From contig JAQVIJ010000008.1 in the NCBI GenBank assembly GCA_028695735.1, positions 1-38,524 on the forward strand: a stretch of DNA of 38,524 bases, in the 5' to 3' direction. The translations under genes were made by a program, and so were the position numbers. Below the pieces are notes generated by a model, which ran no database searches, was not told the DNA's origin, and was given only the letters and a program-made list of their open reading frames with translations. Source of the stretch: Deltaproteobacteria bacterium (lineage in GTDB: Bacteria > Desulfobacterota > Dissulfuribacteria > Dissulfuribacterales > DYLC01). Positions 1 through 38,524 of the stretch are shown here, one piece after another; the stretch's first letter is position 1, and each line of letters starts with the position of its first letter.

Positions 1-19
1 GCAATGACAGACTAGAGAA

Positions 20-79
20 AAAGGACAGTCACTTTCTTGCACAACAATTTTAATCAAATCTTTATAAGAGATTATTTTT
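20..79 (+). repeat. Left flank of the transposase element
   Basis: This AT-rich leader in front of the transposase carries a GGACAGTCAC motif at about 23-32. Almost the same 60 nt recur at 2616-2680, where the transposase gene is missing. Shorter relatives of the motif occur near 1770, 1908, 3861 and 10430. The first bases of the window (GCAATGACA) look like the tail of the short ATTGC...GCAAT hairpin repeat seen whole at 1717. I infer that this is the left end, or a recognition segment, of the element that carries the transposase. The exact terminus is not defined. Confidence 0.6.
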
Positions 80-1093
80 ATGACACGTTCTCGAAAAGAG
101 TTAGTTTCTCTCTCAGATACATCTTGGTATCACTGTGTAAGTCGTTGTGTTCGTAAGGCATTTTTGTGTGGTGTAGAAAAGGGTAGTGGTGGAGATTATA
201 GACATCGTAGGCAATGGATAGTTGAGCGGATGAAGTTTTTGTCTTCTATATTTGCCATTGATATAGCCTGCTATGCTATTATGAGTAACCATTATCACCT
301 TATAGTGCATATAGACAAAGAGCGTGCCTTTTCTTGGAGTCAAGATGAGGTATTATTGCGTTGGTCTAATGTATCAACAGTTCCGTTAATATGTGCTCGT
401 TATATTTCCTTTCGTTCAGAGATGAGTGAGAGTGAGTTACGAAGAGTTGGTGAATTAGTGGAAGATTATCGTAATAGGTTGTATGATCTTTCGTGGTTTA
501 TGAAGTTTTTAAATGAGTATATTGCCAAACGTGCGAATCAAGAAGATGGTGTGCGTGGTCATTTTTGGGAGGGTCGTTATAAAAGTCAGGCATTGTTGGA
601 TGAGAGAGCGCTTTTGGCAGCGATGGTCTATGTGGACTTAAATCCTATTAGGGCAGGTATTGCAACGACCCCTGAGAACTCTGAGTTTACCTCTATTTGT
701 GATCGCATACAAACAGTTAAGCATGTGAATGAGTTGATAGCAGTAAATAGTGGTTTAGAGACTGAGGATAACAAATGTTTTTTAATGCCTTTTGATGGTA
801 CGGGGAGTGTTTCCTGGGCAATTCCGTATGTATTTGAGGATTATTTAGAGTTGGTGGATTGGACTGGTCGTGCCGTACGAGAGGATAAGCGTGGTTTTAT
901 TGACGATCGTCAGCCTAAAATTTTGCAGCGTCTTGGTATCAATGGCGAGAGTTTTATAGAGTATGCCATCAGTTTTTTGAAGGAATTTGGCCATGCAGTG
1001 GCGGTGCCAGAGCATTTGGTGGATTTGTGTGTGAAGCGAAATCAGCGGTATCTAAAGGGCATGAGGGCATCGCGCAAATTATTTGAAGGCTGA
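80..1093 (+). CDS. REP-associated tyrosine (IS200-like, Y1) transposase
   Basis: A 337-residue protein of the Y1/HUH transposase superfamily, larger RAYT-like branch. The metal-binding motif is visible as SNHYHLIVHI around residues 69-78, the HUH position with Tyr as middle residue. The conserved helix NEYIAKRANQ near 143-152 should hold the nucleophilic Tyr. It is followed by the family block GHFWEGRYKSQ and then YVDLNPIRAGI around 192-202. Enzymes of this class cut and rejoin single-stranded DNA at hairpins and need no DDE triad. The gene is AT-rich compared with the housekeeping genes here and reads intact from ATG at 80. It is directly followed by a ~505-bp structured repeat (1184-1688), and a gene-less copy of its flanks lies at 2616-2742. 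Both facts fit an active or recently active element. The link to the repeats is inference. Confidence 0.88.
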   Translation: MTRSRKELVSLSDTSWYHCVSRCVRKAFLCGVEKGSGGDYRHRRQWIVERMKFLSSIFAIDIACYAIMSNHYHLIVHIDKERAFSWSQDEVLLRWSNVSTVPLICARYISFRSEMSESELRRVGELVEDYRNRLYDLSWFMKFLNEYIAKRANQEDGVRGHFWEGRYKSQALLDERALLAAMVYVDLNPIRAGIATTPENSEFTSICDRIQTVKHVNELIAVNSGLETEDNKCFLMPFDGTGSVSWAIPYVFEDYLELVDWTGRAVREDKRGFIDDRQPKILQRLGINGESFIEYAISFLKEFGHAVAVPEHLVDLCVKRNQRYLKGMRASRKLFEG

Positions 1094-1181
1094 GAAAAAG
1101 GCCAGTCCATATTCTAATGCCAACACAGCAAAAGGACGGACAGACACATTTCTGCTCAACTTTTTTAATTAAATCTCTTGG
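1094..1181 (+). repeat. Right flank of the transposase element
   Basis: This gene-free tail after the transposase contains a degenerate copy of the GGACAGTCAC-type motif near 1092-1110. From 1124 on (CACAGCAAAAGGACGGACAG) the sequence recurs almost exactly at 2684-2742. In both places it runs straight into a composite repeat. It is probably the right end of the RAYT element. Confidence 0.6.
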
Positions 1182-1183
1182 GT

Positions 1184-1688
1184 GACAGCGGTGAAGCATT
1201 TGTTCCATGCGGCGCATAACTGCCATCCCTGGCAGTATGCGCCGCCGGCGCCCTCGTGGCGCCTATTTCACAAACACTCCACCACTGCCGCCCTCTCCAT
1301 CCCTACGGAACTCTCTATTCATAATGGATTCCCTATTACTTTTTTTGTAATTTCCTGAATAGAGGATTGCCCTGCTGTGATAAGGAGCCGGCACTTCTGC
1401 CAATAAAAAAGGTGGAATTGGCCTTCACCCTCTATTAACCAAAGTTCAAAGGCTATGTGCTGGTTTGAAGTGTCGGTTACGGTTGGACATGGGGTTTCAG
1501 AAAGGGTGTTAAGCAAAGTTCAGGGGATCTATGCCTTTTTTAAGCGACTTCTGATGTAGGATGTGGAGGTGGGGAAGGGCGAGGGCAGCCGGTGTTTGTG
1601 GAATAGGCGCCACGAGGGCGCCGGCCCCACATCTCCGCCATGGAGGGCGGTTATGTGGGGCATGGAACAAATATCGGCTGCCCTCGCC
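1184..1688. repeat. Composite structured repeat, copy A
   Basis: About 505 bp made of two ~110-nt structured units in inverted orientation (1184-1293 and 1578-1688) around a ~285-bp spacer. Each unit has an outer stem of ~23 bp, a short hairpin built on GGCGCC, and a longer hairpin. In the left unit the long hairpin is GCGGCGCATA/TATGCGCCGC. In the right unit it is CCCCACAT/ATGTGGGG with CCGCC/GGCGG inside. No convincing gene lies inside. The spacer holds two direct repeats of the TTAACCAAAGTTCA type near 1436 and 1509. It lies immediately downstream of the transposase. Close copies are at 2746-3250, 9823-10329 and 10492-10925. Boundaries are approximate. Confidence 0.85.
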
Positions 1689-1716
1689 TAAAAACAAAAA
1701 CATGTTATTACTGGGG

Positions 1717-1738
1717 ATTGCTTCGCTTCGCTCGCAAT
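1717..1738. repeat. Short palindrome ATTGC...GCAAT
   Basis: A 22-nt hairpin of the GATTGCTTCGC...GCAATGACA type. The same motif follows composite repeats C and D at 10359-10380 and 10955-10976, and its tail forms the first bases of the window. It is a widely scattered chromosomal repeat type in many bacteria. Here it always follows the right unit of a composite repeat by ~30 bp. Confidence 0.7.
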
Positions 1739-1781
1739 GACAACCGCTTGTACCATCGCAAGAACAAAAGGACAGTCACAT

Positions 1782-1839
1782 TCTCCGCCATGGAGGGCGG
1801 TTATGTGGGGCATGAAACAAATATCGGCTGCTCATCGCC
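1782..1839. repeat. Fragment of the composite repeat (right-unit half)
   Basis: About 58 bp matching only the distal half of the right structured unit: the hairpin CCGCC...GGGCGG, then GGCATGAAACAAATATCGGC. It is joined directly to a GGACAGTCAC motif at 1770. The outer-stem partner and the GGCGCC hairpin are missing, so this is a truncated unit. The junction suggests rearrangement or one-ended insertion. Confidence 0.7.
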
Positions 1840-1902
1840 AACACAGAAGAACACAGAAAAAGAACGCTTTGGCGACCTGGGCAACCGCCTGTACCAAAGA
1901 AC

Positions 1903-1970
1903 AAAAGGACAGTCACATTCTTGAGCAATAATTTTAATCAAATTTTCTAATCTACGAAAATTATTTTTCA
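1903..1970 (+). repeat. GGACAGTCAC-type AT-rich repeat, copy 1
   Basis: A 68-bp AT-rich segment starting with AAAAGGACAGTCACATTCTT. A second 68-bp copy at 3855-3922 differs at only a few positions. It resembles the left flank of the transposase (20-79) and may be a solo end of a related element. It lies between repeat A and the first parDE copy. Confidence 0.65.
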
Positions 1971-2128
1971 TTGATTTTTCCCTTGTCTTTCCCCATTTTT
2001 AGTCCTACATTGTTCTTATGAATTATTTTTATGCCATTTGGTGTTGTATGACCAAGGTTTTTTGACTTTATGGTTGTTTCTTTATGACATTTTGTGTATT
2101 CGAAGAAGGTTTTTAAGGGAGGTATGTC

Positions 2129-2434
2129 ATGCCTAAGATTGCTGATGAGATGACCTGTAGTGTAGTCCTGACGGACAGCCAGGCAAGATTTGTGAAGCAG
2201 ATGGTGTCCAGTGGCCATTATCAGAACGCCAGCGAGGTGCTGAGAGATGGGCTTTGCCTCCTTCAGGAGCGTGAGGCCGAATGTGCAGCAGCTAAACTTG
2301 CTGAGCTGCGTGAGGCTGTTGCCGTTGGCATCGCTGATGTTGAGGCAGGGCGTTACACTGAATTCAACGATGTTGCATCCCTGCGTTCTCATATAAATAA
2401 TATTGGCAAGCGTGTGCTGGCAAAATCCGAATGA
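2129..2434 (+). CDS. parD: ParD-family antitoxin, copy 1
   Basis: A 101-residue protein of the ParD/CopG-like ribbon-helix-helix antitoxin family. The N-terminal third carries the DNA-binding fold (SVVLTDSQARFVKQMV), followed by the family motif YQNASEVLRDGL. The C-terminal half is the toxin-neutralising tail. The ribosome binding site GGGAGG precedes the ATG. The stop codon overlaps the start of the ParE-type toxin in an ATGA arrangement, typical of translational coupling. ParD proteins bind their own promoter and block ParE. A second intact copy at 4730-5032 is nearly identical; this copy has one extra in-frame Ala codon. The paired toxin is truncated by an inserted element, so this antitoxin is now an orphan unless it acts in trans. 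Confidence 0.87.
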   Translation: MPKIADEMTCSVVLTDSQARFVKQMVSSGHYQNASEVLRDGLCLLQEREAECAAAKLAELREAVAVGIADVEAGRYTEFNDVASLRSHINNIGKRVLAKSE

Positions 2435-2615
2435 GTGGCTGGACGGTACGCCTCACCCATCAAGCTGCTCAAGATATCGAGGATATCCTCCATTGGACAT
2501 TTGAGCGATTTGGGCCGTTGCAGATGGCTGCTTATGCTGATGTCATCAATGATGCGTTAGATGCATTGGTTAAATGGCCTCATCTGCTCGACGCGCGCAG
2601 GCGTCCTGAATTAGG
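2431..2615 (+). pseudogene. parE: ParE-family toxin, truncated by an insertion
   Basis: The first ~62 codons encode a ParE/RelE-fold toxin (MSGWTVRLTHQAAQDIEDIL, then YADVINDALDALVKWP). Homology to the second copy stops after codons for PELG at about 2615. From there the sequence is the left flank of the miniature transposase element, which adds a few foreign codons and a stop at 2643. The missing part includes the C-terminal strands (HLVVFRVYEKG and beyond in copy 2) that ParE-family toxins need. The toxin is therefore very likely inactive. No remainder of this copy reappears on the far side of the insertion. Confidence 0.83.
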
Positions 2616-2742
2616 ACTAGAAAAAGGACAGTCACTTTCTTGAACAACATTTTTAATCAAATCTTTATAAGAGATTATTTTTATCACAGCAAAAGGACGG
2701 ACAGACACATTTCTGCTCAACTTTTTTAATTAAATCTCCTGG
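2616..2742 (+). mobile_element. Miniature derivative of the RAYT element (gene deleted)
   Basis: The left ~65 bp match the transposase leader at 20-79, ending in GAGATTATTTTTA. The right ~58 bp match 1124-1181, starting CACAGCAAAAGGACGG. The ~1.04 kb in between, meaning the whole transposase gene, is absent. This is the structure expected of a non-autonomous internally deleted copy. It interrupts the ParE toxin gene and runs directly into composite repeat B, just as the full element runs into repeat A. The junction lies at a short shared CAC. Confidence 0.78.
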
Positions 2743-2745
2743 GGC

Positions 2746-3250
2746 GTCAGCGGTGAAGCATTTGTTCCATGCGTCGCATAACTGCCATCCCTGGCAGGAT
2801 GCGCCGCCGGCGCCCTCGTGGCGCCTATTTCACAAACACTCCACCACTGCCGCCCTCTCCATCCCTACGGAACTCTCTATTCATAATGGATTCCCTATTC
2901 CTTTTTTTGTAATTTCCTGAATAGAGGATTGCCCTGCTGTGATAAGGAGCCGGCACTTCTGCCAATAAAAAAGGTGGAATTGGCCTTCACCCTCTATTAA
3001 CCAAAGTTCAAAGGCTATGTGCTGGTTTGAAGTGTCGGTTACGGTTGGGCGTGGGGTTTCAGAAAGGGTGTTAAGCAAAGTTCAGGGGATCTATGCCTTT
3101 TTTAAGCGACTTCTGATGTAGGATGTGGAGGTGGGGGAGGGCGAGGGCAGCCGGTGTTTGTGGAATAGGCGCCAGGAGGGCGCCGGCCCCACATTACCGC
3201 CATGGAGGGCGGTTATGTGGGGCATGAAACAAATATCGGCTACCCTCGCC
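2746..3250. repeat. Composite structured repeat, copy B
   Basis: About 505 bp, nearly identical to copy A along its whole length, spacer included. The left unit is about 2746-2855 and the right unit about 3140-3250. The few differences from copy A include CACGAGG versus CAGGAGG in the loop of the GGCGCC hairpin. The preceding ~60 bp are shared with copy A too, so A and B probably duplicated or moved together with the transposase right flank. Confidence 0.85.
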
Positions 3251-3273
3251 CCAAAAACAACAACATGTTATTA

Positions 3274-3373
3274 TGTAGTCCTGACGGACAGCCAGGCAAG
3301 ATTTGTGAAGCAGATGGTGTACAGTGGCCATTATCAGAACGCCAGCGAGGTGCTGAGAGATGGGCTTTGCCTC
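3274..3373 (+). pseudogene. ParD antitoxin gene fragment, copy 2
   Basis: A 100-bp piece matching parD from the codons for VVLTDSQARF to those for GLCL, cut at both ends. It lacks the start codon, upstream region and C-terminal half. The left junction is 23 bp past the end of composite repeat B; the right junction leads into the hicBA upstream region. It shows that a third copy of the parDE locus once existed or was shuffled here. Confidence 0.8.
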
Positions 3374-3440
3374 TGGTTTCTGTCGTCCTGGGCGAAGGGG
3401 TTATCTATTACGACATAATAAAAAAGGTAGGTGATAAATA

Positions 3441-3665
3441 ATGAAAGAAAAATTAACAGCCATATTTCAAAAATCGCCGTATGGATATATTGGTTTTGTA
3501 AAAGAACTCCCCGGAGCAAACACACAAGGCACAACCCTTGAAGAGACAAGAAAGAATTTAATTGAAGCCATTCAGCTTATTTTAGATGCTAACAGGCAAC
3601 TTTTTGAAGAAGAATTTAAAGATATTGAAATTATAAAAGAAGAGTTTGGAGTGGTAACGGTTTGA
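3441..3665 (+). CDS. hicB: HicB-family antitoxin
   Basis: A 74-residue protein with the short HicB fold: an N-terminal strand block (LTAIFQKSPYGYIGFVKELP) and the family motif GANTQGTTLEETRKNLIEAI. This length is typical of the compact HicB type that lacks a separate DNA-binding tail. HicB neutralises the HicA mRNA interferase by forming a complex with it. The stop codon overlaps the hicA start by 4 bp, indicating one coupled transcript. The gene is AT-rich compared with the chromosome core, as often seen for mobile toxin-antitoxin modules. A strong intrinsic terminator follows hicA at 3932. Confidence 0.9.
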   Translation: MKEKLTAIFQKSPYGYIGFVKELPGANTQGTTLEETRKNLIEAIQLILDANRQLFEEEFKDIEIIKEEFGVVTV

Positions 3666-3847
3666 AACGAAAAGATTTAATTCGACATCTTGAATTAAAT
3701 AAATGCGAATTCTTACGAGAAGGGGCCAATCATACGGTATATGTGAATCGAAAGAAAGGTAAAGCAAGCACCGTTCCCCGTCATAGAGAGCTTGATGAGT
3801 GTCTTGTCATAAAAATATGTAAAGATCTTGAAATACCTAAACCATGA
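3662..3847 (+). CDS. hicA: HicA-family toxin (mRNA interferase)
   Basis: A 61-residue protein with the dsRBD-like HicA fold. It begins MKRKDLIRHLELNKCEFLRE. The conserved HicA signature with the catalytic His is seen as GANHTVYVN, followed by the STVPRHRELDECLVIKICKD block. HicA cleaves mRNA independently of the ribosome and arrests growth when HicB is degraded. The order antitoxin-first (hicB-hicA) is a known variant. The gene appears intact. The His and the C-terminal motif are present, so activity is plausible. Confidence 0.9.
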   Translation: MKRKDLIRHLELNKCEFLREGANHTVYVNRKKGKASTVPRHRELDECLVIKICKDLEIPKP

Positions 3848-3854
3848 TTTACAC

Positions 3855-3922
3855 AAAATGCCAGTCACATTCTTGAGCAATAATTTTAATCAAATTTTCT
3901 AATCCACGAAAATCATTTTTCA
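3855..3922 (+). repeat. GGACAGTCAC-type AT-rich repeat, copy 2
   Basis: A second copy of the 68-bp segment at 1903-1970, with the motif slightly degenerate (TGCCAGTCAC). The two copies bracket the first parDE locus, the miniature element, repeat B and hicBA. That ~1.9-kb block could therefore have moved or recombined as a unit; this is inference. Confidence 0.65.
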
Positions 3923-3931
3923 TAGCAAAAG

Positions 3932-3970
3932 AGTACTGTTGGATTGCGGCTCCAGCGGTACTATTTTTTT
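3932..3970 (+). terminator. Intrinsic terminator after hicBA
   Basis: A 12-bp stem (AGTACTGTTGGA with TCCAGCGGTACT, two G-U pairs, 7-nt loop) is followed by A and seven T on the + strand. It ends at the 3' end of the convergent mazF gene and would stop hicBA transcription before it runs antisense into mazF. Confidence 0.82.
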
Positions 3971-4295
3971 ATTTCGCTATCCCCAAAAATAAGGCCAAAC
4001 ACCGCTCAATCTGTACCAGTGCATCCACATCAATGTGTCCGAATGCTGGCCCTACCTTATCGCGCCTTACGGTCATGATCTTGTCCACCATCACCTGCGA
4101 AGGCTTTTTTAAGCCATTTTCGGAATTCGGCTGGAGTGTAATCCGCAGTAACGGCGCCTCAACAAGAGTACTAGTGATAGGCAACAGTGTTACGCTCGTG
4201 TGCTCACTGAACAGATCAGCCTGAATTACCAAGGCAGGTCTTGGTTTACCAAAGTCGCCTTGCATGGCGACGGTCACAAGATCGCCGCGCATCAT
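3969..4295 (-). CDS. mazF: MazF/PemK-family toxin (endoribonuclease)
   Basis: A 108-residue protein of the MazF/PemK/CcdB-like fold. It starts MMRGDLVTVAMQGDFGKPRP, the typical RGD(I/L)(V/W)...GKPRP entry of this family, followed by ALVIQAD and later the MVDKIMTVRRDKVG strand. The last segment ends in the usual C-terminal helix (VQIERCLALFLG). Members cleave single-stranded RNA at short sequences. The start overlaps the stop of the upstream antitoxin by 4 bp, so the two are coupled. The gene is intact and of typical length. Target specificity cannot be read from the sequence. Confidence 0.9.
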   Translation of the reverse strand: MMRGDLVTVAMQGDFGKPRPALVIQADLFSEHTSVTLLPITSTLVEAPLLRITLQPNSENGLKKPSQVMVDKIMTVRRDKVGPAFGHIDVDALVQIERCLALFLGIAK

Positions 4296-4513
4296 ACCGT
4301 CCAGCCATCCACATCCGCCAAGGCAGCATCCATGAATTGCTGTATGGTAGCGTCAGCGCTGTCGGCCTGGGCCACCAGACGACATTGACGACGGCACTCC
4401 TCTTGAAAGCCTGGGCGACGGGTATCCGGCACCCAGATCTGCACAGGACGTAGCCCGGCCATGCGTAACGCCTCGCGGTGCTTTTGCACTCGTTGATTAA
4501 CAGGTGTTGCCAT
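4292..4513 (-). CDS. MazE-type antitoxin (DUF3018-like)
   Basis: A 73-residue protein starting MATPVNQRVQKHREALRMAG and continuing LRPVQIWVPDTRRPGF. This matches the small antitoxin family that precedes MazF/PemK toxins in proteobacteria. The N-terminal basic helix probably binds DNA and the acidic C-terminus (ATIQQFMDAALADVDGW) wraps the toxin. A good ribosome binding site (GGAGG, 8 nt spacing) precedes the ATG. A promoter with two direct repeats lies just upstream (4544-4572), which fits autoregulation by the antitoxin or the complex. The assignment rests on pattern and on the MazF neighbour. Confidence 0.85.
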   Translation of the reverse strand: MATPVNQRVQKHREALRMAGLRPVQIWVPDTRRPGFQEECRRQCRLVAQADSADATIQQFMDAALADVDGWTV

Positions 4514-4543
4514 CCGTTAAACCTCCGTTAAGTTATTTGTGAC

Positions 4544-4572
4544 ACTATACATGCAAACGTAGTTACATGCAA
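4544..4572 (-). promoter_or_regulatory. mazEF promoter with direct-repeat operator
   Basis: On the - strand, a -35 box TTGCAT (4572-4567) and a -10 box TATAGT (4549-4544) are separated by 17 bp. The 9-mer TTGCATGTA occurs twice, 16 bp apart, at 4572-4564 and 4556-4548, overlapping the -35 and the -10 respectively. That placement is ideal for repression by a bound antitoxin. Confidence 0.7.
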
Positions 4573-4582
4573 CAGAAGGGTA

Positions 4583-4610
4583 ATTCCGGGGACAGTATAT
4601 TTAATTATTT
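4583..4610 (+). repeat. GGGGACAGT-type motif
   Basis: ATTCCGGGGACAGTATATTT followed by AATTATTT. It resembles the GGACAGTCAC motifs around the transposase and is of a type commonly found beside IS200-like transposase genes. It sits between mazE and the second parDE copy. Only weak conclusions are possible. Confidence 0.4.
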
Positions 4611-4729
4611 CATCTTTATGTCAGCTATTTCTGCCTTGCCTTTCCACATTTTTCAGCCTACATTGACTTTACGGTTGTTTCTTTATGACATTTTGTGTAT
4701 TCGAAGAAGGTTTTTAAGGGAGGTATGTC

Positions 4730-5032
4730 ATGCCTAAGATTGCTGATGAGATGACCTGTAGTGTAGTCCTGACGGACAGCCAGGCAAGATTTGTGAAGCA
4801 GATGGTGTCCAGTGGCCATTATCAGAACGCCAGCGAGGTGCTGAGAGATGGGCTTTGCCTCCTTCAGGAGCGTGAGGCTGAATGTGCAGCTAAACTTGCT
4901 GAGCTGCGTGAGGCTGTTGCCGTTGGCATCGCTGATATTGAGGCAGGGCGTTACACTGAATTCAACGATGTTGCATCCCTGCGATCTCATATAAATAGTA
5001 TTGGCAAGCGTGTGCTGGCAAAATCCGAATGA
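4730..5032 (+). CDS. parD: ParD-family antitoxin, copy 3
   Basis: A 100-residue protein nearly identical to the antitoxin at 2129-2434, with one Ala fewer in the AAK segment and a few substitutions. The upstream ~60 bp are also duplicated, including the GGGAGG ribosome binding site. Copy 1 additionally has ~50 bp further upstream that are absent here. The stop overlaps the start of the degraded ParE toxin in an ATGA arrangement. The ribbon-helix-helix region (VVLTDSQARFVKQMV) and YQNASEVLRDGL are intact. Both full antitoxin copies stay open while both toxins are broken. Confidence 0.87.
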   Translation: MPKIADEMTCSVVLTDSQARFVKQMVSSGHYQNASEVLRDGLCLLQEREAECAAKLAELREAVAVGIADIEAGRYTEFNDVASLRSHINSIGKRVLAKSE

Positions 5033-5371
5033 ATGGCTGGATGGTACGCCTCACCCATCAAGCTGCTCAAGATATCGAGAATATCCTCCATTGGACATTT
5101 GAGCGATTTGGGCCGTTGCAGATGGCTGCTTATGCTGATGTCATCAATGATGAGATGCATTGGTTAAATGGCCTCATCTGCTCGACGCGCGCAGGCGTCC
5201 TGAATTAGGTGATGCTGTGGCTACATTACATGTGGCTCGTCAGGGTCGCAAGGGGCGTCATTTGGTGGTCTTTCGTGTTTATGAAAAAGGCCCCGCGTCA
5301 TTGAGGTGCTGCGCATCCTGCATGACAGTATGGATTTGCCACGGCATTTTATTTCTAATGCTAAGGGGTAA
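5029..5371 (+). pseudogene. parE: ParE-family toxin with two frameshifts
   Basis: The gene opens in frame (MNGWMVRLTHQAAQDIENIL). Compared with copy 1, four bases are missing after codons for DVIND (near 5152), which shifts the frame into an early stop. The downstream frame is visible from 5160 on (VKWPHLLDARRRPELGDAVA, then HLVVFRVYEKG). A second shift follows near 5292, after which the normal ending (VIEVLRILHDSMDLPRHF) reads to TAA at 5369-5371. With both shifts corrected the product would be a full-length ParE. As written it is inactive. This copy preserves the 3' half that copy 1 lost. Confidence 0.85.
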
Positions 5372-5408
5372 GAAAAAGTTCAGTAAAACAAAAAAGACCA
5401 GACGGCTG

Positions 5409-6266
5409 TCAGCTGTTTTCCAGTCTGTCAAAACGCATCTGGGCGATCTGATCTGATATGAGCCCCATCAGGAAGATCATCACAGACACACTGAAAAGCA
5501 GCATCGACATGGTTGTAAAGCGATGAAATGCGAGGTAGGTATAGCAATAATATCCCCCTCCCAGCATGAAAAAAATAAGGCTCAGGGGTAGAAAGATGCG
5601 AAGCGGCGAGCAGATAGTGGCTATGCGCAGAATGATGATGATGAACCTGAATCCATCTTCGAGGATGCGTATCTTGCTCTTGTCGCCGGCCCTTTTTCGC
5701 ACTTGAATGGGGACATATTTGATGGTCAGGCCGCTTCGAATATAGGATAAGGTGCTGGTGGTGGGGTATGAAAAGGTGTTAGGAAACAGATAAAGGTATT
5801 TCAACACCTCTTTTCTGTGAAAGATGCGGAATCCGGAGGTAAGGTCCTGAATCTCAAACTTGGCCACGTAACTTGCCAGCTTGTTGAAGCACCAGTTGGC
5901 CACGCGCCTTGCCATAGATGCCTGCCCATGTCCGTCTCGCGCACCCACCACCAGATCGTATGAAGAGGCATGCTCCAATAATGCCTTAATATCATTCGGG
6001 TCATGCTGGCCGTCTCCGTCCATGAGGATCACTATGTCGCCCGAGGCCCTGCGAATGCCTGTCTTGACAGCGGCCCCGTTTCCTATGTTGTAGGGGTGAT
6101 TCACTACGTAAGCGCCCGCACGTGCGGCCTCCTCAGAGGTGTTGTCGCTGCTGCCGTCATTTACGACTATAATCTCCATTTCGGGATACATGGAGCGCAG
6201 CCCGGAGACGGTTTGAAAGATAGTTCTTGCTTCGTTGTATGCGGGAATTACGATTGAAATCTTCAA
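5409..6266 (-). CDS. GT2 glycosyltransferase (dolichyl-phosphate mannose synthase-like) with C-terminal membrane segments
   Basis: A 285-residue GT-A fold family 2 glycosyltransferase. The nucleotide-sugar site is clear: IVIPAYNEA at the N-terminus, VVNDGSSDNT near 34-43, GNGAAVKTGI, and the metal-binding DGDGQHDP around 83-90. The acceptor-side block SGFRIFHRKEV follows. Two hydrophobic segments near the C-terminus (about residues 225-245 and 253-270) anchor it in the membrane. Such enzymes usually transfer a sugar from a nucleotide sugar to polyprenyl phosphate or a lipid-linked glycan at the cytoplasmic face. The gene lies downstream of tRNA-Phe on the same strand. Donor and acceptor cannot be told from the sequence. 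Confidence 0.9.
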   Translation of the reverse strand: MKISIVIPAYNEARTIFQTVSGLRSMYPEMEIIVVNDGSSDNTSEEAARAGAYVVNHPYNIGNGAAVKTGIRRASGDIVILMDGDGQHDPNDIKALLEHASSYDLVVGARDGHGQASMARRVANWCFNKLASYVAKFEIQDLTSGFRIFHRKEVLKYLYLFPNTFSYPTTSTLSYIRSGLTIKYVPIQVRKRAGDKSKIRILEDGFRFIIIILRIATICSPLRIFLPLSLIFFMLGGGYYCYTYLAFHRFTTMSMLLFSVSVMIFLMGLISDQIAQMRFDRLENS

Positions 6267-6306
6267 AGCATGCGTATGTTGAGGCTGAAAGACGGCAGGT
6301 ATGATA

Positions 6307-6382
6307 TGGTGCCGAGGGACGGAATTGAACCGCCGACACGTGGATTTTCAGTCCACTGCTCTACCAACTGAGCTACCTCGGC
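6307..6382 (-). tRNA. tRNA-Phe (GAA)
   Basis: A complete cloverleaf on the - strand. The acceptor stem is GCCGAGG/CCTCGGC, the discriminator is A, and CCA is encoded. The D-arm is AGCTCAGTTGGTAGAGC, the anticodon GAA lies at 6349-6347, and the T-loop is TTCAATT. It sits between rpmB and the GT2 gene. Confidence 0.97.
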
Positions 6383-6457
6383 ATATTTTCAGACTTTATA
6401 AAGGACATCAGGACGCTTGTCAAGTGAATGACAACAGCCAGTTTGTTCGGCCGGTTA

Positions 6458-6646
6458 TTATGGTTTGATAATACGTCCTGAGCGGATACAATTGGTGCAG
6501 GCCCTGACATGGCGGCTTTGGCCGTTTATCAATGCCCGCACGCGTTGTAGATTGGGCAGCCAGCGTCTTTTGGTGTGATTGTTGGCATGGCTCACATTGC
6601 AGCCGGTAGAGGGGCTTTTCCCGCATATTTCGCATCTTATGGACAT
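6458..6646 (-). CDS. rpmB: 50S ribosomal protein bL28
   Basis: A 62-residue ribosomal protein bL28. It has the typical start (M)S(I)RCEICGK, the motif [20 protein letters not shown] and the end [10 protein letters not shown]. The paired cysteines CEIC and CTNC mark the zinc-binding version. A good Shine-Dalgarno (AAGGAG) lies 8 nt before the ATG. The protein sits near the E site of the large subunit. The gene is followed on the same strand by tRNA-Phe. A short hairpin (6677-6699) lies in the leader. Confidence 0.96.
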
Positions 6647-6676
6647 GGCATGAACTCCTTATTTTTTATAAATAAT

Positions 6677-6699
6677 GGGACAGCTGTATTGCTTGTCCC
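6677..6699 (-). promoter_or_regulatory. Hairpin in the rpmB leader
   Basis: GGGACA and TGTCCC pair with a few more G-C pairs and a short loop, about 20 nt upstream of the rpmB ribosome binding site on the - strand. It could be a leader structure or merely a fortuitous palindrome. No terminator run follows it on the - strand. Confidence 0.35.
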
Positions 6700-6870
6700 G
6701 AACGAAAATTTTATTTTTTCAACGCTCCCAACTCATCTTGATTTCGTATAAAAAATTTAGTATTCATTTGATAATAAAAAGGAATGTATTCAAGAGAGCT
6801 ATTTTATAGCCTAATCAAAGGACCTTTGCAAGTGTTTTTCGCAAGTGTTTTCTGAAAATGGAGGGATGAG

Positions 6871-7275
6871 ATGTCTTTTAAGCAACAAAATGGCGAACGG
6901 TCGCAGCGGTATGAAAGCATCATGAAGATCGAATATAAATATAAGGGACGTACTTATATCGATCTGGTGGACAACATATCGCCCGATGGTCTTTTCATAG
7001 CCACACCGGCCCCTTTGCCGGTAAAGGCGCATATAGAGCTGTTTTTATACCCTGTCGGGAAAAATATCCCCATAGTGCTTACAGGCGAGGTGCGATGGGT
7101 CAGGACAAGACCTGAAAAAAACAAAAAAAGGGGCATGGGAATAGCCTTTCTGAATGACAATCAAAAGATGCTGGTGGCGAAGATGCTTGCTGAGACAGGG
7201 GCGGCAACCGGCCCACAATTATTGCAGGATATTGCCAGTCATGGGGCAGGGGTTTCATCGTCCCTGAATGCCTGA
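6871..7275 (+). CDS. PilZ-domain protein
   Basis: A 134-residue single-domain PilZ protein. Basic residues precede the fold (GERSQRYES), corresponding to the RxxxR-like arm, and the second half of the c-di-GMP motif is seen as DNISPDGLFIAT (consensus D/NxSxxG). The strand VLTGEVRWVRT and GMGIAFL match the PilZ barrel. It most resembles the PilZ paralogues common in deltaproteobacterial lineages. The role is probably binding of cyclic di-GMP to tune motility or envelope functions. GGAGGG lies 5 nt before the ATG. The stop overlaps the rmuC start by 8 bp, so the two genes may be co-transcribed. The first arginine motif is not perfectly spaced, so ligand binding is not certain. Confidence 0.88.
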   Translation: MSFKQQNGERSQRYESIMKIEYKYKGRTYIDLVDNISPDGLFIATPAPLPVKAHIELFLYPVGKNIPIVLTGEVRWVRTRPEKNKKRGMGIAFLNDNQKMLVAKMLAETGAATGPQLLQDIASHGAGVSSSLNA

Positions 7276-8857
7276 TCTATTTCCTGATCAGGTACTGTCA
7301 GAGAGAGAATTGAGGCAGGCCGTGACGGACATTCACATGATTGCCGTTATTGTGTTGCTTGTGGGAGTGACGGCGCTCCTGATCCTGCTCTTCAGGCGAA
7401 TAATCCAGGGCAATGACGCCGTTCTTTCCCGTATGGGGCTGTTTGAAACAGCGCAGGAGAGGATGGAGCGCGCTGTTCGGGAAGAGGTGGCGCGCAGCAG
7501 GGACGAGCTGGCCAGGGCGGCCAGGGAGCAGCGCCAGGAACTCGCTGAAACCTTTAGGATATTTAGTGATGCAGTGATGCAGCGGATTCTGGATGCAGCA
7601 AATATGCAGAAGGGGCAATTGGACAGCTTTGCTGAACATCTCACCGGTTTTACACGAATCAGCGGAGAACGGCTTGACAGCATTCGCTCAGAATCCGCAA
7701 CTCAAGCCAAACATCTGAGGGAGGAGGTCCTCGCAGGTCTAAATGCCATTTCGGAATCCAATGTCAGCGCAATGCGTGAGTTGGCCGTTATTCAGAAGGA
7801 CCAGTTGGAGGCCATGTCAAATGTCATTTCCAACCTTTCAAATTCAAACGAGAAAAAACTGGAAGCTGTAAGAGTGACCGTGGAAAACAGGCTTCAGAAT
7901 CTGCAAGCCGATAATGCAAGGCAGCTTGAGCAGATGCGTCAGACTGTGGACGAGAAGCTTCAGGGAACCCTGGAAAAACGTTTGGGCGAATCCTTCAGGC
8001 AGGTAAGTGAACGCCTCGAATTGGTGCACAAGGGGCTTGGAGAGATGCAGACCCTTGCCGTGGGTGTGGGTGACCTGAAAAAGGTGCTGACAAACGTCAA
8101 GACTCGCGGAACCTGGGGTGAGGTGCAGCTCGGGGCATTACTGGAACAGGCATTGAATCCGGAACAGTTTGCCGTCAATGTGGCCACCAAAGATGCCGCT
8201 GAGCGTGTGGAGTTTGCCGTCAGGCTTCCGGGCCAGGGCACGGACAGGAATGAAGTCGTCTGGTTGCCCATCGATGCCAAGTTCCCTGTGGAGGACTATC
8301 AGAGATTGTTGGAGGCACAAGAATCCTCTGACTCGGGTGCTGTTGAGGAGTTGGGCAAAAAATTAGAGACCCGTGTAAAGATATGTGCTTCAGATATCAG
8401 CAAAAAATACCTAAATCCACCTAAAACCACTGATTTTGGCATATTGTTTCTGCCCATCGAGGGGCTCTTTGCCGAGGTTATTCGCAGAACAGGTCTGGTG
8501 GAGGCCGTGCAGCGTGAATACCGGGTGGTGATAGCAGGCCCTACCACGCTCTGGTCCATTTTGAATAGTCTGCAGATGGGCTTTCGTACCCTTGCCATTC
8601 AAAAACGCTCCGGTGAGGTCTGGAACCTGCTTGCCGCGGTCAAAACCGAATTCAGCAAGTATGGGGAGATACTGGATGCCGTTCAGAAGAAGCTGCATCA
8701 GGCCTCCGATACCATAGATAAGGCAAAAACCCGCTCCAGGGTAGTGAGCAGAAAGCTCAAGGAGGTTCAGGAATTACCGGTGCATGAGGCCGAGGCCTTG
8801 TTGCCTCCCATGGATATGTTAGAAGATGAGCAGCCGGATGAAGGTCAGCAGGATTGA
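7268..8857 (+). CDS. rmuC: DNA recombination protein RmuC
   Basis: A 529-residue RmuC-family protein. A membrane segment lies near residues 24-43 ([18 protein letters not shown]). A long coiled coil covers ~60-250, followed by the conserved nuclease-like domain: [31 protein letters not shown], then [11 protein letters not shown] and [16 protein letters not shown]. RmuC limits inversions at short inverted repeats in E. coli, probably by acting on unusual DNA structures. That is suggestive in a genome with many long palindromic repeats, but the link is inference. The start overlaps the PilZ gene by 8 bp and lacks a clear ribosome binding site; a start at residue 24 is possible. It converges with cysC, and the two genes overlap by 13 bp. 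Confidence 0.94.
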
Positions 8858-9492
8858 AAACCGGATGTGATAACCCCTCTTTCCCGCAAGAGCGTCATCA
8901 CTGCATTCACAGATTGTTCCAGAGAGAGCTGCGCCGTATCTATAGCCAGGTCCGGCGCCAGCGGTTCCTCGTATGGAGATGAGATGCCTGTAAATTCAGG
9001 CACTTCGCCTGTGCGGGCGCGTTTGTAGAGTTGCTTGACGTCACGCGCCTCACAGACTTCTATGGGGCACTTGCAGTATATCTCCAGAAAATCACCGGGC
9101 ATCAGTATGCCCCTGACCCTTTTGCGATCGGCCCGAAACGGAGATATGAAGGCGGTCAGTACGATGAGTCCGGCATCCACGAAGAGTTTTGCCATCTCGC
9201 CGATTCGGCGGATATTTTCACGTCTGTCTTCTGTTGAAAATCCCAGATCGCCGCAAAGCCCATGCCTTACATTGTCCCCATCGAGCACATAGGTGCGACA
9301 GCCCATTTGATATAGTTGCTCTTCCACGGCATGGGCGATGGTGGATTTGCCGGACCCCGATAGACCGGTAAACCACAACACCACGCTGGCATGTCCGTTT
9401 TGACGCTGACGGTGTTCGCGCTTTATTGTGGCGTGGTGCCAGATAATATTGGTGCTTTGAGGTGGTTTCTGTACTGTTTCTGCAGGTTTCAT
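8845..9492 (-). CDS. cysC: Adenylylsulfate (APS) kinase
   Basis: A 215-residue APS kinase from the internal Met at 9492. The upstream extension of the open frame runs into repeat-like sequence and is unlikely to be coding. The P-loop GLSGSGKST, the [17 protein letters not shown] segment and the signature [13 protein letters not shown] are all present, then the [12 protein letters not shown] lid region. The enzyme phosphorylates APS to PAPS. In a dissimilatory sulfate reducer APS goes mainly to AprBA, so a separate kinase points to a need for PAPS as sulfuryl donor. A PAPS-type sulfotransferase gene lies at 11589-12254. No clear ribosome binding site is seen for any of the possible starts. Confidence 0.93.
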
Positions 9493-9559
9493 TGTCCGTA
9501 GGGGCGAATCTGTATGTTCACAGTCAGTTATTAGAACCCATCGCATAGGTCGCATAGGT

Positions 9560-9740
9560 TAGACATAGACCAGGATTACTTGGTATTAAATTAACATAAT
9601 TGATTACAACGAGATATTCAATTCCAAAATTCACCCCAAATTTCGTGATTGAATCTAAAAAAATAAAGAAAAACAAAAAAAATAAAAAACAAAGAAAGAC
9701 AAAAAATACTACGAAAGACAAAAAATAATATGATGGATGG
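9560..9740. other. A-rich low-complexity intergenic tract
   Basis: No gene is seen between the cysC start and the 13-bp tandem repeat. From about 9657 to 9730 the + strand is almost only purines, in runs such as AAAAATAAAGAAAAACAAAA. It is an accessory-looking, strand-asymmetric stretch of no identifiable function, possibly a remnant of repeat insertion. Confidence 0.6.
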
Positions 9741-9746
9741 GGGGGG

Positions 9747-9824
9747 TAGTATAGGGGGGCAGTATAGGGGTGCGGTATAGGGGTGCAGTACAGGGCGGCA
9801 GTACAGGGGTGCAGTGCAGGGCGG
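9747..9824 (+). repeat. 13-bp tandem repeat, six units
   Basis: Six tandem 13-mers of the form CAGTATAGGGGTG with variants (CAGTACAGGGCGG, CAGTGCAGGGCGG). The last unit runs without a gap into GGCAGCGGTGAAGC, the left edge of composite repeat C. The G-runs (GGGG, GGG) recur every 13 nt and could form a G-quadruplex. This is a candidate variable-number repeat. Confidence 0.85.
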
Positions 9825-10329
9825 CAGCGGTGAAGCATTTGTTCCATGCGGCGCATAACTGCCCTCCCTGGCAGTATGCGCCGCCGGCGCCCTCGTGGCG
9901 CCTATTCCACAAACACTCCACCACTGCCGCCCTTCTCGTCCCTGCGGAACTCTATGTTCATAACGGATGCTCTATTCATTCCTACTGCAATCCCACAGAT
10001 AGCGGATTGACCTTCTGAAATAATGAGCTGGTATTTCTGCCAATAAAAATCGTAGAATTGGCCTTTATCCTCATGTTAACCAAAATTCAAAAGGGATGTG
10101 CTGGTTTGAAGCATCGTTTACGGTTGGGCGTGGGGTTTCAGGAAGGGTGTTAACCAAAGTCCAAAGGGTTTATGTCTTTTTTAAGCGGCTTCTGATGTAG
10201 GATGTGGAGGTGGGGAGGGGCGAGGGTAGCCGGTGTTTGTGGAATAGGCGCCAGGAGGGCGCCGGCCCCACATCTCCGCCATGGAGGGCGGTTATGTGGG
10301 GCATGGAACAAATGCCGGCTGCCCTCGCC
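9823..10329. repeat. Composite structured repeat, copy C
   Basis: About 507 bp with the same two inverted units as copies A and B. The spacer has diverged by many substitutions. The hairpin and outer-stem positions are far better kept than the spacer. The two TTAACCAAA-type direct repeats are present near 10077 and 10151. It is followed by the ATTGC...GCAAT palindrome at 10359. No gene is seen in it. Confidence 0.85.
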
Positions 10330-10358
10330 CCGAAAACAAAAACATATTATTAGTGGAG

Positions 10359-10380
10359 ATTGCTTCGCTTCGCTCGCAAT
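10359..10380. repeat. Short palindrome ATTGC...GCAAT, after copy C
   Basis: The same 22-nt hairpin motif as at 1717-1738, again ~30 bp beyond a composite repeat. Downstream at 10430 a degenerate GGACTGACATATTC motif follows, so the order composite repeat, palindrome, GGACAG-type motif is the same as in the first island. Confidence 0.7.
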
Positions 10381-10491
10381 GACAACCGCTTGTACCACCG
10401 CTGAAGAAAAAAACATTCTTCGGACAGAAAAAGGACTGACATATTCTCGAATAATATTTTCAATGAATACAAAAAGACATCATTTTTTTGG

Positions 10492-10925
10492 GGCGGCAGC
10501 GGTGAAGCATTTGTTCCATGCGGCGCATAACTGCCCTCCCTGGCAGTATGCGCCGCCGGCGCCCTCCTGGCGCCTATTCCACAAACACTCCACCACTGCC
10601 GCCCTTCTCGTCCCTGCGGAACTCTATGTCCATAACGGGTGCCCTATTCCTTTTTCTTTTAATCCTCTTGGCATAGGATTGACCTGCTGTGATGGATGAA
10701 CACACTTCCGCCAATAAAAATCACAGAATCGGCCTTTACCCTCTGTTAACCAAAATGCAAATGGTCTATGTCTTTTTTAAGCGGCTTCTGATGTAGGATG
10801 TGGAGGTGGGGAGGGGCGAGGGTAGCCGGTGTTTGTGGAATAGGCGCCAGGAGGGCGCCGGCCCCACATCTCCGCCATGGAGGGCGGTTATGTGGGGCAT
10901 GGAACAAATATCGGCTGCCCTCGCC
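10492..10925. repeat. Composite structured repeat, copy D (73-bp spacer deletion)
   Basis: About 434 bp. Both structured units are complete. The spacer is 73 bp shorter than in copy C because everything between the two TTAACCAAA-type direct repeats, plus one repeat, is missing. The right unit is nearly identical to that of copy C. No gene is seen. Confidence 0.85.
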
Positions 10926-10954
10926 CTAAAAACAAAAACATATTATTAGTGGAG

Positions 10955-10976
10955 ATTGCTTCGCTTCGCTCGCAAT
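10955..10976. repeat. Short palindrome ATTGC...GCAAT, after copy D
   Basis: The third complete copy of the 22-nt hairpin motif, at the same distance from the end of a composite repeat as the others. Beyond it, to the promoter at 11107, I see only unassigned AT-rich sequence. Confidence 0.7.
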
Positions 10977-11106
10977 GACAACCGCTAATCGTCCTGGCTT
11001 CGTCGGTGCCCAATGGGTGCATGAATCACTCATCAAAAATCAAGATTAGACAAGGAGTTATTACTCTTATGGCAAATTCGATCACGGAATTTGGTTTATA
11101 TTTTAC

Positions 11107-11134
11107 TTGACAATGTTATATATAGGTTTAGATT
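11107..11134 (+). promoter_or_regulatory. Sigma-70-type promoter of the lipoprotein gene
   Basis: A perfect -35 box TTGACA (11107-11112) and a -10 box TAGATT (11129-11134) are separated by 16 bp, ~60 bp upstream of the gene start. Confidence 0.6.
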
Positions 11135-11192
11135 TTAATTGAGCTTTGTTTTATATGGCGGACGTCATTACAACATTCACAGGAGAAAGATT

Positions 11193-11567
11193 ATGCGTAA
11201 TGTATCGGTGATTGGCTTTTCGTGTATGATACTGGTGGCGGTGCTTGTGAATGCCTGCGCAAGCCCATCTGTGATCGTGAGACAGGGTGACTATGAGCGT
11301 GGGACATATGAGGGCTATGCCATTCTTGGTAGGCACGATGACAAGAGTGTGGCCCTGAAGAATCTCTGTAGTGGTGACATTCGTCGCATCCTTGCCTCAA
11401 GCACCATGGCGCCGGCGGATCAGCTTACATTTGAAAGGCTTGCCTGCGGCCCGAATGCCGACCAGCGGGCGTTTCATGATTTTTATAAGGGCCTCCCTGA
11501 TGACCTGCGCATAGAAATTCTGCAACTTTTCAGGGCAAACGACTATTATATTCAGGGTTATGGCTGA
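11193..11567 (+). CDS. Small putative lipoprotein of unknown function
   Basis: A 124-residue protein. I chose the ATG at 11193 because AGGAG lies 8 nt before it; the frame is open further upstream without a ribosome site. The N-terminus is MRNVSVIGFSCMILVAVLVN followed by ACAS: a short basic start, a hydrophobic helix and a lipobox-like VNA|C. It is thus probably lipidated and exported. The mature part (PSVIVRQGDYERGTYEGYAI, later RAFHDFYKGLPDDLRIEILQ) matches no family I recognise. It has two further cysteines (LCSGD, ACGPN). It stands alone between a repeat island and a convergent sulfotransferase gene. A short palindrome (11584-11600) lies between the two gene ends. Confidence 0.75.
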   Translation: MRNVSVIGFSCMILVAVLVNACASPSVIVRQGDYERGTYEGYAILGRHDDKSVALKNLCSGDIRRILASSTMAPADQLTFERLACGPNADQRAFHDFYKGLPDDLRIEILQLFRANDYYIQGYG

Positions 11568-11588
11568 TAACAGGCTGAATGAATGCCA

Positions 11589-12254
11589 TCAGGCTGATGG
11601 CTCGTCAAATCTATAGCCGAACATCTCTATGTCGCGTTTGAACCGCTGGGCCACCAGCTCAGCGGTCTCTGCCGTGTAATAGCTGCGGTAGTCCTTTCTG
11701 TCTTGGGCCTTGCGCTTATGGGGTAGAGGCGGAGCAGGAATGCCGATGCGCCTGCAGACCTCGTCAAAATCCTCTTGTAATCGTTCATAGCGGCCGATGA
11801 AGTCCACAATGACATTGCCGTGCAGGTCTATGAGGTAATCAGATTGAAGCTCGATGGAGGTATCGATGTGAAATTGATACGGCCGGTTTGCATCGAATTT
11901 CCAGCGCAGCACGTCTTCGAAGCCCTTCAGGTGGGCTATGAGATGTGGTCTTTCTCGGCGCAGGTGGTGGTAGGAACTCACCTGCAGGTCCCATGGGTTT
12001 CTGACAAAGGCAAACTTGAAAAGGGATTCGTAAAACTCTCTGGGAAGCATCTCGTATGCAGCTATGGCCTTGGCGTGACGCGGGAACTTGCAGGCCAATT
12101 TGTGGCCGAAGAGGGAGCTTATGCGGTTCAATATGGCCAAGGGGAGGGCGTGAGTATCCTTCCAGCGCAGTGTGTTAAGGGCGGAGCGAATGCTGGTTCC
12201 GCCTGTCTTGGCTATGTGTACAAAGAGAAATTTATACCGGTATGAGATGAACAT
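11589..12254 (-). CDS. Sulfotransferase-family protein (PAPS-dependent type)
   Basis: A 221-residue protein of the sulfotransferase family 2/3 type. The 5'-phosphosulfate-binding loop is seen near the N-terminus (FVHIAKTGGTSIRSAL) and the 3'-phosphate-binding motif as FKFAFVRNPWDLQVSSY near residues 79-95. The later block IVDFIGRYERLQEDFDEVCR is also typical. These enzymes transfer a sulfuryl group from PAPS to sugars or lipids. The gene lies next to two glycosyltransferases and an amidotransferase, so a surface polysaccharide is the likely acceptor. A cysC gene making PAPS lies 2.1 kb away. No ribosome binding site is evident. Confidence 0.87.
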   Translation of the reverse strand: MFISYRYKFLFVHIAKTGGTSIRSALNTLRWKDTHALPLAILNRISSLFGHKLACKFPRHAKAIAAYEMLPREFYESLFKFAFVRNPWDLQVSSYHHLRRERPHLIAHLKGFEDVLRWKFDANRPYQFHIDTSIELQSDYLIDLHGNVIVDFIGRYERLQEDFDEVCRRIGIPAPPLPHKRKAQDRKDYRSYYTAETAELVAQRFKRDIEMFGYRFDEPSA

Positions 12255-12276
12255 GGCGGTATTTTAGTTGAAATTT

Positions 12277-13383
12277 TTATGAAAACAAGGCATTCAGATA
12301 ATGCCTTGCGCTGTTTTGAATTTCATATGGTCTTACTGCATCTTTCAGCAGCTGGGCATTCGGCGGAGTTTGCAGGGTGTCGAGCATGGCCCTTGCCATG
12401 GCCTTATGGTCTTCAACGGGCACCAGATGCCGGCTTAACTCGCCTGTTAAGAGCTCAGAAGGCCCGCTTGGGCAGTCTGTGGCCACGCATGGCACACCTA
12501 AGGCCATGGCCTCTGTAAGGACATTGGGAGAGCCCTCCCAGCGGGACGAGAGCACAAACAGGCTGGCCTTGCTCAAAAAGGCATAGGGATTGGGGCTCCA
12601 GCCAGCAAAATCCACGGCCGTGGCCACTTTCAGTTGTTGTGCAAGGGAACGCAGTGAGGCCTCATCTCTGCCCCTGCCCAATATCACTAACCTACAGTCC
12701 ATTTTTTGATATACCAGGCTAAAGGCCTTGATCAGGGTGTGAAAGTCCTTTTGCCTTGTGAGTCTGCCTATGCCAAGAATCACAGGACATGTAGGTTTAT
12801 CCAGCCATATGTGGCCTGTTGAGTGTGTGGCCAACTCGTATATCCCCTTATGAATCACGGGATTGGGCAATGCTATTACATGTGTCGAGTCAAGCCCTGT
12901 GATTCGGCGAATGTCTTGAGCCACTCCCTCTGATACAGCTATGATGCGATCAGCCCTGGCATAGAGTATGCGCATGGGCAGATACCACGCCCACTTTTGA
13001 TAAAATGGCCTGTCTTTAATGGCCGCTGACACCGTTGTGCCGATGCGAATGGCAAGTCTGGTTTGAACGCCGGAGAGGAGCCTTGCCAGCACAGCCGCCT
13101 GGCCGGCCCGATCCTTGGCGGCAATCAGGCCGTCAGGCCTGTTTTTGCGCAGGTAACCCGCCAGAGGCACTACTGCCTGCAGGGCATGTCGTACGCCAAG
13201 AGGAATGATTTTGATGTCTGATGGAAGCTGCTTGAGGTGGGGGCTGTCCTCACGAATGCAAAGGAGTTCCACACGGCAGCCAAGGCACAAAAGCCCTTTC
13301 GCCAGATTGAGGATCATGCGCTCCACCCCTCCTTCACCGGAAAAGGATGCAAGAATGGCGAGGTGCGGTGTGTGATTTGACAT
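12277..13383 (-). CDS. GT4-family glycosyltransferase
   Basis: A 368-residue GT-B fold glycosyltransferase. The N-terminal domain starts with ILASFSGEGGVERMILNLAK, the usual glycine-rich acceptor loop. The C-terminal domain has VILGIGRLTRQKDFHTLIKA, then LVILGRGRDEASLRSLA and the donor-binding E-x7-E motif within SSRWEGSPNVLTEAMALGVP (about 280-299). Such enzymes build lipopolysaccharide or capsular glycans in the cytoplasm. It lies upstream of the sulfotransferase on the same strand with a 22-bp gap, so both are probably co-transcribed. It diverges from asnB. The sugar donor is unknown. Confidence 0.92.
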   Translation of the reverse strand: MSNHTPHLAILASFSGEGGVERMILNLAKGLLCLGCRVELLCIREDSPHLKQLPSDIKIIPLGVRHALQAVVPLAGYLRKNRPDGLIAAKDRAGQAAVLARLLSGVQTRLAIRIGTTVSAAIKDRPFYQKWAWYLPMRILYARADRIIAVSEGVAQDIRRITGLDSTHVIALPNPVIHKGIYELATHSTGHIWLDKPTCPVILGIGRLTRQKDFHTLIKAFSLVYQKMDCRLVILGRGRDEASLRSLAQQLKVATAVDFAGWSPNPYAFLSKASLFVLSSRWEGSPNVLTEAMALGVPCVATDCPSGPSELLTGELSRHLVPVEDHKAMARAMLDTLQTPPNAQLLKDAVRPYEIQNSARHYLNALFS

Positions 13384-13477
13384 AATTGCTGAAATTTAAT
13401 CTGTTTTTCATTGAAAAGAAAGGAGGGGTTTCTTAGAATGCAAGGCGCCTGGAATTTAATCGTTAAGGAGAGCCGTT

Positions 13478-15283
13478 ATGTGCGGCATAGCCGGTATTGT
13501 AAGCAGAGACGGGCAGCCTTCACCGCAAGACCTGGAGCGATTGCGAAGAATGCTCGGCCATCGGGGCCCCAATGGCTTTGGCGTGGAGTGTTTTGAAAAT
13601 GTGGGGCTGGTGCACACGCGGCTTTCCATCATCGACCTGGAGGGAGGCAGACAGCCGCTTTTTGACAGGAGTAAACGCTGTGTGCTCGTGGCCAACGGTG
13701 AGATATACAACTATGTGGAGCTGATGGACGAGTTGAAAAGGAAGGGGGCTGAATTTTTGACCCGTTCAGACTCGGAGACCATTTTGCATGCCTATTTACA
13801 GCATGGTCTGGAGTGTTTCAGGCACCTAAACGGCATGTTTGCCTTTGCCCTGTTGAATAGAGAAAAAAGGCAGCTCATTTTGGCCAGGGATCGCCTGGGC
13901 ATCAAGCCGTTGTTTTATGCGGTCTTGCCTCATTGCATTCTCTTTGCCTCTGAATTAAGGGCCATAGTGCCGTTTTTGCCCTCGCTTCAAGTAAACCCCC
14001 GGGCACTTTCTGAATATCTGAACAACCAGTTCAACACTGGCCGCAAAACCATTCTTCAGGGCATCGAGCGGGTTCTGCCCGGAGAATACCTGGTGATCGA
14101 TACGCAGGACCTCTCATTGACACACGGAATCCATTGGAGTCCGCTCTCGGTAACGCCGAGGTGTGTGACCGAGGCGCAGGCCATGGAGGAGTTTGACGGC
14201 CTGTTCGGCCGCGTCATGGTGGAGCATATGCGTTCGGATGTGCCTTACGGCCTGTTTTTGTCGGGCGGCGTGGATTCCGCTGTGATCTGCTCAAGGCTTC
14301 ATGAGCTTCAGCAAAATCGCATTCAGTCCTTTTCCATCGGTTTTACAGAACATGGCAAGCAAAATGAGTTGTCAGGGGCTGAGGCCATTGCCAAACTGTT
14401 CGGCACAGAACATCAGTCCATTGTTCTATCAAGTGACATGCTCATCGAGCGCATACCCCACACGGTCTGGATGGCGGATGAACTCATGCGGGACTATGCC
14501 ATGCTGCCCACATCCGTGCTGGCCGAGACAGCCTCCCGTGACCTTCGAGTGGTGTTTACCGGCGAAGGCGGGGATGAGGTCTTTGCCGGATATCATCGCT
14601 ACAGCCCGCCTCTGCCGGTGCGTTGGCTGAAGCTTCTGCTGCACGGAGGTTCAGGCGGTTTTCGCACACGGAGTCAGTGGTCAAATGCCGCGATTTTGAA
14701 TTCGAGGCTTCAATGCCTTCAAAAGGAGGCGCGAATGCCCTTTGTTCAGGCCTGGAAGCAGACGCCCAGGGACTGGAGTTGGATGCAGAGGGCCCAGTAT
14801 GTGGACATGACCACGGCCCTGCCTGATAACCTCCTGGTAAAGGTGGATCGCACACTTATGGCCTTTGGGCTTGAGGGGCGGGTGCCTTTTTTGGACCACC
14901 GCATCGTGGAGTTCGGGCTTTCTCTGCCTGACAACTTGAAGCTGCAATCAGGTCATGCCAAATGGCTGCTCAAGCGCTATGGTGAGCGCAGGATTCCACA
15001 CGAACACCTGTTTCGCAAAAAACGCGGGTTTCATGTGCCCATCGAGGCGATTTTTACGCAGGAACTGGTAACAGGCCTAAAGGACAAATTGCCCATGAAT
15101 GCCGGCATAGCAGAATGGTTTGATGAAAAGGCGCTCAAGGCATTTCTTGCCCATGCAACCCCTCAAAGGGATTCCCGCACCCTGTGGTCATTGATGCAGT
15201 TTGCCATCTGGCACAAGCTCTTTGTGGAGTATCGAGGCCTTCGAAGGCCGTCTGTGTGTGAATCGCCTCTGGATTGGATGTGA
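13478..15283 (+). CDS. asnB: Asparagine synthase (glutamine-hydrolysing) type amidotransferase
   Basis: A 601-residue two-domain protein. The N-terminal class II glutamine amidotransferase begins MCGIAGIVSRDG with the catalytic Cys2, followed by RGPNGFG, TRLSIIDLEGGRQP and NGEIYNYVEL. The C-terminal synthetase domain carries the pyrophosphate loop FLSGGVDSAVI near residues 262-272 and the GEGGDEVFAGYHRY segment. The product could be asparagine from aspartate. Given the flanking glycosyltransferases it may instead amidate a sugar or peptide of an exported glycan, as AsnB paralogues in surface-polysaccharide clusters often do. AAGGAG precedes the ATG. The downstream GT4 gene starts 2 nt after its stop. 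Confidence 0.92.
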   Translation: MCGIAGIVSRDGQPSPQDLERLRRMLGHRGPNGFGVECFENVGLVHTRLSIIDLEGGRQPLFDRSKRCVLVANGEIYNYVELMDELKRKGAEFLTRSDSETILHAYLQHGLECFRHLNGMFAFALLNREKRQLILARDRLGIKPLFYAVLPHCILFASELRAIVPFLPSLQVNPRALSEYLNNQFNTGRKTILQGIERVLPGEYLVIDTQDLSLTHGIHWSPLSVTPRCVTEAQAMEEFDGLFGRVMVEHMRSDVPYGLFLSGGVDSAVICSRLHELQQNRIQSFSIGFTEHGKQNELSGAEAIAKLFGTEHQSIVLSSDMLIERIPHTVWMADELMRDYAMLPTSVLAETASRDLRVVFTGEGGDEVFAGYHRYSPPLPVRWLKLLLHGGSGGFRTRSQWSNAAILNSRLQCLQKEARMPFVQAWKQTPRDWSWMQRAQYVDMTTALPDNLLVKVDRTLMAFGLEGRVPFLDHRIVEFGLSLPDNLKLQSGHAKWLLKRYGERRIPHEHLFRKKRGFHVPIEAIFTQELVTGLKDKLPMNAGIAEWFDEKALKAFLAHATPQRDSRTLWSLMQFAIWHKLFVEYRGLRRPSVCESPLDWM

Positions 15284-15285
15284 TT

Positions 15286-16284
15286 ATGCGTATCTGGCTG
15301 CCTGCTGTAAAGACCTCCAGCGGCTCTGATGTGTATGTGCAGCGGCTCTCCACAGCCCTTCAAAAACGGGGAATAGATGTGGTGGTCTCCTGGTTTCATT
15401 CTGGGTTTGAGCTGGCCCCATGGCTTTTGCGCCTTGTTCCACCGCCTCGTGGAGTGGACATCATTCACATAAACAGCTGGCACGGCCCTGCCTTTTATCG
15501 AAGAGGCATACCCCTTGTGGTCACATGTCATCATGTGGTGCACTCTCAAGGCTATTTGGGCTTTGTGACGCCGTTTCAGCGGCTGTATCATCGCCTGCTT
15601 GTGAAGAGGTGGGAGGAATACAGTATGAGGCGGGCAAGCCGTGTGATAGCGGACAGCCGATTTACGGCTGATTGTATTTTTGAGGTGTTTGGTCGTAAGG
15701 ATACGGAGGTTATTCATCTCTGGGTGGATACAGGGCGATTTGTGCCTGCACAAGGGCCTAAACGCCGGGGAAACGGGCCTTTTCGCCTGCTTTTTTTGGG
15801 AAATCCCATAAAAAGAAAGGGGTTTGACCTGCTGCCTGAGGTCATGAAAAGGCTTGGCCCTGAATTTGTGCTGTACTACACCGCCGGCAGGAGTGCAGTG
15901 CATTTAAGGGATATGCCGCCGAACATGATATGCCTGGGCAGACTTTCACAGGAAGGCGTAATTCGAGAGTTGCAAAGGGCGCATGCCCTCCTGTTTCCCT
16001 CGCGATTTGAGGGCTTTGGATATGCGGCCCTGGAGGCCATGGCGTGCGGTGTGCCGGTGATAGCGGCCCGCAGTTCGGCCATTCCAGAGGTGGTGGAGCA
16101 CGAAAAGACAGGTATTTTGTGCGAAATAGACGATGTGAGCGGCCTTGTGCAGGCGTGCAGGCTGTTGGCGGAAAACGAGGGATTGAGGCTGAACCTGGCA
16201 GGGCAGGCAAGGGAGGCCGCGGTAGCGAGGTTCAATGAGGAAGAACTGCTGTCGCAGTATTTGAGATTATACGAGGCCCTATAG
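15286..16284 (+). CDS. GT4-family glycosyltransferase
   Basis: A 332-residue GT-B glycosyltransferase from the ATG at 15286, two bases after the asnB stop; an in-frame TTG at 15274 is the only earlier start. The N-terminus is MRIWLPAVKTSSGSDVYVQR, a shortened acceptor domain, with HVVHSQGYLG. The C-terminal domain has LLFLGNPIKRKGFDLLPEVM and the E-x7-E donor motif in SRFEGFGYAALEAMACGVPV. It is probably a cytoplasmic enzyme of surface glycan assembly, co-transcribed with asnB. Its 3' end overlaps that of the convergent ABC-F gene by 6 bp. Confidence 0.92.
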   Translation: MRIWLPAVKTSSGSDVYVQRLSTALQKRGIDVVVSWFHSGFELAPWLLRLVPPPRGVDIIHINSWHGPAFYRRGIPLVVTCHHVVHSQGYLGFVTPFQRLYHRLLVKRWEEYSMRRASRVIADSRFTADCIFEVFGRKDTEVIHLWVDTGRFVPAQGPKRRGNGPFRLLFLGNPIKRKGFDLLPEVMKRLGPEFVLYYTAGRSAVHLRDMPPNMICLGRLSQEGVIRELQRAHALLFPSRFEGFGYAALEAMACGVPVIAARSSAIPEVVEHEKTGILCEIDDVSGLVQACRLLAENEGLRLNLAGQAREAAVARFNEEELLSQYLRLYEAL

Positions 16285-18273
16285 GCCTTTTTGTTTGTAA
16301 TCGGCCTCGATTGCCTCTATTTCAGCCTGTATTCCCTCCCATTTCGCGTAATGTCTTTCCAGGTCGGTCTGAAGCGCCTTGTATTCATTGTTCAGTTGCA
16401 GGAATGCATTCGTATCCGCATAGAGATTTGAATCGGCCATGGCCTGTTCCAGAGCTGTCTTTCGAGCCTCCATGGCCGCTATCTCTTCTTCAAGTGCAAT
16501 GTTTTGTCTTTTGAGAGGGTTGAGCGCACGGCTTCTTTCCTGTATCAGACGGGCCTGCACCTGTCTGGCCTCTTTCCCCTTGTTTTTCCCGGTTTTCCCC
16601 GCCTCGATGTCCCCTTTACCCTGTGAAAAGGCCTCCTGCCCGGTCTCTCCGGTGTCAGGCAGGGAATTGTGAATGATTTCCAGATATTCGCTGATGTTTC
16701 CTGAAAAGACGGAGCCAAGGCCGTTGCTGATATCGAGGGTCTTCCCAGTGAAGCCGTCCAGGAAATAGCGGTTGTGTGACACCACTATGAGAGAGCCGTC
16801 ATACTGCCTCAAGGCCTCCTGAAGGATCTCCTGGGAGATCATATCTAAATGGTTGGTGGGTTCGTCCATGAGCAGCAGATTTGCAGGGGTTGCGATCATT
16901 CGGGCAAGCGCCAGCCGGCTCTTTTCACCGCCGGACAATACCTTGACCTTTTTGTCCACCTCGTCCTCCCGAAAGAGAAACGCCCCCAGAAGCGAGCGGA
17001 TGTGTGTAATGGTCATTTCAGGTCCTGCTGTTTCGAGCAGGGTTTCAAGCACCGTACGCTCTGAATTCAGTTCCTGTGTCTGGTGCTGGCCGAAATAGGA
17101 TGGTTTCACGTTGTGACCCAGTTGTATCTCTCCGGAATCAGGGCGCTCCATGCCGGCGATCAGCCTGAGCAGCGTGGATTTGCCGGCACCGTTTACACCC
17201 ACCACTGCCATCTTATCCCCGCGCATCAAATCAAAAGACAGGCCGTTGAAGACGGGCTTTTTGTCATAACTTTTGGTGAGATTGGAGATCGAGACGGCCA
17301 GTTTGCCGCTGGGCATGGCCGGCGGAAAGGAGAAGGAGATGTTTCGTTCCGGCTCCTCCAGTTCTATCTTTTCCATTCGTTCCAGTTGCCGGAGTCGGCT
17401 TTGGACCTGGCTGGCCTTGGTGGATTTGGCCCGAAAGCGCTCCACAAAACGCATGGTCTGCTGAATGTTGGCCTGCTGGTTGTCGTAGGCTGCCTTCTGA
17501 ATCTCGATGCGCTTTTCTCTTTCGGCTATGTATTTGGAATAATTGCCTTTGTAGGCAGTGAGTCTGCCTTTGGACAGTTCCCATGTGATGTTGGTGACAT
17601 TGTCCAGAAATGCCCTGTCGTGCGATATCACCACCATGGCTCCTTTGCAGGATTGAAGGAACTCTTCGAGCCATGTGAGGGTCTCCATGTCTAAGTGGTT
17701 GGTGGGTTCGTCCAGCAGCAGCAGGGATGGCTCCAGGAGCAGGAGCTTGGCGAGCATCAGCCGCATCAGCCAGCCTCCGCTGAAAGACAGGCAGTCTTTT
17801 TCGAAATCGGTCTTTTTAAACCCCAGACCAGTCAGCACCTTTTCGATGCGGGAGCGGATTTGAAATACGCCGGATTGTTCAAGTTTGTGCTGAATCTCGC
17901 CGTGACGTTTCAGGAGCTCCGTAAACTCGTCGCTTTTGCTGTCAAGGCTGCTCATTTCTTCGGCAATGGCTTCGAGTTCATTTTGCAGGGCGATTACCCC
18001 TGAAAAGGCCGTCTCGGCCTCCTGATATAGTGTGCGGCCTGCAACAGCAGGCGGTGTTTCCTGAGGCAGATAGCCGATGGTGACATACCTCGCCCTGGTG
18101 ACAAACCCCTCGCCGGATTCGTCAGCGCCGCTCATGATTCTGAGTAATGTGGATTTGCCAGCGCCGTTTACGCCCACCAGACCGATGCGGTCCTGATCGC
18201 CTATGCGGCAGCAGACGTCATTAAAGAGGTGTTTCCCCCCGTATTGAAGTGTGAGATTCTGAATTGAAAGCAT
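16279..18273 (-). CDS. ABC-F family ATPase (ribosome-associated type)
   Basis: A 664-residue soluble protein with two ABC domains in tandem and no membrane segments. Walker A is GVNGAGKST in both halves (about 35-43 and 361-369). The signatures are LSFSGGW and LSGGEKSR. Walker B regions are LLLLDEPTNHLDM and LLLMDEPTNHLDM. The linker between domains (about 240-320, rich in K/R/E) is the ABC-F ribosome-contacting arm. The C-terminus (about 560-660) is a charged coiled coil as in the Uup/YheS/Abc-F groups. Family members act on translation by binding the ribosomal E site, or less often protect against antibiotics. The first signature (FSGGW) is altered. The exact subfamily is not decided. The leader appears very short (see the promoter at 18285). 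Confidence 0.93.
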   Translation of the reverse strand: MLSIQNLTLQYGGKHLFNDVCCRIGDQDRIGLVGVNGAGKSTLLRIMSGADESGEGFVTRARYVTIGYLPQETPPAVAGRTLYQEAETAFSGVIALQNELEAIAEEMSSLDSKSDEFTELLKRHGEIQHKLEQSGVFQIRSRIEKVLTGLGFKKTDFEKDCLSFSGGWLMRLMLAKLLLLEPSLLLLDEPTNHLDMETLTWLEEFLQSCKGAMVVISHDRAFLDNVTNITWELSKGRLTAYKGNYSKYIAEREKRIEIQKAAYDNQQANIQQTMRFVERFRAKSTKASQVQSRLRQLERMEKIELEEPERNISFSFPPAMPSGKLAVSISNLTKSYDKKPVFNGLSFDLMRGDKMAVVGVNGAGKSTLLRLIAGMERPDSGEIQLGHNVKPSYFGQHQTQELNSERTVLETLLETAGPEMTITHIRSLLGAFLFREDEVDKKVKVLSGGEKSRLALARMIATPANLLLMDEPTNHLDMISQEILQEALRQYDGSLIVVSHNRYFLDGFTGKTLDISNGLGSVFSGNISEYLEIIHNSLPDTGETGQEAFSQGKGDIEAGKTGKNKGKEARQVQARLIQERSRALNPLKRQNIALEEEIAAMEARKTALEQAMADSNLYADTNAFLQLNNEYKALQTDLERHYAKWEGIQAEIEAIEADYKQKGL

Positions 18274-18284
18274 AATTATGCCTA

Positions 18285-18313
18285 ATTATACAGGATGTCG
18301 CAGATATTGTCCC
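18285..18313 (-). promoter_or_regulatory. Promoter of the ABC-F gene
   Basis: On the - strand, -35 GGGACA (18313-18308) and -10 TATAAT (18290-18285) are separated by 17 bp. Transcription would start near 18278, only about 5 nt before the ATG, so the mRNA may be nearly leaderless. Confidence 0.6.
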
Positions 18314-18314
18314 C

Positions 18315-18346
18315 TTGACAAACAATGGAAATGTGCAATTTATGAT
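18315..18346 (+). promoter_or_regulatory. Possible promoter of cfa
   Basis: -35 TTGACA (18315-18320) is perfect. The best -10, TATGAT at 18341-18346, is 20 bp away, longer than usual. The -35 lies within 2 bp of the divergent ABC-F -35, so the two promoters sit back to back and could compete. Confidence 0.45.
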
Positions 18347-18425
18347 AAATGTAAGTTCCAAAAAATGTTCTGTTTCTCTATCTCGGTGTTGCCCCATGCT
18401 ATTTCAGCAGATATTGGAGGTCTAA

Positions 18426-19538
18426 GTGGTAATCCAGAGATTTAAGGAATTGTTGAAACAGACCGGCATTCAGGTCAATGGAACGCATCCCTGGGATATT
18501 CAAGTGCATGACGACCGTTTTTATTCCAGGGTCCTGGAGGAGAAAAACCTCGGCCTCGGCGAATCTTATATGGATGGTTGGTGGGACTGTGAGCGCATAG
18601 ATGAATTTATCTATCGTATTTTAAAGAACAGTCTGGCAGAAAGGATTCAAGGGGGCCTCAAATATCTTCTCTGCTTTTTGCCCGCCAGACTTTTGAACCG
18701 GCAGTCCCTCAATCGAAGCCATCTGGTGGCCGAACGGCACTATGATCTGGGGAATGATCTTTTTTTATCCTTTCTGGACCCCTACCATCAATATAGTTGC
18801 GCATTTTTCAGAAATACCGATGAGTTGGACCATGCACAACAGCAGAAGCTGATGCTTATCGGGGAAAAGCTGGAGCTCAAGCCTACGGAACACCTTCTGG
18901 ATATAGGTTCTGGCTGGGGCGGACTTGCCAGGTTTATGGCCGAAAGATACGGATGCAGTGTAACGGGTATAAATATCTCAAAAGAGCAACTGGCATATTC
19001 CAGGGAGTTCTGTAAAGGTCTGCCTGTTGTATTTCAGGAGTGTGATTACAGAGAGATTCGAGGCTGTTACGACAAGGTGGTTTCGGTGGGTATGTTTGAA
19101 CACGTGGGGCATAAAAACTATTCCACCTACATGAAAGTGGTCTTTAACAGCCTGAAGGACGACGGCCTGTTCCTGTTGCATACCATAGGCAGCAACAGAA
19201 GCGCGGAAAATTTTGATCCATGGTTGGAACGATATATCTTTCCCAATAGCGAGCTTCCAAGCCTTAAACGCATCTGTGGGGCGGCGGAAGGGCTATTTGT
19301 CATAGAGGATGTGCATAATCTTGGCACTCATTACGACAAGACCCTCCTGGCCTGGAATGAGCGTTTTCAGGCGGCTTGGCCCAGGCTTGCATCGAAGTAC
19401 GATCTACGCTTCAAGCGCATGTGGGAGTATTACCTCCTTTCCTGTGCTGGTGCCTTTCGAGCCCGGGCGGTGCAAGTCTGGCAGATACTTATGTCCAAGG
19501 AGGGTGTTGCCAGGCCTTATCCCAGGTGCTGCCGTTGA
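18426..19538 (+). CDS. cfa: Cyclopropane-fatty-acyl-phospholipid synthase
   Basis: A 370-residue SAM-dependent methyltransferase of the CFA synthase family, close to the usual ~380. The N-terminal lipid-binding part ends in LGLGESYMDGWWDCERIDEF. The catalytic domain shows VAERHYDLGNDLFLSFLD, then YSCAFF, the SAM motif LDIGSGWGGLARFMAE (about 159-174) and VGMFEHVGHKNY. The C-terminus has WEYYLLSCAGAFRARAVQVW. It adds a methylene group to unsaturated acyl chains in the membrane. The start codon is GTG with GGAGG 7 nt before it. It ends 9 bp from the convergent Crp/Fnr gene. Confidence 0.95.
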   Translation: MVIQRFKELLKQTGIQVNGTHPWDIQVHDDRFYSRVLEEKNLGLGESYMDGWWDCERIDEFIYRILKNSLAERIQGGLKYLLCFLPARLLNRQSLNRSHLVAERHYDLGNDLFLSFLDPYHQYSCAFFRNTDELDHAQQQKLMLIGEKLELKPTEHLLDIGSGWGGLARFMAERYGCSVTGINISKEQLAYSREFCKGLPVVFQECDYREIRGCYDKVVSVGMFEHVGHKNYSTYMKVVFNSLKDDGLFLLHTIGSNRSAENFDPWLERYIFPNSELPSLKRICGAAEGLFVIEDVHNLGTHYDKTLLAWNERFQAAWPRLASKYDLRFKRMWEYYLLSCAGAFRARAVQVWQILMSKEGVARPYPRCCR

Positions 19539-19547
19539 CGGGTCTGT

Positions 19548-20246
19548 TCAAAGCTTTGCAGAGCCTTCGGCGATTGCCTCCAGCATGGGAATGTCCTGTA
19601 TGGTCACTTCATTCCCGTTTGTGATGAGCACACCGTTGGCCTGAAAACGGCTGAAGATGCGGGACAAGGTCTCAGGAATGGTGCCGAGCAGGGAGGCGAG
19701 TTGCCCGCGTGTGATGTCCAGCTCAATTTTTTGGCTGTTTTTTTGTTTTTCGACGGCAAACAACAGATACCTGGCAAGACGGCTCGGCACATCCTTGAGG
19801 GACAGGTCTTCAATGAGGTGGGCGAAGATGCGGAGCCTTAGGGAGAGCATGGAGAGCATTTTGAGGGTCAGGCCCGGATTTTTTTGTATCAGCTCGATGA
19901 AGTCGGCCCTTCCGATAAAGACGGCCTCCATGGCCTCCATGGCCTCTGCCGATGCAGGAAAGCTTCTGCCCTCGAAGACCGCTACCTCGCCGAACGGCTC
20001 GCCTGGGCCGAAGACATGGAGGATCTGCTCCTTGCCTTCAGAAGAGAGTTTGAATATCTTCACCCTGCCTTTTGACACCATGTAAAAGCCGTTTCCTGCA
20101 TCGCCTTCACAGAACACGCTCTGGCCCCGCTGATACCTGCGAAGCTGTGCGACAGCCGCGATCTTGTCCAGCATCTCTGGGCTTTGGCCTGTAAATAAGG
20201 GGAATTGTGCAAGTTTGGCTGCCAGTTCGGTATTCATCTTGCGCAT
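19548..20246 (-). CDS. Crp/Fnr-family transcriptional regulator
   Basis: A 232-residue regulator. The start at 20246 overlaps the ychF stop as TAATG; a start at 20237 is also possible. The longer open frame upstream is the ychF gene in another frame. The N-terminal cyclic-nucleotide-type barrel (about 14-125) has RGQSVFCEGDAGNGFYMVSK and GPGEPFGEVAVFEGRSFPA, the usual effector-binding block. The C-terminal winged helix has ITRGQLASLLGTIPETLSRI as recognition helix region. No N-terminal cysteine cluster for Fe-S is present, so this is not a canonical Fnr oxygen sensor. The ligand is unknown. It may form the end of the ychF operon. Confidence 0.9.
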   Translation of the reverse strand: MRKMNTELAAKLAQFPLFTGQSPEMLDKIAAVAQLRRYQRGQSVFCEGDAGNGFYMVSKGRVKIFKLSSEGKEQILHVFGPGEPFGEVAVFEGRSFPASAEAMEAMEAVFIGRADFIELIQKNPGLTLKMLSMLSLRLRIFAHLIEDLSLKDVPSRLARYLLFAVEKQKNSQKIELDITRGQLASLLGTIPETLSRIFSRFQANGVLITNGNEVTIQDIPMLEAIAEGSAKL

Positions 20247-21295
20247 TAAACGCTGAAGCGGAAGTTGATGACATCCCCGTCCTTCACTATATATTCCTTG
20301 CCTTCCAGCCTGACCTTGCCCGCCTTTTGAGCCGCATGATATGAGCCTGCGGCCATCAGGTCGTCGTAGGCCACCACCTCTGCCCGAATAAAGCCCCGTT
20401 CTATATCGGAGTGTATGGCGCCGGCGGCCTTGGGTGCGGGTGTATTCTGTGGAATATCCCATGCCCGTACCTCGTCTTCGCCCACTGTAAAGAAGGAAAT
20501 GAGGCCCAGGAGTTCGTATGAGCTGCGGATGAGCCTTTGAGTGGCTGGTTCCAGCATGTTCAGCTCCTCTCGGAATATCTGGGCGTCTTCCGGTGCGAGT
20601 TGAGCGATCTCCATTTCCAGCCTGCCCTTGATCTCTATAAGGGGCACGCCAGGCGGCGGCTTTATGGGGGTTATGCCCAGTTCCTTGTCGTCACTGGTAT
20701 TCAGAAGCAGGATGCATGGTTTGGCCGTGAGAAAGGCATAGCCCTTGAGCAGTGAAGAGTCGGCTATCTCGGGCAACGTGCGCAGGGCCTGATTGTTGTT
20801 TAAGGCCTGTTGCGCCTGTCTGAGCAGCTCCAGTTCCTTTGGATCGCCTTTTTTGCCTTTGGTGACCTCCTTTTCCAGGCGTTCCAGCCTTTTTTCCACT
20901 GTGATGAGGTCGGTCAGGGCCATATCCGCCTCAAAGGCATTCATATCCTCTTGCGGAGTGGCCGGCAGGCCTGGCAGATCGAAGTTTCTCACCACCAGGA
21001 CCATGGCATCCATGGGCCGCAGCATCTTGAGCAGTTCGTCAGTGGAGGCATCCTTGGTATCGGCCTTGGGGATGCCGCCGCCCACATCTACATATTGTAC
21101 CTGGGCATGAGTGGTTTTTTTGGGGTTGTACATGGCGGAGAGACGGTCGAGACGCTCGTCCGGCACTCGAATGACCGCCAGATTCGGGTCCTTTTTAGCG
21201 CCCTGAAAGCCTGAAAGTTCTGCGCTGCTGCCCGTGATGGCATTGAAGATAGTGGTTTTGCCGCTTCCAGGCATGCCGATTATTCCGATTTTCAT
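20246..21295 (-). CDS. ychF: Redox-regulated ATPase YchF (Obg-like)
   Basis: A 349-residue YchF/OLA1-type P-loop protein. It begins MKIGIIGMPGSGKTTIFNAI with the Walker A, then VQYVDVGGGIPKA (switch II region). The coiled-coil insert lies at about 130-175, and the specificity motif is LLNTSD, the usual NxxD/E replacement linked to ATP preference. The C-terminal TGS-like domain is seen as GFIRAEVVAYDDLMAAGSYH and IVKDGDVINFRFSV. The protein hydrolyses ATP and associates with ribosomes. AAGGA lies 7 nt before the ATG. It follows the DsrE-like gene by 38 bp and overlaps the regulator gene by one base. Confidence 0.92.
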   Translation of the reverse strand: MKIGIIGMPGSGKTTIFNAITGSSAELSGFQGAKKDPNLAVIRVPDERLDRLSAMYNPKKTTHAQVQYVDVGGGIPKADTKDASTDELLKMLRPMDAMVLVVRNFDLPGLPATPQEDMNAFEADMALTDLITVEKRLERLEKEVTKGKKGDPKELELLRQAQQALNNNQALRTLPEIADSSLLKGYAFLTAKPCILLLNTSDDKELGITPIKPPPGVPLIEIKGRLEMEIAQLAPEDAQIFREELNMLEPATQRLIRSSYELLGLISFFTVGEDEVRAWDIPQNTPAPKAAGAIHSDIERGFIRAEVVAYDDLMAAGSYHAAQKAGKVRLEGKEYIVKDGDVINFRFSV

Positions 21296-21333
21296 TACTT
21301 ATCCTTTCTATTGTAAAGGCCTGCCGAGAATGT

Positions 21334-21651
21334 CTAAAAACTAATGACCTTATCGCTCTCTTTAATAAGTTGGTATAATTCTTTCTGAGTGCCTCGTTTT
21401 TGGTATCCTTCCTTCACGCCGTGAAGGTCCATCAATTTACCTCATGCTAACAATTGGCCTTCTGAAAGGGTAAAGGTTTTTGCAAGTGTTTTTAATGGGA
21501 ATTGCGTTGAGTCCAGCCCTTCGTACTGGACTGATGGCCCATTAAGAAAAATAGTGACTTCCGCCATGTCTTCCAGCATTATGTTAGCTAATCTAAAGGC
21601 ATTCCATATCACTTCAGGAATGTTACTGGATACAATAAATAAGATTTTCAT
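21334..21651 (-). CDS. DsrE-like protein read through in-frame TGA (candidate selenoprotein)
   Basis: The frame runs 69 codons from ATG at 21651 (MKILFIVSSNIPEVIWNAFR...), meets TGA at 21444-21442, and continues in the same frame for 35 codons to TAG at 21336. The full product would be 105 residues, the usual size of small DsrE-like sulfur-relay proteins. The part after TGA (GKLMDLHGVKEG..., ending ELYQLIKESDKVISF) fits the family C-terminus. Relatives have a Cys-Gly motif after the LLA strand; here the codon after LLA is TGA and Gly follows. A hairpin with SECIS-like geometry lies 14 nt downstream (21411-21427). DsrE-like selenoproteins are a known rare class. AGGAG precedes the start, which lies 3 bp after the mog stop. 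The gene is more AT-rich than its neighbours. The alternative is a pseudogene with a nonsense mutation. Confidence 0.72.
21411..21427 (-). promoter_or_regulatory. Candidate bacterial SECIS hairpin
   Basis: On the - strand CCTTCAC-GGC-GTGAAGG forms a perfect 7-bp stem with a three-base apical loop starting GG. The loop lies 21 nt after the in-frame TGA. Known bacterial SECIS elements lie directly downstream of the UGA, with 16-37 nt to the apical loop and a G among its first two bases; both hold here. Confidence 0.65.
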
Positions 21652-21654
21652 TCC

Positions 21655-22200
21655 CTATCTCCTTTCATTTTGTATTGCGCCAGCTTCATTTATTTTTGTT
21701 ACATGGCATGGAGTGGCATCTCCTTTCAGCTTGTCCATGGCGTGGCGTATTATGGGTGTAATCACTCGCATAGCGGATGCTACCGCCTTTGGGCTGCCCG
21801 GCATGTTGATGATGAGGGTGCTGCCCCGTATGCCTGCCAGCCCACGGGAGAGCATGGCCATGGGTGTCTCCTTCAACCCCTCCATGCGAATGGCCTCGGC
21901 TATGCCAGGGACCTCCTTTGTTACCACGCGTTTTGTGGCCTCCGGCGTTACGTCCCGTGGGTAGAGGCCGGTGCCGCCTGTGGTGAGTATGAGATCCAAG
22001 CCGTCTGCACACCAGAGTAGCAGGGTCTCCACAATCATGTCCTCCTCATCCGGCACAATGGCGGTCTTTTCCGCTGTAAGGCCGCCGGCGAGGAGCAGCT
22101 CGACTATAGTTCTGCCGCTCAAGTCCTCCCGCTCACCCCGAAAGGAGCTGTCGCTTATGGTCAATACGCCGATTCTATATGGATTTTTCGAGCTTTCCAT
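21655..22200 (-). CDS. mog: Molybdopterin adenylyltransferase-type protein (MogA/MoaB family)
   Basis: A 181-residue MoCF-fold protein. It begins with YRIGVLTISDSSFRGEREDL. The central motif LILTTGGTGLYPRDVTPEAT (about 91-110) is the pterin-binding loop. MAMLSRGLAGIRGSTLIINM and PGSPKAV follow. The TTGGTG...RDVTPEAT form is more like MogA than MoaB. It activates molybdopterin by adenylation for metal insertion. A mobA gene lies at 27657. The start lies 3 bp after the EF-G-like gene stop, and the stop 3 bp before the DsrE-like start, so the three are probably one transcript. Confidence 0.9.
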   Translation of the reverse strand: MESSKNPYRIGVLTISDSSFRGEREDLSGRTIVELLLAGGLTAEKTAIVPDEEDMIVETLLLWCADGLDLILTTGGTGLYPRDVTPEATKRVVTKEVPGIAEAIRMEGLKETPMAMLSRGLAGIRGSTLIINMPGSPKAVASAMRVITPIIRHAMDKLKGDATPCHVTKINEAGAIQNERR

Positions 22201-22203
22201 AGG

Positions 22204-24288
22204 TTATTTTTCGTGCTTCGCCCTCTCTTCATTGGCCTTTGCCACAATTTTGTCTATGAGGTAGGCGGGTACCTCTTCATAGTGGGCGGGTTCCATGGTG
22301 AAGCTGCCTCTGCCCGCTGTCAGGGCGTTCAGGTCCAGAAGATATCGCTGTACCTCTGCGAGCGGTGCAATGGCCGTGACCTTCTGGCCTTCCGGACATG
22401 GGTCCATGCCCATGACCTTGCCCCTGCGGGAGTTGATGTCTCCTATCACATCGCCCACATAGTCATCCGGTACGGTGATGGTCATGCGTACCATGGGCTC
22501 CAGCAGAGTGGGCTTGGCGTCCAGTACCCCTTTTTTGAAGCATTGAATGGCGGCGATCTTGAAGGCCATTTCAGAGGAGTCCACCTCGTGGGACTTGCCG
22601 TCGTAAAACCTGACCTTCACATCCACTACAGGGAAACCTGCCAGGGGGCCTGACATCAGGGCCTCATGTATGCCTTTTTCAACGGCGGGCACGAAGTTAC
22701 GCGGTACATTCATGCCCACCAGGGCCTCTTCGAACTCGAAGCCGGAGCCCCTGGGCAGGGATGAGACATCGAAGTGCACCTCTGCAAACTGGCCTGCGCC
22801 GCCGGTCTGTTTTTTGTGGCGATAGACTATGCCTTTTTGCGAGGCCTTTATGGTTTCCTTGTATGGAATGGAGGGCAGGGAGATGTCCACGTTCACCCCG
22901 TATTTTCTGGCCATCTTTTCCAGTGTGACGTCCAGATGCAGTTGCCCGTTGCATGAAAGCAGGAGCTCTCCTGTGTTGGCGTCCCTTTGAATGGCTATAT
23001 GTGGGTCCTCTTCCTGCATCTTGGCCAGGACCTGAGAGATTTTCTCTTCGTCGCCTCTTGTTTTAGGCTTCAAGGCAAAGGTCAGGCCGGGCTGCATTGG
23101 TTTCTTGCAGCTATATAATATGGGGTTGGCTGAATCGCAGAGCGTGTCGCCTGTGGAGGTCTCTTTCAGTTTGGGGATGGCCACGATCTCGCCAGGAACC
23201 GCTTCAGCCGGAATGGTCTTTTGTTCCTTGCCTTCCATGGCCAGAAGTGTTCCGACCCGTTCTTCCACGCCTTTGGTGGAGTTGTAGATGTTGGTGTCGT
23301 GTTTCAGGGTGCCGGAAAGGATGCGCGCTATGGACAGACGGCCTGCAAATGGATCGATGGTGGTCTTTATGACGATTGCCGAGAAGGGCTCGGTAGCGAG
23401 TGGTTTGCGGGTTACGGTCTTTTGAGTCTTGGGATTTATGCCCTCGAGAGGCTGCGTGTCTTCTGGCGCAGGAAGTAGCGGCGTGATGGAGTTCAGTAGC
23501 AGTGTGGCGCAGGCCGGATGTATCGCCGCCCCGCAGTAAACAGGATTGAGACTGCCTTTTGCGATGCCCTTTTTCAGGCCTGTGGTGATCTCTTCAAAGG
23601 AAAGCTCGTTTCCTTCCAGAAATTTTTCCAGCAAGACGTCATCTGATTCAGCCGCATACTCTATCATGGAGTTTTTGAGGTTGCTGATGGTGTCCTGTAA
23701 ATCCCCTGGAATTTCGCACTCCTTGGCCTGTGGTGTGAAATCGTTGGGCAGGCGGAATGCGGAGCCGGTGAGTATGTCGATTATACCGATAAGCCGGTTC
23801 TTGTCGATAATTGGATAAAAAAACGGAATGAGTTTGATTTTTAGAAGGGTCTGTAATGTATCTATGCAGTTTTGAAAATTGACATTTTCCTTGTCCAGTT
23901 TGTTGATAAAGAAGACGGCCGGTTTGTTGATTGTTTTGGCGAGAGGCCATAATTTTTCCAGTTGAGGCTTTTTGGGGTCTGTCGCATCCACCACCATGAG
24001 CAGTGTGTCGAATGCCGGTATGATGTCTTTTGTCTCCGCCAGGAAATTGTCCTCACCAGGGGTATCGGCTATGCAGATGGTTGTCTTGTTCCAGTTCAGA
24101 CGATGAAAGGCGGTATTGGTGGAGATGTGTCTTTTGACCTCTTCCGGTTCGAAATCCAGGTGTGAGGAACCATCGTCCACCTTGCCCAGACGCGAGGTGG
24201 CCTTTGCAACAAACAACATGGCCTCGGCCAGCGAGGTTTTTCCGCTGGCGTTGTTGCCGACGATGGTGAGATTTCTGACTGTGTCCAT
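22204..24288 (-). CDS. EF-G-like translational GTPase (non-canonical paralogue)
   Basis: A 694-residue five-domain protein with EF-G architecture. The G1 loop is GNNASGKTSLAEAML rather than the GHxDxGKTT of true EF-G. G3 is DTPGEDNF and G4 is NKLD. Domains III-V show GQLHLDVTLEKMARKYGVNV, KQTGGAGQFAEV and the C-terminal GDVIGDINSRRGKVMGMD with LDLNALTAGRGSFTMEPAHY. These features place it in the EF-G-like (EF-G2) group, whose exact role is unsettled and whose members lack one or more EF-G functions. GGAGG lies 6 nt before the ATG. It is the first gene of a run: EF-G-like, mog, DsrE-like, ychF, regulator. It diverges from the gene at 24465. Confidence 0.92.
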   Translation of the reverse strand: MDTVRNLTIVGNNASGKTSLAEAMLFVAKATSRLGKVDDGSSHLDFEPEEVKRHISTNTAFHRLNWNKTTICIADTPGEDNFLAETKDIIPAFDTLLMVVDATDPKKPQLEKLWPLAKTINKPAVFFINKLDKENVNFQNCIDTLQTLLKIKLIPFFYPIIDKNRLIGIIDILTGSAFRLPNDFTPQAKECEIPGDLQDTISNLKNSMIEYAAESDDVLLEKFLEGNELSFEEITTGLKKGIAKGSLNPVYCGAAIHPACATLLLNSITPLLPAPEDTQPLEGINPKTQKTVTRKPLATEPFSAIVIKTTIDPFAGRLSIARILSGTLKHDTNIYNSTKGVEERVGTLLAMEGKEQKTIPAEAVPGEIVAIPKLKETSTGDTLCDSANPILYSCKKPMQPGLTFALKPKTRGDEEKISQVLAKMQEEDPHIAIQRDANTGELLLSCNGQLHLDVTLEKMARKYGVNVDISLPSIPYKETIKASQKGIVYRHKKQTGGAGQFAEVHFDVSSLPRGSGFEFEEALVGMNVPRNFVPAVEKGIHEALMSGPLAGFPVVDVKVRFYDGKSHEVDSSEMAFKIAAIQCFKKGVLDAKPTLLEPMVRMTITVPDDYVGDVIGDINSRRGKVMGMDPCPEGQKVTAIAPLAEVQRYLLDLNALTAGRGSFTMEPAHYEEVPAYLIDKIVAKANEERAKHEK

Positions 24289-24464
24289 GAAGCCCTCCTT
24301 GTTTATTTATGGAATGTGTCTAAAATTATATGCCAGCAGCAGGCTGCTTTTGCGTATGATGTAGAGGTTCCCTTTAATGTAAGACGGTAATGGTTTATTT
24401 TTCAAGCAACCCGTAATATAAAAGTAACATACTTAATGGGAATGAAATCAGTCAAGGGCATTTC

Positions 24465-25004
24465 ATGCATAACTCAAAAACATCTGTCATAGAGGGGTTG
24501 CCCCTCGGCGTGCATCACTCCATGGAGCACAAACTGCTCTGGGCGAATCGCCTGTATGAGCTGTCAGGCCCAGCGATTCTGCAGGCGCCGGCCATGGCCT
24601 CCCTTGTGGCCGCCTATGATGACGCCATCGCCCGTACCTGGAGCGCTATGTGGTCCCTTGGCGTGGTGTCGCATTGCACGGATTGCGCTATCAATGACGG
24701 AGGCAGTTGCTGCGGCAAAGGAATAGAGGACCACTTCGATATGCCGTTGTTGTTGATCAACCGTTTGATGGGCGTGGAGCTGCCGGTGCGCAGGTGGGAT
24801 GAGCATGGGTGCTGGTTTCTTGGGCCGCAAGGCTGTCTCATCAAGGCGAGGCATACCCTGTGTGTCAATTATATATGTAAACGCTTACAGTCTTCCTTGT
24901 CTCACGAGGCGGTGATTGCCCTTGGTCAGGCCACGGTGAATGAGACGGATGCAGGCTTCAGACTGGAAGAGGCGGTGAAAAAATGGCTCATGAACTCCCT
25001 ATGA
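24465..25004 (+). CDS. Cysteine-rich protein of unknown function
   Basis: A 179-residue protein that I do not recognise as a named family. A cluster of cysteines lies in the middle: CTDCAINDGGSCCGKGIEDH (about 71-90), then GCWFLGPQGCLIKARHTLCV (about 115-134) and NYICKRL. The arrangement recalls the YkgJ-type metal-binding cysteine clusters, but the spacing differs from the gene at 26626. It may bind zinc or an Fe-S cluster. No signal peptide is visible. Its 3' end overlaps tadA by 22 bp, and a radical SAM gene follows, so the three are probably co-transcribed. Confidence 0.75.
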   Translation: MHNSKTSVIEGLPLGVHHSMEHKLLWANRLYELSGPAILQAPAMASLVAAYDDAIARTWSAMWSLGVVSHCTDCAINDGGSCCGKGIEDHFDMPLLLINRLMGVELPVRRWDEHGCWFLGPQGCLIKARHTLCVNYICKRLQSSLSHEAVIALGQATVNETDAGFRLEEAVKKWLMNSL

Positions 25005-25567
25005 AGTCAGATGAAAAATGGATGTCCGAGGCATTGGACCTGGCAAAGGCGGCATTGAAACAGGGTGAATTTCCTGTGGGTGCCGTGCTGGTGGCTGAAA
25101 ATGGAGTAATTGGCAGGGGTGTGCGCATGAACAGCCGTCAAGAGGCGGCAAGTGAATTGGATCACGCCGAGATTTTGGCCATTCGAGATATGTATGGCAG
25201 CGCTTATTTCAAAAACACCTCCTTTGAGGACAGGTATATCACGGCCTATGTGACCCTGGAGCCCTGCCTCATGTGCCTTGGCGCCCTGCTCATAAATGGT
25301 GTGCGCCGCATCGTGTTCGCCTATGAGGATATCATGGGAGGGGCCTGCGGTTTTGTGCCGCCGAATGATGGCATCTCACTGTGCCGTCTTAATGCGGCAG
25401 AGAACGGTATGATTGGGGCGGAAAAGGGCCTGTATGCCGGCTGGATAGCTGTGGGGCGTGTGTTGCGGGCCGAGTCCCTGGCCTTATTCAAGGCATTTTT
25501 CCGGTCATCGGGCAGTGACTACCTCAGAAATACCCTTCTGGAACGCTACACACTGGAGGCCCATTGA
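24983..25567 (+). CDS. tadA: tRNA-specific adenosine deaminase (TadA-like)
   Basis: A 194-residue cytidine/adenosine deaminase-fold protein. The zinc site is seen as LDHAEILAI (HAE, the catalytic Glu) and TLEPCLMCLGALLINGVRRI (PCxxC). The preceding QGEFPVGAVLVAENGVIGRG matches the TadA N-terminus. It most probably converts A34 to inosine in tRNA-Arg(ACG). The C-terminal ~45 residues are longer than in E. coli TadA and unassigned. AGAGG lies 10 nt before the ATG at 24983. A start at 25001 overlapping the previous stop as ATGA is possible but has no ribosome site. The stop overlaps the radical SAM start by 4 bp. Confidence 0.88.
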   Translation: MAHELPMKSDEKWMSEALDLAKAALKQGEFPVGAVLVAENGVIGRGVRMNSRQEAASELDHAEILAIRDMYGSAYFKNTSFEDRYITAYVTLEPCLMCLGALLINGVRRIVFAYEDIMGGACGFVPPNDGISLCRLNAAENGMIGAEKGLYAGWIAVGRVLRAESLALFKAFFRSSGSDYLRNTLLERYTLEAH

Positions 25568-26616
25568 ACGCTATGCAGGAAAACCATCAGTCATACAGAC
25601 GCACCGTGGAATTCAAGCCAGGCGCGAGAAATCTGTTCTTTCACATCCTGACCGCCTGCAATCTGTCATGCCGCCACTGTTACATCAACAAAGACCAGCA
25701 CGGCGGTAACATGCTGAACATGGAGGATATTCGAACATGGCTGCGAGTTTTTCACGGTGGACGGGTGGAGGAGACCAATGTCATCTTTCTGGGGGGCGAA
25801 CCAACCCTGCACCCGCAGTTGCCCGAGGCCGTCAGGGCCGCTCGCGAATTGGGCTATTCCTCCGTCACCATCGACACCAACGGTTTTCTGTTTCATGACC
25901 TTTTGGTCCGTCTTTCACCCGCTGAACTGGACTACCTGAGTTTCAGTCTGGACGGCTCCTGCCCGCAGGTGAATGATTCAATTCGGGGCGAGGGGGTCTT
26001 CGATGTCTGCACACGTAATATCCAGCGGGCTGTGCGCGCAGGGTTTGCGGTGAGTTCCATCTTTACCGTGAGCCGTATGAACCTGGGCGACCTGCCCAAT
26101 ATGCCTGCGCTTCTGCATGGTTTGGGTGTCAGGCGTTTTTTCATTCAGGTGGTGGGGATTCGCGGCAATTCCGGCAGAATGACAAAATGCACTCAGGGCG
26201 TTGAATTGCAGGTGGCACGAAGGGATTGGGAAAATGTGGTGCCGGAGGTGGCCAGACATGCCGCATCTCTCGGCATTCATGTCACTTTTCCCAAGGTTTT
26301 TCTCGATGTCTCCGAACCCTTTCAGTGTGCGGGGTTGGTGGCGGACAACTATTTCGTGTTTCCTAACGGCCGGGTGTACAGGTGTCCGCTGTGTGAGGAT
26401 TATGCGATACATTCCATGGAGATATGTGACGGAGAGCTGCGCAAGCGGCCTCCCATAACGGAGCGCGAATTGTTCCCCTTGAATATTCCGGAGGGGTGTG
26501 TCTTCAACCGCATTCTGCAGCACGGAAACATCTCCTATGATGCCTCAGGGGTTCCTGTAAATAAAATCGCCTGCTGTATGTTGAAGGAGGAGATTGTCCC
26601 TCTGCCGAAAAACTGA
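25564..26616 (+). CDS. Radical SAM protein with SPASM-like C-terminus
   Basis: A 350-residue radical SAM enzyme. The cluster motif is TACNLSCRHCYINKD (CxxxCxxC, about 31-38). Next come IFLGGEPTLHPQLPEAV (GGEP motif binding SAM) and IDTNGFLF. The C-terminal region has FQCAGLVADNYFVFPNGRVY followed by RCPLCEDYAI, then further cysteines (GCVFN, ACCML), resembling an auxiliary Fe-S cluster domain of the SPASM type. Members modify peptides or cofactors or act in maturation. No precursor peptide gene is visible beside it, so the substrate is unknown. It is translationally coupled to tadA (ATGA-like overlap). It ends 9 bp from the convergent cysteine-cluster gene. Confidence 0.88.
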   Translation: MNAMQENHQSYRRTVEFKPGARNLFFHILTACNLSCRHCYINKDQHGGNMLNMEDIRTWLRVFHGGRVEETNVIFLGGEPTLHPQLPEAVRAARELGYSSVTIDTNGFLFHDLLVRLSPAELDYLSFSLDGSCPQVNDSIRGEGVFDVCTRNIQRAVRAGFAVSSIFTVSRMNLGDLPNMPALLHGLGVRRFFIQVVGIRGNSGRMTKCTQGVELQVARRDWENVVPEVARHAASLGIHVTFPKVFLDVSEPFQCAGLVADNYFVFPNGRVYRCPLCEDYAIHSMEICDGELRKRPPITERELFPLNIPEGCVFNRILQHGNISYDASGVPVNKIACCMLKEEIVPLPKN

Positions 26617-26625
26617 ATTAAAATT

Positions 26626-27525
26626 TTATTTTTTCAAGGCACCCTTTAGGCCGGTCTTGTGCCTGCGTTTTCTCAGTATCTCTTCGACCTTTTTGTCAAG
26701 GATCTCTTTTTTAATGGACAGTTCCTGGGTTTCAGTGCCGAAAATGGCGTTTTTGAGATAATCGAAGCCGAATTGCATGAGTTCGACGTCGTCTTCAAGT
26801 ATCTTTTTGAGCCGTTCCTCGGGGACTATGTATGTATCCAGAAAACGGCTGCCGAATACGAAATCACGAAAGCGTTCCATGTTGGTGGTGATCATGTAAA
26901 ACAGCGCCCGGGCCTTTTCGGGCATCTCTGTTTCGTCGCCGAAGGAACGCTTTCTGAGCAGCAGTTCGAACCATCCCCTGTTCATGGAGTCATAGAGGTC
27001 AGCTTCCTGATCCCCGCGCCATTCATTTACGGTCCATTCGGTCTTTTCAAGAAAACCCTTGCAGTGGGGTTCCTTGATCAGAAAGAAGAATTCCTCTTTG
27101 TTGATATCCTCTTCCTGCTGAATGAGGCTTGCCATGCCTATGGGGTAATACCGGCAGCAGACAGGCCGGTCTGAATAGACCTGACAGCCGTTTTGCGTGA
27201 CAAATGGGCACTTGCCGCCTTCTTTCTCCAGCATTTTGAGCCTGGCTACCGGCACACCAGTCTTGACCAGTATTTCCGGTACGGCGTAGAGCCTCAGGAA
27301 CATATCCGAGTTCATGCCAAGACGCCTTTTCAGGCGGATGATATCGTAAGGCGTAAGGATGATGTTCATGTTGCGGCAGCAGCGTGTGAAACACGGCACG
27401 TCCGGATGACAGCGGAACTGGAATTTGTCGTTCTTTTCCAGGCGGACCGGGTCTATGATGTTAGCCAGCCTGTCTGTTGACAGGGCCTTGTCGATCTCTT
27501 TTTTTATGGTCTTTGAATGGGTCAT
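26626..27525 (-). CDS. YkgJ-family cysteine cluster protein
   Basis: About 299 residues from the second Met of an MM pair at 27525, chosen because GAGG lies 5 nt before it. The frame is open to 27561 without a ribosome site. The N-terminal half has the cysteine cluster FQFRCHPDVPCFTRCCRNMN, then GGKCPFVTQNGCQVYSDRPV and CCRYYPIG. This is the typical zinc- or iron-chelating CxxxCC / CPF / CxxY...RPxxCRxYP pattern of the YkgJ/DUF-type family common in sulfate reducers. The C-terminal half is helical and charged and ends in a lysine-rich tail. The function is unknown; a role in metal or cluster handling is inference. Confidence 0.85.
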   Translation of the reverse strand: MTHSKTIKKEIDKALSTDRLANIIDPVRLEKNDKFQFRCHPDVPCFTRCCRNMNIILTPYDIIRLKRRLGMNSDMFLRLYAVPEILVKTGVPVARLKMLEKEGGKCPFVTQNGCQVYSDRPVCCRYYPIGMASLIQQEEDINKEEFFFLIKEPHCKGFLEKTEWTVNEWRGDQEADLYDSMNRGWFELLLRKRSFGDETEMPEKARALFYMITTNMERFRDFVFGSRFLDTYIVPEERLKKILEDDVELMQFGFDYLKNAIFGTETQELSIKKEILDKKVEEILRKRRHKTGLKGALKK

Positions 27526-27584
27526 CATATCCTCTTTGAAACCATATCCGGTGCAGTTCATTTTTCAGACTGAATCAAGCCAAA

Positions 27585-27632
27585 TGGTCTGCCAACTAGT
27601 CTGCCAAATAGTCTGCCAAATAATCTGATTGA
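27585..27632. repeat. 12-bp tandem repeat
   Basis: Four tandem 12-mers: TGGTCTGCCAAC, TAGTCTGCCAAA twice, and a degenerate TAATCTGATTGA. They lie just upstream of the YkgJ-type gene and ~25 bp beyond the mobA 3' end. The function is unknown; this could be a slippage-prone spacer. Confidence 0.75.
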
Positions 27633-27656
27633 TTATGGGTTTTTCGGCAAAATGTC

Positions 27657-28283
27657 TCAAGGGGTTTGCCTGAGCCCCTCAGACAGGTTCTGCTTTTTGA
27701 CGAGGTTTCTCAACCTTTGGTATTCTTCTTGTGTGTTGATGTTGGCGAAACAATTGACCCCGTCTTCACAAAATGTCTGCAATATCCCAGCATACACGAT
27801 GTGCAGCGGAAGGCATGAAAAAAAACGTTGCAGGCTGAACCATTTCCTCTTGATAGCATATTCAATGGGATATCGCAAGGATTTGTGGTAGATGGAGTGG
27901 AGCGGTTCCATGCGGCCTTGATGCTCGGGTGTCACTACCGGCGCCCATGTGGGAATGCCCCACATGTAGTCCAGCACGGCTGCATTCAGAAGCGGCATGT
28001 CGCAGGCCACGCACAATGCCCGCTGCCCCTTGATTGAATATAGGGCGCTGAGGATGCCGGCCATCGGACCTGCATCCCGAATGCGATCCATTATTATGGG
28101 AAGCCCGAGATGGCTGTATGCCGCTGAATCGTTTGCCACTATTAGAATCTCGTCGGATACCTTTTCGAGGGTTTTGACAATGGTCTCAAGTATGGTATGA
28201 CCATTCCAGTCCGTATTGGCCTTGTTGGAGCCGAAACGGCTGCTGCGGCCACCGGCCAGTATCACAGATGTTCTGTATTCCAT
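27657..28283 (-). CDS. mobA: Molybdenum cofactor guanylyltransferase
   Basis: A 208-residue MobA-type nucleotidyltransferase. The nucleotide-binding signature is VILAGGRSSRFGSNKA near the N-terminus, with IIMDRIRDAGPMAGILSALY and the metal site ALCVACDMPLLN (about 96-101). It transfers GMP to molybdopterin to give the guanine dinucleotide cofactor of the DMSO reductase family, such as formate dehydrogenases. The C-terminal ~20 residues are basic and probably dispensable. It is preceded on the - strand by a 300-bp region with a 7-bp inverted repeat (GGCAACC at 28342, GGTTGCC at 28368). No clear ribosome binding site is seen. Confidence 0.9.
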   Translation of the reverse strand: MEYRTSVILAGGRSSRFGSNKANTDWNGHTILETIVKTLEKVSDEILIVANDSAAYSHLGLPIIMDRIRDAGPMAGILSALYSIKGQRALCVACDMPLLNAAVLDYMWGIPTWAPVVTPEHQGRMEPLHSIYHKSLRYPIEYAIKRKWFSLQRFFSCLPLHIVYAGILQTFCEDGVNCFANINTQEEYQRLRNLVKKQNLSEGLRQTP

Positions 28284-28477
28284 AAATAATTTTCGTGAGT
28301 TGTGTGAGTGTTTTTCTAAATGTAACCCATTTATTCTTCAGGGCAACCTGTAGCGGCCTTTTTTCATGGTTGCCTTGTGGAAAATAGGTTGTGAGCATCT
28401 CCAGGAAAAAAAGTTTAATTGTGAGCAGTTTCTCATATCATCGCTGGTTTTTTTGTTTGCCCGGGTAATTTTTTATC
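28284..28477. other. Intergenic region between mobA and sat
   Basis: No gene is supported in this divergent stretch. It holds a GGCAACC...GGTTGCC inverted repeat (28342-28374, 19-nt loop) upstream of mobA. I see no riboswitch consensus I could name. Confidence 0.6.
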
Positions 28478-28506
28478 TTGACAACCGTCATGATACTGAA
28501 TATAAG
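28478..28506 (+). promoter_or_regulatory. Strong promoter of the sat-apr block
   Basis: TTGACA at 28478-28483 and TATAAG at 28501-28506 are separated by exactly 17 bp, very near the sigma-70 consensus. Transcription would start near 28513, leaving an untranslated leader of ~265 nt before sat. No gene is supported in that leader. Confidence 0.75.
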
Positions 28507-28777
28507 CTCATATTAAAGAAATGAGTCATTATTCAGTTTTTCCTGAGTAGGGTGGTTTGGTTTACGGAGTTCGCAGTGTCCGTCAGATTGGCGATGGCGG
28601 CTCATTTCATTGTGTTTTTTTTGAATGGGTTTTCGGCCGGATTTTCGTTCAAAAATCTGGTTTGTCCCGAATGGCTGCTTTTTACGGGGCTGATTCGGCT
28701 GGTCGGTTAAGGGTATTTTCGGGCTGGCTGTTGAGAATAGGCTTTAATTCCAAAATTCTGAAAGGAGAAAGAATCAA

Positions 28778-30037
28778 ATGGCATTAGTTAATCCCCATGG
28801 TTCCAAAAAGACCTTGATGCCGCTTTTGCTCACTGGCGTTGCCCGTGACGAGGAGGCCAAGCGTGCGGAGAAGATGAAGAAGGTTCAGATCACTTCCAAG
28901 GAGTCTGGTGACATCCTCATGCTCGGCATGGGCGCCTTCACTCCACTTAATGGTTTTATGTGCAAGGACGATTACGAGGGCTGCATCACGGAGATGAAGC
29001 TTCGCAAGGTCGATCCAGGCACCATGTGGCCGCTTCCTGTGACCCTGTCTGTGGATGAAGAGACCAAAAAGACCCTCAAGGTAGGTGAGGAAGTGGCCCT
29101 TTATGACAGGGAGACCGGTACCCTGATGGCCACCATGAAGGTGGAGGAGATCTGGGAGCCCGACAAGCGCAAGGAGTGCGAGCTCTGCTACAAGGGCAAG
29201 GGTGCTGATTCCGAGCGTTTCTGGGAGGTGGCCGAGGCCGATCACCCAGGCGTGCAGCAGGTGCTCAATTCCGGCAAGTACTATGTGGGCGGGCCCATCA
29301 AGGCCCTCTCTGAGCTGGATTTCAAGCAGAAGTATGGCGATGCCTACATGCATCCTGCTGTTTCCAGAAAGCTGTTTGAGGACAAGGGTTGGAGCAAGGT
29401 CGCTGCCTTCCAGACCAGAAACCCCATTCACCGTTCACATGAGTACCTGTGCAAGATCGCACAGGAGGTCCTGGATGGCGTCTTCATTCATGCCTTGGTG
29501 GGTAAGCTGAAGCCCGGAGACATTCCAGGCGAGAAGCGTATGGAATGTTACAAGGCCCTGCTGGACAACTATTTCAATATGGAGCGCACGGTTTTGGGCG
29601 TATATCCCCTTGAGATGCGTTACGGCGGACCAAAAGAGGCCCTTCTGCACGGCATATTCCGTCAGAACTTCGGATGTTCTCACCTTATTGTGGGCCGTGA
29701 CCATGCCGGCGTAGGCGACTTCTACGGCCTGTTCGAGGCACAAGAGATATTCGATACCCTGTGGCCCGGTGCCCTTGAGTTGACCTGTCTCAAGATCGAC
29801 TGGACATTCTGGTGCAAGAAGTGCGGTGGCATGGCCTCTCTCAAGACCTGCCCGCACACCAAGGAAGACCGTATCGTCGTGAGCGGCACCAAGTTCCGCC
29901 GTCTTATGAGCGAGGGTGGGGATGTGCCTTCAGAGTTCAGCCGTCCAGAGGTATTGGCTATTTTGCGCGACTACTACCAGAATCTTGAGCAGAAGGTCAC
30001 CATCAAGAAGGGTGCATTTGAGGACCTTCCGAAATAA
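28778..30037 (+). CDS. sat: Dissimilatory sulfate adenylyltransferase (ATP sulfurylase)
   Basis: A 419-residue homo-oligomeric ATP sulfurylase without APS kinase domain. The active-site motifs are AAFQTRNPIHRSHEYLCKIA (QTRNP and HRxH, about 209-228) and LIVGRDHAGVGDFYG (GRDHAG). A zinc-binding cysteine set is seen as WCKKCGGMASLKTCPH, typical of sulfate-reducer Sat. It activates sulfate with ATP to APS and pyrophosphate in the cytoplasm; reversed, it makes ATP in sulfur oxidisers and disproportionators. GGAG lies 10 nt before the ATG. It is the first gene after a strong promoter and is followed by aprB. The codon use is strongly biased (GGT, AAG, CTC), as for highly expressed genes. Confidence 0.97.
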   Translation: MALVNPHGSKKTLMPLLLTGVARDEEAKRAEKMKKVQITSKESGDILMLGMGAFTPLNGFMCKDDYEGCITEMKLRKVDPGTMWPLPVTLSVDEETKKTLKVGEEVALYDRETGTLMATMKVEEIWEPDKRKECELCYKGKGADSERFWEVAEADHPGVQQVLNSGKYYVGGPIKALSELDFKQKYGDAYMHPAVSRKLFEDKGWSKVAAFQTRNPIHRSHEYLCKIAQEVLDGVFIHALVGKLKPGDIPGEKRMECYKALLDNYFNMERTVLGVYPLEMRYGGPKEALLHGIFRQNFGCSHLIVGRDHAGVGDFYGLFEAQEIFDTLWPGALELTCLKIDWTFWCKKCGGMASLKTCPHTKEDRIVVSGTKFRRLMSEGGDVPSEFSRPEVLAILRDYYQNLEQKVTIKKGAFEDLPK

Positions 30038-30130
30038 TTGGTGAATTTTGATTTAGTTGGACTGGGCGGCATTTGCCGCCTGGTCTTTGCAGTTGGTTTC
30101 AATAAACAAAAAAACATAGGAGGTAATGTT

Positions 30131-30568
30131 ATGCCAAGCTTTGTCAACCCAGAAAAATGTGATGGTTGCAAGGGTGGAGAGAAGACAGCATGTATGTACA
30201 TCTGCCCCAACGATCTCATGGTGCTTAACCCGGATGCCATGAGGGCCTACAATCAGGAGCCTGATCAGTGTTGGGAGTGCTATTCCTGCGTCAAGATCTG
30301 CCCACAGGGCGCCATCGAAGTGCGTCATTATGCTGACCTGGCCCCGATGGGTGGTTATGTCCAGCCCATGCGCGGCACGGATTCCATTATGTGGACCATC
30401 AAGTTCCGCAATGGCAACACCAAGCGTTTCAAGTTCCCCATCAGAACCACTGCTGAGGGTTCCATCAAGCCCTATGCCGGAAAGCCCGAGGGCGGCAATC
30501 TGGATGACGGCCTTCTCTTTACGGAGACGGCTGGTAGAGCAACCCTTACGCCTGCCCAGGATGCATAA
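30131..30568 (+). CDS. aprB: Adenylylsulfate reductase, beta subunit
   Basis: A 145-residue ferredoxin-type subunit. The ATG at 30131 with AGGAGG upstream is chosen over an earlier in-frame start at 30038. Two [4Fe-4S] sites are seen: CDGCKGGEKTACMYICP with its unusual long spacer, and CWECYSCVKICPQGAIEVR. The C-terminal tail (about 105-145) wraps around the alpha subunit. AprB passes two electrons to the FAD of AprA. Order and spacing (93 bp after sat, 50 bp before aprA) are those of classical sulfate reducers. Confidence 0.97.
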   Translation: MPSFVNPEKCDGCKGGEKTACMYICPNDLMVLNPDAMRAYNQEPDQCWECYSCVKICPQGAIEVRHYADLAPMGGYVQPMRGTDSIMWTIKFRNGNTKRFKFPIRTTAEGSIKPYAGKPEGGNLDDGLLFTETAGRATLTPAQDA

Positions 30569-30618
30569 TTTTAACCAAGATTATCACCGTATTCTAATTT
30601 AATTTCAGGAGGAATAAT

Positions 30619-32604
30619 ATGGCATTACCTAATAAACCAAATTGGGAACTTCTCGCAGAGCCTGACCTCTCCAAGGTGCCTGTCGTTGAGCATGAGTATG
30701 ATGCCCTGATCGTGGGTGGTGGTATGGCCGCTTGCGGTACAGCCTTTGAGATTGGTAAGTGGATGCCCAAGGGATCCAAGGTCGCTTTGGTGGACAAGGC
30801 GTCTCTTGAGCGTTCCGGCGCTGTCGCCCAGGGTCTTTCCGCTATCAATACATATATTGGTGAGAACAAGCCTTCCGACTACGTCCGCATGGTCAGAAAC
30901 GACCTGATGGGTGTCGTCCGTGAAGACCTCATCTTCGACCTGGGCCGTCACGTGGATGATTCAGTCCATCTCTTCGAGGAGTGGGGTCTTCCCATCTGGA
31001 AGAAGAAGGGTTCCGAGGGCAAGAAGCTGGTCGAGGGTGGCGAGCCTGTCCGTACCGGTAAGTGGCAGATCATGATCAACGGTGAGTCCTACAAGTGCAT
31101 TGTGGCTGAGGCCGCCAAGGCTGCCCTGGCTGAGATGGGCTACGACCTGTTCGAGCGTATCTTCATTGTGAAGCTGCTTCTGGATGCCAACAAGCCCAAC
31201 ACCATCGCCGGTGCAGTGGGTTTCAGCGCTCGCGAAAACAAGGTGCACGTATTCAAGGCCAAGGCCATGATGGTTGCCTGCGGTGGCGCAGTCAACATCT
31301 TCCGTCCCCGTACCACAGATGAAGGTAAGGGCCGTGCCTGGTATCCTGTATGGAATGCCGGTTCCACCTACACCATGTGCATGCAGGTGGGCGCAGAGAT
31401 GACCATGATGGAAAACCGCTTCACCCCGTCCCGCTTCAAGGATGGTTATGGCCCGGTTGGTGCTTGGTTCCTGCTCTTCAAGGCCACTGTTACCAACGGC
31501 AAGGGTGAGCACTATGTAAAGAGCGATGCCGCCAAGGCCGAGCTCGCCAAGTATTCCCCATACGGTCAGGCCGCTGTGACCCCCACCTGTCTGCGTAACC
31601 ACCTCATGCTCTATGAAATGAAGGAAGGCCGTGGCCCCATCTATATGGACACCGCTGCCGCTCTCAACAGGTTCCTCGAGGAGAAGAAGGCCGCTGGTAT
31701 GGATGAGAAGGAACTCAAGAAGTACTGGAAGGAGCTGGAGAGCGAGGCATGGGAGGACTTCCTCGACATGTCCGTCGGCCAGGCAGGTCTTTGGGCCTCC
31801 ATGAACATCGAGCCTGAGAAGGTCGGTTCCGAGATCATGCCCACAGAGCCATATATGCTCGGTTCTCACTCCGGTTGCTGCGGTATCTGGGTGTCCGGTC
31901 CAGATGAGGACTGGGTCCCGGCTGACTACAAGTGGGGCTACAACCGCATGACCACAGTCAACGGTCTGTTCACCGCCGGTGACGGCGTGGGTGCCTCAGG
32001 TCACAAGTTCTCCTCCGGCGCACATGCCGAGGGTCGTATAGCCGCCAAGTCAATGGCCAAGTATGTCAGGGACAATGCAGGATTCAAGCCCACTCTGAAG
32101 CAGACCGCTGAGGAGCTCAAGGCCGAGATATACAAGCCTGTTGTAACATATTATGAGCATTATCAGAAGACCACCCATGAGATGGTAAACCCCAACTACA
32201 TCAAGCCCCGTCACATGATGGAGCGTTTGATGAAGTACACCGACGAGTACGGCGGTGGCTGGTCTCCATACTACATGACAAACGGCAAGCTCCTTGAGAT
32301 CGCTATGCATCATCTGCAGTTGCTCCGTGAGGACTCCGAGAAGATGGCTGCCGGTGGTCTGCATGAGCTGCTTCGCGCATGGGAAAACCTGCACCGCATC
32401 TGGTGTGTGGAGGATCACCTCCGTCATATCCAGTTCCGTGAAGAGAGCCGTTACCCCGGCTTCTACTATCGCGGTGACTTCAACAACACCAGCGACACCG
32501 ATATGGATCAGGGCGGTTGGAAGTGCTTTGTCAACTCCAAGTACAATCCTGAGACCGGTGAGTGGAGCACCTTCAAGAAGAAGCTGCATACCATAATTGC
32601 ATAA
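30619..32604 (+). CDS. aprA: Adenylylsulfate reductase, alpha subunit
   Basis: A 661-residue flavoprotein. The FAD-binding loop is DALIVGGGMAACGTAFEIGK (about 28-47). It belongs to the succinate dehydrogenase/fumarate reductase fold. Further family blocks are VACGGAVNIFRPR, YTMCMQVGAEMTMMENRFTP (active-site region) and GLFTAGDGVGASGHKFSSGA near 450-470. It reduces APS to sulfite and AMP, or runs backward. AGGAGG lies 6 nt before the ATG. A clear intrinsic terminator follows at 32643, separating it from qmoABC. Codon use is strongly biased, so expression is high. Confidence 0.97.
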   Translation: MALPNKPNWELLAEPDLSKVPVVEHEYDALIVGGGMAACGTAFEIGKWMPKGSKVALVDKASLERSGAVAQGLSAINTYIGENKPSDYVRMVRNDLMGVVREDLIFDLGRHVDDSVHLFEEWGLPIWKKKGSEGKKLVEGGEPVRTGKWQIMINGESYKCIVAEAAKAALAEMGYDLFERIFIVKLLLDANKPNTIAGAVGFSARENKVHVFKAKAMMVACGGAVNIFRPRTTDEGKGRAWYPVWNAGSTYTMCMQVGAEMTMMENRFTPSRFKDGYGPVGAWFLLFKATVTNGKGEHYVKSDAAKAELAKYSPYGQAAVTPTCLRNHLMLYEMKEGRGPIYMDTAAALNRFLEEKKAAGMDEKELKKYWKELESEAWEDFLDMSVGQAGLWASMNIEPEKVGSEIMPTEPYMLGSHSGCCGIWVSGPDEDWVPADYKWGYNRMTTVNGLFTAGDGVGASGHKFSSGAHAEGRIAAKSMAKYVRDNAGFKPTLKQTAEELKAEIYKPVVTYYEHYQKTTHEMVNPNYIKPRHMMERLMKYTDEYGGGWSPYYMTNGKLLEIAMHHLQLLREDSEKMAAGGLHELLRAWENLHRIWCVEDHLRHIQFREESRYPGFYYRGDFNNTSDTDMDQGGWKCFVNSKYNPETGEWSTFKKKLHTIIA

Positions 32605-32642
32605 TTCATTCTTGAGTGTGTTGTTGAATATCGGTTGAAGCC

Positions 32643-32680
32643 AAATCCCAGGTGTGGTATATCTGCACCTGGGATTTTTT
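32643..32680 (+). terminator. Intrinsic terminator after aprA
   Basis: A perfect 12-bp stem (AAATCCCAGGTG with CACCTGGGATTT, 11-nt loop) runs into a T tract, with a second T-rich run a few bases later. It separates sat-aprBA from qmoABC. Confidence 0.9.
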
Positions 32681-32810
32681 ATAGTTTTGTTTTTACCCTT
32701 AACCATTGCCGGTGCTCGGCGAGATGCCTGGATATTTACTGTTTAGGCCAGGTATTACGCGGATCACCAGCAGGTTTGCTGGTATAAAAATCACTAAAAG
32801 GAGCGGGCAG

Positions 32811-34055
32811 ATGAGTCAAAGCATCTTGGTAATAGGCGGCGGTTTCAGTGGGCTGACGGCCGCTGTGGAAGCCGCTGAAATGGGCTACCAGGTCTATCTG
32901 GTTGAAAAAGAAAGCTATTTAGGCGGCAGGGTAGCGCAGCTCAACAAATACTTCCCGAAGCTGTGTCCACCCACATGTGGCCTGGAGATCAATTTCAGGC
33001 GTGTCAAAACCAATCCAAACATCACATTTTACACTCAGGCGGAGGTCAAGTCTGTGCAGGGCTCTGCCGGCAATTTCAATGTTGAAGTGGTGGTCAACCC
33101 TCGATACACCACGCCTCAGTGCACGAATTGCAAGCCTGGTGAGGCGGTTGCTTCTGTTGAGGCCCCCAATGAATTCAATTTCGGCATGGATAACCGCAAG
33201 GGTATTTATATGCCGCATCCCATGTCTTTTCCCAATCAGTGCGTAGTGGATCCGGCGGTGGCTGCCTCTGCTGAGGGTCAGAAGATTAAAGACGCTATGC
33301 CGGCAGGTCATGTGGATCTTTCGCAAAAGCCTGAGACCATTCAGTTGAATGTCGGGGCTGTAATTGTGGCCAGCGGCTGGAAGCCGTATGATCCGGCCAA
33401 TATGGAGCGGCTCTGCTATGGCAAATATCCTAATATTGTAACCAACATGATGCTTGAGCGTTTGGCGTCTCCGTCCGGCCCTACCGGTGGGCAGATCGTG
33501 AGGCCTTCCGACAAAACCATGCCCAAGAAGGTCGGTTTTGTTCAGTGCGCTGGGTCACGTGACAAGGCATATCTTCCTTATTGTTCTTACATATGCTGCA
33601 TGGCCACCCTTAAACATATCTGCTACATTCGTGAGCAATCGCCGGATACGGAATGTTATGTGTTCTACATTGACATTCGTTCTCCTGGCGCCAAGTATGA
33701 AAAATTCTATGCCAAGGTCAAGGCCGATGCCAAGGTGCATTTCATAAAGGGCAAGGTGGCTGAGGTCAAACCTGGGTCTTCTGCTGATTCAGTGGTCCTG
33801 GTGGCGGAGGATACCATTGGCGGCGGCAAGGTAGAGCAGGAAGTGGATATGGCGGTATTAGCCACAGGTATGCAGCCGGTAGGGGCATTAAATCCAATTC
33901 CTGGTATTGAATATGATGCAGATGGATTTGTGAAACCCAAAGAGGGCATTGTGCCATGTGGTTGCGCCAAGAGGCCGGTGGATGTTGTGTCCTCTGCGCA
34001 GAGCGCCACCGCGGCGGCATTGAAGGCTATTCAGATGATTAGGAGGGCAGGATAA
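32811..34055 (+). CDS. qmoA: QmoA, flavoprotein of the quinone-interacting oxidoreductase complex
   Basis: A 414-residue HdrA-like flavoprotein from the ATG at 32811, with AGGAG 8 nt upstream; the earlier open frame is not needed. The FAD loop is ILVIGGGFSGLTAAVEAAEM, followed by LVEKESYLGGRVAQLNKYFP. The cysteines PKLCPPTCGLEINF, KKVGFVQCAGSRD and YICCMATLKHICYI resemble HdrA. QmoA with QmoB carries electrons between the membrane subunit QmoC and AprBA. The stop overlaps the qmoB start as TAATG. It sits 130 bp after the aprA terminator, so it is transcribed from readthrough or from its own promoter, which I could not define well. Confidence 0.95.
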   Translation: MSQSILVIGGGFSGLTAAVEAAEMGYQVYLVEKESYLGGRVAQLNKYFPKLCPPTCGLEINFRRVKTNPNITFYTQAEVKSVQGSAGNFNVEVVVNPRYTTPQCTNCKPGEAVASVEAPNEFNFGMDNRKGIYMPHPMSFPNQCVVDPAVAASAEGQKIKDAMPAGHVDLSQKPETIQLNVGAVIVASGWKPYDPANMERLCYGKYPNIVTNMMLERLASPSGPTGGQIVRPSDKTMPKKVGFVQCAGSRDKAYLPYCSYICCMATLKHICYIREQSPDTECYVFYIDIRSPGAKYEKFYAKVKADAKVHFIKGKVAEVKPGSSADSVVLVAEDTIGGGKVEQEVDMAVLATGMQPVGALNPIPGIEYDADGFVKPKEGIVPCGCAKRPVDVVSSAQSATAAALKAIQMIRRAG

Positions 34056-36370
34056 TGGCAAAGATTGGAGTATATATATATACTGGTGACGGTATAGCCG
34101 AGGCTGTGGATGTAGAGGGGCTCATCAAGGTGGCGACGAAGTCCGGTGCCGCTGTCGCCAAGTCCCATGCAGACCTCTATTCGCCTGAAGGTGTCGCCAT
34201 GGTCAAGCAGGATATTGAGGCCGAGGGTTTGACGGCCATATCCCTTGTGGGCATGTCTCCCCGTTACGAATATAAGACATTTGATTTTCCGGGGGTTTAT
34301 CTCGACAAGACCGGCATCAGGGAATTGGTTGCCTGGAGTCACCGCATTGATCCGAGCGATGAAAAGGCCGATTCCAAGAAGGAACACGTGCAGGAGTTGG
34401 CTGAGGATTATATCCGCATGGCTGTCACCAAGCTGCAGAAGGTCCAGATGCCTACTCCGGATAAGCTGGAGGCCCCCAACACCCGTATTCTGGTAATAGG
34501 CGGTGGTGTAACCGGTATGACTGCTGCACTTGAGGCTGCTGAGGCCGGGTATGAGGTCACCATCGTGGAGCGGACTGGTGAGCTTGGTGGTTACGGTATG
34601 CAGGTCAGAAAACAGATACCTGTGGGTCCTGACTATTCCAGCCTTGTGAATCCGGTGGCCCCTTCCCTTATTGAGAAGATAAAATCCAATTCCAAAATAA
34701 CCGTTAAGACTGAAACAGAGATCGCCCGTATCTACGGCGCCCCTGGTAAATATCGTGTATCCCTCAAGGCGGCTGGTACAAAGAGTGAGTGGGATGCGCC
34801 GGTGCCTTTGACCCCTGAGGAAAAGCTGGATGCAAATGGCAAGGAACTTTCCGCTGAGGATCAGAAGAAGGTCTATGCAGCCAAAAACGAAGGCCGTAAC
34901 GACTATATGGTTGAGGATGCCAATGGAGAGCTCTTCGGCGCAGTAATTCTGGCCGCCGGTTGGAAGCCTGCTATCCCTGCCGATGGTGAGTATCCTCATC
35001 TGGCATGGGGTAACCCCAATGTCCTCACCAATCATCAGTTTGAGCAGCTTGCCAAGTCCGGAAAGCTCAAGAGGCCCTCTGATGGCAAAGAGATCAAGAC
35101 AGTTGCATTTGTTCAGAGCCCTGGCGGCTTGAACGATGATGCTGATTTCCCTTATGCATCAGCCGTTACTACAATGGTCTCTTTGAAACAGGCCAAATAT
35201 GTCAGAGAGGATTATCCTGAGGATGGCAAGGCCTATGTTCTCTATCAGCATATGAGAACGCCCGGCCAGTATGAATATTTTTATAAAGGCCTTCAGGATG
35301 ATGCAGGCATATTCCTTTCCAAGGGTGCTGTGACTGCTGTAAAGGATAACGGCGCAGGCGGGCTCACCGTCACGGTTGAAAAGACCCTTTTGGGTGACAA
35401 TATCGCTTTGGATGTGGATGTGGTGGTGTTGGCTACCGGTATGTTGCCGGCCACCAAGGATGAGGCGGTTGTCAATCTGGCATACCGTCAGGGCCCTGCC
35501 TTCAGGGACCTCGACCTGTTCGGCGGCTACTGCGATTCGAACTTTATCTGCTTTCCCTATGAAACACGCAGAACCGGTATATATGCAGCCGGTCCTGTGC
35601 GCAGGACAATGACCATCGAAGAGTCCATGGAGGATGCGGCTGGTGCTGCCCTCAAGGCCATTCAGGCGGTCAAGGCGGCGGAGGAAGGTCACGCAGTGCA
35701 TCCCCGTACATGGGATTTCGACTATCCGGATTTTTACTTCCAGCGTTGTACCCAGTGTAAGCGTTGTACGGAAGAGTGTCCGTTTGGTGCATTGGATGAC
35801 GACGAGAAAGGCACTCCGAAGCCCAATCCAACCCGTTGCCGTCGCTGCGGAACCTGTATGGGTGCCTGTCCTGAGCGCATCATAGGCTTCAAGGATTACA
35901 ATATCGATGTGGTTGGCTCCATGATCAAGTCCATAGAGGTCCCGGATGATGATGAAGACAAGCTCAGAATGGTAATCTTCGCCTGTGAAAACGATGCATA
36001 TCCGGCATTGGATATGGCGGCTGCCAAGGGTCTGGGCTGGTCTCCTCTGCCCAGAATCATTCCGGTTCGTTGCCTTGGTTCCGTGAACGTGGCATGGATC
36101 AAGGATGCCATGTCCAGTGGTCTGGATGGTGTGCTATTGCTTGGCTGTAAGTTCGGAGATGATTATCAGTGCCATTTTGTAAAGGGTAGTGAGCTGGCGG
36201 ATCGTCGTATGGCAAATGTGGCGGAGACCATCAAGTCTCTTGGCATGGAGCCTGAGCGCGTCAAGCTGGCACAGATAGCAATCGACGAGTATGATAAAGT
36301 CCCAGGCGTTATCGACGCATTTGTGGAAGAGATAGTCGGCATGGGGCCAAATCCATTCAAGGGATTTTAG
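34055..36370 (+). CDS. qmoB: QmoB, flavoprotein with ferredoxin and MvhD-type domains
   Basis: A 771-residue multidomain protein. The N-terminal ~115 residues are a QmoB-type cap. An HdrA-like FAD domain follows, with ILVIGGGVTGMTAALEAAEA (about 147-166). A 2x[4Fe-4S] ferredoxin block lies near 565-610 (CTQCKRCTEECPFGALDDDE; CRRCGTCMGACPERIIGF). The last ~140 residues are MvhD-like (RMVIFACENDAY, IPVRCLGSVNVAWI, LLLGCKFGDDYQCHFVKGSE). It is thought to link QmoA and the AprBA complex, possibly with electron confurcation. It overlaps qmoA by one base and ends 12 bp before the best qmoC start. The architecture matches the sulfate-reducer form. Confidence 0.95.
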   Translation: MAKIGVYIYTGDGIAEAVDVEGLIKVATKSGAAVAKSHADLYSPEGVAMVKQDIEAEGLTAISLVGMSPRYEYKTFDFPGVYLDKTGIRELVAWSHRIDPSDEKADSKKEHVQELAEDYIRMAVTKLQKVQMPTPDKLEAPNTRILVIGGGVTGMTAALEAAEAGYEVTIVERTGELGGYGMQVRKQIPVGPDYSSLVNPVAPSLIEKIKSNSKITVKTETEIARIYGAPGKYRVSLKAAGTKSEWDAPVPLTPEEKLDANGKELSAEDQKKVYAAKNEGRNDYMVEDANGELFGAVILAAGWKPAIPADGEYPHLAWGNPNVLTNHQFEQLAKSGKLKRPSDGKEIKTVAFVQSPGGLNDDADFPYASAVTTMVSLKQAKYVREDYPEDGKAYVLYQHMRTPGQYEYFYKGLQDDAGIFLSKGAVTAVKDNGAGGLTVTVEKTLLGDNIALDVDVVVLATGMLPATKDEAVVNLAYRQGPAFRDLDLFGGYCDSNFICFPYETRRTGIYAAGPVRRTMTIEESMEDAAGAALKAIQAVKAAEEGHAVHPRTWDFDYPDFYFQRCTQCKRCTEECPFGALDDDEKGTPKPNPTRCRRCGTCMGACPERIIGFKDYNIDVVGSMIKSIEVPDDDEDKLRMVIFACENDAYPALDMAAAKGLGWSPLPRIIPVRCLGSVNVAWIKDAMSSGLDGVLLLGCKFGDDYQCHFVKGSELADRRMANVAETIKSLGMEPERVKLAQIAIDEYDKVPGVIDAFVEEIVGMGPNPFKGF

Positions 36371-36382
36371 GGAGGTATGACA

Positions 36383-37624
36383 ATGGGCGAGCAACAACAA
36401 ATGCAGCCGGATCTTTCTTTTGTCAAAGGGGTTATGGCATCCGGCGGCGAGACCGTCAAGAAGTGTTATCAGTGTGCGACCTGTTCAGTGGTTTGTCCGC
36501 TTTCCACAAACGACAGTCCTTTCCCCAGAAAGGAAATGCTCTGGACCCAATGGGGTTTGGCTGGTCGTGTGTCTGGGGATGTGGATGTGTGGTTATGTCA
36601 TCAGTGCGGTGACTGTACCAAGCACTGCCCGAGGGATGCAAGGCCGGGTGATGTGCTGGCGGCCATTCGCATAAATGCCATCCGTTATTATGCAAACCCG
36701 AAGGCCTTGGCGGATGTATTCAATTCGCCTGGTGGAGTGGTGGGCGCGGTGATAGCTGCGGCTGTATTGGTATTGATTGTGGCGGCTGTTTGGTCTCAGA
36801 TAACCGGTAATGCATTTCCGTTTCCATTGAATCACGAAGGAAAGGTGGAGTATCATGAATTTTTGAGTGTGATACCCATAGATGCGATGGTCCTGCCCAT
36901 TGTCGCCTGGATTATATATGTCTCCTACAATGGTGTCTCAAGGTTCTGGAACGACATCAGTAAGGGTGCAGGGCTGCCGGAATCCTTTACCGGCACATAT
37001 CCAAAGCCATCCATAGGCCTTTTGCTTTCCAAGTATCTCGGCCCGGCAGTCATGGAAATCTTGAGCCATTCCCGCTTTAAGAAATGTGGTCAGACCGCTG
37101 AGCGGGCGCGCGGACATCTCCTGCTGCTTTGGTCGTTTATCATCCTATTCGCCGTCACCAATTATGTTTTTATTGCGGAAGACCTTTTCCATGCGGCGTT
37201 AGGGCTTATATCAAAGGTGACGCCTCTGCCCTTGTATCACCCGGTCAAACTGGCGGCCAATGTGGGGGGCATCATGTTGATTGCAGGTATCCTGATGGTC
37301 AAGTCCATGAGAACCCAGAAGACTGAGGAAGGCGTTTTGACCAGTGCCGCCCCTGATTGGGTGCTCATCTGGCTCATCTTTGCCGTGGGCGCTACTGGGA
37401 TAGGTGCAGAGGTTTTGCGTCTGATCAACATAGCTCCCATAGCCTATCCGGTTTATATCCTGCATCTGGCCACTATTATAGTGCTTTTCCTGTCATTGCC
37501 GTATGGCAAGTTCGGTCATCTTATCTACAGAACTACTGCCTATGTGTTTCAGCGCTGGGCGGATGATGTGAAGGCAGGCAAGGCAGGGTTCGGGCTTGAA
37601 AAGGCCGTGGGCGCCGCCCATTGA
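36383..37624 (+). CDS. qmoC: QmoC, membrane subunit with Fe-S and cytochrome b domains
   Basis: About 413 residues from the ATG at 36383, which has GGAGG at proper distance; the ATG at 36377 is only 1 nt from it. The N-terminal domain has two cysteine motifs like HdrC: CYQCATCSVVCPLSTND and CHQCGDCTKHCPRDARPG. The C-terminal part is a NarI/HdrE-like cytochrome b domain with about six membrane helices, starting near residues 120-140 (GAVIAAAVLVLIVAAVW), with histidines for heme in and near the helices. It oxidises menaquinol and feeds electrons to QmoAB. A clear terminator follows the stop at 37652. Confidence 0.95.
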   Translation: MGEQQQMQPDLSFVKGVMASGGETVKKCYQCATCSVVCPLSTNDSPFPRKEMLWTQWGLAGRVSGDVDVWLCHQCGDCTKHCPRDARPGDVLAAIRINAIRYYANPKALADVFNSPGGVVGAVIAAAVLVLIVAAVWSQITGNAFPFPLNHEGKVEYHEFLSVIPIDAMVLPIVAWIIYVSYNGVSRFWNDISKGAGLPESFTGTYPKPSIGLLLSKYLGPAVMEILSHSRFKKCGQTAERARGHLLLLWSFIILFAVTNYVFIAEDLFHAALGLISKVTPLPLYHPVKLAANVGGIMLIAGILMVKSMRTQKTEEGVLTSAAPDWVLIWLIFAVGATGIGAEVLRLINIAPIAYPVYILHLATIIVLFLSLPYGKFGHLIYRTTAYVFQRWADDVKAGKAGFGLEKAVGAAH

Positions 37625-37651
37625 TGTATTAAAATTCATTGTTTTTGCAAT

Positions 37652-37685
37652 AAAAAGGCGTTGTTATAAAGACAGCGCCTTTTTT
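37652..37685 (+). terminator. Intrinsic terminator after qmoC
   Basis: A 13-bp stem with one mismatch (AAAAAGGCGTTGT with ACAGCGCCTTTTT, 7-nt loop) ends in a T tract. Confidence 0.88.
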
Positions 37686-37907
37686 ATCTATCCTTTTAGC
37701 AAGTCTTCCCCAAAATTGTTTTTTGTTTGATAGCTGTGTTGCGTGTAGGCTCAAAATGCTCACCTACAGTATGAAGGAGTCCTTTTTGTCTTTTGTGTGT
37801 ATTGCTGTTCAACAAAAAAACTAATTTTTGGGATCTCCCTTCGGAGAGTTCCAAATTATCTCTTGATTTTTGTTTTTTGATGGGCTAAAGTCTGTGATTT
37901 AGCCGAG
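37686..37907 (+). promoter_or_regulatory. Upstream region and possible promoter of the tRNA-tuf operon
   Basis: No gene is seen here. A candidate promoter is TTGATT (37863-37868), 17 bp, TAAAGT (37886-37891), putting the start ~10 bp before the first tRNA. A weak hairpin (TCTCC/GGAGA flanked by TTTGG/CCAAA, 37828-37854) lies upstream of it. Confidence 0.5.
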
Positions 37908-37982
37908 GCTGGCGTAGCTCAACGGTAGAGCAGCTGATTTGTAATCAGCAGGTTGCGGGTTCAAATCCCATCGCCAGCTCCA
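37908..37982 (+). tRNA. tRNA-Thr (TGT)
   Basis: The acceptor stem is GCTGGCG/CGCCAGC, with discriminator T and encoded CCA. The anticodon TGT lies at 37940-37942 in loop TTTGTAA. The T-loop is TTCAAAT. It is the first gene of the cluster. Confidence 0.97.
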
Positions 37983-37990
37983 AGCGCTGT

Positions 37991-38075
37991 GGAGGGGTAC
38001 CCGAGTGGCCAAAGGGGGCAGACTGTAAATCTGCTGGCGACGCCTTCGGAGGTTCGAATCCTCCCCCCTCCACCA
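37991..38075 (+). tRNA. tRNA-Tyr (GTA)
   Basis: An 85-nt tRNA with a long variable arm, typical of Tyr. The acceptor stem is GGAGGGG/CCCCTCC, with discriminator A and encoded CCA. The anticodon GTA lies at 38025-38027. Confidence 0.97.
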
Positions 38076-38141
38076 TTTTTTATTGGCATTTATTTTGTGG
38101 GCATTTATTTTATTGGCATATTGTTGGCCTTTTTGTTGGCC

Positions 38142-38217
38142 GCGGGAGTAGCTCAATGGCTAGAGCATCAGCCTTCCAAGCTGAGGGTTGCGGGTTCGAG
38201 TCCCGTTTCCCGCTCCA
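38142..38217 (+). tRNA. tRNA-Gly (TCC)
   Basis: The acceptor stem is GCGGGAG/TTCCCGC with one G-U pair, discriminator T and encoded CCA. The anticodon TCC lies at 38175-38177. Confidence 0.97.
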
Positions 38218-38242
38218 TTTCTGAACAGGTCTCCGGTATAAT

Positions 38243-38318
<76 letters not shown>

Positions 38319-38398
38319 TAAGATGTTGAAGATTTTTAGTGCGCATTGAATCGTTTTTTTGTTTAAAAAACTTCATATATTGAGGAGTTGTTATCTTT

Positions 38399-38524
38399 AT
38401 GGGTAAGAAAAAATTTGAGCGTAACAAGCCGCATGTGAATGTAGGTACGATAGGTCACATAGATCATGGTAAAACTACCCTTACTGCTGCGATAACGAGG
38501 GTTTTGGCTGAGAAGGGTTGGGCG
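38399..38524 (+). CDS. tuf: Elongation factor Tu, 5' end (cut by the window)
   Basis: The first 42 codons of EF-Tu: [20 protein letters not shown], then [20 protein letters not shown]. The P-loop GHIDHGKT is complete. EF-Tu delivers aminoacyl-tRNA to the ribosome. GAGGAG lies 11 nt before the ATG. The upstream order tRNA-Thr, Tyr, Gly, Thr, tuf is the same as in the E. coli tufB operon, which indicates co-transcription. The rest of the gene lies outside the window. Confidence 0.97.

Follow-up and report, generated by a model that had tools for sequence, protein, structure and literature searches.

On its minus strand, the window (the whole 38,524-nucleotide stretch of DNA that we analysed, from a Deltaproteobacteria bacterium) encodes at positions 21334–21651 a 105-residue selenoprotein with selenocysteine (Sec) predicted at codon 70. 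We hold this reading with high confidence; it was reached by computation, from the frame, its conservation, covariation in the SECIS hairpin, the Sec machinery and the fold; the actual insertion of Sec, the chemistry and the partner are inferred. The gene and its recoded codon are:

21334..21651, minus strand: DsrE-like selenoprotein gene, ATG at 21651, 105 codons including the predicted Sec, TAG at 21336–21334
21442..21444, minus strand: in-frame TGA, codon 70, predicted selenocysteine; TGA in 15/15 relatives

In the minus-strand frame from the ATG at 21651, 35 codons follow the TGA (21444–21442) before the TAG. The frame, the TGA position, the length of the extension and the TAG all coincide with those given in an earlier, sequence-only reading of this DNA, and a table 11 open reading frame call reproduced the 69-aa product (21442–21651) that it had expected of a simple gene caller. 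The open frame is by itself little proof, because a 35-codon open stretch after a stop has a probability of ~0.19, or about one in five, by chance. The protein has no Cys anywhere, and its motif at codon 70 reads UGKL.

A search of genome contigs yielded 15 relatives (60–82% identical, nearly all from Desulfobacterota), among them one in the complete genome of Desulfosarcina alkanivorans. Every one of the 15 has TGA at the matching codon and ends at codon 106; in L007 a contig edge falls within the gene, and the copy begins there. Mean pS/pN across 18 sequences was 0.80/0.19 before the TGA (pN/pS ~0.23) and 0.75/0.15 after it (pN/pS ~0.20), with pN exceeding pS (ratio >1) in the two wrong frames after the TGA. 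Since synonymous change dominates in the part after the TGA and not in its other frames, this part is translated and selected, and the purifying selection on it spans at least 17 species. The proposal that the gene continues through its TGA is thus borne out in close relatives, with 15 of them collinear past this codon and pN/pS at ~0.20. In one genome (G101; L057 and L078) the reading frame breaks just ahead of the TGA, so that the gene occupies two frames, and the SECIS is still intact; a frameshift, pseudogene formation or a sequencing error may be the cause. A partial copy (L084, 2997–3152) carries CGA in place of the relatives' TGA and retains an intact SECIS-like hairpin; gene decay or a fault in the assembly may explain it.

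Directly downstream of the TGA lies a hairpin, a feature absent from the earlier description:

21411..21427, minus strand: upper hairpin of the SECIS, CCTTCAC-GGC-GTGAAGG, with a stem of 7 bp and a 3-nt loop that opens with GG

The loop Gs are at 21420 and 21419, and the distance from the TGA is 14 nt to the stem and 21 nt to the loop. The bacterial SECIS (bSECIS) model describes an upper stem of 4–16 bp, a loop of 3–9 nt with G in the first two positions, a UGA-to-loop distance of 16–37 nt and a minimum free energy (MFE) of −7.5 or lower (PMC13188914), and the window hairpin lies within all of these bounds (7 bp, GGC, 21 nt, MFE −8.7 kcal/mol). Taken alone it is moderately stable (z −1.77, with 12 of 200 shuffles as good). 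Across 34 distinct sequences, 97.5% of hairpin cells pair and 6 of the 7 pairs show two-sided changes, pair 19–33 being seen as C-G, A-U, U-A and G-C. Double-change cells numbered 20, compared with 3.6 in shuffles (0/500 as high) and 0–5 with slid partners. Viral contigs, scanned for exact DNA matches to a SECIS-region consensus from relatives, gave none.

The organism's own genome (2.22 Mb, 97% complete) encodes SelA, full-length SelB, SelD and one canonical tRNA-Sec with a UCA anticodon (73.2 bits), so that selA, selB, selC and selD, for which the sequence-only reading had proposed a search, were all found. The tRNA-Sec family search also gave many weak matches to other tRNAs, and the UCA gene alone was counted. 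SelD of this genome (L034, 1501–2421) contains an in-frame TGA and is therefore probably itself a selenoprotein. Among sampled genomes of the phylum, selA was present in all 64 with a TGA-bearing match to our gene, compared with 355/395 overall (hypergeometric 0.0006). With selA in 90% of the sample, this co-occurrence is weak evidence. One genome with a Cys-copy match (G288) is absent from the selA list.

The genome also holds a second SelB-like gene, selB* (L038, 4470–6455, minus strand; 661 aa, with weak SelB winged-helix matches), adjoined by selC*, a tRNA-Sec-like tRNA-Cys with a GCA anticodon and U73 (G000:C2:678479-678567); TorD-like and molybdopterin oxidoreductase genes come after the pair. 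Such selC*/selB* pairs are known from delta-proteobacteria and have been proposed to insert Cys, some of them with an opal anticodon (PMC7609411).

Three readings of codon 70 other than Sec can be weighed against these data. Decoding of UGA as Cys by the selC* tRNA-Cys, delivered by selB*, draws on the presence of that pair in this very genome, U73 included, and on the Cys insertion and opal anticodons described for such pairs. We consider it very unlikely: the GCA anticodon reads UGC and UGU but does not read UGA, for which the canonical tRNA-Sec has the matching UCA, and the hairpin is that of the ordinary bSECIS model. Sec is the best reading of codon 70 because of this anticodon mismatch. 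The gene might instead stop at the TGA, its 69-aa product being real or the gene a pseudogene, with the later frame a relict, and the chance figure of 0.19 for the extension would be in keeping with this. However, the C-terminal part is conserved under purifying selection in at least 17 species and holds helix 89–98 and strand 101–104 of the modelled fold, and the TGA stays at one codon throughout, together with a covarying hairpin; conservation and pN/pS rule truncation out, and we assign it practically no probability. Genome-wide reassignment of UGA was also rejected. Of 21 long frames in the window, 11 end in TGA, which also terminates the gene itself in 18 of 42 clade members; since the organism uses this codon as an ordinary stop, no such reassignment is needed. 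The selenoprotein reading is thus supported by TGA conservation, the SECIS, the Sec machinery and the Cys counterparts described below. In the mechanism that we propose, SelB bound to the hairpin just past the UGA would deliver Sec-tRNA(Sec) (UCA), so that codon 70 would be read as selenocysteine and not as a stop.

DsrE-like genes with Sec are frequent in the phylum. In a phylum-wide sample of 395 genomes, 74 had matches to it and 64 had at least one TGA-bearing match, a frequency at odds with the earlier remark that DsrE-like selenoproteins are rare. When the fetched loci were translated, TGA, TGC or TGT fell in one column. A tree of 80 proteins placed the window protein in a clade of 40 members (support 99/99) with the motif FTLSEGxLLAUGK[L/C]xDLHG, in which 39 carry TGA and one (L053) carries TGC; a second Sec group has the motif GDFYVUGVCMKSHG, and the Cys relatives have ACGTCLKLR. 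The Sec/Cys label changes 6 times on the tree, compared with 12 when shuffled. A Cys therefore aligns with the TGA, as the sequence-only reading had proposed, in the TGC clade member, in the CGTC relatives and in YchN. At residue 73, the 42 Sec clade members have Leu (22), Cys (19) or Ser (1); the resolving Cys of UxxC, three residues past Sec, is absent from the window protein (UGKL). The sole TGC member (L053, 1501–1818, minus strand) has a shorter possible hairpin after this codon, CTTCC-GAGGCCT-GGAAG, perhaps the remnant of a lost SECIS. At two other loci (L077 and L082) we observed a further group of Sec-containing DsrE-like proteins with the motif GUKKALKMHG, lacking a second Cys and adjoining a Cys-containing DsrE-like gene.

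The match of the window protein to PF02635 is full-length (E 2.7e-4) and scores 21.5 bits, below the gathering cut-off of 22.7; a family match with E ≤ 0.01 was obtained for 18 of 19 diverse relatives. An AlphaFold2 model from a 16-row alignment had a pLDDT of 89.4 and a pTM of 0.84. In the model, Sec70 closes strand 66–70, a central strand, and confidence is low just after it (mean pLDDT 54 over residues 71–80). The best structural neighbour was YchN (1jx7; Z 15.7, rmsd 2.1, 105 residues aligned, 21% identity), with others in a Sulfolobus DsrE-like protein (Z 14.7), TusD (2d1p_A; 12.9) and DsrE (2hy5_A; 12.8). Top matches in the structure search were of DsrE/YchN/TusD type at Z 12.4–15.7, and the next unrelated entry scored 6.8. 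As modelled, the window protein clearly has the DsrE/YchN fold. A sequence search of the PDB with a narrow profile (A1) found nothing; a broader one (A3) found E. coli YchN (1jx7, E 1.2e-10), in which the first Cys of LCKTC fell in the TGA column.

Earlier reports describe DsrE-like selenoproteins from the Sargasso Sea and from D. vulgaris, and UxxC is the motif under which the family is catalogued (PMC1088965, PMC1794560, PMC9312934, PMC13188914). The catalogued proteins (PF02635; WP_014524487.1) belong to the same Pfam family, with Sec first in a CxxC motif and a bacterial SECIS directly downstream, but the window protein differs from their UxxC in having UGKL and no other Cys. In our tree its clade (99/99) is separate from the Sec clade with the motif UGVC. 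The latter clade presumably includes the catalogued D. vulgaris protein. E. coli YchN, the best fold match, whose first Cys of LCKTC aligns with Sec70, is a Cys protein that lacks Sec and has a second Cys, whereas the window protein has a predicted Sec and no Cys. DsrE of DsrEFH (2hy5) and TusD of TusBCD (2d1p) have the fold in common with it (Z 12.8–12.9) but act in three-subunit complexes, with DsrF/H or TusB/C, whereas the window gene is alone; a PF02635 search of its own genome found no DsrEFH-like cluster. YedF/FdhU (TIGR03527), a SirA–DsrE fusion whose DsrE domain has a CGxC motif and which is tied to selenium metabolism, is a two-domain Cys protein, in contrast to the single DsrE domain with predicted Sec found here; the genome holds one YedF-like copy (L110). 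We found no description of the UGKL branch or of its spread in Desulfobacterota in the literature searched. Judged by its sequence, the window protein is a one-selenol variant of the known but barely studied DsrE-like selenoproteins, on a branch widespread in Desulfobacterota.

Three genes on the same strand surround it:

21655..22200, minus strand: MogA/MoaB-type molybdopterin-binding protein (PF00994), whose stop codon lies 3 nt ahead of the selenoprotein ATG
20246..21295, minus strand: YchF-like GTPase (PF06071), next gene downstream after a 38 nt gap
22204..24288, minus strand: EF-G-like translation GTPase, upstream of the mogA-like gene

The mogA-like gene is a probable operon partner, and it is not conserved beside the gene in relatives. 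With no neighbour common to more than 4 loci, the neighbourhood is mostly uninformative on function, and any partner is a guess because the neighbourhood is not conserved. Three relatives (L014, L015 and L049) have a tandem-duplicated DsrC-domain protein just upstream of the selenoprotein gene (in L014 with two DsrC domains in one chain) and a convergent selB ~0.8 kb downstream; a rhodanese–rubrerythrin gene is near it in L014 and L015. In L013 the gene lies upstream of TorD-like and Mo-oxidoreductase genes, and in L043 it is followed by a TorD-like gene and a shorter matching ORF. An ArsR-type regulator is upstream in four relatives (L041, L045, L053 and L054).

In DsrE and TusD, Cys78 carries sulfane sulfur, and DsrE donates it to DsrC (PMC3397948). 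By analogy with these remote homologues (14–21% identity), from which the sulfur-transfer chemistry is transferred, there is about an even chance that the window protein is a sulfur carrier. Sec70 would stand where YchN-type DsrE proteins have their active-site Cys, would be the sole chalcogen nucleophile, would most likely hold sulfane sulfur as a perselenide (Se–S), or possibly selenium, and would pass this cargo to a partner, for example DsrC, a TusA-like or a rhodanese protein. Because the resolving Cys of UxxC is replaced by Leu, the acceptor or a reductant, rather than an internal Se–S bond, would have to bring about release. The DsrC, rhodanese and Mo-oxidoreductase genes near a few relatives point towards sulfur or selenium carriage, and a one-selenol carrier whose bond is resolved by the acceptor fits best. 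A more specific version, which we put forward tentatively, is that bacteria with a sulfate and sulfur metabolism would have in this clade a dedicated chalcogen carrier with a single selenol, which has lost the resolving Cys and whose Sec70 perselenide (Se–S or Se–Se) would feed DsrC or Mo enzymes.

The selenoprotein may instead be a redox enzyme reducing peroxides, polysulfides or disulfides, a possibility we regard as real though on the unlikely side. Most catalogued selenoproteins are thiol-redox enzymes (PMC1088965 Table 3, PMC13188914), many DsrE-like Sec relatives have UxxC, and the upstream ArsR-type regulators in four relatives would agree with such a role. However, a second Cys is lacking from the window protein, 22 of the 42 Sec clade members have Leu at residue 73, the active-site Cys of the DsrE superfamily is a known acceptor and donor of sulfur, and some neighbours are sulfur-trafficking genes. 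A part in the maturation of molybdenum enzymes, to which the protein would supply sulfur or selenium, seems improbable. The start of the gene 3 nt past the mogA-like gene, the TorD-like and Mo-oxidoreductase genes that follow it in L013, the TorD-like gene and shorter ORF in L043, and the link of YedF, a SirA–DsrE protein, to formate dehydrogenase biogenesis (PMC5322559) all speak for it, but neither neighbour recurs throughout the clade.

Gene callers end this protein just before its predicted active-site residue, and for that reason a common Desulfobacterota selenoprotein has probably been overlooked by standard annotation. Cultured relatives exist in Desulfosarcina alkanivorans and Desulfopila aestuarii. 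If the protein is a one-selenol carrier, these bacteria would have a sulfur-relay chemistry with selenium as the carrier atom, and selenium would move sulfur in their sulfur-energy metabolism.

Follow-up and report, generated by a model that had tools for sequence, protein, structure and literature searches.

The locus and the hairpin downstream of its TGA

The window, that is, the whole stretch of 38,524 nucleotides analyzed here, contains on the minus strand a 105-codon gene for a DsrE-like protein that is flanked by genes for a molybdopterin-binding domain protein and a YchF-type GTPase (Table 1); the former gene probably belongs to the same operon. Translation from 21651 on the minus strand yields MKILFIVSS...TLSEGQLLA-U-GKLMDLHGVKEGYQ...VISF*, and the frame is open throughout except for the TGA at codon 70. 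An ordinary listing of open reading frames contains no gene of at least 80 residues on the minus strand at this locus, and a standard gene call would truncate the apparent selenoprotein gene at the TGA.

Table 1. Coordinates of the DsrE-like gene, its predicted recoding signals and the adjacent genes in the window
Feature	Coordinates	Strand	Remarks
YchF-type GTPase gene	20246..21295	-	downstream
DsrE-like gene (apparent selenoprotein), 105 codons	21334..21651	-	ATG 21651, stop TAG 21336-21334
Predicted bacterial SECIS, upper stem-loop	21411..21427	-	7 bp CCUUCAC/GUGAAGG, GGC apical loop; 5' arm CCTTCAC 21427-21421, 3' arm GTGAAGG 21417-21411 (sequence read directly)
Apical loop GGC	21418..21420	-	all 41 aligned relatives have GG; the third position is free and takes any of the four bases
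In-frame TGA, codon 70, predicted to be read as selenocysteine	21442..21444	-	TGA in near orthologues, Cys codons in distant homologues
AAGGAG, Shine-Dalgarno-like sequence	21659..21664	-	7 nt before ATG, overlaps the end of the upstream gene; read directly
Molybdopterin-binding domain gene (MoaB/Mog-like, PF00994)	21655..22200	-	upstream

An earlier note on this DNA described a perfect 7-bp stem with a GGC loop 21 nt past the TGA, and this description is exact for positions 21427-21411 of the minus strand. In the published model, bacterial SECIS elements have a loop of 3-9 nt, a stem of 4-16 bp, a distance of 16-37 nt from the UGA, a G among the first two loop bases and an MFE of -7.5 or lower (PMC13188914). 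The note had invoked the distance and the loop rule, correctly in both cases given the spacing of 21 nt and the GGC loop, and the published limits on stem length and energy likewise accommodate the hairpin, which has 7 bp and, by itself, an energy of -7.6 kcal/mol. These rules were applied by script because Rfam, at the gathering threshold, reported only tRNAs in the window and no bacterial SECIS match. In position, stem length, small GG-first loop and energy, the hairpin resembles the consensus of Zhang and Gladyshev (PMC13188914), and its GGN loop with a C-G closing pair fits the consensus pattern N1-G[G/U]-N-N2; there is no essential difference, and the covariation for the DsrE-like family is worked out here.

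When the UGA is folded together with the next 45 nt, the hairpin is the MFE structure (-9.5 kcal/mol) with pair probabilities of 0.91-0.94, and in local context its energy ranges from -8.7 to -10.3 kcal/mol. In the folding check that the note had proposed for positions 21380-21450 (71 nt), the two arms can also pair in a shifted register that uses the UGA itself, and this fold is 0.4 kcal/mol better than the stem (-12.9 vs -12.5 kcal/mol; pair probability about 0.38). Because the UGA is within the ribosome while it is being decoded, this region was masked as ribosome-covered; once the UGA, the preceding bases and the 9 nt that follow are masked, the stem is again the MFE structure, with pair probabilities of 0.74-0.76.

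The further claim that such a stem is unlikely by chance is moderately true for one sequence (approximately 1 in 90): of the 1459 TGAs in the window, 16 (1.1%) carry a perfect stem of at least 7 bp with permitted geometry, 3 of these with a 3-nt loop, and recoding the downstream codons synonymously produces such a stem in 1.3% of cases. The sequence alone is no proof, and the significance of the stem derives from the comparison with relatives rather than from single-sequence odds.

Conservation of the TGA and the stem

A scan of one-genome-per-species contigs identified 15 orthologues, all of which have TGA at codon 70, flanked on either side by sequence of 60-74% identity (82% in L018, a partial sequence); most are named as Desulfobacterota, including Desulfotignum, Desulfobacula, Desulfosarcina, Desulfopila, Desulfobulbus and others. 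Protein identity is equal across the UGA (73% before, 71% after), and the changes downstream of it comprise 494 at third positions vs 302 at first plus second positions. Of 395 genomes of the phylum searched with a profile, 79 contained matches, and most of these matches share the in-frame TGA.

When 41 sequences of the two nearer groups are aligned, standard pairs occupy 98.2% of the pair cells, and the compensatory changes that the note had suggested looking for are present, with double changes at 6 of the 7 pairs. Cells with both sides changed number 25, compared to 5.7 in shuffles, and the covariation score is 0.336 vs a shuffled mean of 0.166; none of the 500 shuffles reaches the observed value, which is not to be read as a probability, the shuffle control ignoring relatedness, which inflates the test. 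Because kinship has this effect, we rely more on the pattern and on independent switches: the fourth pair switched at least three times on the tree, once between the window and its sister (closest relative), L018. Sliding the partner arm by 1-3 columns reduces pairing to 38.9-56.8%, and RNAalifold recovers exactly this helix unprompted.

Of the two adverse cases that the note had named, a clearly more stable fold that destroys the hairpin did not occur, and orthologues that retain the TGA but not the stem-loop were not seen in the window's own group, apart from L028, where a single A-A mismatch lies beside the apical pair, and L056 (L056:1501-1740), where the TGA is accompanied by an additional in-frame TAG, a broken stem and further lesions; the latter is probably a pseudogene. 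A DsrE-like gene in L045 / L077 (G101:C1:460431-460744) has the TGA and an intact SECIS-type stem but is divided between two frames near codons 66-69, owing to either a frameshift or an error of assembly. In a third group, more distantly related, a similar element has a loop of six bases starting with GG, at the same distance and with compensatory changes of its own. In the distant DsrE-like group L068-L096 (YVUGVCMKSHGL...CP), the six-base loop reads GGTCTN, and A-A mismatches next to the closing pair are frequent.

The arms of the stem also encode a conserved peptide, DLHGV(K/E), so that the pairing might be a by-product of selection on the protein rather than on the RNA. We consider this very unlikely because the synonymous choice follows the pairing. 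In the window's clade, Leu76 is encoded by CTT with AAG at codon 80 (12 of 12) and by CTC with GAG or GGG (14 of 14; Fisher p 1e-7), but never by CTG, although CTG is the leucine codon used most often in those genes of the window that were sampled. At Val79, GTG occurs in 25 of 25 cases, vs 10 of 50 at other conserved valine codons, and elsewhere in these proteins the conserved valines draw on all four codons. Moreover, the pairs survive residue replacement: where residues 76 and 80 vary, as they do in the second group, 12 of 14 sequences have a third base in codon 80 that tracks the first base in codon 76, with combinations such as ATC/GAT, TTC/GAA, TCC/GGA, GTC/GAC and others. The same bases here serve both as RNA signal and as protein motif, and the hairpin is preserved by joint changes in synonymous codons and even in residues 76 and 80, which makes this one of the cleaner comparative cases.

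Probable selenocysteine decoding of codon 70

Among the homologues, TGC or TGT replaces the TGA in L041 and L057-L067, and a Haloferax homologue also has cysteine at this position. In the homologues with cysteine at codon 70, the stem is weaker or absent, the mean local MFE being -3.9 kcal/mol vs -9.9 kcal/mol for the TGA forms. In the nearest cysteine form (L041:1501-1818, minus strand), 6 of the 7 positions can still pair and the apical pair is broken, which looks like a decayed SECIS relic left by a recent change from selenocysteine to cysteine. No relatives of the protein were detected in the viral contigs searched, and those on plasmids are distant haloarchaeal cysteine forms only.

The same genome encodes tRNA-Sec with a UCA anticodon, SelA, SelD and a complete SelB, including wing_2 and wing_3, the two winged-helix domains with which SelB binds SECIS RNA. 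Two other genes, selD and one of the FlpD/MvhD type (methyl-viologen-reducing-hydrogenase delta), each contain an in-frame TGA followed, at +20 and +23, by a stem of 5 and 7 bp, respectively, with a 3-nt loop that starts with G; such shared geometry of the three elements is expected if a single SelB reads all of them.

The retention and compensation of the stem in orthologues, its weakening or absence in the cysteine homologues and the full set of genes for selenocysteine machinery support the bacterial SECIS reading of the earlier note. On this comparative evidence, we consider it highly probable that the hairpin is a bacterial SECIS for selenocysteine at UGA codon 70, with SelB binding and insertion inferred. 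At this codon, SelB carrying Sec-tRNA(Sec) would bind the apical-loop GG and the upper stem and deliver selenocysteine instead of termination; the predicted product is a 105-residue protein of the DsrE fold with selenocysteine where homologues keep a conserved cysteine. The classification of the gene as a DsrE-like selenoprotein gene, a new example of a known mechanism in a family known since 2005, is well supported.

An alternative, in which a selC*-type tRNA-Cys and a second SelB insert cysteine at the UGA, has a precedent in the selC* tRNA-Cys with a UCA anticodon described in Desulfobacterales (PMC7609411), and outside the window the genome indeed has a second SelB-like gene (G000:C2:677348-678567; L010, L002) of 661 aa with weak wing domains, directly adjoining a 90-nt tRNA-Sec-like tRNA. 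This is the selC* tRNA-Cys/selB* pair known from deltaproteobacteria (PMC7609411), but the anticodon here is a sense one, GCA (ARAGORN: tRNA-Cys), which does not read UGA, and the regular tRNA-Sec(UCA), SelA, SelB and SelD are present, so that cysteine decoding appears most improbable. That the TGA is a genuine stop, giving a 69-residue product or marking a pseudogene, with a stem by chance, is hardly credible: stems of this quality follow roughly 1% of the TGAs in the window, but the TGA and stem are conserved in dozens of genomes, with identity unchanged across the TGA, third-position-rich changes downstream, compensatory changes, and Cys codons at this site in homologues.

The DsrE-like family and the missing partner cysteine

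The match of the protein to PF02635 (DsrE/DsrF-like) falls just under the cut-off (E 2.7e-4; 21.5 bits vs 22.7), NCBIfam has no model for it, and a sequence search of solved structures retrieved nothing; only the fold search, with an AlphaFold2 model (pLDDT 89), made the link, matching the solved DsrE-like structures 3pnx, 3mc3 and 2qs7. Reports of DsrE-like selenoproteins with the motif UxxC date from 2005 (Sargasso Sea) and 2006 (Desulfovibrio vulgaris) (PMC1088965, PMC1794560). With these (PF02635; PMC1088965, PMC1794560, PMC2398784), the window protein shares the DsrE fold, selenocysteine at a conserved cysteine position, a SECIS immediately downstream and an origin in sulfate-reducing Desulfobacterota (formerly Deltaproteobacteria).

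The published motif, however, is absent: the window protein has UGKL and no cysteine anywhere. Within its clade (n=26), UGKL occurs in 20 sequences, USKL in 1 and UGKC in 5, so that the partner cysteine is missing in 21 of the 26. Judging from the DsrE fold, selenocysteine would most likely serve as a nucleophile in sulfur or thiol handling. Tentatively, the clade may represent a Sec-only DsrE-like branch that has lost the resolving cysteine of UxxC; in that case, selenocysteine would not form one half of a selenenylsulfide but would be the only nucleophile, for instance, carrying sulfur as a perselenide in sulfate reducers. With the partner cysteine lost, the role of a lone selenocysteine in a DsrE-type protein of sulfate reducers becomes a testable question.

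The genes that flank the DsrE-like gene in the window are absent beside the orthologues, which have different neighbors (enoyl-CoA hydratase, TauE, FMN reductase and others), and because it is not conserved, the neighborhood gives no functional clue. Elsewhere in the window, the plus strand of 28778-37624 encodes ATP sulfurylase, an FAD-binding protein similar in size to AprA, an HdrA-like/FlpD fusion of 771 aa (QmoB-like) and an Fe-S protein (QmoC-like), with the Qmo and Apr names resting on gene order and size; this is probably a sulfate-activation and electron-transfer cluster that resembles the adenylylsulfate-reduction cluster of a sulfate reducer.
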